Shown here in pieces: positions 1-36,830 of a stretch of DNA of 36,830 bases (within the stretch, counting starts at the first letter, position 1; every line of letters starts with the position of its first letter). Both the position numbers and the translations under genes were made by a program. The notes under the pieces are model-generated. The model made no database searches and was not told the DNA's origin. It saw nothing but the letters and a program-made list of their open reading frames with translations. Source of the stretch: Desulfurococcales archaeon (lineage in GTDB: Archaea > Thermoproteota > Thermoprotei_A > Sulfolobales > Desulfurococcaceae); assembly GCA_027002875.1 (NCBI GenBank), contig JALWZC010000118.1, positions 1 to 36,830 on the forward strand, given 5' to 3'.

Positions 1-816
1 GAGCTCGGCTTGAGATACGTTGAAGTATCGGTTGATAGTGCTGACCCGAAGAAACACGACTGGTTCCGCGGAGTACCCGGTGCTTGGGAGCGTGCAGTTA
101 AAGCCTTGGAGAACGCTGTGAAGCTAGGGATTAATCATGCGATGGCTACAACTGTTACTAAGGCAAATATAGACGAGATCGAGGATATACTAGACCTAGC
201 TGAAAGCATAGGGGTTAAGAGAGTAGTATTCTTCAACTTCGTCCCAGTAGGACGTGGTAAGGAGAATATGTGGCTAGACCTAGACCCTTTGGAGAGGGAG
301 GAGTTCCTGAGAACGATCTTTAAGGAGATGAAGAAGAGGAAGATTGAAATAGTAAGTACGGCGCCTCAATACGGAAGGGTCTCCCTACAGCTTAGCGGCG
401 GGGAGGAAGTAGCTCCTACGCACTTCTACGTTGGTGGTGATCCAGTTGTTAAAGCCGTAGCGGAATTCGTGGGGGGATGCGGAGCAGGTAGAATATATGC
501 AGGATTACAGCCGGATGGGACGCTAATACCATGCGTATTCCTACCAATACCGGTTGGGAACCTACGGGAAAAACCCTTCTGGGAACTATGGACTACAGCG
601 CCGCTATTCAAGACACTAAGGGATCGTAGCAAGTTATGGGGAACATGCAAGATATGCCCATACCGCAACATCTGCGGAGGATGCCGCGCCCGTGCCTACG
701 CATACTTCGGGGATGTAACAGCACCTGATCCGGGATGTATATTAAACATTAAATACTGGAACCAGTTGAAAGAAGAGTCTCTCGCGAAACACGTACACAT
801 AGTTGTGAGGAAATAA
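1..816 (+). CDS. Radical SAM/SPASM-domain protein, C-terminal part (5' end outside the window)
   Basis: The reading frame is open from base 1, so this is the 3' part of a longer gene; the TTG at 10 is probably an internal codon. The Cx3Cx2C radical SAM cluster motif must lie upstream of the window. What remains is the later part of the TIM barrel (first ~125 residues) followed by a SPASM-type cysteine-rich region. That region has a GCGAGR segment, a PC pair, then CKICPYRNICGGCRARAYAY and a final DPGC, which are the usual ligands for auxiliary [4Fe-4S] clusters. SPASM proteins modify peptides or mature enzymes and cofactors (for example AhbC/AhbD haem enzymes, tungsto-enzyme or peptide maturases). 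Which of these applies cannot be decided without the N-terminus. The call to radical SAM/SPASM is firm; the substrate is unknown. Confidence 0.85.
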   Translation, partial: ELGLRYVEVSVDSADPKKHDWFRGVPGAWERAVKALENAVKLGINHAMATTVTKANIDEIEDILDLAESIGVKRVVFFNFVPVGRGKENMWLDLDPLEREEFLRTIFKEMKKRKIEIVSTAPQYGRVSLQLSGGEEVAPTHFYVGGDPVVKAVAEFVGGCGAGRIYAGLQPDGTLIPCVFLPIPVGNLREKPFWELWTTAPLFKTLRDRSKLWGTCKICPYRNICGGCRARAYAYFGDVTAPDPGCILNIKYWNQLKEESLAKHVHIVVRK

Positions 817-862
817 ATAGAGTTATTTTTCAAACCCTATATTCTTACTGTTCTATTCCAAG

Positions 863-903
863 GCTTAAATTGTATGCTTTACATGACTCTATTTATAGGT
901 GAT
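863..903 (+). promoter_or_regulatory. TATA box and GGTGAT ribosome-binding site of the M20 peptidase gene
   Basis: A CTTAAAT TATA-like box at 864-870 predicts transcription starting near 893. GGTGAT at 898-903, complementary to the archaeal 16S 3' end, sits 6 nt before a TTG at 910. The in-frame ATGs at 874 and 883 would lie upstream of the predicted transcript start. Assignment is by eye. Confidence 0.5.
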
Positions 904-909
904 AAACTA

Positions 910-2169
910 TTGGCTAAGCTCCCAAGCTGGGTTTACGAATTATCGGAAAGGATCCTGTTGGAGAGTATTAAGTACCCTACAGTCCTGGGGGAGAGTTACG
1001 GGGAACTCGTGGAGTATTACGCTGAGATATTGAGGCAGCATGGATTACACGTAACGATACATAGGGTTCCCGACGAGTACGTGCGTAATAAGCTTTCAGA
1101 GGAGTATAACCCGGATAAGCCTAGATACATACTGCTAGCAAGGATTGGTAGTGGTGATCGAGTACTCCAATTCAACGGGCATTATGACGTAGTATTTCCT
1201 GGTGAAGGATGGAGTATTACAGATCCCTTTAAACCCTTAAAGAAGGATGGGAGAATATACGGGCGGGGATCAACCGATATGAAGGCAGGGATAGCGGCTT
1301 TCCTATCAGCAATGATATACCTAGCGGCACAAGGAGAAGAGCCCGGCATAATCGTTGAGGCAGCAGTTGTTCCCGACGAAGAAATCGGCGGCGAAACCGG
1401 TACCGGATACCTAGTAAATATGCTTGGTTCAAGGCCTGACTGGGCTGTTATCGCAGAGCCAAGCGGGATGAACAATATATGGCACGGGCATAAGGGGCTA
1501 GTGTGGGCCCGGATCAAAGTTAAAGGTAGACAAGCACATGGTTCAACACCGTGGCAGGGCATTAACGCCTTCGAGAAAATGGTTTACGTTGCTAAGTACT
1601 TAATCGAAGAATACCTCCCAGCATTGAAGAAGCGGAAGAGCAGATACATATATGATCAGGCTGGGGGAGAATACCCGACAGCCACCCTTGGCGGAAAACT
1701 CTGGAGCCCCGGCAGTATTAATATAGTGCCTGGAATCGTCGGCTTCAGCATTGATAGGAGGCTAATAATCGAGGAGGATACGGGGACCGTTATACGGGAG
1801 CTGGAGGAATACATTGAAAAAGCTTCTCGAGAAGCTGGTGCTGATACTGAGCTGGAGGTTTTACAGAAGATGGAGCCTGCATTCACCGATCCAGACTCCG
1901 AGATCGTTGAAGCATTATCGACCGCTATTAATCGAGTACTGGGAGTTAAGCCGCGTAGAACTATTTGTGTGGGTGGCCTAGATTTAAGATACTATACTTA
2001 TAAGGGCATACAAGCCGCAAGTTATGGACCCGGAGAACCGGGTATTGCTCATAAAATCGATGAATACGTAACCATAGACTCGCTACATAGAGCAGTCGAT
2101 GTATATGTTGAACTAGTAAAAACGCTGTCATCATTGACGGGGAAAACTAGGCCCCATAAACAGTTTTAA
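910..2169 (+). CDS. M20-family metallopeptidase/deacylase (ArgE/DapE/carboxypeptidase G2-like)
   Basis: Predicted cytosolic di-zinc amidohydrolase of about 419 residues that removes an acyl group or cleaves a C-terminal residue or dipeptide. The family ligands are visible: GHYD (H91, D93), STDMKAG with the bridging Asp at D123, PDEEIGG with the general base and ligand pair E157/E158, an AEPSG segment, and a late GIAHKIDE histidine. The lid/dimerisation domain lies roughly between residues 180 and 300. The start is taken as TTG 910 because GGTGAT ends 6 nt upstream and a TATA box lies at 864-870; the longer frame from ATG 874 adds 12 residues. The neighbours do not form an arginine or lysine pathway, so the substrate (acetylornithine, succinyl-DAP, N-acyl amino acid or peptide) is open. 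The 3' end overlaps the convergent tetR-like gene by 23 bp. Confidence 0.85.
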   Translation: MAKLPSWVYELSERILLESIKYPTVLGESYGELVEYYAEILRQHGLHVTIHRVPDEYVRNKLSEEYNPDKPRYILLARIGSGDRVLQFNGHYDVVFPGEGWSITDPFKPLKKDGRIYGRGSTDMKAGIAAFLSAMIYLAAQGEEPGIIVEAAVVPDEEIGGETGTGYLVNMLGSRPDWAVIAEPSGMNNIWHGHKGLVWARIKVKGRQAHGSTPWQGINAFEKMVYVAKYLIEEYLPALKKRKSRYIYDQAGGEYPTATLGGKLWSPGSINIVPGIVGFSIDRRLIIEEDTGTVIRELEEYIEKASREAGADTELEVLQKMEPAFTDPDSEIVEALSTAINRVLGVKPRRTICVGGLDLRYYTYKGIQAASYGPGEPGIAHKIDEYVTIDSLHRAVDVYVELVKTLSSLTGKTRPHKQF

Positions 2170-2698
2170 CCAGGATTTCAAGGTATTCATTCCTAGAGAT
2201 ATTCCGGGGTACTCTAAGCGTGTAGCATAGTAGGCTTCCGAAGAAGGTCCTCATCTTTACGATCTCCGCTTTACCGCTTTTACCGTAAACCCTCTCAGCG
2301 ATCTTAACCATGTGCTTCTCACATATTTCCCTGAGCTTCTCTTTAAGAGATGGATATAATTCTTCGATCGACACAGTGTGGAGCATTAGATTCCTATACA
2401 TGGGATTAGTGTATTTATCAAGGTATTTCCCACCAAGGCAGTTTAGGAATTCTAAGCCTTCAAGATCAGTTTTTAAACAATCATTGATAACATCGAGGGG
2501 CAAACTCCTAGATGCAACCTCGAGTATTAATTCATCCTTACTCCTAAAATACCAGAATATCAGACCCTTCGAAACATCAGCCTCCCTAGCGATAAGGGAT
2601 ATTGGAGCTCTGAAATACCCGTACTGGGCGAAAACCCTCATAGCAGCCTCGATTATCTTCTCCCTAATATCTTCTACGCGCCTAGTCAATTCAACCAC
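2147..2698 (-). CDS. TetR/AcrR-family transcriptional regulator
   Basis: A 183-residue DNA-binding repressor-type protein. Residues 10-55 hold the typical N-terminal TetR fold: IIEAAMRVFAQYGY, then the helix-turn-helix around 32-51 ending in the signature SKGLIFWYFRSKDEL. The remaining ~130 residues form the helical ligand-binding and dimer domain, which is divergent as usual, so the ligand cannot be read. The start is GTG (2698); a TTG three codons later is an alternative. Its tail overlaps the M20 gene by 23 bp in convergent orientation. The gene lies about 75 bp downstream of the molybdopterin oxidoreductase gene on the same strand, so the two may share a transcript or the regulator may control that enzyme. 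That link is inference. Confidence 0.9.
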   Translation of the reverse strand: MVELTRRVEDIREKIIEAAMRVFAQYGYFRAPISLIAREADVSKGLIFWYFRSKDELILEVASRSLPLDVINDCLKTDLEGLEFLNCLGGKYLDKYTNPMYRNLMLHTVSIEELYPSLKEKLREICEKHMVKIAERVYGKSGKAEIVKMRTFFGSLLCYTLRVPRNISRNEYLEILVKTVYGA

Positions 2699-2772
2699 AA
2701 TATAATATTATGGATGTATAGGTGTAATAAACCGCTTGGTCAATCCAATACAAATAAGGTTTTTGTAGAAAA

Positions 2773-3708
2773 TCACCCAGTCTTAAACCTCTCCTCTAAC
2801 CAGACATTACCGCGTGGGTGATAGCCTAAGGCCTCCCAGTAACCGTCCCGGTATTCCTCAATGAAGGTGATCCTATGAACCCATTTAACCCCCTTCCACC
2901 CGTAAAGGTGAGGGATTACTATTCTAGCGGGGAATCCGTGATCCGGGCTAATCTTTTCCCTGTTCATGAATAATGCTAGTATTCCCTCCTCCGCCAAGTA
3001 GTCTTCTAATGGTACTATACTCGTATAACCATCCAGCCCGGTGAAGTAAACCCATTTAGCCCTACCACTGACACGGGCTTCCCGATAAAAGAATTCTAGT
3101 GGAATACCCTTCCACTCAACGCCGCGAATACTCCAGCCAGTTACACAGTGAAAGTCTCTGCGAATATTTTTCATCGGTAGTCTATAGAGATCATTGATCC
3201 CGTACTCTAATACTTTTTCAACCAAGCCATCAACCCGTAGCCTGTAATTAGATAAATCAACTACTGGCTGGCCAAGGATCCTGTAGATAATGAAGTCTGG
3301 AATATATTTCTGACCCGGAGCCCCATTGTACATGTTACGCTTTACTCCAATATTCAAATCTCTAATACTCCTTCCAGCTTCAAAATCATCGAGCAGTCTA
3401 CGCAGTTTCACTGGTACTACGAAAAGCAGTCTAAACACCCTGTTCTCCCGCCTCACAACTCTTATAGAAATATAGCTGTCTCCTTTGTAGTATGAGCGGT
3501 AACGGTAAACAATGTAGTCTCCACCGATCGGTTCATTATCCATGAATACGATCCTATTCTTTAAACCAATAATACTTGATGCTTCCCTAACTATCGCGTT
3601 AATCCCGCTTATCCCCGGTATATTAATTGTTTTGTTCGCCCTACAATCAATCACTCCAGCAATCCCCTTTTCCTTTAAGGATTCGCTGGAGACTTTGATA
3701 CAATCCAT
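2773..3708 (-). CDS. Sulfite-oxidase-type molybdopterin-binding oxidoreductase with an extra N-terminal domain
   Basis: 311 residues. The C-terminal half (about 126-311) is the oxidoreductase molybdopterin-binding domain (sulfite oxidase/YedY type): APGQKYIPDF at the domain entry, the molybdenum-ligand cysteine C188 in FHCVTGWS, WKGIPL, SPDHGFPARIVIPHLYGWK, and KWVHRITF near the end. Residues 1-125 are not a domain I recognise. They read as a mixed alpha/beta stretch with no signal peptide and no cytochrome b5 or haem motif, so the enzyme is predicted to be cytosolic, unlike exported YedY-type proteins. The electron acceptor and substrate are unknown; no cytochrome or ferredoxin gene adjoins it. 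The ATG start is preceded by a weak GAGAGG site. The tetR-like gene follows on the same strand after about 75 bp. Confidence 0.82.
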   Translation of the reverse strand: MDCIKVSSESLKEKGIAGVIDCRANKTINIPGISGINAIVREASSIIGLKNRIVFMDNEPIGGDYIVYRYRSYYKGDSYISIRVVRRENRVFRLLFVVPVKLRRLLDDFEAGRSIRDLNIGVKRNMYNGAPGQKYIPDFIIYRILGQPVVDLSNYRLRVDGLVEKVLEYGINDLYRLPMKNIRRDFHCVTGWSIRGVEWKGIPLEFFYREARVSGRAKWVYFTGLDGYTSIVPLEDYLAEEGILALFMNREKISPDHGFPARIVIPHLYGWKGVKWVHRITFIEEYRDGYWEALGYHPRGNVWLEERFKTG

Positions 3709-3842
3709 TTCTCGATCCTCTCAGCTCGATCCCTGTATCGGTGATTATTTTATAACTATGTTTTAGCTTCTTAAAGTGATTGTTGGGCTTACTGATTAAT
3801 AGTTAAGGGTTAATAGTGTATGAGACGTGTTGGTGCTGATGG

Positions 3843-5015
3843 TTGAGCGTTGTATCTAATCGTGGTGCATTGTTGACGCTTTATGGGTATACTGTGCTTA
3901 GGGGTGTGGGTAGGTCTGGTTTCATGATATTGTTTCCATTATACATACTATCAATAGGGTATAGGACAAGCGATCTCGGAGAAATAGCAATGATCGCATC
4001 CGGGCTAATGATCCTAGTCCTTCCATTATTCGGGTACCTCGTAGACCACGGTTATGCGGCGGAGGTAATGTTTTTATCCGGGCTATTCATGGGTGGATCA
4101 CTAATTATACCCGTCTTGAATAATTCATATCCACTCCTAGTAGTCTCATACATGATCTCTATGCTTAGCTTAATGGTTTGGTCTCCTTCTAGGAATAGAA
4201 TTGTGGGATATATTGTTACGGAGAAGTATATGGGTAGGATATATAGTTTATTCATAATACTCTTCAACTTAACAAGATCTCTTACATCATTTACAATAGG
4301 TAGGACGACCTATATAGGCTATGGAACGCTAATGATAATCATCGGGATCATCTCATTAATAGGATCCTTTTTAACCTATGTAGCATTACTGCTAAGTTAT
4401 AGGGAGAGGAGTAGTAGGACTACCGGTTGGACGGGCATACTTGATGGATATAAAGCTATGATTAGTTTCCCTAAGAGCCTTCTACCCTTGATAGTGTTTT
4501 CTCTAATGGATAGTTTTGCATGGAGGCTCTGGTTCCCCCTCCTTAATTCATATTTTAAAGAGTATAGGGGCTTAACCGATCCGGAGATCGGTGATTATAA
4601 CACGTTAATGGGCTTATCAATGATGTTCACCGCTTATGGGGCCGGTCATATAACCGATCTTATAAAACCGTTGAAAGCATTAATGATCTATGAAGTTATT
4701 GGGGCCATAGGCCTTGTACTGTTGCAGTTCGACTATCCATTATTAATGGCTTCAAGCATATTCCTCGGTTTTAGTATTGCGTTTTGGGTTTCAGCATATA
4801 ATACGTTGATTACAACCCTTCTAGGCCCCCACATGGTTGGGAGGTTGAGGGCTTTAACCGATAGCGCTAGGTCTCTAGCCGGGATACCCTCACCATATAT
4901 AGGCGGGTTATTAATGACTATTAACCCGGTACTAACATTTATACTCAGCATATCTTTAATGATTGCATCAATAACTCCGCTAGCTAAATTATCCGGGAAG
5001 ATTAGTTGGGGGTAG
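3843..5015 (+). CDS. Major facilitator superfamily (MFS) transporter
   Basis: A 390-residue integral membrane protein with about 12 hydrophobic helices in two halves separated by a polar loop near residues 185-205 (RERSSRTTGW). After TM2 the cytoplasmic loop reads GYLVDHG, a variant of the MFS GxxxDrxGrr motif, and the equivalent in the second half is AGHITDLIKP. The start is TTG 3843 with GGTG at 3832-3835. The substrate cannot be read from sequence. The next gene, a JAMM-motif protein, begins 6 nt after the stop, so the two are very probably one operon. Secondary transporters of this type in archaea export drugs or metabolites or import sugars and organic acids; no neighbour favours one. 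Confidence 0.82.
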   Translation: MSVVSNRGALLTLYGYTVLRGVGRSGFMILFPLYILSIGYRTSDLGEIAMIASGLMILVLPLFGYLVDHGYAAEVMFLSGLFMGGSLIIPVLNNSYPLLVVSYMISMLSLMVWSPSRNRIVGYIVTEKYMGRIYSLFIILFNLTRSLTSFTIGRTTYIGYGTLMIIIGIISLIGSFLTYVALLLSYRERSSRTTGWTGILDGYKAMISFPKSLLPLIVFSLMDSFAWRLWFPLLNSYFKEYRGLTDPEIGDYNTLMGLSMMFTAYGAGHITDLIKPLKALMIYEVIGAIGLVLLQFDYPLLMASSIFLGFSIAFWVSAYNTLITTLLGPHMVGRLRALTDSARSLAGIPSPYIGGLLMTINPVLTFILSISLMIASITPLAKLSGKISWG

Positions 5016-5021
5016 GCGTAG

Positions 5022-5720
5022 TTGGCGATTAAGCATCAGAGGATTATTGAGGATGAGTCGACGAGGAAGATTGGCTTCCTGTCCCGACTCGTAAACTTCC
5101 TCGAGGATGTATACGAGGATGCCGAGTGTGCTGATCTATACTACACGATTACATCGATAGAAGAGGAGAGCGTTATTGTTGAAGGTGTGGATTGTAATTA
5201 CCCGTTAAGTGAGAGTATTGATGTGTTCATGGATAAGTATGACTTGTATGCTGAGGAGGGGATTGGTAGGAAGCACTACACGGAGCTCTACGATGAAGTA
5301 GTCCGAGTCTACAAAAGCACCCTACACTACACAATGAAAAACTACGCGGCCCGATCACTACAGAAACACGTAGAGTACTATCTAGGAATACTATTCAGTG
5401 GTAAAGCATTCTTAGTCGAGGGCGAGGGGGATAAAGTCATTATCCCCGGTGGGCTCAACCAGTGTTTCGCAGCACATACCCATCCATCGAACCTACCCAT
5501 TCCTAGCCAGGCCGATGTACGGAGTATTACAAACTTATTCCTAGATAGGGGTATTGGACACGTTATTGAAACCGTTGGGCCCAGCCTAGCAATTTACAGA
5601 AGGGCTCCGTTGAGTATTGAGGATTTAGAAGTGCTTAAAACGCTTGATAGGTATCGTAGTATTGATGAGCTCTTCCGAGCCCTCGGTAGCCTTAAATCGA
5701 TTACTCTTACTTATTTCTAG
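5022..5720 (+). CDS. JAMM/MPN-type metalloprotease-like protein with unrecognised N-terminal domain
   Basis: 232 residues, probably a soluble zinc isopeptidase or peptidase-like protein. The JAMM signature is complete: H152-T-H154-P-x6-S162-x2-D165 (HTHPSNLPIPSQAD, close to RadC-type HNHPSGDPxPSxxD). It is preceded by EYYLGILFSG, in which E118 occupies the place of the catalytic glutamate before the family's VxGxLxG strand. The JAMM fold covers about residues 110-195. Residues 1-105 (acidic, no membrane segment) and the ~35-residue tail match no family I recognise. Archaeal JAMM proteins remove SAMP/Urm1-like ubiquitin-fold proteins; that role is inferred from the fold only, and no SAMP or E1-like gene lies nearby. 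TTG start, 6 nt after the MFS gene, so probably co-translated with it. Confidence 0.72.
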   Translation: MAIKHQRIIEDESTRKIGFLSRLVNFLEDVYEDAECADLYYTITSIEEESVIVEGVDCNYPLSESIDVFMDKYDLYAEEGIGRKHYTELYDEVVRVYKSTLHYTMKNYAARSLQKHVEYYLGILFSGKAFLVEGEGDKVIIPGGLNQCFAAHTHPSNLPIPSQADVRSITNLFLDRGIGHVIETVGPSLAIYRRAPLSIEDLEVLKTLDRYRSIDELFRALGSLKSITLTYF

Positions 5721-5884
5721 TATGAATGCATGCTGGTTTAGACTATTGTCTAAGATCACCCGCTTAAGCTTCTCTTCATGGTTCGTGGGCGATAGAACCA
5801 GTGGGATAGACAAGGTTTTAAGCCGTAATAGTTAATCAATTAATGAAATCCGGCTGTAATAGTTGATCACTAGTAGGTTTCGCG

Positions 5885-7435
5885 GTGTCTAATGTCTTGA
5901 CTTATAGGATACTTATAGCTAATCGCGGAGAAATAGCTGTTAGAATTGCCCGTAGCATAAAAGAGCTTGGTTATATTCCTCTAGGAGTCTATACTCGTGT
6001 TGATAAACAAGCGCTTCATAGGAGGTTTATGGCTGAAGACGCTGAGATCCCGAGTTATCTGGACATGGATGAAATAATAGATGCCGCTATCAGGCTTGGA
6101 GCAGACGCTATCCACCCGGGATACGGGTTTCTAAGTGAGAACCCCTTATTTGCTGAGAAAATCGTTAAGAAGGGATTAATCTTCATCGGCCCTCCGCCGG
6201 AGATCATGAGGCTTGCAGGCGATAAAGTAATGGCTAAGAAACAGGCTGAGGAAGCGGGTATACCGACACTACCTTATATGGTCGTTGATGATCCTGATGA
6301 TATCGTTGAGTTCGCCGAGGAGCATGGGTACCCGGTTATCATAAAGGCTGTTGGCGGCGGTGGGGGAATGGGTATGAGGATCGTTAGGAGCAGCGGGGAA
6401 GCCGAGGACATGTATGAGCAGGCCCGGAAGGAGGCTGAAAACGCTTTCAAGGATCCAAGGCTATACGTTGAACCATACATTGAAAACCCTAAGCATATCG
6501 AGGTCCAGATACTGGGTGATGGGGAGAACATTATACACCTGTACGAGAGGGATTGCAGTATTCAGAGGAGGCATCAGAAGATAATTGAGGAGGCTCCAGC
6601 GGTTGTATTATCGAGTAGGGAGAGGAAAGCTCTTCTCAATGATGCTGTTGAGTTGATGAAGCATATAAAATATGTTAATGCTGGAACGGTTGAAATGCTC
6701 TACGATATGAAGCGTAAGAAACACTACTTCATGGAGATCAATGCCCGCCTACAAGTAGAACACCCGGTAACGGAGATGATTACTGGTATAGACATTGTTA
6801 AGCAGCAGATTAGGATAGCGTTAGATGGAAGCCTATCGCTTAAACAGAGGAGTATTAAAATGCATGGACACGCAATAGAGGCTAGGATTAACGCTGAAAA
6901 CCCATTATCACTAATGCCTTCACCGGGTAGGATTACGAGGTATTTAGAGCCGAGTGGGCCGGGTGTTAGGGTTGACTCCGGAGTTGCTTATGGCGTCGAC
7001 GTGCCCGGCGAGTATAATCCGTTGATCGCTAAGCTTATCGCGTGGGGTATTAACCGTGCTGAAGCAATTAATAGGCTACACAGAGCCCTGAATGAGTACT
7101 TGATACTGGGTGTTCAGACGAATATTCCCCTCCTAAAAGCTATAATCGAGAACCCGGTTTTCCGGAGAGGCCTCCATACGACGAGGTTTATGGAGGAGGA
7201 GAGGGAGAGGCTTAACGAGTATATTAGGAGGCTGGAGCTCCTGCATGCTACTATACTCGTAGCAGTAGCGGCGAAAGCGGATGCTAAGCTTAAAGCGAAG
7301 ATAATTAGTGGTACACGCTACGCATCCTATATTGATGGAACGATTCACCCGCATCGTGAAGCTATTAAGAGGAAGGCTTGGGTTTACTGGGTATTACTTC
7401 GTAGCCGTGTCGGCAGGAAGAAGAGGCGTAAGTAG
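5885..7435 (+). CDS. Biotin carboxylase subunit (acyl-CoA carboxylase or pyruvate carboxylase A subunit)
   Basis: A 516-residue ATP-grasp enzyme that carboxylates biotin on a carrier protein using bicarbonate and ATP. Visible are the N-terminal RILIANRGEIAVR, IHPGYGFLSEN, the glycine-rich ATP loop GGGGGMGMR near residue 157, YERDCSIQRRHQKIIEEAPA, and the active-site block EINARLQVEHPVTEM near 284. The catalytic set looks complete. The last ~65 residues (from about 450) are basic, end in RKKRRK and are not typical of the family. No biotin carrier and no carboxyltransferase gene lies in this window, so the partner must be elsewhere and the acceptor (pyruvate, acetyl-CoA or propionyl-CoA) is undetermined. 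The start is GTG 5885; a TTG at 5897 with GGTG at 5884-5887 is an equally good alternative. Confidence 0.9.
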   Translation: MSNVLTYRILIANRGEIAVRIARSIKELGYIPLGVYTRVDKQALHRRFMAEDAEIPSYLDMDEIIDAAIRLGADAIHPGYGFLSENPLFAEKIVKKGLIFIGPPPEIMRLAGDKVMAKKQAEEAGIPTLPYMVVDDPDDIVEFAEEHGYPVIIKAVGGGGGMGMRIVRSSGEAEDMYEQARKEAENAFKDPRLYVEPYIENPKHIEVQILGDGENIIHLYERDCSIQRRHQKIIEEAPAVVLSSRERKALLNDAVELMKHIKYVNAGTVEMLYDMKRKKHYFMEINARLQVEHPVTEMITGIDIVKQQIRIALDGSLSLKQRSIKMHGHAIEARINAENPLSLMPSPGRITRYLEPSGPGVRVDSGVAYGVDVPGEYNPLIAKLIAWGINRAEAINRLHRALNEYLILGVQTNIPLLKAIIENPVFRRGLHTTRFMEEERERLNEYIRRLELLHATILVAVAAKADAKLKAKIISGTRYASYIDGTIHPHREAIKRKAWVYWVLLRSRVGRKKRRK

Positions 7436-7522
7436 CCCCGTCTTTATTGAATATATTACTCATCCTATTATTATACGTGTATATATCCATCCATACATGA
7501 ATAATATATCCCTTCCAATATG

Positions 7523-7578
7523 CTTATAAGGAAACCACGGTATAGGTCTTTCCAAGAATAAACAATTATGGATTGGTG
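7523..7578 (+). promoter_or_regulatory. Promoter and ribosome-binding site of the phosphoenolpyruvate synthase gene
   Basis: CTTATAA at 7523-7529 is a good archaeal TATA box and predicts a transcript start near 7553. GGTG at 7575-7578 lies 8 nt before ATG 7587. Read by eye. Confidence 0.55.
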
Positions 7579-7586
7579 TATTAGAG

Positions 7587-10097
7587 ATGAGTGTTCCTAA
7601 AGAGAAGAGATTCGTGTTATGGCTTGACGAAGTAACTAAGGATGACGTAGTCCTAGTAGGCGGTAAGAACGCTAACCTCGGAGAAATGCTGCGAGCAGGG
7701 ATACCGGTACCACCGGGCTTCGCTGTAACGGCTTACGCTTACAAGTACTTCATCGAGAAAACCGGGCTGAAGGACAAGATCTATCCTATGTTGAACAAGC
7801 TGGACGTTAACGATAAGAAGGCTCTGGACGAGACAACTGCTAAGATAAGAGAAATGATCATGAATACCCCGATGCCTCCCGAAGTAGAAGAGGAGATTAG
7901 GAAGTATTACAGGGAGCTAGCCGCTAAGCTAAACATGGAGCCTGCAAAGCTCCGTGTAGCTGTTAGGAGTAGTGCAACGGCAGAAGACATGCCTGAAGCA
8001 AGCTTCGCTGGGCAGCAGGACACGTATCTAAACGTTTATGGTGAAGACAACGTAGTATACTATGTGAAACGCTGCTGGGCAAGCCTATTCACTAGTAGGG
8101 CGGTATTCTACCGTGTAGCTCAGGGTATACCCCATGAGAAGTCATTGATGAGCGTTACAGTGCAGAAAATGGTTAACAGTAAATCAGCTGGTGTAATGTT
8201 CACGCTACACCCGGTAACGGGTGATGAGAAAGTAGTAGTCATCGAGGGCAGCTGGGGCCTTGGAGAAGCAGTTGTAGGCGGTAAGGTAACCCCGGACGAG
8301 TGGATAGTTGACAAGTCCACGATGGAAATCGTTGAGAGAAAGGTGCACCACAAGACGCTAGCAATAACATTTGATCCAACGAAGGGTAGGAACGTAGAGC
8401 TACACTGGGATGAGGAGAAGAAGGTATGGGTTGACGAGGAAGGAAACCCGGCTACACACCTAGAAATAGTAAAGATCTTCGACCCAGACAAGCCGGCGTT
8501 GAGCGATGAAGAAGTTAAGAGGCTTGCAGAACTAGCAATACTAATACAGAAACACTACGGTAGACACATGGACATTGAATGGGCAGTAGACTTCGACATA
8601 CCATTCCCGGACAACGTATTCATAGTACAGGCTAGGCCCGAAACAGTCTGGAGTGTAAGGAAGGAGAAGGAGGCTAAAGCAGCTAAGAAGGCGGAAATCA
8701 AGGGTAAGAACATAGTAAAGCTATCAGAGGCGAAGATACTCGTACGTGGACTACCAGCAAGCCCCGGCGTCGGCGCGGGTGTTGCAAAGGTTATCTTCGA
8801 CCCACACAGTAAGGAGGCAGACGAGTTTAAGGAGGGTGAAGTACTAGTAACGAAGATGACTGATCCGGACTGGGTACCATTAATGAAGAAGGCTGCAGCG
8901 ATCGTTACTGATGAGGGAGGAATGACTAGCCACGCAGCAATCGTAAGCAGAGAGCTGGGAATACCCGCAGTCGTAGGTACTGGGAATGCAACACAGGTAA
9001 TCAAGTCCGGTACAGAAGTAACAGTTGATGGTAGTAAGGGAGTAGTCTATGAAGGCATCGTTGAAGAACTAGTAAAGCCCAAAGAAGAAGCAACGGCTGG
9101 TGTAGCAGCGGTAGGCATAAGCCCCGAACAGCTACTACCACTCTACCCGGTAACAGCCACGAAGATCTATATGAACCTTGGAGAACCGGACGCTATTGAG
9201 AGATACAAGGATCTGCCCTTCGATGGAATAGGGCTGATGAGGATCGAGTTCATCATTACGGACTGGGTACAGTACCACCCATTATACCTGATCGAGCAGG
9301 GTAAGGGAGACTTATTCGTCGACAAGCTAGCGGAGGGTATTGCAAAGGTTGCACAAGCAATCTATCCAAGGCCAGTAGTTGTAAGGTTCAGCGACTTCAA
9401 GACAAACGAGTATCGCGGACTAAAAGGCGGTGAGAAGTATGAGCCAGAAGAAAGGAACCCAATGATCGGCTGGAGAGGCGTTAGCAGATACATACACCCC
9501 AAGTATGAGCCAGCCTTCAGGCTAGAAGTTAGGGCTATCAAGAAGGTACGCGACGAGATGGGATTAACTAATGTATGGGTGATGTTCCCATTCGTAAGGA
9601 CTACATGGGAGCTCGAGAGAGCATTGAAGATCATGGAGGAGGAAGGACTGAAGCGCGGTAAAGACTTCAAAGTATGGGCTATGGCTGAGGTTCCAAGCAT
9701 AGTATTCCTAGCAGACAAGTTCGCAGAGTACGTTGACGGGTTTAGTATTGGAAGCAACGATTTGACACAGCTAGTACTAGCGACAGACCGCGACAGCCAG
9801 ATACTGGCTGAGATGGGATACTTCGACGAGAGGGATCCAGCAGTATTAGCCGCTATCAAGATGCTGATCCAGAAAGCACACAGTAAGGGTGCAACCGTAA
9901 GTATCTGCGGACAGGCACCGAGCGTATACCCAGAAATAGTAGAGTTCCTAGTAGAAAACGGCATCGACAGTATAAGCGTTAACCCAGACGCAGTAATCTC
10001 AACTAGGAGGCTAGTAGCCAGCATTGAGAGAAAGATCATGATGAAGAGGCTTACGAAAGCACTGGAAAAGCTCGAGAAGCTAGAGCTAGGCTTCTAA
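7587..10097 (+). CDS. ppsA: Phosphoenolpyruvate synthase (pyruvate, water dikinase)
   Basis: Converts pyruvate, ATP and water to phosphoenolpyruvate, AMP and phosphate; the archaeal enzyme feeds gluconeogenesis and can run in reverse. 836 residues, slightly longer than the usual ~790-820. Domains in order: N-terminal ATP/pyruvate-binding domain (about 10-350; [42 protein letters not shown]), the swivelling phosphohistidine domain (about 395-490) with the catalytic H449 in [14 protein letters not shown], and the C-terminal PEP-binding TIM barrel (about 530-810; [34 protein letters not shown]). All catalytic blocks are intact. It has its own promoter and a T-rich stretch follows the gene (10120-10150). 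It sits between the biotin carboxylase and a cDPGS-like gene, a central carbon group. Confidence 0.96.
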
Positions 10098-10249
10098 AAC
10101 CACTAATCTTATAACCCTGGTTTTTGAAGAATAATCCTTTTTCCTTCTTATTCCTCCTGTTTTAATGAATAATTATTTTAATCGATCCCATGATTAATTA
10201 TTACCTGCTACTAGTATTAATTGAATCAGCTCCTAATGGGTGGCTTGTA

Positions 10250-11581
10250 TTGGTTAAACGCGTCGTAATCCTAGGTGCTGGTGGGAGAGACTTCCACAAC
10301 TTCAACGTATACTTCCGCGATAACCCCGAGTACCGCGTAGTAGCTATACTGCAGACACAGATACCCGGCATTGCTGGCCGAAGGTATCCGCCGAGCCTGG
10401 CTGGTAGATTATACCCGGATGGAATACCGATACTGAGCATGGACTATCTCGAGGAGATAGCGGGTAAATACCATGTCGACGAAGCCTATCTATCATATAG
10501 TGATCTCACCTATGAAGAAGTCGGACACCTTATCAGCAGGGTACTAGCCCTAGGGATGAATTACAGGATACTAGGCCCGAGGGAGACAATGCTTGAATCC
10601 TCGCGGCCAGTGATTGCTGTTACAGGTGTTAAGACCGGTGCTGGTAAGAGCAGTGTCTCCAGGGAGATTGCTAGGATACTCGTAGATAAGGGCTACCGGG
10701 TAGGAATTGTTAGGCATCCAATGGCTTATGGAGACCTAGAGGAAATGGCTGTGCAAGTATTCCGTAGCTATGAAGACTTGGACAAGTATCATGCAACTAT
10801 TGAGGAGAGGGAGGAGTATGAACACTATATCCGGATGGGCTTACCGGTTTATGCGGGAGTAGACTATGGTAGGCTCCTCAGAATAGTTGAGAAGGATAAT
10901 GAGGTAATACTATGGGATGGAGGGAACAATGACTGGCCATTCTATAGGCCAGACTACATGATTACGGTTGCAGACGCTCTTAGGCCGGGTATTGAAGTAT
11001 CTAGTTTTCCCGGCGAAGTAAACCTGAGGTTAGCGGATGCTGTAATAATCAATAAGATTGATCAAGCAAGCCCGGACATGGTTAAGAAGGTTGAAGAGAA
11101 TACTAGGAAGGCTAATCCAAGAGCAGTCATATCCCATGCTGTTAGCGAAGTAGTAGTTGATAAACCAGAACTAGTGAAGGGTAGAAAAGTCCTAGTAGTC
11201 GAAGACTCACCAACGGTAACACATGGTGGAGCCCCATACGCTGCGGGATATGTAGCTGCTAAGAAGTATGGTGGTGAAATAATCGATCCAAGACCCTACG
11301 TTACCGGGTTCTTCAAGAAGATATATGAGGAATACCCACACATGGGCCCAGTACTACCGAGCACCGGGTATACGCCTGAACAATTAAAGGAGCTAGAGGA
11401 ATCAATTAATAATACGCCTGCTGAAGTCGTTGTGCTTGGAACGCCTAGCGATATAACCAGGCTGATCAAGATTAATAAGCCGGTTGTAAAAGTATCCTTC
11501 AGGGTTAAAATCGTTAAGGGGCCGAGCCTCGAGGAACTAGTGGAGAAATTCCTGGAAAAAGCTAGGGCGAAGATAGAGTAA
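10250..11581 (+). CDS. Cyclic 2,3-diphosphoglycerate synthetase-like NTPase (COG2403 family)
   Basis: 443 residues. The N-terminal ~115 residues form a Rossmann-like domain opening with RVVILGAGGRDFHNFN, the hallmark of this family. It is followed by a P-loop domain with Walker A GVKTGAGKSS near residue 126, an acidic ILWDGGNNDWPF segment and NKID. Related proteins in methanogens are annotated as cyclic 2,3-diphosphoglycerate synthetase, which makes the thermoprotective solute cDPG from 2,3-diphosphoglycerate; crenarchaeal members are often labelled simply as predicted GTPases. The phosphoglycerate assignment is therefore family-based and unproven here. The start is TTG 10250, which gives MVKRVVILG and has GGTG at 10239-10242. 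A longer frame from ATG 10190 adds a hydrophobic stretch that I take as untranslated. The neighbouring ppsA fits a link to lower glycolysis. Confidence 0.75.
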   Translation: MVKRVVILGAGGRDFHNFNVYFRDNPEYRVVAILQTQIPGIAGRRYPPSLAGRLYPDGIPILSMDYLEEIAGKYHVDEAYLSYSDLTYEEVGHLISRVLALGMNYRILGPRETMLESSRPVIAVTGVKTGAGKSSVSREIARILVDKGYRVGIVRHPMAYGDLEEMAVQVFRSYEDLDKYHATIEEREEYEHYIRMGLPVYAGVDYGRLLRIVEKDNEVILWDGGNNDWPFYRPDYMITVADALRPGIEVSSFPGEVNLRLADAVIINKIDQASPDMVKKVEENTRKANPRAVISHAVSEVVVDKPELVKGRKVLVVEDSPTVTHGGAPYAAGYVAAKKYGGEIIDPRPYVTGFFKKIYEEYPHMGPVLPSTGYTPEQLKELEESINNTPAEVVVLGTPSDITRLIKINKPVVKVSFRVKIVKGPSLEELVEKFLEKARAKIE

Positions 11582-11588
11582 AAATAAT

Positions 11589-11602
11589 AAAAACATGTTT
11601 TT
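11589..11602. terminator. Palindromic A/T-run between convergent genes, likely bidirectional terminator
   Basis: AAAAACATGTTTTT is a perfect 14-bp palindrome lying in the 28-bp gap between two convergent stops. It provides an oligo-T run on both strands, the usual archaeal termination signal. Functional assignment is inference. Confidence 0.5.
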
Positions 11603-11609
11603 AAATTTC

Positions 11610-13019
11610 TTAATGTTTCCTTACTAGGAACACTCCCCCAATTACTAAACCTATGATTACTACGGTTACAGCTATTATTAACCCAGTATTTACCCCGCCA
11701 GTGGGGGTTGTAGTTGTGGGGTTATTTGATTTTGTCGTAGACGTAGCCGTTGAAGGCTGTGTCGTTGTCGTTGTTTTACTTGGACTTGTAGTTGTTGGGC
11801 TTGTTGTTGTAGCTGGTTTCTTTCCGAGTACTAGTACTGCGTGATGGTCTACGCCGTTTGCTACTATTGCTTCGCTACTATTCTTCCGTGGAGCGTAGGC
11901 GTACCATGTGTTTGCTGTACAAGTTATTTCAACCGTGTAGCTGGTTGGTTTGAAGTTTACTGTAACATCTTTGTTTGGTGGTGCTAGTATTACAGCGTAG
12001 ATAGTCCAGTTCTTATAGTGGTAGCTAACCCTTACTGGTACGTATGTATAGTTGTTGAATATGCTTCTCTTAGTATTCTCGATCGTGTAGGCTGTTTCAT
12101 TGATCTTATCTATAACTATTTTTCCACTAGCGGCATCAGCTCTTACAGGGTAGTATGTATAGGTTTGGTTAGGGAAGAGTATTAGGTATAGGTAGTGGTA
12201 TTTGCCCTTGACGAGTATAGTGTTAGGCTCGTAGGGCTTCTTGGGGTAATAGTATAATGGGGCTCCAGCGCCTCCAGTAATGATCCACGTAATACCCAGT
12301 TTTTCCGTTACAGCGAAGCCGTGCCAGTGTCCCTGTATTACTAGCTTTATATGATCGTGCTGCTTTATTGCTGTTATTAGTGGTTTTATCCTTTCACCGT
12401 CAAGGTTGTGTTCTACATAGGGGTATACTGGGCGGTGGAACACTAGTATGCCTGCTTCATCGTCTTTAAGATTCTGGAAAACCCAGTTAACCTGCTGCTT
12501 CCACTCGGTTGATAGTCGTGCTTCGCTGTCTATGAAGAAGATCTTCCATCCCGGTATATCGTCTATGTAGTAGTATTGGGGCCCTATTAGTTTCTCCCAG
12601 TAAGTAATGTTTCCAGGCGTATATATGTCGTGGTTTCCGAGCACTAGCCATACGTTCTCCAAGTCTTTCAACGTATTATATAATTCATCTATCTGCGGCT
12701 TAGCGCCTCTACCTACATGGTCTCCCGTACCTATAACGCCTAATGGTTTCGTCTCCCTTATCTCATCAACGATCATGTAGAATACCTGTGGGAATCTAAC
12801 CTGGCTTGCATCATGGGGCCTATTATCACCTATAACGGCTAATGGATACCATGGAAGGTTTGACGGGATCCTCCTCCTCGTCAGCTTGAACAACTGCTCC
12901 CTATTATCGGTGTTACCGCTGGCTATTATGAATGATGTTAATGTAGTGGATATTAGGACTAGTAGGAGTACACCAATCAGTAACTTACTAGCTCTACTCA
13001 ACGAGTACACCATAAACAT
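11610..13019 (-). CDS. Secreted, stalk-anchored metallophosphoesterase
   Basis: About 469 residues, predicted to act outside the cell while tethered to the membrane. Order: N-terminal signal segment (SKLLIGVLLLVLISTTLTSF), calcineurin-like phosphoesterase domain (about 50-280), a beta-rich region, a Thr/Ser/Pro stalk (repeats of TTTSPTTTSP type) and a C-terminal membrane helix ending VFLVRKH. The dinuclear-metal motifs are present: GDNRPHD, GTGDHVG, LGNHD, FHRPVY and IQGHWHG. The substrate (phosphomonoester, diester or phospholipid head group) is not determined. I place the start at ATG 13019 because AGGAGG lies just upstream (13024-13029) and a TATA box at 13056-13064 would put the transcript start near 13034; the longer frame to 13067 would begin upstream of that. 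It is divergent from the PIN-ATPase gene. Confidence 0.85.
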   Translation of the reverse strand: MFMVYSLSRASKLLIGVLLLVLISTTLTSFIIASGNTDNREQLFKLTRRRIPSNLPWYPLAVIGDNRPHDASQVRFPQVFYMIVDEIRETKPLGVIGTGDHVGRGAKPQIDELYNTLKDLENVWLVLGNHDIYTPGNITYWEKLIGPQYYYIDDIPGWKIFFIDSEARLSTEWKQQVNWVFQNLKDDEAGILVFHRPVYPYVEHNLDGERIKPLITAIKQHDHIKLVIQGHWHGFAVTEKLGITWIITGGAGAPLYYYPKKPYEPNTILVKGKYHYLYLILFPNQTYTYYPVRADAASGKIVIDKINETAYTIENTKRSIFNNYTYVPVRVSYHYKNWTIYAVILAPPNKDVTVNFKPTSYTVEITCTANTWYAYAPRKNSSEAIVANGVDHHAVLVLGKKPATTTSPTTTSPSKTTTTTQPSTATSTTKSNNPTTTTPTGGVNTGLIIAVTVVIIGLVIGGVFLVRKH

Positions 13020-13023
13020 GTTT

Positions 13024-13064
13024 CCTCCTTTAATCATGTAGAATGGGATTAAACCATTATAAAT
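13024..13064 (-). promoter_or_regulatory. Promoter and Shine-Dalgarno site of the metallophosphoesterase gene
   Basis: On the minus strand ATTTATAAT (13064-13056) is a TATA box with a predicted start near 13034. AGGAGG (13029-13024) lies 4 nt before ATG 13019. This decides against the longer open frame. Confidence 0.55.
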
Positions 13065-13173
13065 CAAATATCCCGTATTCAGCCTTTATGAGTATAGCGT
13101 GTTCAAAAATAATATTATGGGTATTAATCTATCTATTTCTGGAAATGATGTGTTGGTTTTTGGTGTTGTTATT

Positions 13174-14745
13174 TTGTCTATAAAAACGCCTCAAGTAGAA
13201 ATATATGTGCCGGATACGAGTGCTTTGATCGAGGGTGTTGTCAGCAAGCTCGTCGAGGAAGGCCGTGTTAGGGGCCGCGTAGTTATTCATAGGGCTAGTA
13301 TCGCTGAGCTAGAGCATCAGGCTAATAAGGGTAGAGCTACTGGCTATGCAGGGCTGGAGGAGATTAAGAGGCTTCGGAGACTGGCTGATCAAGGCCTTAT
13401 AGAAATCGAGATCGGCGGGGAGAAGCCGAAGGCAATAGATATTAAAACGCTGGGTTCCGAAGCAATTGACTCCATGATAAGGGATTACGCGTATGAAACG
13501 GGGGCAACTCTAATAACCGGGGATCGCGTCCAAGCCGTTGTCGCTGAAACAATGGGTATACCAGTCATCTACGTACCTCCAAGCGAGGTTCCTAGGTTTA
13601 GGCTCGCTGAATTCTTCGACGAGGTAACGATGAGTATACACTTGAAGGAGGGAGTACCGCCGATTGCTAAGAAGGGTAGGCCTGGAGACTGGGTTTACGA
13701 GGTTATCGGGGATAAAGCGTTGTCTAGGAAGGAGCTTGAGGAGCTTGCTAATGAGGTTATCGAGGAGGCTAAGAGGAGGACTGATGGATTCATAGAGATC
13801 GATCGTTTCGGCTCCACGATCGTTCAGCTTGGAACATACCGCATCGTAATTACGAGGCCTCCATTGAGCGATGGCTGGGAGATAACCGCTGTAAGGCCTC
13901 TGAAGAAGCTCAGCCTTGAAGACTATAGTCTACCGCCGAAGCTTATTAAGAGGCTTAATGAGAGGGCTGAGGGGATACTTATCGCTGGAGCCCCCGGTAT
14001 GGGTAAGACAACCTTTGCACAAGCATTAGCGGAGTACTATATGAGGATGGGTAAAATAGTTAAGACAATAGAGTCTCCTAGGGATATGAACCTACCACCA
14101 GAGATAACACAGTATAGTAAAAACTATGCCGACCTCGGAGAGCTCCACGACATACTCTTATTATCCAGGCCGGACTACACCGTTTTCGACGAGATGCGTA
14201 GCGATGAAGACTTCAAGCTGTACGCTGATCTAAGGCTTGCAGGTATAGGGATGATCGGGGTGGTACATGCTACGACGCCGATAGACGCTATACAGAGGTT
14301 TATAGGCAGGGTAGAGCTGGGAATGATTCCAAGCCTAATAGATACTGTCATATTCATTAGGAACGGCTACGTGGATAAGGTGTACGAGGTAAGGATGACT
14401 GTAAAACTACCAACGGGGCTGAAAGAAGCAGAGCTTTCAAGACCTGTCATCGAGGTTAGAGATTTCCTAACCGATGAACTAGAATACGAGATCTACACGT
14501 TCGGTGAGCAGACAGTGGTTATACCGGTTAAGAAATTCATGGCTAGGATAACTACCGGCGTAATTGATAGGGTTGCTAGAAGGATAATCCAGATGCTTCC
14601 GGGAGCCGATGTTAGGGTTGAAGACAACTCTATAATCGTTATCCTGCCGAGGAGGCTTATTAAAACATATAATAAGAAGATTAGGAAGCTGCGAAAGCTT
14701 GAGGATAAGTATAACATACCGATAAGGATTAGGATTTCAGAGTAG
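13174..14745 (+). CDS. PIN domain-ATPase-KH protein (COG1855, PilT/VirB11-like)
   Basis: 523 residues with three parts: an N-terminal PIN nuclease-like domain (about 8-140; IYVPDTSALIEG with D14, TGDR), a central VirB11/PilT-type hexameric ATPase (Walker A GAPGMGKTTF near residue 271, FDEMRSDEDF as Walker B region, GVVHATTP), and a C-terminal KH-like RNA-binding segment (RRIIQMLPGADVRVEDNSI onwards) with a basic tail. This combination is a conserved archaeal family of unknown cellular role. The parts suggest an ATP-driven RNA-acting enzyme rather than a pilus motor; that is inference. The start is TTG 13174, giving MSIKTPQVEIYVPD, with GGTG at 13162-13165. The longer frame from 13099 adds a hydrophobic, unlikely leader. 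The next gene starts 8 nt after the stop, so the two are probably co-transcribed. Confidence 0.88.
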   Translation: MSIKTPQVEIYVPDTSALIEGVVSKLVEEGRVRGRVVIHRASIAELEHQANKGRATGYAGLEEIKRLRRLADQGLIEIEIGGEKPKAIDIKTLGSEAIDSMIRDYAYETGATLITGDRVQAVVAETMGIPVIYVPPSEVPRFRLAEFFDEVTMSIHLKEGVPPIAKKGRPGDWVYEVIGDKALSRKELEELANEVIEEAKRRTDGFIEIDRFGSTIVQLGTYRIVITRPPLSDGWEITAVRPLKKLSLEDYSLPPKLIKRLNERAEGILIAGAPGMGKTTFAQALAEYYMRMGKIVKTIESPRDMNLPPEITQYSKNYADLGELHDILLLSRPDYTVFDEMRSDEDFKLYADLRLAGIGMIGVVHATTPIDAIQRFIGRVELGMIPSLIDTVIFIRNGYVDKVYEVRMTVKLPTGLKEAELSRPVIEVRDFLTDELEYEIYTFGEQTVVIPVKKFMARITTGVIDRVARRIIQMLPGADVRVEDNSIIVILPRRLIKTYNKKIRKLRKLEDKYNIPIRIRISE

Positions 14746-14753
14746 GGCTGAGA

Positions 14754-15323
14754 ATGGAGTTGAAGAGGTTAGTCTTTAGGCGTAGGATAGTTTTATCCGT
14801 AATATTGATGCTCCTAGTAATTCTTACTGGCTACTACTTCTACAGCATACATAATAGCCTAAACCAGCCTTATCCATGGCTGTTTAAAGGAGCATATTCG
14901 GTATACATTGGCTCCGGCACGATTAAAGCAAATAAACTAGTAACCGTTACGGCGACCATTAAACTCTTCATAGGTAGGATAAACTCGACTCACTACCACT
15001 TATACTTCCTCCAAGTATTCGAGTATAGTAGTACTGGTGAAAGTGTTGAAAAGCTTAATGATACATGGGTTCCAATAAATAACCCGGACTATTACCCTAT
15101 TGAGAAATACCGTTTAGCAAAAACGTATCATGCAAGAATAAATCATCCAAAACTGGGGGTGAGGGAGGCTATAGTCTACGTGTACACGTCGTCTCTAAAT
15201 GCAACAGTTGAGGTATATGTTGATGCAAAGGCTAAGTGGCCGATCGCATATGTTTTCAAGGACTACTTGGGAATGGGGAAACCCTTAATCGTCGAGCTTA
15301 AAGCGTATAATATTAAACTATGA
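14754..15323 (+). CDS. Hypothetical membrane-anchored extracytoplasmic protein
   Basis: 189 residues, no family recognised. A basic start (MELKRLVFRRR) is followed by one hydrophobic helix at about residues 12-30 (IVLSVILMLLVILTGYYFY). A soluble, Tyr- and beta-strand-rich domain of ~155 residues follows, with N-x-S/T sites, as expected outside the cell. It has no cysteines and no catalytic motif that I can name. It starts 8 nt after the PIN-ATPase gene, so it is probably in the same transcript, which may be its best functional clue. Its last 6 bp overlap the convergent hjc gene. Confidence 0.7.
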   Translation: MELKRLVFRRRIVLSVILMLLVILTGYYFYSIHNSLNQPYPWLFKGAYSVYIGSGTIKANKLVTVTATIKLFIGRINSTHYHLYFLQVFEYSSTGESVEKLNDTWVPINNPDYYPIEKYRLAKTYHARINHPKLGVREAIVYVYTSSLNATVEVYVDAKAKWPIAYVFKDYLGMGKPLIVELKAYNIKL

Positions 15324-15779
15324 ATCCTCCTCCCCGATGCTAGCATAATCTGTTAACAACTTGTTTCCAAGCATTAACGAGACTATATCGGGTAATCTTA
15401 GACTATTATGAATCTTCTCTACACTTACACGGTAGTTTCCACCGCGCGTCTCCTCTAGTTCTTCGACCGGTATAAACCTCCAACCAGTAATGCCGATGAT
15501 TTTCACCGCGATATAGGGCTTCCCGCCTGCACGCTTAGTGAACTCCAATAGTTTGTCGACCTGGCGGTTTGGAATATATACTGGTCTCTCATTATGTATG
15601 GTTTTAACTTCAAATGCTAAAACAACACCCTGCTTAATAGCTACGATGTCTGGGACAGCGTATCTACGAGCCTTAGCCCCGCTAGCAGGTGCTCTAATTA
15701 CTGCGAACCCCTTCTCCCATAGCCTGTGAACTAAGTCCCTCTCGTGTGAAAACCCTCTACTCCTACGCTTATTCTTCAA
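15318..15779 (-). CDS. hjc: Archaeal Holliday junction resolvase Hjc
   Basis: 153 residues. Cuts four-way DNA junctions during recombination and repair as a homodimer. The nuclease-fold residues of the family are all visible: E13 in SHERDLV, R29 with the PASG loop, D44 in VPDIVAI, and E57/K59 in the FEVKT motif. The family is usually ~120-140 residues; the extra C-terminal ~20 residues (DIVSLMLGNKL onwards) have no clear match. The start is TTG 15779 with GGAGG a few bases upstream. The gene is convergent with, and overlaps by 6 bp, the hypothetical membrane protein, and divergent from the second surface metallophosphoesterase. A palindromic TATA box between them could serve both. Confidence 0.93.
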   Translation of the reverse strand: MKNKRRSRGFSHERDLVHRLWEKGFAVIRAPASGAKARRYAVPDIVAIKQGVVLAFEVKTIHNERPVYIPNRQVDKLLEFTKRAGGKPYIAVKIIGITGWRFIPVEELEETRGGNYRVSVEKIHNSLRLPDIVSLMLGNKLLTDYASIGEEDS

Positions 15780-15828
15780 GGCTCCTCCATCCTATAACGT
15801 TGAAATAAACCGTTAATACTCTCTGCAT

Positions 15829-15838
15829 CTATAAATAG
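15829..15838. promoter_or_regulatory. Palindromic TATA box between hjc and the surface phosphoesterase gene
   Basis: CTATAAATAG reads the same on both strands. Rightward it predicts a start near 15860 for the gene at 15893; leftward near 15807 for hjc. A second leftward candidate is GTTTATTTC at 15811-15803. Confidence 0.45.
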
Positions 15839-15892
15839 TACATAAGTATACGGGAGTAATTAAATCTAGGAGGCTAGTGGTGAGTAGGAACA

Positions 15893-18109
15893 TTGTATAA
15901 AAAACTGCTCGTCTTAACCACCATCGTGATCCTGTTAACAGTACTAATATCATCATTCTACCCCGCAGCAGCGATCCAGAGTGCTCCGAAAACAGCTGGT
16001 GAAACAGATAATGCGCTACCAGATATTACGGAGCTAGTAAAACCGTTACCAGTATGGACTCCAAGCCCTGGAGCTCCCGCTGTAGTTTTTCCCGGCGACT
16101 CGTTCCGAGTAGTATTCAAGGAAGACTTCAGCGATACGGTGAACACTGGGTATATTGTTAATATTGAGTGGGATGGTAACGCGAAGGAATTCCTAATTAG
16201 AAACTATACGGTAACAGTAACCGTTAACGGTAACACTGCTGAGGTAACTGTCCCTAGCAATACTCGTCCCGGCCTATACGATCTAGTATTAGTCGGCTCA
16301 GAGAAACACGTCATACCTAGAAGCGTATGGGTGATCAACGGCTTAGGGGACATCGTTAAATTAGTCCATATGAGCGACCTACACTATGGATCGGGTCACC
16401 CGGATACAGTGATCGGTATTAACAGGAGGTTCGCAGGCTTAATCCTAGCACAGGCTCTTTCACCAGACTTCGTAGTAGATACTGGTGATGAAGCGGACGG
16501 TGCATCCGTACAACAATACCTAGAATCCAGAGCTTTCCGTTATAGCTTCCTATACCCAGTACCAGTATTCTTAAACCCCGGCAACCACGACTGGCCAAAC
16601 AACAACTACTTCGTATACTATGGAGCAACTACTTGGTATAGGGTATTAGCCGGTAAAATATTGATCATCGGCACTAATACTAGGGAAGACGGATACATGG
16701 ACTGGAAGACACTGCAAGAAGTTGAGGGGATTCTCGAGGAATACAGGGATATACCAATAAAGATCATACAATTACACCACCCACTATTCTGGCACCAAGG
16801 ATTCATTAATACAACCTATAACTCCTCATTGATAAGTGATCCACACCAAAACCCCCAATCGATCCTAAGCTACTACTGGGGCGGAAACGTTACAGCCGCT
16901 AGGTATTTCTTGAAAATGGTTGAAGATTATAATGTATCAATAATATTTCAGGGACACATACACCGCGACCAATACAACATCTACTATTCTAATAGGACCC
17001 ATACAACAACATACTTCATAACAACGACTACACTCGGCCAAGGCACTGGTAGGTATCAAGGATTACAGTTCATCGAGTTAAACCTTACAAACCTAAACCT
17101 ATCCTTCCCCTATGCACCACCATACTTTACAGGGTTCAAGAACGTTTCACCAGTCCAAGTATATAACTCGATACCTGTAACAGAGCCAGATGTAACTCCT
17201 AACTGGAACGCTACAGTACAGGACGACATGTATTATTACGGCACATACTTCAAGGCTAGATGTGCCTACATATTAACACTAGAGAATAAGCTACCGGAGA
17301 TCAATATTGATAAAACACTCGTATTAAACTTCCCGTGGAAGGGTAGCTATGTTGGAGTAAAAATACTAAACTCAACCGGCGGAGCCGATGTAGAGCTTGA
17401 GGGGTACCGCTTAGTCGGGGAGAGGATGTTCCTAGCGGTACACCTTGTACTACCGCCAAACTCCTCCCTAAACTTCGCAATATATAATGTTGAAGACACA
17501 CAGCCGCCGACAATACAGTATAGCTTATCAATACCATACCCGCCAAGACTCAACAAGAACGTCAAGCTATTATTCAAGATAACCGATGACGCGTGGGGAG
17601 TAAAGAACGTCTCAGCATATACAATGTTAAACGGGCAGAAATTCCCACTCATAATAACAAGGTACAGCGGAGACACTTATAGCATCGTAGTAAAATTCCT
17701 AGGAGACCAGCCAAGAACCATACCGATAACAATTGTAGCATGGGACTATGCAGGGCATAAAGCAGAGCAAACATTCAATATAACATTCTACCCACCGGGA
17801 TACACGCCTACGACAACAACTACTCCAACTACTACAACGCCTACAACAACTACGACACCACCAGAGACAACGACAAGTCCAACAACCCCAACTACTACAT
17901 CTACAACGCCGACTACAACATCAACCACATCAACTACAACAACCACACCCACATCTACCACGACCACTACATCTACAACGCCAACCGCGGCATCTTCCTC
18001 TACGCCCCAGCAGCCTAGCGGTGGAGGAAACACCAACTTAATAATTGGGGGAATAATAGTAGCGATTATAATCATAATAATAGCAGCGGTATTCCTAGTG
18101 AAGAAATAG
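15893..18109 (+). CDS. Secreted, stalk-anchored metallophosphoesterase with Ig-like flanking domains
   Basis: 738 residues, predicted to face outward on the membrane. Order: signal peptide (1 to about 30, LLVLTTIVILLTVLISSF), a beta-sandwich-like N-terminal domain (about 50-150), a calcineurin-like phosphoesterase domain (about 155-400), a C-terminal beta-rich region including an Ig/Fn3-like segment (about 540-640, QPPTIQYSLSIPYPP onwards), a Thr/Ser/Pro stalk (about 645-705) and a membrane helix with a terminal KK. The metal-ligand motifs are intact: HMSDLHYG, DTGDEADG, NPGNHDW, QLHHPLFWH and FQGHIHRDQ. It differs from the other surface phosphoesterase in length and added domains. TTG 15893 is the only usable start, with AGGAGG at 15868-15873 and GGTG at 15879-15882 upstream. 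The substrate is unknown; the nearby ABC importer suggests a scavenging role. Confidence 0.87.
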   Translation: MYKKLLVLTTIVILLTVLISSFYPAAAIQSAPKTAGETDNALPDITELVKPLPVWTPSPGAPAVVFPGDSFRVVFKEDFSDTVNTGYIVNIEWDGNAKEFLIRNYTVTVTVNGNTAEVTVPSNTRPGLYDLVLVGSEKHVIPRSVWVINGLGDIVKLVHMSDLHYGSGHPDTVIGINRRFAGLILAQALSPDFVVDTGDEADGASVQQYLESRAFRYSFLYPVPVFLNPGNHDWPNNNYFVYYGATTWYRVLAGKILIIGTNTREDGYMDWKTLQEVEGILEEYRDIPIKIIQLHHPLFWHQGFINTTYNSSLISDPHQNPQSILSYYWGGNVTAARYFLKMVEDYNVSIIFQGHIHRDQYNIYYSNRTHTTTYFITTTTLGQGTGRYQGLQFIELNLTNLNLSFPYAPPYFTGFKNVSPVQVYNSIPVTEPDVTPNWNATVQDDMYYYGTYFKARCAYILTLENKLPEINIDKTLVLNFPWKGSYVGVKILNSTGGADVELEGYRLVGERMFLAVHLVLPPNSSLNFAIYNVEDTQPPTIQYSLSIPYPPRLNKNVKLLFKITDDAWGVKNVSAYTMLNGQKFPLIITRYSGDTYSIVVKFLGDQPRTIPITIVAWDYAGHKAEQTFNITFYPPGYTPTTTTTPTTTTPTTTTTPPETTTSPTTPTTTSTTPTTTSTTSTTTTTPTSTTTTTSTTPTAASSSTPQQPSGGGNTNLIIGGIIVAIIIIIIAAVFLVKK

Positions 18110-18127
18110 GATATAAGGGATTTGTTT

Positions 18128-18150
18128 AAAAAATAATTAGGATATTTTTT
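18128..18150. terminator. A6/T6 runs between convergent surface-protein genes
   Basis: AAAAAA at 18128-18133 and TTTTTT at 18145-18150 flank a short gap between convergent stops. Each supplies an oligo-T run on one strand, as expected for archaeal termination in both directions. Confidence 0.4.
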
Positions 18151-20959
18151 ACTTCTTCATAAACCACCATACTGCAACTATTATTATCACTATTATTATT
18201 CCAATAGTAGTCCATAATACTACTGGTGATATTCCGCCAGCTGGACTCGTTGTTGTTGGACTGCCTGCTGGTGGCTTCGTTGTTGTTCCTCCTGGGCTTG
18301 TAGTGGTTGGCGGTGTTGTAGTAGTTGTTGGACTTGTTGTCGTGGGGCTCGTTGTTGTCGGGCTAGTCGTTGTGGGTGTTGGTGTGGTCGTTGTTGGTGG
18401 GGTCCAGTTTGCTGGTGGTGTTTGTAGTTCACCAGTTGATAGTTTTACGCCGCCGATTACAGCTAGTTTACCCGTGTCGGCATCGTAGCTGCTGAGCATG
18501 TTGTACTGATCCTGCTCTGTTGGTGCTAGTAAGTCTACAATGTATGGGAACACGCCTGCCTTCAACGCTTTTTCATCGGCTCCTCCGAACTTCCAGTCTT
18601 GTGCTGTTACGTTGAATCCTCTAACTTTTAACGGTGCGAATCCATCGAATCCCGTTACCGCTACTACTGCGATCCAGTCTCCGATGTGGTCTACGTCGCT
18701 GAACACTGTCTTGGGCACTATTGCTAGGATTGAGTTCGTCGTATTGTCTCCCTGCACGACTAGTTTACCGTCTTCCTGTGATGCTATTACATTGTTTTGT
18801 GCATCATAGACTACTGCTTCCTGTCCCTGTGGTACTGGTGCTCCAGCCCATCCGGGCGCTAGTAGTATTGCGTAGTTCCAGCCGTGCCATATCCATACGT
18901 TTAATCCGTAGGTTGAATAGTTCTTTGGTAGTGTGTCGTCTGTTGTCAGTAGGTATATGTGTACGTACTGTACCGAGAACCCGTTGGGGCCGTTCCACGG
19001 GTTGTCTCCTAGGTTGTTCAAGACTACTCTGAAGAATATGTGGGTGTCGTTCATGCATACTCTAAACTTTACCATATCGAATACTCCAGGCTTGAACTCG
19101 TCGTGTAGTGGATAGGTTACTGTCCCAGGCCCCTTATCGTCTCCGGTCGGGTCAGTAATGTCTGCGATAACTGTTAGGCTCGGCGCAGCTGGCTTCAGCT
19201 TTATCAGGTAGTTGAACCACTTCACCATGTTCTTTATGAATTGTGGACCGTCTAGGCTCACGTTGTGGTATAGCCATGAATACATTGGCTCGTAGTCGCC
19301 ATACGGCGACTCACCGCTGACAACAATAGTTACATTGTTATCAGAATAATGTTCGGCGGCAACCATTACGAATGTGTGGTTTCCTGTACCCTTACCATAG
19401 TCTAAGGGGTCGTAGACTAGTGGTGCTGGCGGGTTGTTGTCTCCAATGTAGCTGGTGTTATAGCTCCACACGATCCTTATTAGTCCTGGGAATGTTTCGT
19501 TAACGGGATTATGATAATTACCGTTCTCATCAACCCAGATTACAGCGTCTGGACCGTGCATTAGTATTGGCTTAGTGATATTCTGGGTAAGCACGTCCGT
19601 GTGTAGGCTCGGCACGTTGTCGGGCATTACCCTTGTTAATACACGGTAGAAGGCTCCAGCGTTATTGTAGTCATCATATACTGCGCCATACTCGAGCCTC
19701 AGCTTTGCACCGATGAAGTCGAGTAGGTCATTACAGGCTTGTTGTACTGTTGGGCCCGATCCATAGTCGCTGTCTCCCGCCACCCACAGTATCTTATTAC
19801 CCTGGTTTAACCAGTTCTGTATAGCAGTCATCTCGTCGGGTGAGAAGCCCGTTCCCGGCTGTCCGATTATTAATACGTCGACGTCTGCTAACACGTCAGG
19901 CGTGATCGCGCTCGTTATCTCTTTCCATTTAACCCATGTAATATTGCCCTCGATATATGATAGGTACTTATCGTTTTCACCATGTGACAAATCTACTGCG
20001 ACAACCATTTTCCTAGCAGGTGCTGCAGGTGCTGGCGGTTTTATTAAATACTGGAACCATGTTATCATGTTCTTTATGAATTGTGGACCGTCTAGGCTCA
20101 CGTTGTGGTATAGCCATGAATACATTGGCTCGTAGTCGCCGTATGGTGATTCACCGCTTACAATAATTGTTACGTTGTTGTCCGAGTAGTGCTCGGCTGC
20201 TACCATTACGAAGGTGTGGTTGCCTGTTCCCTTACCATAGTCAAGTGGATCGTATACTAGCGGCGGAGGCTCGTTATTGTCTCCTATATAGCTTGTGTTG
20301 TAGCTCCACACGATCCTTATTAATCCTGGGAAGGTCTCGTTCACCGGATCGTGATAGTTGCCGTTCTCATCAACCCAGATAACAGCATCAGGGCCGTGCA
20401 TTAGTACGGGCTTAGTAATGCCTTGGGATATAACATCTGTATGTAGAGATGGTACATTGTCAGGCATTACACGTGTCAATACGCGGTAGAAGGCTCCTGC
20501 ATTGTTATAGTCATCATATACTGCAGCGTATTCAAGCCTTAGCTTAGCACCTATAAAGTCTAATAAGTCATTACAAGCCTGCTGCACAGTAGGACCAGAA
20601 CCGTAGTCGCTGTCTCCAGCTATCCACAATATCTTGTTACCCTGGTTTAGCCAGTTCTGTATAGCAGTCATCTCGTCGGGTGAGAACCCTGTTCCGGGTT
20701 GGCCTATGATGAGGACGTCTACGTCCGCTAGGACATCTGGTGTTATTGCAGTAGTTATTTCTTTCCATTTAACCCATGTAATATTGCCCTCGATATATGA
20801 TAGGTACTTATCGTTCTCGCCATGTGATAGATCGACTGCTACTACCAGCTTTCCGCCTGAATAGTTTATCGTGGGCTGTCTTAGTGCTGATGTGAAGGGT
20901 ACTGCGAGGGATATGATTAGTACCGTTAATAGTATTAGGAATAGTGCCTGCTTATACAT
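18149..20959 (-). CDS. Stalk-anchored surface protein with two near-identical 280-residue domains and a glucodextranase-C-like domain
   Basis: 936 residues. Order: signal peptide (1 to about 26), two tandem copies of a 280-residue unit (about 39-318 and 319-598), a domain resembling the glucodextranase C-terminal module (about 600-830; ADITDPTGDDKGPGTVTYP, GVFDMVKFRV, NPWNGPNGFSVQYVHIY), a Thr/Pro stalk, and a membrane helix ending WWFMKK. Each unit begins VVAVDLSHGENDKYLSYI and holds a Rossmann-like core (DVDVLIIGQPGTGFSPDE, ILWxAGDSDYGSG). I compare this with the DUF4350/GldG or class I glutamine-amidotransferase-like folds, without certainty. No nucleophile cysteine is evident, so a binding rather than enzymatic role is likely. 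Glucodextranase-C modules occur on archaeal and bacterial glycosidases, suggesting polysaccharide or envelope contact. It is divergent from the ABC binding-protein gene. Confidence 0.75.
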   Translation of the reverse strand: MYKQALFLILLTVLIISLAVPFTSALRQPTINYSGGKLVVAVDLSHGENDKYLSYIEGNITWVKWKEITTAITPDVLADVDVLIIGQPGTGFSPDEMTAIQNWLNQGNKILWIAGDSDYGSGPTVQQACNDLLDFIGAKLRLEYAAVYDDYNNAGAFYRVLTRVMPDNVPSLHTDVISQGITKPVLMHGPDAVIWVDENGNYHDPVNETFPGLIRIVWSYNTSYIGDNNEPPPLVYDPLDYGKGTGNHTFVMVAAEHYSDNNVTIIVSGESPYGDYEPMYSWLYHNVSLDGPQFIKNMITWFQYLIKPPAPAAPARKMVVAVDLSHGENDKYLSYIEGNITWVKWKEITSAITPDVLADVDVLIIGQPGTGFSPDEMTAIQNWLNQGNKILWVAGDSDYGSGPTVQQACNDLLDFIGAKLRLEYGAVYDDYNNAGAFYRVLTRVMPDNVPSLHTDVLTQNITKPILMHGPDAVIWVDENGNYHNPVNETFPGLIRIVWSYNTSYIGDNNPPAPLVYDPLDYGKGTGNHTFVMVAAEHYSDNNVTIVVSGESPYGDYEPMYSWLYHNVSLDGPQFIKNMVKWFNYLIKLKPAAPSLTVIADITDPTGDDKGPGTVTYPLHDEFKPGVFDMVKFRVCMNDTHIFFRVVLNNLGDNPWNGPNGFSVQYVHIYLLTTDDTLPKNYSTYGLNVWIWHGWNYAILLAPGWAGAPVPQGQEAVVYDAQNNVIASQEDGKLVVQGDNTTNSILAIVPKTVFSDVDHIGDWIAVVAVTGFDGFAPLKVRGFNVTAQDWKFGGADEKALKAGVFPYIVDLLAPTEQDQYNMLSSYDADTGKLAVIGGVKLSTGELQTPPANWTPPTTTTPTPTTTSPTTTSPTTTSPTTTTTPPTTTSPGGTTTKPPAGSPTTTSPAGGISPVVLWTTIGIIIVIIIVAVWWFMKK
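19201..20008 (-). repeat. Tandem intragenic repeat, second copy (C-terminal unit)
   Basis: Aligns without gaps to 20041-20848 at an exact offset of 840 bp. Runs of perfect identity (19226-19300 and 19920-19975) alternate with stretches differing at many third codon positions. Confidence 0.92.
20041..20848 (-). repeat. Tandem intragenic repeat, first copy (N-terminal unit)
   Basis: Partner of 19201-20008. The encoded units differ at only a few residues, for example TTAITP versus TSAITP, while the DNA differs at many synonymous sites. Confidence 0.92.
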
Positions 20960-21122
20960 GGTTTATCCACCCATAATTACTATGTTATACATTACCCTTA
21001 GCTATTTTAATCTTCATTGTCGTGTAATACCCAGAGTCCTTATATATGTCAACTTATTTGATCCGTTTAAGCCCATGAATAACCGAGCTCCTACACTGCG
21101 TGGAGGGTGTACAAGAGTATTG

Positions 21123-21185
21123 TTTAATTATATCTCCGTATTATCATATGTATAGATGAAAAAGTAATGTTTGAGAAAAGGGGTG
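21123..21185 (+). promoter_or_regulatory. Promoter and ribosome-binding site of the ABC binding-protein gene
   Basis: TTTAATTATA at 21123-21132 predicts a start near 21155, and GGTG at 21182-21185 lies 9 nt before ATG 21195. The 235-bp gap from the divergent surface gene (20960-21194) holds nothing else that I recognise. Confidence 0.5.
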
Positions 21186-21194
21186 TTTATAGGG

Positions 21195-22943
21195 ATGAGT
21201 AAGCAGTCCCTTCCTAGAATCGTATTATCAGTTATCCTCATAGTGTTAGTAGCGTTATCAGCTGCTCCACACACAACGTATGCTTTAAAAACATCCACTA
21301 ATGCCCAGTGGCCTTGGGGCAATAAACCAGAACCCTTCCCATGGCTAGACTACCTAGCATCACTACCGCATCCAACAGGGGTTACGCTAACAATTATTAC
21401 AAGGCACGAAAACACGATTATCCAGAAGACGATGGAGAAATTCTTGAACAGTGAGGTAGCTAAGAAGCTTGGAATAGTTAATATACAGACAATCTTCGCC
21501 GGCCCGGAGCTATGGGAGACATATATTAAGAAAGCATTGGAGAAGGGTAGGCCGATCGATGTTGCATGGGGCGGTGGACCGACACTATTCAACTACATTG
21601 ACAAGCTAGGCTATATAGAGCCCCTGGATAATACGACTCATCCAGAGTATAACGCTGTACTCTACGAGATGAGCAAGATACCGCCGAGAATAGCTGGTGC
21701 GCCGACATGGAAGGTTGGACCAGATGGATTTGTCCACTGGATAGGGGCAGCTATAAGTAGCTTCGGATTCACTGTAAACCATAAAGTACTAAATGATTAT
21801 GGAGTACCAGTCCCGAAGAAGTGGAAGGACTTAGCTGATCCGGTATATGCTAAGTACCTACCAGATGTTCCATTAACGGGTATAGCTGATCCAACTAAGA
21901 GCACTAGCAACACGCGTATGTACGAGATTATTCTGCAAGCTTATGGATGGGATGAAGGATGGAAAGTATTAACATTAATGGCTGCAAACGCTAAAATATA
22001 TGATTCAAGCAGTGGTGTTAGGGATGCAGTAATTCGTGGAGAAATCGGCGCGGGAATAACGATCGACTTCTACGGCTATACTGCAATGCATCAGAACCCG
22101 GACTGTGAATACATTATCCCACAGAATGAGAGTATTGTAAATGCAGACCCGATAGCGATACTAAAGAATACTAGATACCCAGTTCAAGCAGCGGGCTTCG
22201 TAGCATGGGTTCTCAGCGAGTACGGTGGACAGCAGATTTGGCTGGACCCCGACATTAACAGGTTACCCATAAATGCTAGGGTATTCAATACTACAGCCGG
22301 GCAGCAGAGGCCCGACCTACTACAAGCATACAAGAAGGCTACACAGTCTGGTATAATAGAGTTCAACGAGACTTTAGCGGGATTAACCGAGAGAGCAATG
22401 CAGTTCTATTTCAAAGCAACACTCGTAGATGCACACGACGCGCTACAATCAACATGGGCCGCCATAGCACAGGCTTACCTGAACGGGCAGCTTAAGGATT
22501 ATGAGTTCAACTATCTAGTGGATAAGCTGACGGAGCCTTTCCAGTTTAAGGATCCGTTAACCGGGAACCAGGTAACCTTTACATTGGACTACGCGATAAA
22601 GATCAATGAAAAATTGACACAAGCATCAATATATCAGGCATTGATGAGCGAGTGGACGGATGGAGCAACGCAGAGGTACCAGAACACGTATAACTTATTC
22701 CAGCAAGTGCTTAGCGGGCAGCTAGTAATAACCCCGACCACGACAACGCCGACTACAACAGCTCCGACAACAACATCGCCGAGCGGTGGAGCAACGACAT
22801 CGACGTCGGCAACAGCGACTACTCCTCCCCCAACAACGACTACTGGAGGAGGCGGTGGCGGGGAAACTATGCAGTATATTATCGCTGCTATAGTCGTCAT
22901 TATCCTAGCCGCAATAGTGGGATGGTACTATACGAAGAAGTAG
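21195..22943 (+). CDS. ABC importer substrate-binding protein (FbpA/AfuA superfamily), stalk-anchored
   Basis: 582 residues. The signal segment (RIVLSVILIVLVALSAAP) is followed by a bilobal solute-binding domain from about residue 55 (TLTIITRHENTII, DVAWGGGPTLFNYIDK, FGFTVNHKVL, SSSGVRDAVIRGEIGAG), a helical region, a Thr/Ser/Pro and Gly stalk, and a C-terminal membrane helix ending WYYTKK. The closest family is the binding component labelled Fe3+ transport (COG1840). That superfamily also includes AfuA-type hexose-phosphate binders, and the paired tyrosines of iron-binding FbpA are not evident, so iron is not assured. The start is ATG 21195 (GGTG 9 nt upstream); the TTG at 21171 has no such site. 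The permease and ATPase genes follow on the same strand behind their own TATA box. Confidence 0.87.
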   Translation: MSKQSLPRIVLSVILIVLVALSAAPHTTYALKTSTNAQWPWGNKPEPFPWLDYLASLPHPTGVTLTIITRHENTIIQKTMEKFLNSEVAKKLGIVNIQTIFAGPELWETYIKKALEKGRPIDVAWGGGPTLFNYIDKLGYIEPLDNTTHPEYNAVLYEMSKIPPRIAGAPTWKVGPDGFVHWIGAAISSFGFTVNHKVLNDYGVPVPKKWKDLADPVYAKYLPDVPLTGIADPTKSTSNTRMYEIILQAYGWDEGWKVLTLMAANAKIYDSSSGVRDAVIRGEIGAGITIDFYGYTAMHQNPDCEYIIPQNESIVNADPIAILKNTRYPVQAAGFVAWVLSEYGGQQIWLDPDINRLPINARVFNTTAGQQRPDLLQAYKKATQSGIIEFNETLAGLTERAMQFYFKATLVDAHDALQSTWAAIAQAYLNGQLKDYEFNYLVDKLTEPFQFKDPLTGNQVTFTLDYAIKINEKLTQASIYQALMSEWTDGATQRYQNTYNLFQQVLSGQLVITPTTTTPTTTAPTTTSPSGGATTSTSATATTPPPTTTTGGGGGGETMQYIIAAIVVIILAAIVGWYYTKK

Positions 22944-22977
22944 GCGGGAACCCTAGTTTAGGAATAGAAATTAATAC

Positions 22978-22986
22978 TTTTTATAT
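22978..22986 (+). promoter_or_regulatory. TATA box before the permease-ATPase operon
   Basis: TTTTTATAT at 22978-22986 predicts a transcript start near 23009, about 50 nt before the permease start. It would allow separate transcription of permease and ATPase from the binding protein. Confidence 0.45.
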
Positions 22987-23059
22987 CACAATTTTATTCA
23001 AGGATTAATTGGGATAAGGGGTATTTCAGGGTTATACTTGCTGGTCTAGGCTGGTAGAA

Positions 23060-25270
23060 GTGCCTAAAAGAATACTCACTACGAAGGATGTTTATATTGC
23101 TGGTTTCTTCCTAGCAGTAGTATACCTCCTCTTTGAAAACGTCCTAACAGGCCCTGCAGAGTTTGCCCTATGGCTTTTCGGTATTTTCTGGGCTTACCTC
23201 CTAGTACTCAGGGGTTTAGATTATTACCGTATAATATTTAGTTTCTCGCAGAGCTTCCTAGTAATAATAGGTTTTATCTATGATTTCTTCGTAATCGTGC
23301 TTAGAATACCCGGCTTACCGAGAGCACTAGCATTATTCCTATTACCCTTAATGACCGTTGCAACAATAGCGTATTTTAAGGAAAACATTATAGCACCGAT
23401 GAGGGAGAGGAAGCTAATACACTTAAAAGTACCCTTCTCCAAGAAGATTAAGGCAGCGGTTTTCAAGTTAGACCCTATAATGTGGGTATTCATAATTGTG
23501 GGTTCAATAATACTCGTAGTATTCCTGCTAGTACCGGTTCTCATGATGTTGATCAACGCATTCATAGTACCGCCGAATATTGGGGATATATTCTATAACT
23601 TCGAGAGAATATTCACTGTTCCAAGCAGGTATGTAAGGATCAACCCATTACCCGGTGAAACATTTTATCGACCTATACCATTATCCGATGGAACGGTTGA
23701 GTACGTTATAACTGGAGTAAACCACGGTATACTATTGAATAGCTTGATAAATGCAACATTCGTAACAACGGTTGCGACTTTCCTAGGTATCATAGTTGCA
23801 TTTGTCCTAGCAAGATACAGCTTCCCAGGTAGGACGCTTGTTAGGATACTCGCTATGATACCATTATTCGTAACACCCTTCGTAAACGCCTATGTGATCA
23901 GTATACTCTTCGGCCCACAGGGACCAATATCATGGATTACACAAGCATTATTCGGATTCAAAATATGGATTAAGGGTTTGGCCGGAGTAGCACTAGCGCA
24001 GACAATGGCTTTCTACCCAATAGTATACATGAATGCTTACTCGAGCTTCATCAATATTGATCCAAGCATGGAGGAGCAAGCCGAAAACCTCGGATCGAAG
24101 GGCTTAAAGCTATTCTTAACAGTTACACTACCCCTAGCACTACCGGGAATAGTTGCTGGTTCAATACTCGTATTCATATTCAGCCTGGAAGACCTTGGAG
24201 CACCGATAGTATTTCAGGAATCTAGGCTTATGAGCTACCAGATATATAGTAGCTTTACATCCGAGACCGGAATTGTTTCACCGGAGATAGCTGCGCTTGG
24301 ATTCGTAATGCTCTTCATCGCTGTGCTGGGATTCATAGCGATCCGTAGCTATGTGGGTATGAGATCATACGCTATGATCAGCAGGGGCGGTAGGTGGACT
24401 ATACGCGAGAGGAGACTCGGCCCACTAGGCCTCGCAGTTGTCTACTTTGTCCTAGTACCATTGATAATATTCACAGCCTTACCGCAGATAGGCGTTGTAT
24501 TATTAGCGTTCAACATAATTCCGCCCTCAGGCTTCACGTTCCAGTGGGATAAAGCTACTCCGCAATATTTTCTACAGATATTCGAGGATCCAAGGATCTT
24601 CATCTATATACGCAACACTTTAACCTATGCGTTAGCGGCTGTAGCGATCGCGGTTACTATAGCCATTATGATCGCGTATAGTGTTAGCAGGGTTAAGATA
24701 AAAGTTGTAACTCCAACGCTGGACACGCTGTCAACTATACCCTTAGCTATTCCGGGGCTAGTAATAGCACTCGGATACTATTTCTTCTATAGCACATTCT
24801 TTCCGGGAACACCCTTAGACCCGACTACTGGCCCGACTGTTTTCCAGGCGTGGATAGTATTGATCATAGCTTATAGTATCCGTAAACTACCATTCGTGAC
24901 AAGATCCGTTTTCGCGGGATTCCAGCAGATACACCACGCGTTGGAGGAGGCAGCGTTAAACCTTGGAGCATCCCGTTCAAAGGTTATATTCGGCGTTGTA
25001 ATGCCGATGATATTCACATACATACTTAGCGGTGCGATCATAGGCTTCATCTATATTACAACAGAGGTAAGCACTAGTATTACTATTGGAGGCCTTAATA
25101 GCCAGCAGGCGCCTATGACTTTCTTCATGATGAACGTGTATAAGGGTACTACTCCTAAGGGCGTACAATTAGCTGCATCGATGGGTGTACTGCTCATTCT
25201 CTTCCAGCTAATCGCTATACTGATCGTAGTACTCGTATTCAAGCAGAGGTATGCATTCATAGGTGTGTAG
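23060..25270 (+). CDS. ABC importer permease, two fused membrane domains (FbpB/AfuB type)
   Basis: 736 residues, a single chain carrying two MetI-like permease units. About four hydrophobic segments precede residue 120, then come the first unit (about 140-430) and the second (about 450-735). Each unit has the cytoplasmic EAA-type loop that contacts the ATPase: EEQAENLGSKGLKLFLTVTL with LPLALPG in the first, and LEEAALNLGASRSKVIFGVV in the second. Fused double permeases are typical of the iron/sugar-phosphate/thiamine branch of importers. The extra N-terminal helices are additional to the usual ~12. The start is GTG 23060. The ATPase gene begins 42 nt after the stop. Confidence 0.92.
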   Translation: MPKRILTTKDVYIAGFFLAVVYLLFENVLTGPAEFALWLFGIFWAYLLVLRGLDYYRIIFSFSQSFLVIIGFIYDFFVIVLRIPGLPRALALFLLPLMTVATIAYFKENIIAPMRERKLIHLKVPFSKKIKAAVFKLDPIMWVFIIVGSIILVVFLLVPVLMMLINAFIVPPNIGDIFYNFERIFTVPSRYVRINPLPGETFYRPIPLSDGTVEYVITGVNHGILLNSLINATFVTTVATFLGIIVAFVLARYSFPGRTLVRILAMIPLFVTPFVNAYVISILFGPQGPISWITQALFGFKIWIKGLAGVALAQTMAFYPIVYMNAYSSFINIDPSMEEQAENLGSKGLKLFLTVTLPLALPGIVAGSILVFIFSLEDLGAPIVFQESRLMSYQIYSSFTSETGIVSPEIAALGFVMLFIAVLGFIAIRSYVGMRSYAMISRGGRWTIRERRLGPLGLAVVYFVLVPLIIFTALPQIGVVLLAFNIIPPSGFTFQWDKATPQYFLQIFEDPRIFIYIRNTLTYALAAVAIAVTIAIMIAYSVSRVKIKVVTPTLDTLSTIPLAIPGLVIALGYYFFYSTFFPGTPLDPTTGPTVFQAWIVLIIAYSIRKLPFVTRSVFAGFQQIHHALEEAALNLGASRSKVIFGVVMPMIFTYILSGAIIGFIYITTEVSTSITIGGLNSQQAPMTFFMMNVYKGTTPKGVQLAASMGVLLILFQLIAILIVVLVFKQRYAFIGV

Positions 25271-25312
25271 AGCATGTATAATATAATATGGGTTTAGGGG
25301 TTTAGAGTAGAG

Positions 25313-26407
25313 ATGACAAGGGTTAAACTGGAAAATGTAACCAAGATTTATGGTAAGGTTGTAGCAGTAGACCATGTATCATTCGAAGTTGAGAGCGGTG
25401 AATTATTCACTCTCCTAGGACCAAGCGGCTGCGGTAAGACGACTACTCTAAGGATCATAGCTGGATTCGAAGTACCGGAGGAGGGTAAGGTTTACTTCGA
25501 CGACGAGGATGTTACCTTCCTAAAACCCTACCGTAGAAACACCGCGATGGTATTCCAAAACTACGCGTTATGGCCCCACATGACGATCTATGACAACATA
25601 GCCTACGGATTGAGGATCAGGAAGAAGAAGCTAAAGCTCACAGAAGAAGAGATTCGGAGAAGGGTTAAATGGGCCCTAGAACTAGTAAAACTCGAGGGTT
25701 TAGAGAACAGGTATCCGTTACAGCTAAGCGGTGGGCAGCAGCAGAGGGTTGCACTAGCCCGTGCACTAGTCGTAGAACCACGCGTACTACTACTTGACGA
25801 GCCTCTAAGCAACTTAGACGCAAAGCTAAGGATCGAGATGAGGGAGGAGATTAAGAGTCTTCAGAAAAAGCTAGGAATAACAACGATCTACGTTACACAC
25901 GACCAGGTGGAAGCTATGAGTATTAGTGATAAAATAGCAGTGATGAATAAGGGTAGGTTAATGCAGTATGGTACCCCGAGGGAAGTATACTTCCGCCCCC
26001 ACTCATTATTTGTAGCAGACTTTATTGGTAGAAGCAATATCTATACTGGTACAGTAGTAGAGGTCGGCGATGAGTACGTTACTGTTCACCTAGACAGCCT
26101 CGGCTATGATGTTAAAGCAATACCTGTTAAACCGGAAGTTAAGGGTATGAAGAAGGTATCAATAGTAATTAAACCCGAGATTATCAAGCTTGTACCACCG
26201 AATACTAGGGGGGACAATGTAATAGTCGGAGAAGTAGACCTAGTAATGTTCCTAGGCGAGAAGACAGAGCTTAGGCTTAAGGTTGGAGAGGAGAAGATGA
26301 TAATCTACGTACCAAACTACCTAGAACCAGGGATTGGGGACAAGATCTGGTTCCAAGCACCGCCCGATCATGTCATTGCAATACCGGAAATACCTAGAGG
26401 AGAATAA
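25313..26407 (+). CDS. ABC importer ATP-binding protein (PotA/FbpC/MalK type)
   Basis: 364 residues; powers the importer encoded just upstream. The nucleotide-binding domain (1 to about 235) has Walker A GPSGCGKTT (36-44), the Q-loop in VFQNYALWPHM, the signature LSGGQQQR, Walker B VLLLDEPLSNLD and the switch histidine in TIYVTHDQ. The C-terminal ~110 residues form an OB/TOBE regulatory region as in MalK and FbpC (NIYTGTVVEVGDEYV onwards). All motifs are intact. Subfamily (iron, polyamine or sugar) cannot be separated by eye. It follows the permease with a 42-nt gap and ends the ABC operon. Confidence 0.95.
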   Translation: MTRVKLENVTKIYGKVVAVDHVSFEVESGELFTLLGPSGCGKTTTLRIIAGFEVPEEGKVYFDDEDVTFLKPYRRNTAMVFQNYALWPHMTIYDNIAYGLRIRKKKLKLTEEEIRRRVKWALELVKLEGLENRYPLQLSGGQQQRVALARALVVEPRVLLLDEPLSNLDAKLRIEMREEIKSLQKKLGITTIYVTHDQVEAMSISDKIAVMNKGRLMQYGTPREVYFRPHSLFVADFIGRSNIYTGTVVEVGDEYVTVHLDSLGYDVKAIPVKPEVKGMKKVSIVIKPEIIKLVPPNTRGDNVIVGEVDLVMFLGEKTELRLKVGEEKMIIYVPNYLEPGIGDKIWFQAPPDHVIAIPEIPRGE

Positions 26408-26501
26408 TAGAACCAGTATATCCTGCCCCTGCTATATCGTTACTAGTTCACTAACAGTAATGCATACATCCTTTTATTCCCCGATAGCTCGGTGGTAGTT
26501 G

Positions 26502-27107
26502 TTGAATAGGCTCGGGATGATCCGTAGTTATGCTGAGAAAATAATGGATGATTCTTTCGATCACGGGTTCCCCCACGTATTAAGGGTTAAATCGTATGCC
26601 TATATGATCGTAGAGGGTGAGGGTTTAGAAATCGATGATGAATTACTATTAGCAGGGATCTATCTACACGATATTGGTAGGAGGGTTGGGGAGCCGCATG
26701 CTTACTACTCAGCTATTCTAGCTAAGCCTATTCTAAGCCTGCTCGGATATAGCCGGGAGTTCGTCGAGAAAGTTATCAATATGATACTTTCACACAGTTA
26801 CAGCTACTCGAGAAAGTATGGGGTTAAACCGTTAACGGTTGAAGCCCGGGTTCTTAGTGATGCTGATAAACTAGATGCTCTTGGAGTAATAGGTTTTACA
26901 CGCGTAGTGTATTATTCGGCGAGGAAGGGTAGGAGTATTGAGGATACTATTAAGCACATTTATAGTAAACTGTATAACTTGGAGAAACTCCTATACTATG
27001 ATACAAGCCAGAGGATAGCCGGGCAACTAATGGAATCACTAAAGAAAACAACCAATGAACTAATAAGCGAACTCGATAGACTGGGGTTTAGAATAAATAT
27101 TGATTAA
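26502..27107 (+). CDS. HD-domain metal-dependent phosphohydrolase
   Basis: 201 residues with the full HD signature: H25 in HGFPHVLRV, H56-D57 in GIYLHDIGRR, a histidine in MILSHSYSYS, and the later aspartate in LSDADKLDALG. The final ~50 residues are helical. Such small archaeal HD proteins hydrolyse nucleotides or phosphoesters; the substrate is unknown. The start is TTG 26502 with GGTG at 26491-26494; the adjacent TTG at 26499 is also possible. It precedes the stomatin gene by about 50 bp on the same strand, so it may head that operon. Confidence 0.87.
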   Translation: MNRLGMIRSYAEKIMDDSFDHGFPHVLRVKSYAYMIVEGEGLEIDDELLLAGIYLHDIGRRVGEPHAYYSAILAKPILSLLGYSREFVEKVINMILSHSYSYSRKYGVKPLTVEARVLSDADKLDALGVIGFTRVVYYSARKGRSIEDTIKHIYSKLYNLEKLLYYDTSQRIAGQLMESLKKTTNELISELDRLGFRINID

Positions 27108-27156
27108 TGATTATAGGAATACTATACGTATAGATGCGTAATTCGAGTGGTTGGGA

Positions 27157-27999
27157 ATGTATAATGTACTGATTATACTCTTAATACTTGCACAAGCTGG
27201 TTGGGAGGAGGCACTGCCGGGTATAATATTCCTGTTGATAATACTGTTAATCTTCCTAGCAATGAGTATAAAGATTGTTAGGGAGTATGAGCGTGCAGTA
27301 ATATTCCGCCTAGGCCGGCTCCTGGGGGCTAAGGGGCCCGGAGTATTCTTCGTAATACCCTTCGTAGATAATTTTATCAAGGTAGACCTAAGGCTTACCA
27401 CTGTCGATGTGCCGGAGCAGCAGATTATTACTAGGGATAATGTTACCGTTGGCGTCGACGCTGTAGTCTATTACCGTGTATTCGATCCGGTACTAGCTGT
27501 TACGAAGGTCGAGAACTATAACTACGCGGTAATGATGATGGCTCAGACGACTCTCAGGGACATTGTTGGGCAGGTGGAGCTGGATGAATTATTGACTAAG
27601 CGTGAAGAGATCAATAAGAGGCTTCAAGCGATACTTGATGAAGTAACGGATCCGTGGGGGATAAAGGTTACGGCCGTAACACTAAAACAAGTAAGACTCC
27701 CGGAGTCGATGCTACGTGCAATGGCTAAGCAGGCTGAGGCTGAGAGGTGGCGTAGGGCTAAGATAATCGAGGCCGAGGGTGAGAAGCAGGCTTCAGCAAT
27801 ACTTGCTGAAGCGGCGAGGCAGTACGAGGAGCACCCGGCCGCTCTTAGGCTGCGAGAACTACAGACTTTGATAGAGATTGCTAAGGAGAAGAACATGATA
27901 ATAATTGCTCCAAGCAACCTAGGTAGGGAAGCAGCATTGTTCGGAACAATACTCGGCGGGGTTGAAAAGACTAGTGCCAGCCAATCGGGTAAGCAGTAG
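27157..27999 (+). CDS. Stomatin/prohibitin-like SPFH (band 7) membrane protein
   Basis: 280 residues. An N-terminal hydrophobic segment (about 1-40, including GIIFLLIILLIFLAM) is followed by the SPFH/band 7 domain (REYERAVIFRLGRLLGAKGPG, VDVPEQQIITRDNVTVGVDA, VVYYRV, TLRDIVGQVELDELL, WGIKVTAVTLKQVRLP). A charged coiled coil comes next (AKQAEAERWRRAKIIEAEGE) and then a short C-terminal tail. It forms oligomeric membrane scaffolds and, in archaea, is cleaved by the NfeD-type protease encoded next to it; that partnership is known from Pyrococcus. The start is ATG 27157 (GTGG 6 nt upstream); TTG 27151 leaves no room for a ribosome site. The nfeD gene overlaps its 3' end by 38 nt. Confidence 0.94.
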   Translation: MYNVLIILLILAQAGWEEALPGIIFLLIILLIFLAMSIKIVREYERAVIFRLGRLLGAKGPGVFFVIPFVDNFIKVDLRLTTVDVPEQQIITRDNVTVGVDAVVYYRVFDPVLAVTKVENYNYAVMMMAQTTLRDIVGQVELDELLTKREEINKRLQAILDEVTDPWGIKVTAVTLKQVRLPESMLRAMAKQAEAERWRRAKIIEAEGEKQASAILAEAARQYEEHPAALRLRELQTLIEIAKEKNMIIIAPSNLGREAALFGTILGGVEKTSASQSGKQ

Positions 28000-29323
28000 G
28001 TATATATTGTTTTTAATCATACTCGTCCTCTTATTCCTACAAGCATATACACCCGTAGTAGTTGCAGGGCCTACTTCTACGAATTACGTCGTAGTAGTCC
28101 ATGTTAACGGTGAAATAAACTACGGTACGGAGCTCAAGATACAGGAAGCACTGCAGCAGGCTGAGCAGTTAAACGCCCCTTTACTAATGATCATAGATAC
28201 ACCCGGAGGACTCGTCTCCTCGGCCATAAATATTATAAAAATGATTAAAAATAGCCGTGTACCAGTTATTGGCTACGTCTACCCGATCGGGGCATCGGCT
28301 TGGAGTGCTGGAACAATGATACTAATGGCTACACATATAGCCGCTATGGCTCCGGGAACCCATATCGGCGCGGCTCAACCAGTACTATACGATCCAACAA
28401 CCGGAGAGTATAGGCCCATTAACGAGTCTAAGATCATAAACCCCTTGATAGGTATCATAACGGGGTTAGCCGAGGATAGGGGTAGGAATACTACAGCGGC
28501 TAAACTATTCGTACTCAAAAATCTCTACTTATCTGCTGAAGATGCTTTAAAGTATCACGTAGTAGAATATATTGCCCGATCACCGGGGGAGCTTTTGCAG
28601 GATATTGATGGTGTAACTGTGAAACTGGATATAGGCGTTAACTATACGCTTCACACGGCTAATGCTCAATTAGTAGTTTATAGGAGTAGTGCGAGAGTCT
28701 TCATTGTGGATGCTCTAAGCGATCCAATAATAAACGGGTTGATAGCAACCCTAGGAGTATTGATGCTCATCTTCGGAATACTAAGCGGCCATTATTTAAC
28801 GATACCGCTAGCTATAGGGTTGATCATACTATCACTCCTAGGCTCCGGCTTCAACGTTAACGCTGTAAGCCTAGCACTACTCGTCCTCGGAGCAATAGCG
28901 CTGGGAATAGAACTATTCACGCCTGGATTCGGAATCCTCGGATTCACCGGTATAATACTGATAGCATTATCAATAGCAATGCTACCAGCACTAAACCCCA
29001 ACTACCTAGTATCTCCAGCATATCAAGCAATGCTCTTCTGGACAGGGGTAGGGATAGGGTTAGCACTAGGAGGCTTTACCGGTTTCGCGATCTATAAGAT
29101 TATCAAGGCCCGCCGCCTACCACCTAGGATAAAGACTATACCCGTTGAAACAATTGGCAGGGCAGTAGACGATATAAGCCCGGATAAGCCTGGCTTTATA
29201 TTCGTTGAGGGAGAATATTGGAAAGCTATAAGTAACGAGTTTATCCCTAGGAACTCCCGGGTTAGGGTTATTGATAAGAAGGGTCCATACCTAGTCGTTG
29301 AGAGGATCGAGGAGGAAACTTAG
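27962..29323 (+). CDS. NfeD/ClpP-class membrane serine protease (stomatin operon partner protein)
   Basis: 453 residues. Signal/anchor segment (14-32), a ClpP-like protease domain outside the membrane (about 40-235), four to five membrane helices (about 250-375), then the soluble OB-fold NfeD domain (about 385-450). The catalytic dyad by comparison with Pyrococcus horikoshii PH1510 (Ser97/Lys138) is S115 in WSAGTM and K157 in NESKIINP, with the same spacing to within one residue; GGLVSSAINI and PGTHIGAAQPV complete the fold. The known homologue cleaves the C-terminal region of its stomatin partner. TTG 27962 lies inside the stomatin gene (38-nt overlap), so translation is probably coupled; a GTG at 27974 is an alternative. 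A large surface-protein gene follows after 24 nt. Confidence 0.93.
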   Translation: MKRLVPANRVSSRYILFLIILVLLFLQAYTPVVVAGPTSTNYVVVVHVNGEINYGTELKIQEALQQAEQLNAPLLMIIDTPGGLVSSAINIIKMIKNSRVPVIGYVYPIGASAWSAGTMILMATHIAAMAPGTHIGAAQPVLYDPTTGEYRPINESKIINPLIGIITGLAEDRGRNTTAAKLFVLKNLYLSAEDALKYHVVEYIARSPGELLQDIDGVTVKLDIGVNYTLHTANAQLVVYRSSARVFIVDALSDPIINGLIATLGVLMLIFGILSGHYLTIPLAIGLIILSLLGSGFNVNAVSLALLVLGAIALGIELFTPGFGILGFTGIILIALSIAMLPALNPNYLVSPAYQAMLFWTGVGIGLALGGFTGFAIYKIIKARRLPPRIKTIPVETIGRAVDDISPDKPGFIFVEGEYWKAISNEFIPRNSRVRVIDKKGPYLVVERIEEET

Positions 29324-29347
29324 AATAATCGCTGAGGGGTGTAATGC

Positions 29348-31306
29348 TTGAGGAATATTTACATCTACGCATTGATCTTCATCCTCTTAACACCACTCCT
29401 AATTCAAGGATTAAATATGGATAACAACGTGATTATTCCAACAAAGTATTTTCCGGGACTGGTCCTTTCACCACCTCGGGGAGTCTACTCTTTTACACTT
29501 TCCAACTATACACCGGTATACGTAACGGGGTATAGTCACTATATATTAATGCTTGGTAAAACACGTGGATCTCCGGATCTCCTAGTCAAGATCATCGATA
29601 TATATAATGGTATAACCGTCAAGAAGGAGGATCTAGGATTACCGGCTAGTAGGATTAGGGGTTATCATGTATGGTCTCCATTGAAAAATAGTTTTATGCT
29701 ATTAACAATGGATACTCCAATGGGTGTTAGGGGCTTTATTTTCCGGTTCAATAAGCCCGGTATACCTATTGAACAGTTAAACAATGATATTAGGAGTGTA
29801 TTGACGAGTGATAACTATATATTTGTAGCTACGAGGGGGGAGGGATTTTTTATTATAGATAAAAACAAGACGTATAGGATTAATGATGTAGGCCTAGATA
29901 GTATCTTGAATATATACGAGTATAATGGTACGCTATTACTGATCGGTGCTGCTAGGAATGGCTCGATCGGTATAATGGGGTTAAAACAGGAAACTACTGG
30001 TTTTTTCAGTAAAGTAGAGGGTGTTACAACGAATATATCATACGAGGGTAAAGTATTCATTGATGCATACGCTGGTACAATACTAGTGGTTCATCCATCC
30101 AGCGAAGTATACGTGATCCACATAAGCATTGAGCATGGAAGGATAGCTTTAAAGGTAGTGGTTCATAGAAGGATTTATGATTCGATAAATCACCCACCCC
30201 TAATTATAGATGAATATATAGTGCATCCTACTCTAACAAACTCCTCCCTCGTAATAAACGTTTACGATCGCTATCTACACCTTGTAGCCCAGCGGCAAGT
30301 TGAAACTGGTAATCAGAATTATTGGTACTGGCCCGGTTTAGAACATAAATATCTAGTATTAAAAATACGCACGGGAGATAATGTATTTAAACTCTACACT
30401 TATACACCGGGTGGAGGCCTGGCGTTACTTAACCGTTTAAGTGGATCATCCGTTTATAGAATAGATCCGGTATTTAACGGTATGCTTTGGCTATACGTTA
30501 ACCGTACGAGGGCTAAAGGGGTAACCAAGTACTACATTCACATATCAACTATTGACACCAAATATACTATACTGTTAGGAAAAACAATCGATCCCAGAAA
30601 ATTAACGGCTTCAATAGGCGGGGGAGGAATAACAATTACAGCCCTTAATATCGAGACAACTACTATTAAGAGCGGTGGAAAGGTTAAAGTCTATAATGTA
30701 TTGTTCCGATACATTAAGGACCTTGCCGTCTTGATCCCTAGAGGGCTTACCGTAGACGTACACGTGGTGGATAATAAGAATAGGGAATATGTTTATTCGT
30801 CTATACCTCCCGGACAGCCAGTAGTTGTTTCATCGGGGAGCCTATATTTAAGGCTCGTACCTAGTAAAGGCTACACTGGATCCCCTGATAACTACGAGCC
30901 CATACATCTAAACGTTAGACCCTTATCTTTAATTACCATTGATGCTTTACAGTATAGTTCTCCTCTCATAGTTACTGGGCCCCCTGCTGAGCTGACTTTT
31001 AAACCGGCTGGCCACGGCTCTCCATTTGTATTAATACATCCCGGGGGTACGATAACGTATTATCTACCGCCGGGAAGATACGCTGTAACCATAAGGTTTG
31101 AAAACGGCGGTGTTTCATTCGCAATACTAGACCTCTCCCCAGGTGTTGAGGCTAGAATAGACTTATCCCAGCATAAGCCTGCTCCCTCCATCATCGATAT
31201 GATAATAGATAATATTATCCCGATCACGATCATAGTTATAACTATTGCCGCGGTTATGATCATAATATTCGCGATATTGACAGCAAAGATTTCGCCTCCT
31301 GAGTAA
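29348..31306 (+). CDS. Large anchored surface protein of unknown family, downstream of stomatin-NfeD
   Basis: 652 residues; not recognised. It has an N-terminal signal segment (IYIYALIFILLTPLLIQGL), about 580 residues that are strongly beta-rich with many short strands and Asn-x-Ser/Thr sites, and one C-terminal membrane helix (IIDNIIPITIIVITIAAVMI) with a short tail. The middle (about 50-390) has a repeating pattern of strands and turns that could be a beta-propeller (my impression only). Residues 400-600 look like Ig/carbohydrate-module sandwiches, with Pro-Gly turns. Unlike the other surface proteins here it has no Thr-rich stalk. The start is TTG 29348 with GGTG at 29338-29341, 24 nt after nfeD. 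Being third behind stomatin and its protease, it may be a substrate or partner of that complex; this is inference from position. Confidence 0.72.
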   Translation: MRNIYIYALIFILLTPLLIQGLNMDNNVIIPTKYFPGLVLSPPRGVYSFTLSNYTPVYVTGYSHYILMLGKTRGSPDLLVKIIDIYNGITVKKEDLGLPASRIRGYHVWSPLKNSFMLLTMDTPMGVRGFIFRFNKPGIPIEQLNNDIRSVLTSDNYIFVATRGEGFFIIDKNKTYRINDVGLDSILNIYEYNGTLLLIGAARNGSIGIMGLKQETTGFFSKVEGVTTNISYEGKVFIDAYAGTILVVHPSSEVYVIHISIEHGRIALKVVVHRRIYDSINHPPLIIDEYIVHPTLTNSSLVINVYDRYLHLVAQRQVETGNQNYWYWPGLEHKYLVLKIRTGDNVFKLYTYTPGGGLALLNRLSGSSVYRIDPVFNGMLWLYVNRTRAKGVTKYYIHISTIDTKYTILLGKTIDPRKLTASIGGGGITITALNIETTTIKSGGKVKVYNVLFRYIKDLAVLIPRGLTVDVHVVDNKNREYVYSSIPPGQPVVVSSGSLYLRLVPSKGYTGSPDNYEPIHLNVRPLSLITIDALQYSSPLIVTGPPAELTFKPAGHGSPFVLIHPGGTITYYLPPGRYAVTIRFENGGVSFAILDLSPGVEARIDLSQHKPAPSIIDMIIDNIIPITIIVITIAAVMIIIFAILTAKISPPE

Positions 31307-31348
31307 AATATTTCAAGGCGAGAGTAAGGTAAATAACTAGGTATGTAC

Positions 31349-31382
31349 AATTTAATTCCTCAATGAAAACAGTTCTATGGTG
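31349..31382 (+). promoter_or_regulatory. Promoter and ribosome-binding site of the RuBisCO gene
   Basis: AATTTAATT at 31349-31357 is a TATA-like box predicting a start near 31380. GGTG at 31379-31382 lies 9 nt before ATG 31392, favouring that start over ATG 31377. Confidence 0.45.
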
Positions 31383-31391
31383 TATAATACT

Positions 31392-32723
31392 ATGCCGGAG
31401 AAATTCGAGATATACCAGGAATTCGTGGATAAAAACTTCCAGCCGGACCCTGAGAAGCATATTATCGCGGTATTCCGTATAATACCTGCTAAAGGATTTA
31501 CTATCGAAGACGCTGCTGGTGCAGTTGCTGCTGAGAGCAGCGTTGGTACTTGGACAAGCCTTTATCCATGGTATGATCAGGATAGGATTAATAGGCTTAA
31601 GGGTAGGGCCTACTACTTCCTAAACCTAGGCGACGGATCATACCTTGTAAGGATAGCTTACCCAGTCGAACTATTCGAAGAGGGCAATATGCCGGGGCTG
31701 CTAGCAAGTATTGCCGGCAACGTATTCGGAATGAAGAGGGTTAAGGGCCTACGCCTAGAAGACATATACATGCCGAGAGAATTCCTCAAGGACTTCAAAG
31801 GTCCTAGTAAGGGGATTAAGGGTGTTCGAGACATATTCAAAGTATATGATAGACCAATCGTCGGTACAGTACCGAAGCCGAAGGTCGGCTATAGTCCTGA
31901 TGAAGTATACAAGTTAGCCTACGAGATACTGGTCGGTGGGATGGATTATATTAAAGACGATGAAAACATGACTAGTCCATCCTTCTGTAGGTTTGAGGAG
32001 AGGGCTAAGGCTATTATGAGAGCTATCGATAAAGCCGAGAAGGAGACTGGTGAGAGGAAGGTTTGGTTCGCGAATATTACTAGTGATGTTAGGGAGATGG
32101 AGAGGAGGCTTAAACTAGTAGCAGACTATGGAAACCCCTATATCATGGTAGACGTAGTCGTATCCGGATGGGCTGTGATCGAGTATATAAGGGATAAAGC
32201 AGAGGAATACGGGTTAGCAATCCACGCTCATAGAGCAATGCATGCAGCCTTCGATAGAAACCCCTACCATGGAATATCAATGTATGTACTAGCAAAACTA
32301 TACAGGATACTAGGCGTAGACGAGATACACGTTGGAACAGCAGGGGCCGGAAAACTAGAGGGTAGTAAGAGAGAAGTAATAAACTATGCGAGAATATTGA
32401 GGGAGAAACACTTCAAGCCGGAGGAAGGCGATGAATTCCACCTAGAACAGGAATTCTACCATATAAAACCAGCCTTCCCGGTGAGTAGTGGAGGATTACA
32501 TCCTGGAAACCTGCAGCCAGTGATACAGGCTCTTGGAGAAGAAATAATATTACAGGTGGGAGGCGGAGTAGTTGGACACCCTGATGGGCCTAGGGCTGGC
32601 GCTGCAGCGGTGAGGCAAGCGCTTGATGCTATTATGAAGGGTATACCGCTACAAGAATATGCTGAAACACACCGCGAGCTGAAACGTGCACTCGAGAAGT
32701 GGGGATTTGTAACTCCCGTCTAA
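31392..32723 (+). CDS. rbcL: Form III (archaeal) ribulose-1,5-bisphosphate carboxylase large subunit
   Basis: 443 residues, the size of the Thermococcus form III enzyme. Carboxylates ribulose-1,5-bisphosphate to two 3-phosphoglycerates; in archaea this normally ends the AMP/nucleoside salvage route rather than a Calvin cycle. Visible active-site blocks: AAESSVGTW, GTVPKPKVG, GGMDYIKDDENM with the lysine to be carbamylated at K188, HAHRAMHAAFDRNPYHGIS, the loop 6 segment HVGTAGAGKLEG, VSSGGLHPGN and GGGVVGHPDGPRAGAAAVRQA. All appear intact. The partner genes of that route (AMP phosphorylase, ribose-1,5-bisphosphate isomerase) are not in the window. The start is ATG 31392, because GGTG at 31379-31382 precedes it; ATG 31377 would add 5 residues. 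The 3' end overlaps the convergent phosphodiesterase gene by 4 bp. Confidence 0.97.
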   Translation: MPEKFEIYQEFVDKNFQPDPEKHIIAVFRIIPAKGFTIEDAAGAVAAESSVGTWTSLYPWYDQDRINRLKGRAYYFLNLGDGSYLVRIAYPVELFEEGNMPGLLASIAGNVFGMKRVKGLRLEDIYMPREFLKDFKGPSKGIKGVRDIFKVYDRPIVGTVPKPKVGYSPDEVYKLAYEILVGGMDYIKDDENMTSPSFCRFEERAKAIMRAIDKAEKETGERKVWFANITSDVREMERRLKLVADYGNPYIMVDVVVSGWAVIEYIRDKAEEYGLAIHAHRAMHAAFDRNPYHGISMYVLAKLYRILGVDEIHVGTAGAGKLEGSKREVINYARILREKHFKPEEGDEFHLEQEFYHIKPAFPVSSGGLHPGNLQPVIQALGEEIILQVGGGVVGHPDGPRAGAAAVRQALDAIMKGIPLQEYAETHRELKRALEKWGFVTPV

Positions 32724-33304
32724 ACAATCCATTTATCACTGCTTAAAACAGCTTTTTTCTCATAAACGCTCAGCCTTCTCCAATCCCTGCTCAACTCGTA
32801 ATGTATGGTTTTCAAATTGTTATCCAGCACTTCAACGATCATCATGCTAGGCTTCAATGAGCCCCCGCCACCGCTCCAAACACCGGTCAGGGATCCGGGG
32901 TTTATGAACAGGATTCTCCCGTCAAGACTCGTCTTTACGAATGGGTCATGGGTATGCCCGTTAAACAGTACCTTTACGTTTAGCCTCGAAGCTATCCTCG
33001 TTAACCCCCTAGTGTCTCCACGCGGGTAAACCCCGTCTCCATGGTGTACTCCAAATACTATGTCTCCAATACTGAAGCGGGCGGTTTTCGGTAATGGAAG
33101 GTAATCCATGTTTCCCCTGACAACGTAGACTTTACGGCCGAGCCCATATACCCAGTCATATACTGTTTTACCAGTGAAGTCACCAGTGAAAACAACGATG
33201 CTCCAAGGCTTACCCCCCTCGATAACTTCTCTAAGCTTATCCGGGACAGTATCCGCACGGTCCGGTATGTGTGTATCTCCAATTACGAGTATTTCAGTCG
33301 ACAA
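32720..33304 (-). CDS. MJ0936/YfcE-type metallophosphodiesterase
   Basis: 194-residue cytosolic calcineurin-like phosphoesterase. The complete metal set is visible: D10 and H12 (IGDTHIPD), D42 (VFTGDF), N65 (VVRGNMD), then VHHGDG, NGHTHDPF and the closing INPGSL. Characterised members hydrolyse phosphodiesters such as model substrates and cyclic nucleotides; the natural substrate here is unknown. It lacks any signal or stalk, unlike the two surface phosphoesterases. The start is TTG 33304 with GGTG 8 nt upstream. It overlaps rbcL by 4 bp at the 3' end (convergent) and follows the membrane-protein gene by 18 nt on the same strand. Confidence 0.92.
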   Translation of the reverse strand: MSTEILVIGDTHIPDRADTVPDKLREVIEGGKPWSIVVFTGDFTGKTVYDWVYGLGRKVYVVRGNMDYLPLPKTARFSIGDIVFGVHHGDGVYPRGDTRGLTRIASRLNVKVLFNGHTHDPFVKTSLDGRILFINPGSLTGVWSGGGGSLKPSMMIVEVLDNNLKTIHYELSRDWRRLSVYEKKAVLSSDKWIV

Positions 33305-33322
33305 AGACTAATCACCCTTTTT

Positions 33323-34006
33323 TCAGCTTTTATGGAAGCTTACTTCAAGGTATCTATTATAGTTTTTAATGACTTCTAATATTTCATTGGGGGTTAGGGC
33401 CGGGTCTATGTATAATAGGTCGCCGCTTGTATCGTAACATGTATCCTTAATATATGGATGTGGAAAGATAATCCTACCTGTGACGTAAAGGGTTTTGCCC
33501 CCTCTGCTCAGAACCCGTTTAGACTTAATTTTAACCCTAGGCTTACACTTAAACGCTCGTAGCCCACTCCTAGGCTTTACTAGTAGTAATTGGTAGCTTT
33601 TAGACTGGCTCCAAACCATTTGTCTAGTTCTCCAATGGTAATATACGACTAGGTATAATCCGTTACTAAGCATAGCAGTTAATGGTATATGGATACTTGG
33701 AATAGCCCAGTAAACAATTAAGTCTTTAAGGCTCTTGACAAGGTTTGAGAGGAATACTGAATCGCTCCTAGTAAACCTTGTCTTGTCGAGTCCTAGGATC
33801 GATAATAGGAATGAAGCAATGAAGACACCAGTACTTATAAGGACGCTTGTACCCGGTGGTAGGTAATTGGTTATCTCGCCAATAATAGAGGCTAGGATCA
33901 ACACGAGCAAGACTAGAAGGCTTGCAGACCTATAATGCTGTCTAGGAGTATAAGCAGGCTCTTTAACCCCCGGCACAACCCACCAATTACTATTAGCCTT
34001 AGTCAA
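33323..34006 (-). CDS. Hypothetical membrane protein
   Basis: 227 residues, unrecognised. Hydrophobic helices lie at about 30-48 (LLVLLVLILASIIG), 52-72 (TSVLISTGVFIASFLLSIL) and 95-122 (LIVYWAIPSIHIPLTAML to YLVVYY, possibly two helices). A basic soluble C-terminal domain of ~95 residues follows, rich in Lys/Arg and ending in a helix (TPNEILEVIKNYNRYLEV). The start is TTG 34006 with GGTG 9 nt upstream. The upstream 31-codon ORF ends inside the first codons (8-nt overlap), which suggests coupled translation if that ORF is real. The phosphodiesterase gene follows after 18 nt, so the two are probably one operon. Confidence 0.7.
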   Translation of the reverse strand: MTKANSNWWVVPGVKEPAYTPRQHYRSASLLVLLVLILASIIGEITNYLPPGTSVLISTGVFIASFLLSILGLDKTRFTRSDSVFLSNLVKSLKDLIVYWAIPSIHIPLTAMLSNGLYLVVYYHWRTRQMVWSQSKSYQLLLVKPRSGLRAFKCKPRVKIKSKRVLSRGGKTLYVTGRIIFPHPYIKDTCYDTSGDLLYIDPALTPNEILEVIKNYNRYLEVSFHKS

Positions 34007-34094
34007 CGATTATTTCACCATGCTTATTCAGATGGGTAACCGCTTCTTCATCTCCCCACATCCAGCGACGGGATCGCACTCCCCGAAAACTCAT
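33999..34094 (-). CDS. Possible 31-codon leader ORF overlapping the membrane-protein gene
   Basis: ATG 34094 opens a 31-codon frame (begins MSFRGVRSRRWMWGDEE, ends HGEIIVD) whose stop overlaps the next gene's TTG start by 8 nt. A TATA box at 34136-34128 would start the transcript near 34104, so the message would be nearly leaderless. Against it: the first third uses CGN arginine codons that are uncommon here, and there is no homologue that I recognise. The same interval might instead be an untranslated leader or a small RNA. Confidence 0.3.
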   Translation of the reverse strand: MSFRGVRSRRWMWGDEEAVTHLNKHGEIIVD

Positions 34095-34127
34095 CACCTA
34101 GTAATCGTTAAGTAGTCCGGTAGAAGA

Positions 34128-34136
34128 ATTAAAAAC
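34128..34136 (-). promoter_or_regulatory. TATA box inside the 215-bp gap before the membrane-protein gene
   Basis: On the minus strand TTTTTAATT (34136-34128) predicts a transcript start near 34104. It indicates that the downstream genes, or a small RNA, are transcribed independently of the kinase gene. Confidence 0.45.
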
Positions 34137-34167
34137 GTCCCTGCTCAGCCGGGTGTGTTGATTTCAT

Positions 34168-34189
34168 CCCCCTAATTATGTTGAGGGGG
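34168..34189. other. Hairpin with 6-bp G/C stem and 10-nt loop
   Basis: CCCCCT (34168-34173) and AGGGGG (34184-34189) are perfectly complementary around a 10-nt AT-rich loop. It lies 32 nt past the stop of the kinase gene on the minus strand. No T-run follows it, so it is not a standard terminator. Confidence 0.6.
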
Positions 34190-34221
34190 TCTTTCCGGGA
34201 GTAATTCATCACTGTTTCTTT

Positions 34222-34962
34222 TTAATAGTTTGACGCGTCTAATAATGTTTTTAGCAGGTATGCGTTGAAGGGTGGAGGTACTAGTAAGGCTATAGTATTC
34301 CCGATGTTGAGTTTCTTAAACATCCTGAATACTTCCATGTAATCCTTCTTTTCAGACATGTATTCTTCTAGGAAATACTCTATGTATTCCCGGTATCTTC
34401 TAGGTTTATGTATTGTCGAGATATTGATTAACTTGTACATTATGGTTATTAGGTATACTACGATATCCCAGGCCATATACTGTGTATTACCGGATTTGAT
34501 TGCTTGTTCAGCATCTATAATATATATTTCACCGCTCCGGGTTTTGAGGAAGTTGAAGTATTTTGTATCGCCTAGAATTATTCCGTGATTATGTATACGT
34601 GCAATAACAGCTGCGACATCACCATGTACACTCTTCACTACAGGATCAATAGTCTCTCCTTCAACGTATTCTCTAATTATAGCATTACTACTCCAATCAA
34701 TAATGTAGAGCCGTGGTTTATTTACACCCTTTATATCACTCTTGAGAAAACCTATTTCCCGCTTCATCCTCTCAATTGGGGAGGAAGTGTATGGGTAAGC
34801 ATTTATTATCCAGCTTGCAGCGCTAATAGCGAACCATTTAAGTATTCCGACTTCTTTACTATAAGTCTTTAAAATATATTTTTCACTGTTAACTGTTAAG
34901 GGTTTAGATTGTGATAAGAAATCATCCAGCATGTCTAAGAAGGACTTAGTGGAGAGAGGCAA
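34222..34962 (-). CDS. Atypical protein kinase-like (Bud32/RIO/lipopolysaccharide-kinase type) protein
   Basis: 246 residues. The kinase C-lobe motifs are clear: a hinge-like IIREYVEG (about 95-102), the catalytic loop HNHGIILGDTKYFNFL with D132 and N137, and the metal-binding aspartate D150 in IYIIDAEQA. In the N-lobe a candidate lysine is K32 (YILKTYSK) and the helix C glutamate is probably E69, but no glycine-rich loop is evident, and residues 40-60 read as a hydrophobic segment. The C-lobe after residue 160 is short and helical. This is the general form of the Mn2+-dependent Ser/Thr kinases of COG3642 and relatives; the substrate is unknown. TTG start; the DUF211 gene ends 26 nt upstream on the same strand. 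Confidence 0.72.
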   Translation of the reverse strand: MPLSTKSFLDMLDDFLSQSKPLTVNSEKYILKTYSKEVGILKWFAISAASWIINAYPYTSSPIERMKREIGFLKSDIKGVNKPRLYIIDWSSNAIIREYVEGETIDPVVKSVHGDVAAVIARIHNHGIILGDTKYFNFLKTRSGEIYIIDAEQAIKSGNTQYMAWDIVVYLITIMYKLINISTIHKPRRYREYIEYFLEEYMSEKKDYMEVFRMFKKLNIGNTIALLVPPPFNAYLLKTLLDASNY

Positions 34963-34988
34963 GACCGGTAACCATTACAAGGATCCGG

Positions 34989-35276
34989 TTACATCTCTAT
35001 GATTTCGCGCGGGACCTCAACTAGCCTCTCACCAGCAACAACTTGGTCGACACTATGTATTACGCCGCCAAGCTCCTCGATTAAAACCCTAACCTCGCCG
35101 AAATCGATATCATTACCCTCAACAACAACGATAATGTTCTGGGTCTCAACATCAACCTCCTTAACAGTAATATTCACGGCTGAAACACCCCTAACCCTCG
35201 ACAGGTTCTCTGCAACATCAACAATCGACGGCCCCTTAATAGGTATCAATACATCCAATACTAACCTCTTAATCAA
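34989..35276 (-). CDS. DUF211 family protein (COG1888)
   Basis: 95 residues, an archaeal ferredoxin-like-fold family (structures such as MTH889 show oligomers); no biochemical role is established. Family features: the opening RLVLDVLIPIKGPSIVDVAENL, the strand NITVKEVDVETQNIIVVVEG, and IEELGGVIHSVDQVVAGERLV. I choose TTG 35276 (MIKRLVLDVL), since GGTG (35290-35287) and an overlapping GGAGG precede it. The TTG at 35285 lies 1 nt from GGTG and is unlikely. It is divergent from the eL13 gene and just upstream of the kinase gene on the same strand, probably co-transcribed. Confidence 0.88.
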   Translation of the reverse strand: MIKRLVLDVLIPIKGPSIVDVAENLSRVRGVSAVNITVKEVDVETQNIIVVVEGNDIDFGEVRVLIEELGGVIHSVDQVVAGERLVEVPREIIEM

Positions 35277-35311
35277 CTCCTCCAATCACCAATTAACACA
35301 ATATGACAATC

Positions 35312-35376
35312 CAAGCTTATTAAGGTTAAAAAATATAATAAGCTAGTCCCCGGTAAGTATTAAGAGTATATAAAAT
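35312..35376. promoter_or_regulatory. Divergent promoters of DUF211 (left) and eL13 (right)
   Basis: Rightward: TATATAAAA at 35367-35375 predicts a start near 35398, which leaves a leader of about 8 nt before ATG 35406. Leftward: CTTAATAAG (35321-35313) on the minus strand predicts a start near 35290. Confidence 0.5.
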
Positions 35377-35405
35377 CTAGGACTATAGAAGTACGGGTGG
35401 TTTAT

Positions 35406-35657
35406 ATGAGCACTAATAACTTGGAAAAACCGGAACCCATAGTTCTTAAACCAATACTCAGAAGACACGGCGGAATAGAGCAAGGGACACGTAAAGGTAG
35501 AGGATTCAGTAAGGGAGAACTAGAAGCGGTGGGATTAGATTTTAAGAAGGCATTGAAGCTCGGCATACCAATAGATAAGAGGAGAAGGAGTAAACACGAC
35601 GTCAACATTCAAATCCTTAAAGAATACCTCGAGAAAATAGGCTACAACAAGAAGTAA
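35406..35657 (+). CDS. rpl13e: Ribosomal protein eL13 (L13e)
   Basis: An 83-residue large-subunit ribosomal protein found in crenarchaea and eukaryotes; the archaeal form is short. The conserved block GTRKGRGFSKGELEAVGLDF is followed by KALKLGIPIDKRRRSKHDVN and a final helix NIQILKEYLEKIGY. Lysine and arginine are abundant, as expected for rRNA contact. The start is ATG 35406 (MSTNNLEKPEP), with GGTG at 35396-35399; the in-frame GTG at 35397 falls on the predicted transcript start. Monocistronic by layout: a divergent gene lies upstream and a GC-rich structured element begins 16 nt after the stop. Confidence 0.93.
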   Translation: MSTNNLEKPEPIVLKPILRRHGGIEQGTRKGRGFSKGELEAVGLDFKKALKLGIPIDKRRRSKHDVNIQILKEYLEKIGYNKK

Positions 35658-35672
35658 AGCAATCATTTAACC

Positions 35673-35733
35673 CAGGGGGAGTCACCCCTGCTCATCCCGT
35701 TCCCCGATACATTCTACGGGGGAGTTGCAGGGG
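35673..35733. ncRNA. GC-rich structured element with alternative stems, candidate small RNA or 3' element of eL13
   Basis: CCCCTGC (35685-35691) pairs perfectly with GCAGGGG (35727-35733), enclosing a second stem CCCCG (35702-35706)/CGGGG (35717-35721) with a 10-nt loop. The same CCCCTG can instead pair with CAGGGG at 35673-35678, closing a 6-nt loop. The two foldings exclude each other. GC-rich islands in AT-rich hyperthermophile intergenic DNA often mark structured RNAs. Strand and identity are unknown, and no box C/D or H/ACA pattern fits. Confidence 0.4.
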
Positions 35734-35779
35734 CCGGTCGATTCATAACTATTTATCAAGTATCTATTAAATGTTTATG

Positions 35780-35797
35780 GTGGGAAGGTTTTCCCAC
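35780..35797. repeat. Perfect inverted repeat, 7-bp arms
   Basis: GTGGGAA (35780-35786) and TTCCCAC (35791-35797) around GGTT. It could be a protein-binding site or a short hairpin. Confidence 0.6.
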
Positions 35798-35822
35798 AGA
35801 TACAATTTTTCACACTCAAAAA

Positions 35823-35843
35823 ATTCTATTATAACAATAGAAT
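35823..35843. repeat. Perfect inverted repeat, 8-bp arms
   Basis: ATTCTATT (35823-35830) and AATAGAAT (35836-35843) around ATAAC. The AT-rich arms favour a protein-binding site over an RNA hairpin. Confidence 0.6.
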
Positions 35844-35920
35844 ACTCATAGAAAAACACGACTGTTCCATATAAATAATTCTTAAAGTGTTAATAATATG
35901 ACTACTATACATTCATTATA

Positions 35921-35944
35921 TATCGATGAAATGTATCATCAATA
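35921..35944 (+). promoter_or_regulatory. Operator-like palindrome overlapping the promoter of the ribbon-helix-helix gene
   Basis: TATCGATGA (35921-35929) and TCATCAATA (35936-35944) are complementary at 8 of 9 positions around 6 nt. TTATATAT at 35917-35924 is a TATA candidate placing the start near 35947, so a protein bound here would overlap the promoter. Autoregulation by the adjacent RHH protein is inferred. Confidence 0.45.
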
Positions 35945-35977
35945 ATTGACCAGTTATAAATAATGAGGAGATAGTTA

Positions 35978-36274
35978 ATGGCTATTGCACGCCAGGGCGA
36001 AAACGCTATCATCGTGCCATTAAAGAACAAATCCAAGGTTATAAGTTTAAAAATAGATGAAATAACGCTACATATACTCGATGTACTGAGTTGGAAATTG
36101 AAGATTTCACGCAGTGAATTAATCCGGTTATTAATTAAGGGGTTCATATATTTAGTCGATAAAGCAGGTATCGATGAAGATGGTATGGTTATTGATTTAA
36201 TGATTAATAGGGATGGAGAATACTATAAGGTATCAATAGATCTTAACAAGGAGGCTCTCCTAGTTAATATGTAA
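35978..36274 (+). CDS. Small ribbon-helix-helix (CopG/Arc-like) DNA-binding protein
   Basis: 98 residues. Residues 20-62 fit the ribbon-helix-helix plan: a strand (KVISLKID), a first helix (EITLHILDVLSWKLK), then ISRSELIRLLIKGFIYLV as turn and second helix. The ~36-residue C-terminal tail (DLMINRDGEYYKVSIDLN) is strand-like and may bind a ligand or partner. No toxin gene follows, so an antitoxin role is not supported. The start is ATG 35978 with GAGGAG at 35965-35970. A near-perfect 24-bp palindrome at 35921-35944 lies over its promoter, as expected for an autoregulated repressor of this type. Confidence 0.7.
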   Translation: MAIARQGENAIIVPLKNKSKVISLKIDEITLHILDVLSWKLKISRSELIRLLIKGFIYLVDKAGIDEDGMVIDLMINRDGEYYKVSIDLNKEALLVNM

Positions 36275-36327
36275 AAACATATGATATTTTTGATAAAGTA
36301 TTGAGTTCGATAATCATACGAGACCAG

Positions 36328-36711
36328 CTACTGTTCCTTCCTGAGTTTCTCGATAATTATTTTAGCAATATCGGCTGGTAGGCTTATCTGATGGGCTAAC
36401 TGCTCGATTGGTAATTGTTCGCCGAACTCCTCCAGTGCTTCCTTGATAGCTGTTACTGGCTCCATGTAGTATACTTTACGGCTTATACGTTTCCTCGCAA
36501 TCAATCCCAAACGGTTTAATTCCGCTAAATACCTTGATTCTATCGTTCTCGGCCTCCCGGTCTTTTTGGCTAAGTCTTCAGCCGTAGCTTTTTTGAGCTC
36601 TAGAACTGCTTTAAGCGTTCTCCACAATGGCGGGGATAATACTATTCCGCGCTTCATAAGAAACCTTATATCATATATGCTACAGAATTCTTCTTCAGAC
36701 AAGGTTTCCAA
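36328..36711 (-). CDS. Winged-helix transcriptional regulator
   Basis: About 127 residues. A winged helix-turn-helix spans roughly residues 28-85: WRTLKAVLELKKATAEDLAK as the first helices, GRPRTIESRYLAELNRLGLI as the recognition region, and RKRISRKVYYMEP as the wing. A helical C-terminus follows (TAIKEALEEFGEQLPIEQLA). The frame stays open to 36822, but that extension is AT-rich and Asn/Lys/Phe-rich. TATA-like boxes on the minus strand (TTTAAA at 36751-36746, TATATAG at 36737-36731) fall inside it, pointing to a start at TTG 36711 or TTG 36702; ATG 36654 is also possible. No target can be assigned. It is convergent with the RHH gene across a 53-bp gap. Confidence 0.72.
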   Translation of the reverse strand: METLSEEEFCSIYDIRFLMKRGIVLSPPLWRTLKAVLELKKATAEDLAKKTGRPRTIESRYLAELNRLGLIARKRISRKVYYMEPVTAIKEALEEFGEQLPIEQLAHQISLPADIAKIIIEKLRKEQ

Positions 36712-36830
36712 CCCTGTTAAACATTTTTCTCTATATAGGTTAGTGTTTAAAGTTTTAAATAATTTTTTCCAATTATGAAAGTTAAGGGTAAAAACACAAA
36801 GTTCACCTATATTTGTTTTCAAACAATCAA

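Follow-up and report, generated by a model that had tools for sequence, protein, structure and literature searches.

The locus studied here raises the question whether the gene behind an MFS transporter in a Desulfurococcales archaeon encodes a true JAMM metalloprotease, and whether such an enzyme would work with the transporter or on ubiquitin-like proteins (Ubls). The window, which is the whole stretch of DNA analysed (36,830 nucleotides, contig JALWZC010000118.1), contains this gene and its neighbours (Table 1). The original prediction had described a JAMM motif fused to an unrecognised N-terminal domain and coupled to the transporter. The 6 nt gap between the two genes was correct: the MFS stop codon ended at 5,015 and the JAMM reading frame began at 5,022 on the same strand.

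Table 1. Features of the JAMM locus in the window.
Feature	Position	Strand	Remarks
M20 metallopeptidase, ancestral upstream neighbour	874..2169	+	Pfam M20; directly precedes JAMM gene in 19 loci
MFS transporter, lineage-specific insertion (evident from gene order)	3843..5015	+	Pfam MFS_1; adjoins only in the window, L037 and L039
JAMM metalloprotease gene	5022..5720	+	232 aa, TTG start; homologues in 109/121 near-complete genomes of the order
N-terminal domain, residues 1-100	5022..5321	+	AlphaFold2 alone pLDDT 93.8, pTM 0.84; no Pfam, no PDB fold match
C36, half of predicted N-domain disulfide	5127..5129	+	covaries with C58
C58, partner half of predicted N-domain disulfide	5193..5195	+	covaries with C36
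MPN+/JAMM domain, residues 101-232	5322..5717	+	AlphaFold2 model and Foldseek
E118, catalytic glutamate (predicted)	5373..5375	+	invariant, 43 sequences
H152-T153-H154, predicted zinc ligands	5475..5483	+	invariant, 43 sequences
S162-x2-D165, predicted oxyanion serine and third zinc ligand	5505..5516	+	invariant, 43 sequences
Biotin carboxylase subunit, conserved downstream neighbour	5885..7435	+	named from sequence; cluster c2, 22 loci

The motif H152-T-H154-P-x6-S162-x2-D165 was exact in the reading frame and agreed with the superfamily pattern E-xn-H(S/T)H-x7-S-x2-D. The glutamate proposed for catalysis, E118, was located before LGILFSG. Forty-three homologues were aligned, the most distant of them 17% identical to the window protein, and the residues E118, P142, H152, T153, H154, P155, S162 and D165 were unchanged in every sequence. 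The motif is therefore not a chance match, and both the motif and the candidate glutamate stood as predicted. Eighty family proteins were collected from loci in genomes of the order, loci outside the order being set aside, and all 80 kept HTH...S..D with an upstream E-aromatic or E-H; the HxH-to-S spacing among family members was x7 in 49, x6 in 23 and x8 in 6. It is nearly certain that the window gene encodes a real JAMM/MPN+ domain.

The AlphaFold2 model of the full protein, built on the alignment, reached pLDDT 94.4 and pTM 0.91. Residues 101-232 formed a helix (101-115), the strand with E118 (117-124), a further strand, a strand ending around H152 (147-153), the helix with D165 (163-174) and two more strands, which is the canonical order of MPN+ elements. 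Through Foldseek, good PDB matches of the JAMM model were found to AMSH, Sst2, STAMBP, AfJAMM and RadC. A fold match was also found to a 280 aa protein of Acidianus rod-shaped virus 2, a rudivirus (BFVD A0A0N9PCV1; E 1.5e-3, prob 1.00, TMq 0.42, 154 columns), which would be interesting if it is a JAMM.

The N-terminal domain modelled alone showed the topology alpha-beta-beta-alpha-beta-alpha, to which the full model adds a strand. The first ~100 residues matched no Pfam family, and the best Foldseek hit in PDB, at the sensitivity used, had E 0.87, which agrees with the earlier reading of an unrecognised domain. A ferredoxin-like fold, prompted by the order beta-alpha-beta-beta-alpha-beta, was set aside as Foldseek gave it no support. 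The phylum-wide search for stand-alone copies outside the JAMM family revealed no convincing one, with a few matches at E>0.001. This is a small domain for which no solved relative was found.

Disulfides are common in proteins of hyperthermophiles, and two cysteine pairs were found in the family. C36 and C58, in the N-domain hairpin, were both present in 29 of the 43 sequences, both absent in 13 and single in one. Cysteines at positions 159 and 187 were both present in 14, both absent in 28 and single in one; these counts of covariation are inflated by the relatedness of the sequences. The 159/187 pair sits at the offset (second His +5) of the C74-C95 disulfide of AfJAMM (PMC300881); a disulfide that ties the HxH-S loop to the following strand is a mark of the AfJAMM/HvJAMM2 group. 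The window clade has the first pair and lacks the second. The pattern fits with both pairs forming disulfides.

Among known JAMM groups, AfJAMM (AF2198; PDB 1OI0/1R5X), which was inactive on the substrates tried (PMC300881), shares the JAMM motif and the domain order with the family, and distant family members have a cysteine pair at its C74-C95 offset. However, AfJAMM has no N-terminal domain, its sequence similarity is below threshold (E 0.016 with the family profile against PDB sequences), and the window clade carries its cysteine pair in the N-domain instead of a C74-C95-type disulfide. The PfJAMM1/HvJAMM1 type (Prok-JAB, PF14464; PDB 5LD9) has the same catalytic motif and likely Ubl substrates, and coexists with the family in 44 genomes, but it is ~130 aa long without the N-domain. 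The eukaryotic deubiquitinases AMSH, Sst2 and STAMBP were the top fold matches of the catalytic domain, though with a TM-score of ~0.3 on the full query and sequence similarity limited to the motif; their ubiquitin-binding insertions are not shown for the window family. DRJAMM of Deinococcus and HvJAMM1 resemble the family in the proposed substrate, a MoaD C-terminal Gly-Gly joined to MoaE, a likeness of predicted activity that does not imply a shared subfamily.

In the profile comparison, the window protein scored 15.1 bits with Prok-JAB (cut-off 25) and 12.8 bits with RadC (PF04002, cut-off 22.1). JAB (PF01398) had no match in the window genome, and the Sulfolobus acidocaldarius member, at L134:5860-6513, reached 11.4 bits against a cut-off of 22.5. 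With hhalign the family matched PfJAMM1-type Prok-JAB at 91.6% probability over 27 columns, covering the motif helix only. Considering that RadC was among the weak profile and fold matches and that the gene neighbourhoods are mixed, the protein might do something other than proteolysis, as RadC is supposed to, or have some unrelated role; we regard this as quite unlikely, because none of the catalytic residues varies among the 43 diverse sequences, which argues for catalysis.

The family was revealed in 109 of the 121 genomes of the order with at least 90% completeness, nearly always as one copy. The order here is Sulfolobales sensu GTDB, which comprises Desulfurococcales and Sulfolobales of the older taxonomy. 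The phylum search recovered the family in 41 genomes of the order; elsewhere it was practically absent, with weak motif-level matches. The family tree largely tracked the taxonomic families, Sulfolobaceae included, which indicates an inherited core gene; the family is an ancient JAMM lineage passed on vertically. Genome G032 contained a second, shortened JAMM copy of the L052 type (~100 aa, L068:7010-7309), probably a pseudogene.

Prok-JAB was over the cut-off in 49 of the 121 genomes, and the one such protein of the order that was tested was PfJAMM1-like. Both JAMM kinds were present in 44 genomes, the window's family only in 65, Prok-JAB only in five and neither in seven. No Prok-JAB over the cut-off was found in the window genome or in S. 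acidocaldarius. The latter was recognised as genome G132: except for the first residue, the aspartate carbamoyltransferase encoded there has the same sequence as PDB 1PG5/2BE9, and 1PG5 is the S. acidocaldarius enzyme. A 2010 survey found no Jab proteases in many crenarchaea (PMC2948915), whose cells nevertheless carry E1 and Ubls. The family appears to be an uncharacterised lineage with a new N-terminal domain, apparently overlooked because its scores fall below the Pfam cut-offs. Elsewhere in the order, Prok-JAB and ThiF genes were observed side by side at G004:C1:1419644-1420692, G051:C5:189008-190596, G348:C57:7815-9987 and G368:C40:3529-5231, resembling bacterial JAB-E1 operons.

The older gene order in the window's taxonomic family was M20 peptidase, JAMM, biotin carboxylase and PEP synthase. 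Among the 80 loci, M20 was directly 5' of the JAMM gene in 19 and biotin carboxylase 3' in 22, while MFS adjoined it in three: the window, L037 (same genus) and L039. In these three loci MFS sits inside the otherwise conserved M20, JAMM and biotin carboxylase order, and evidently was inserted into that older cluster. The interval from M20 to JAMM further holds genes for a TetR regulator and a molybdopterin-binding oxidoreductase (window positions 2147-3708), in the window and L037 only. A JAMM protein that regulates the transporter or cooperates with it had been suggested before; it could, for instance, process the transporter itself or the peptides that the transporter carries. The short gap on the same strand makes co-transcription probable in the window, but the neighbour is missing at the other sampled loci of a family present in nearly all the genomes. 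We consider a functional tie very improbable and reject the coupling; the association appears incidental.

The neighbours changed by family, including pyrF, biotin carboxylase, carboxyl transferase, HD and M28. The JAMM gene could serve their metabolism, either M20/M28 peptide breakdown or a biotin-dependent acyl-CoA carboxylase (e.g. biotinyl-lysine amide cleavage), as it lies between M20 and biotin carboxylase across family f1, carboxyl transferase adjoins it in f3 and M28 follows it in f4. However, in Sulfolobaceae it lies behind pyrE-pyrF, often overlapping pyrF, and the f5 and f6 genomes keep it while no carboxyl transferase was detected in them, which indicates that the neighbours are positional and not functional. 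The link to acyl-CoA carboxylase or biotin was rejected on this ground, and a role in neighbour metabolism has a low probability.

The evidence points instead to the usual JAMM work on Ubls, and the “different kind of peptidase” suggested before is needless. Three ThiS/MoaD-type Ubls, each ending in Gly-Gly, and one E1 were found in the window genome; the Ubls are stand-alone only, with no MoaD-MoaE fusion among them. E1 was present in 118 of the 121 genomes of the order, and so was Ubl (118 of 121). Four genomes (g9 and g11) kept E1 and Ubl while neither JAMM kind was found, so the function would be dispensable there. L052 and L055, of one genus, each have a ThiS/MoaD gene that closes a molybdenum-hydroxylase operon and precedes the JAMM gene by 22-40 bp; its product is over the Pfam cut-off and has the C-terminus ...LYEGG. 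The chance of one such pairing is ~0.1 by a rough estimate from ~30 independent neighbourhoods, and, being confined to one genus, it is probably one event; as substrate evidence the pairing is suggestive only. S. acidocaldarius makes Urm1 isopeptide conjugates on many proteins (PMC4569737), and the isopeptidase passages of that paper name no Urm1-removing enzyme.

Each of the 11 Sulfolobaceae sampled, among them S. acidocaldarius, had a MoaD-MoaE fusion in which Gly-Gly falls exactly on the junction; both domains of the S. acidocaldarius fusion, at L167:782-1486, were over the cut-off. The C-terminus of a fused MoaD cannot carry sulfur, and such a fusion is thought to be non-functional before cleavage (PMC11237513). 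HvJAMM1 cleaves SAMP1-MoaE (PMC4443979) and DRJAMM cleaves MoaD-MoaE (PMC8832034). In the sampled Sulfolobaceae with the fusion, the window's family was the sole JAMM over threshold; three Sulfolobaceae of the order had an additional JAMM match of ~125 aa below threshold. The fusion loci were L167-L170 and L179-L185 (Sulfolobaceae), L171, L172, L178 and L186 (f3), L173 and L174 (f5) and L176 (f7), and Gly-Gly was conserved at each junction. In the f3 and f5 fusion genomes a PfJAMM1-type JAMM was also present and could do the cleavage.

The Ignicoccus-like family f7 had the fusion without a match to either JAMM profile. Its standing as a genome with fusion and no JAMM was weakened, not removed, by a divergent JAMM-like protein (HYHC...S..D) whose gene overlaps the E1 gene and which may serve the fusion. 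The Ignicoccus-like operon (L187:10300-12579 in G042; L189:6656-7471 in G052) encodes a 251-aa protein, by eye perhaps a beta-grasp/E2-like fusion, the JAMM-like protein (HYHC-x6-S-x2-D, without Pfam match) and a ThiF E1 whose gene overlaps that of the latter; 4 kb away there is a second, short ThiF gene. The operon looks like a divergent Ubl-conjugation system.

We consider it fairly probable that the window's family acts on Ubl C-termini, as a deconjugase in the window organism and additionally as a MoaD-MoaE maturase in Sulfolobaceae. Zinc would be held by H152, H154 and D165, with E118 activating water and S162 stabilising the oxyanion; positioning of the substrate is the probable role of the N-terminal domain. 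The predicted cut is after the C-terminal Gly-Gly of MoaD/ThiS/Urm1-type Ubls. In the window organism, where the Ubls already end in Gly-Gly, the enzyme would remove them from protein lysines, for example of molybdopterin synthase; in Sulfolobaceae it would cut MoaD-MoaE after Gly-Gly, and MoaD could then take sulfur.

Using the same chemistry at the Gly-Gly end of a Ubl, the enzyme could instead cleave a carrier-protein-bound amino acid and so act in biosynthesis and not in deconjugation, in the style of Mec, which acts on CysO, or QbsD, which acts on QbsE. In related cells Ubls carry sulfur, and in the window genome a PP-loop gene of the tRNA-thiolation type adjoins one Ubl gene. Since the recurrent neighbours included no recognisable cysteine synthase or like gene, we think this alternative unlikely.

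Returning to action on Ubl C-termini, it is plausible, though somewhat less likely than not, that Sulfolobales sensu GTDB have their general Ubl protease in this order-wide JAMM with its new N-terminal fold, which would serve Sulfolobus as MoaD-MoaE maturase and de-urmylase. The family may be the missing protease that cuts or releases the Ubls of the order containing Sulfolobus. Being single-copy, it is a concrete candidate for an enzyme that reverses or matures Urm1-type conjugates in the genetically tractable S. acidocaldarius. If true, this would name the protease for the fused MoaD-MoaE of Sulfolobaceae, where an uncut fusion would mean no molybdenum/tungsten cofactor.
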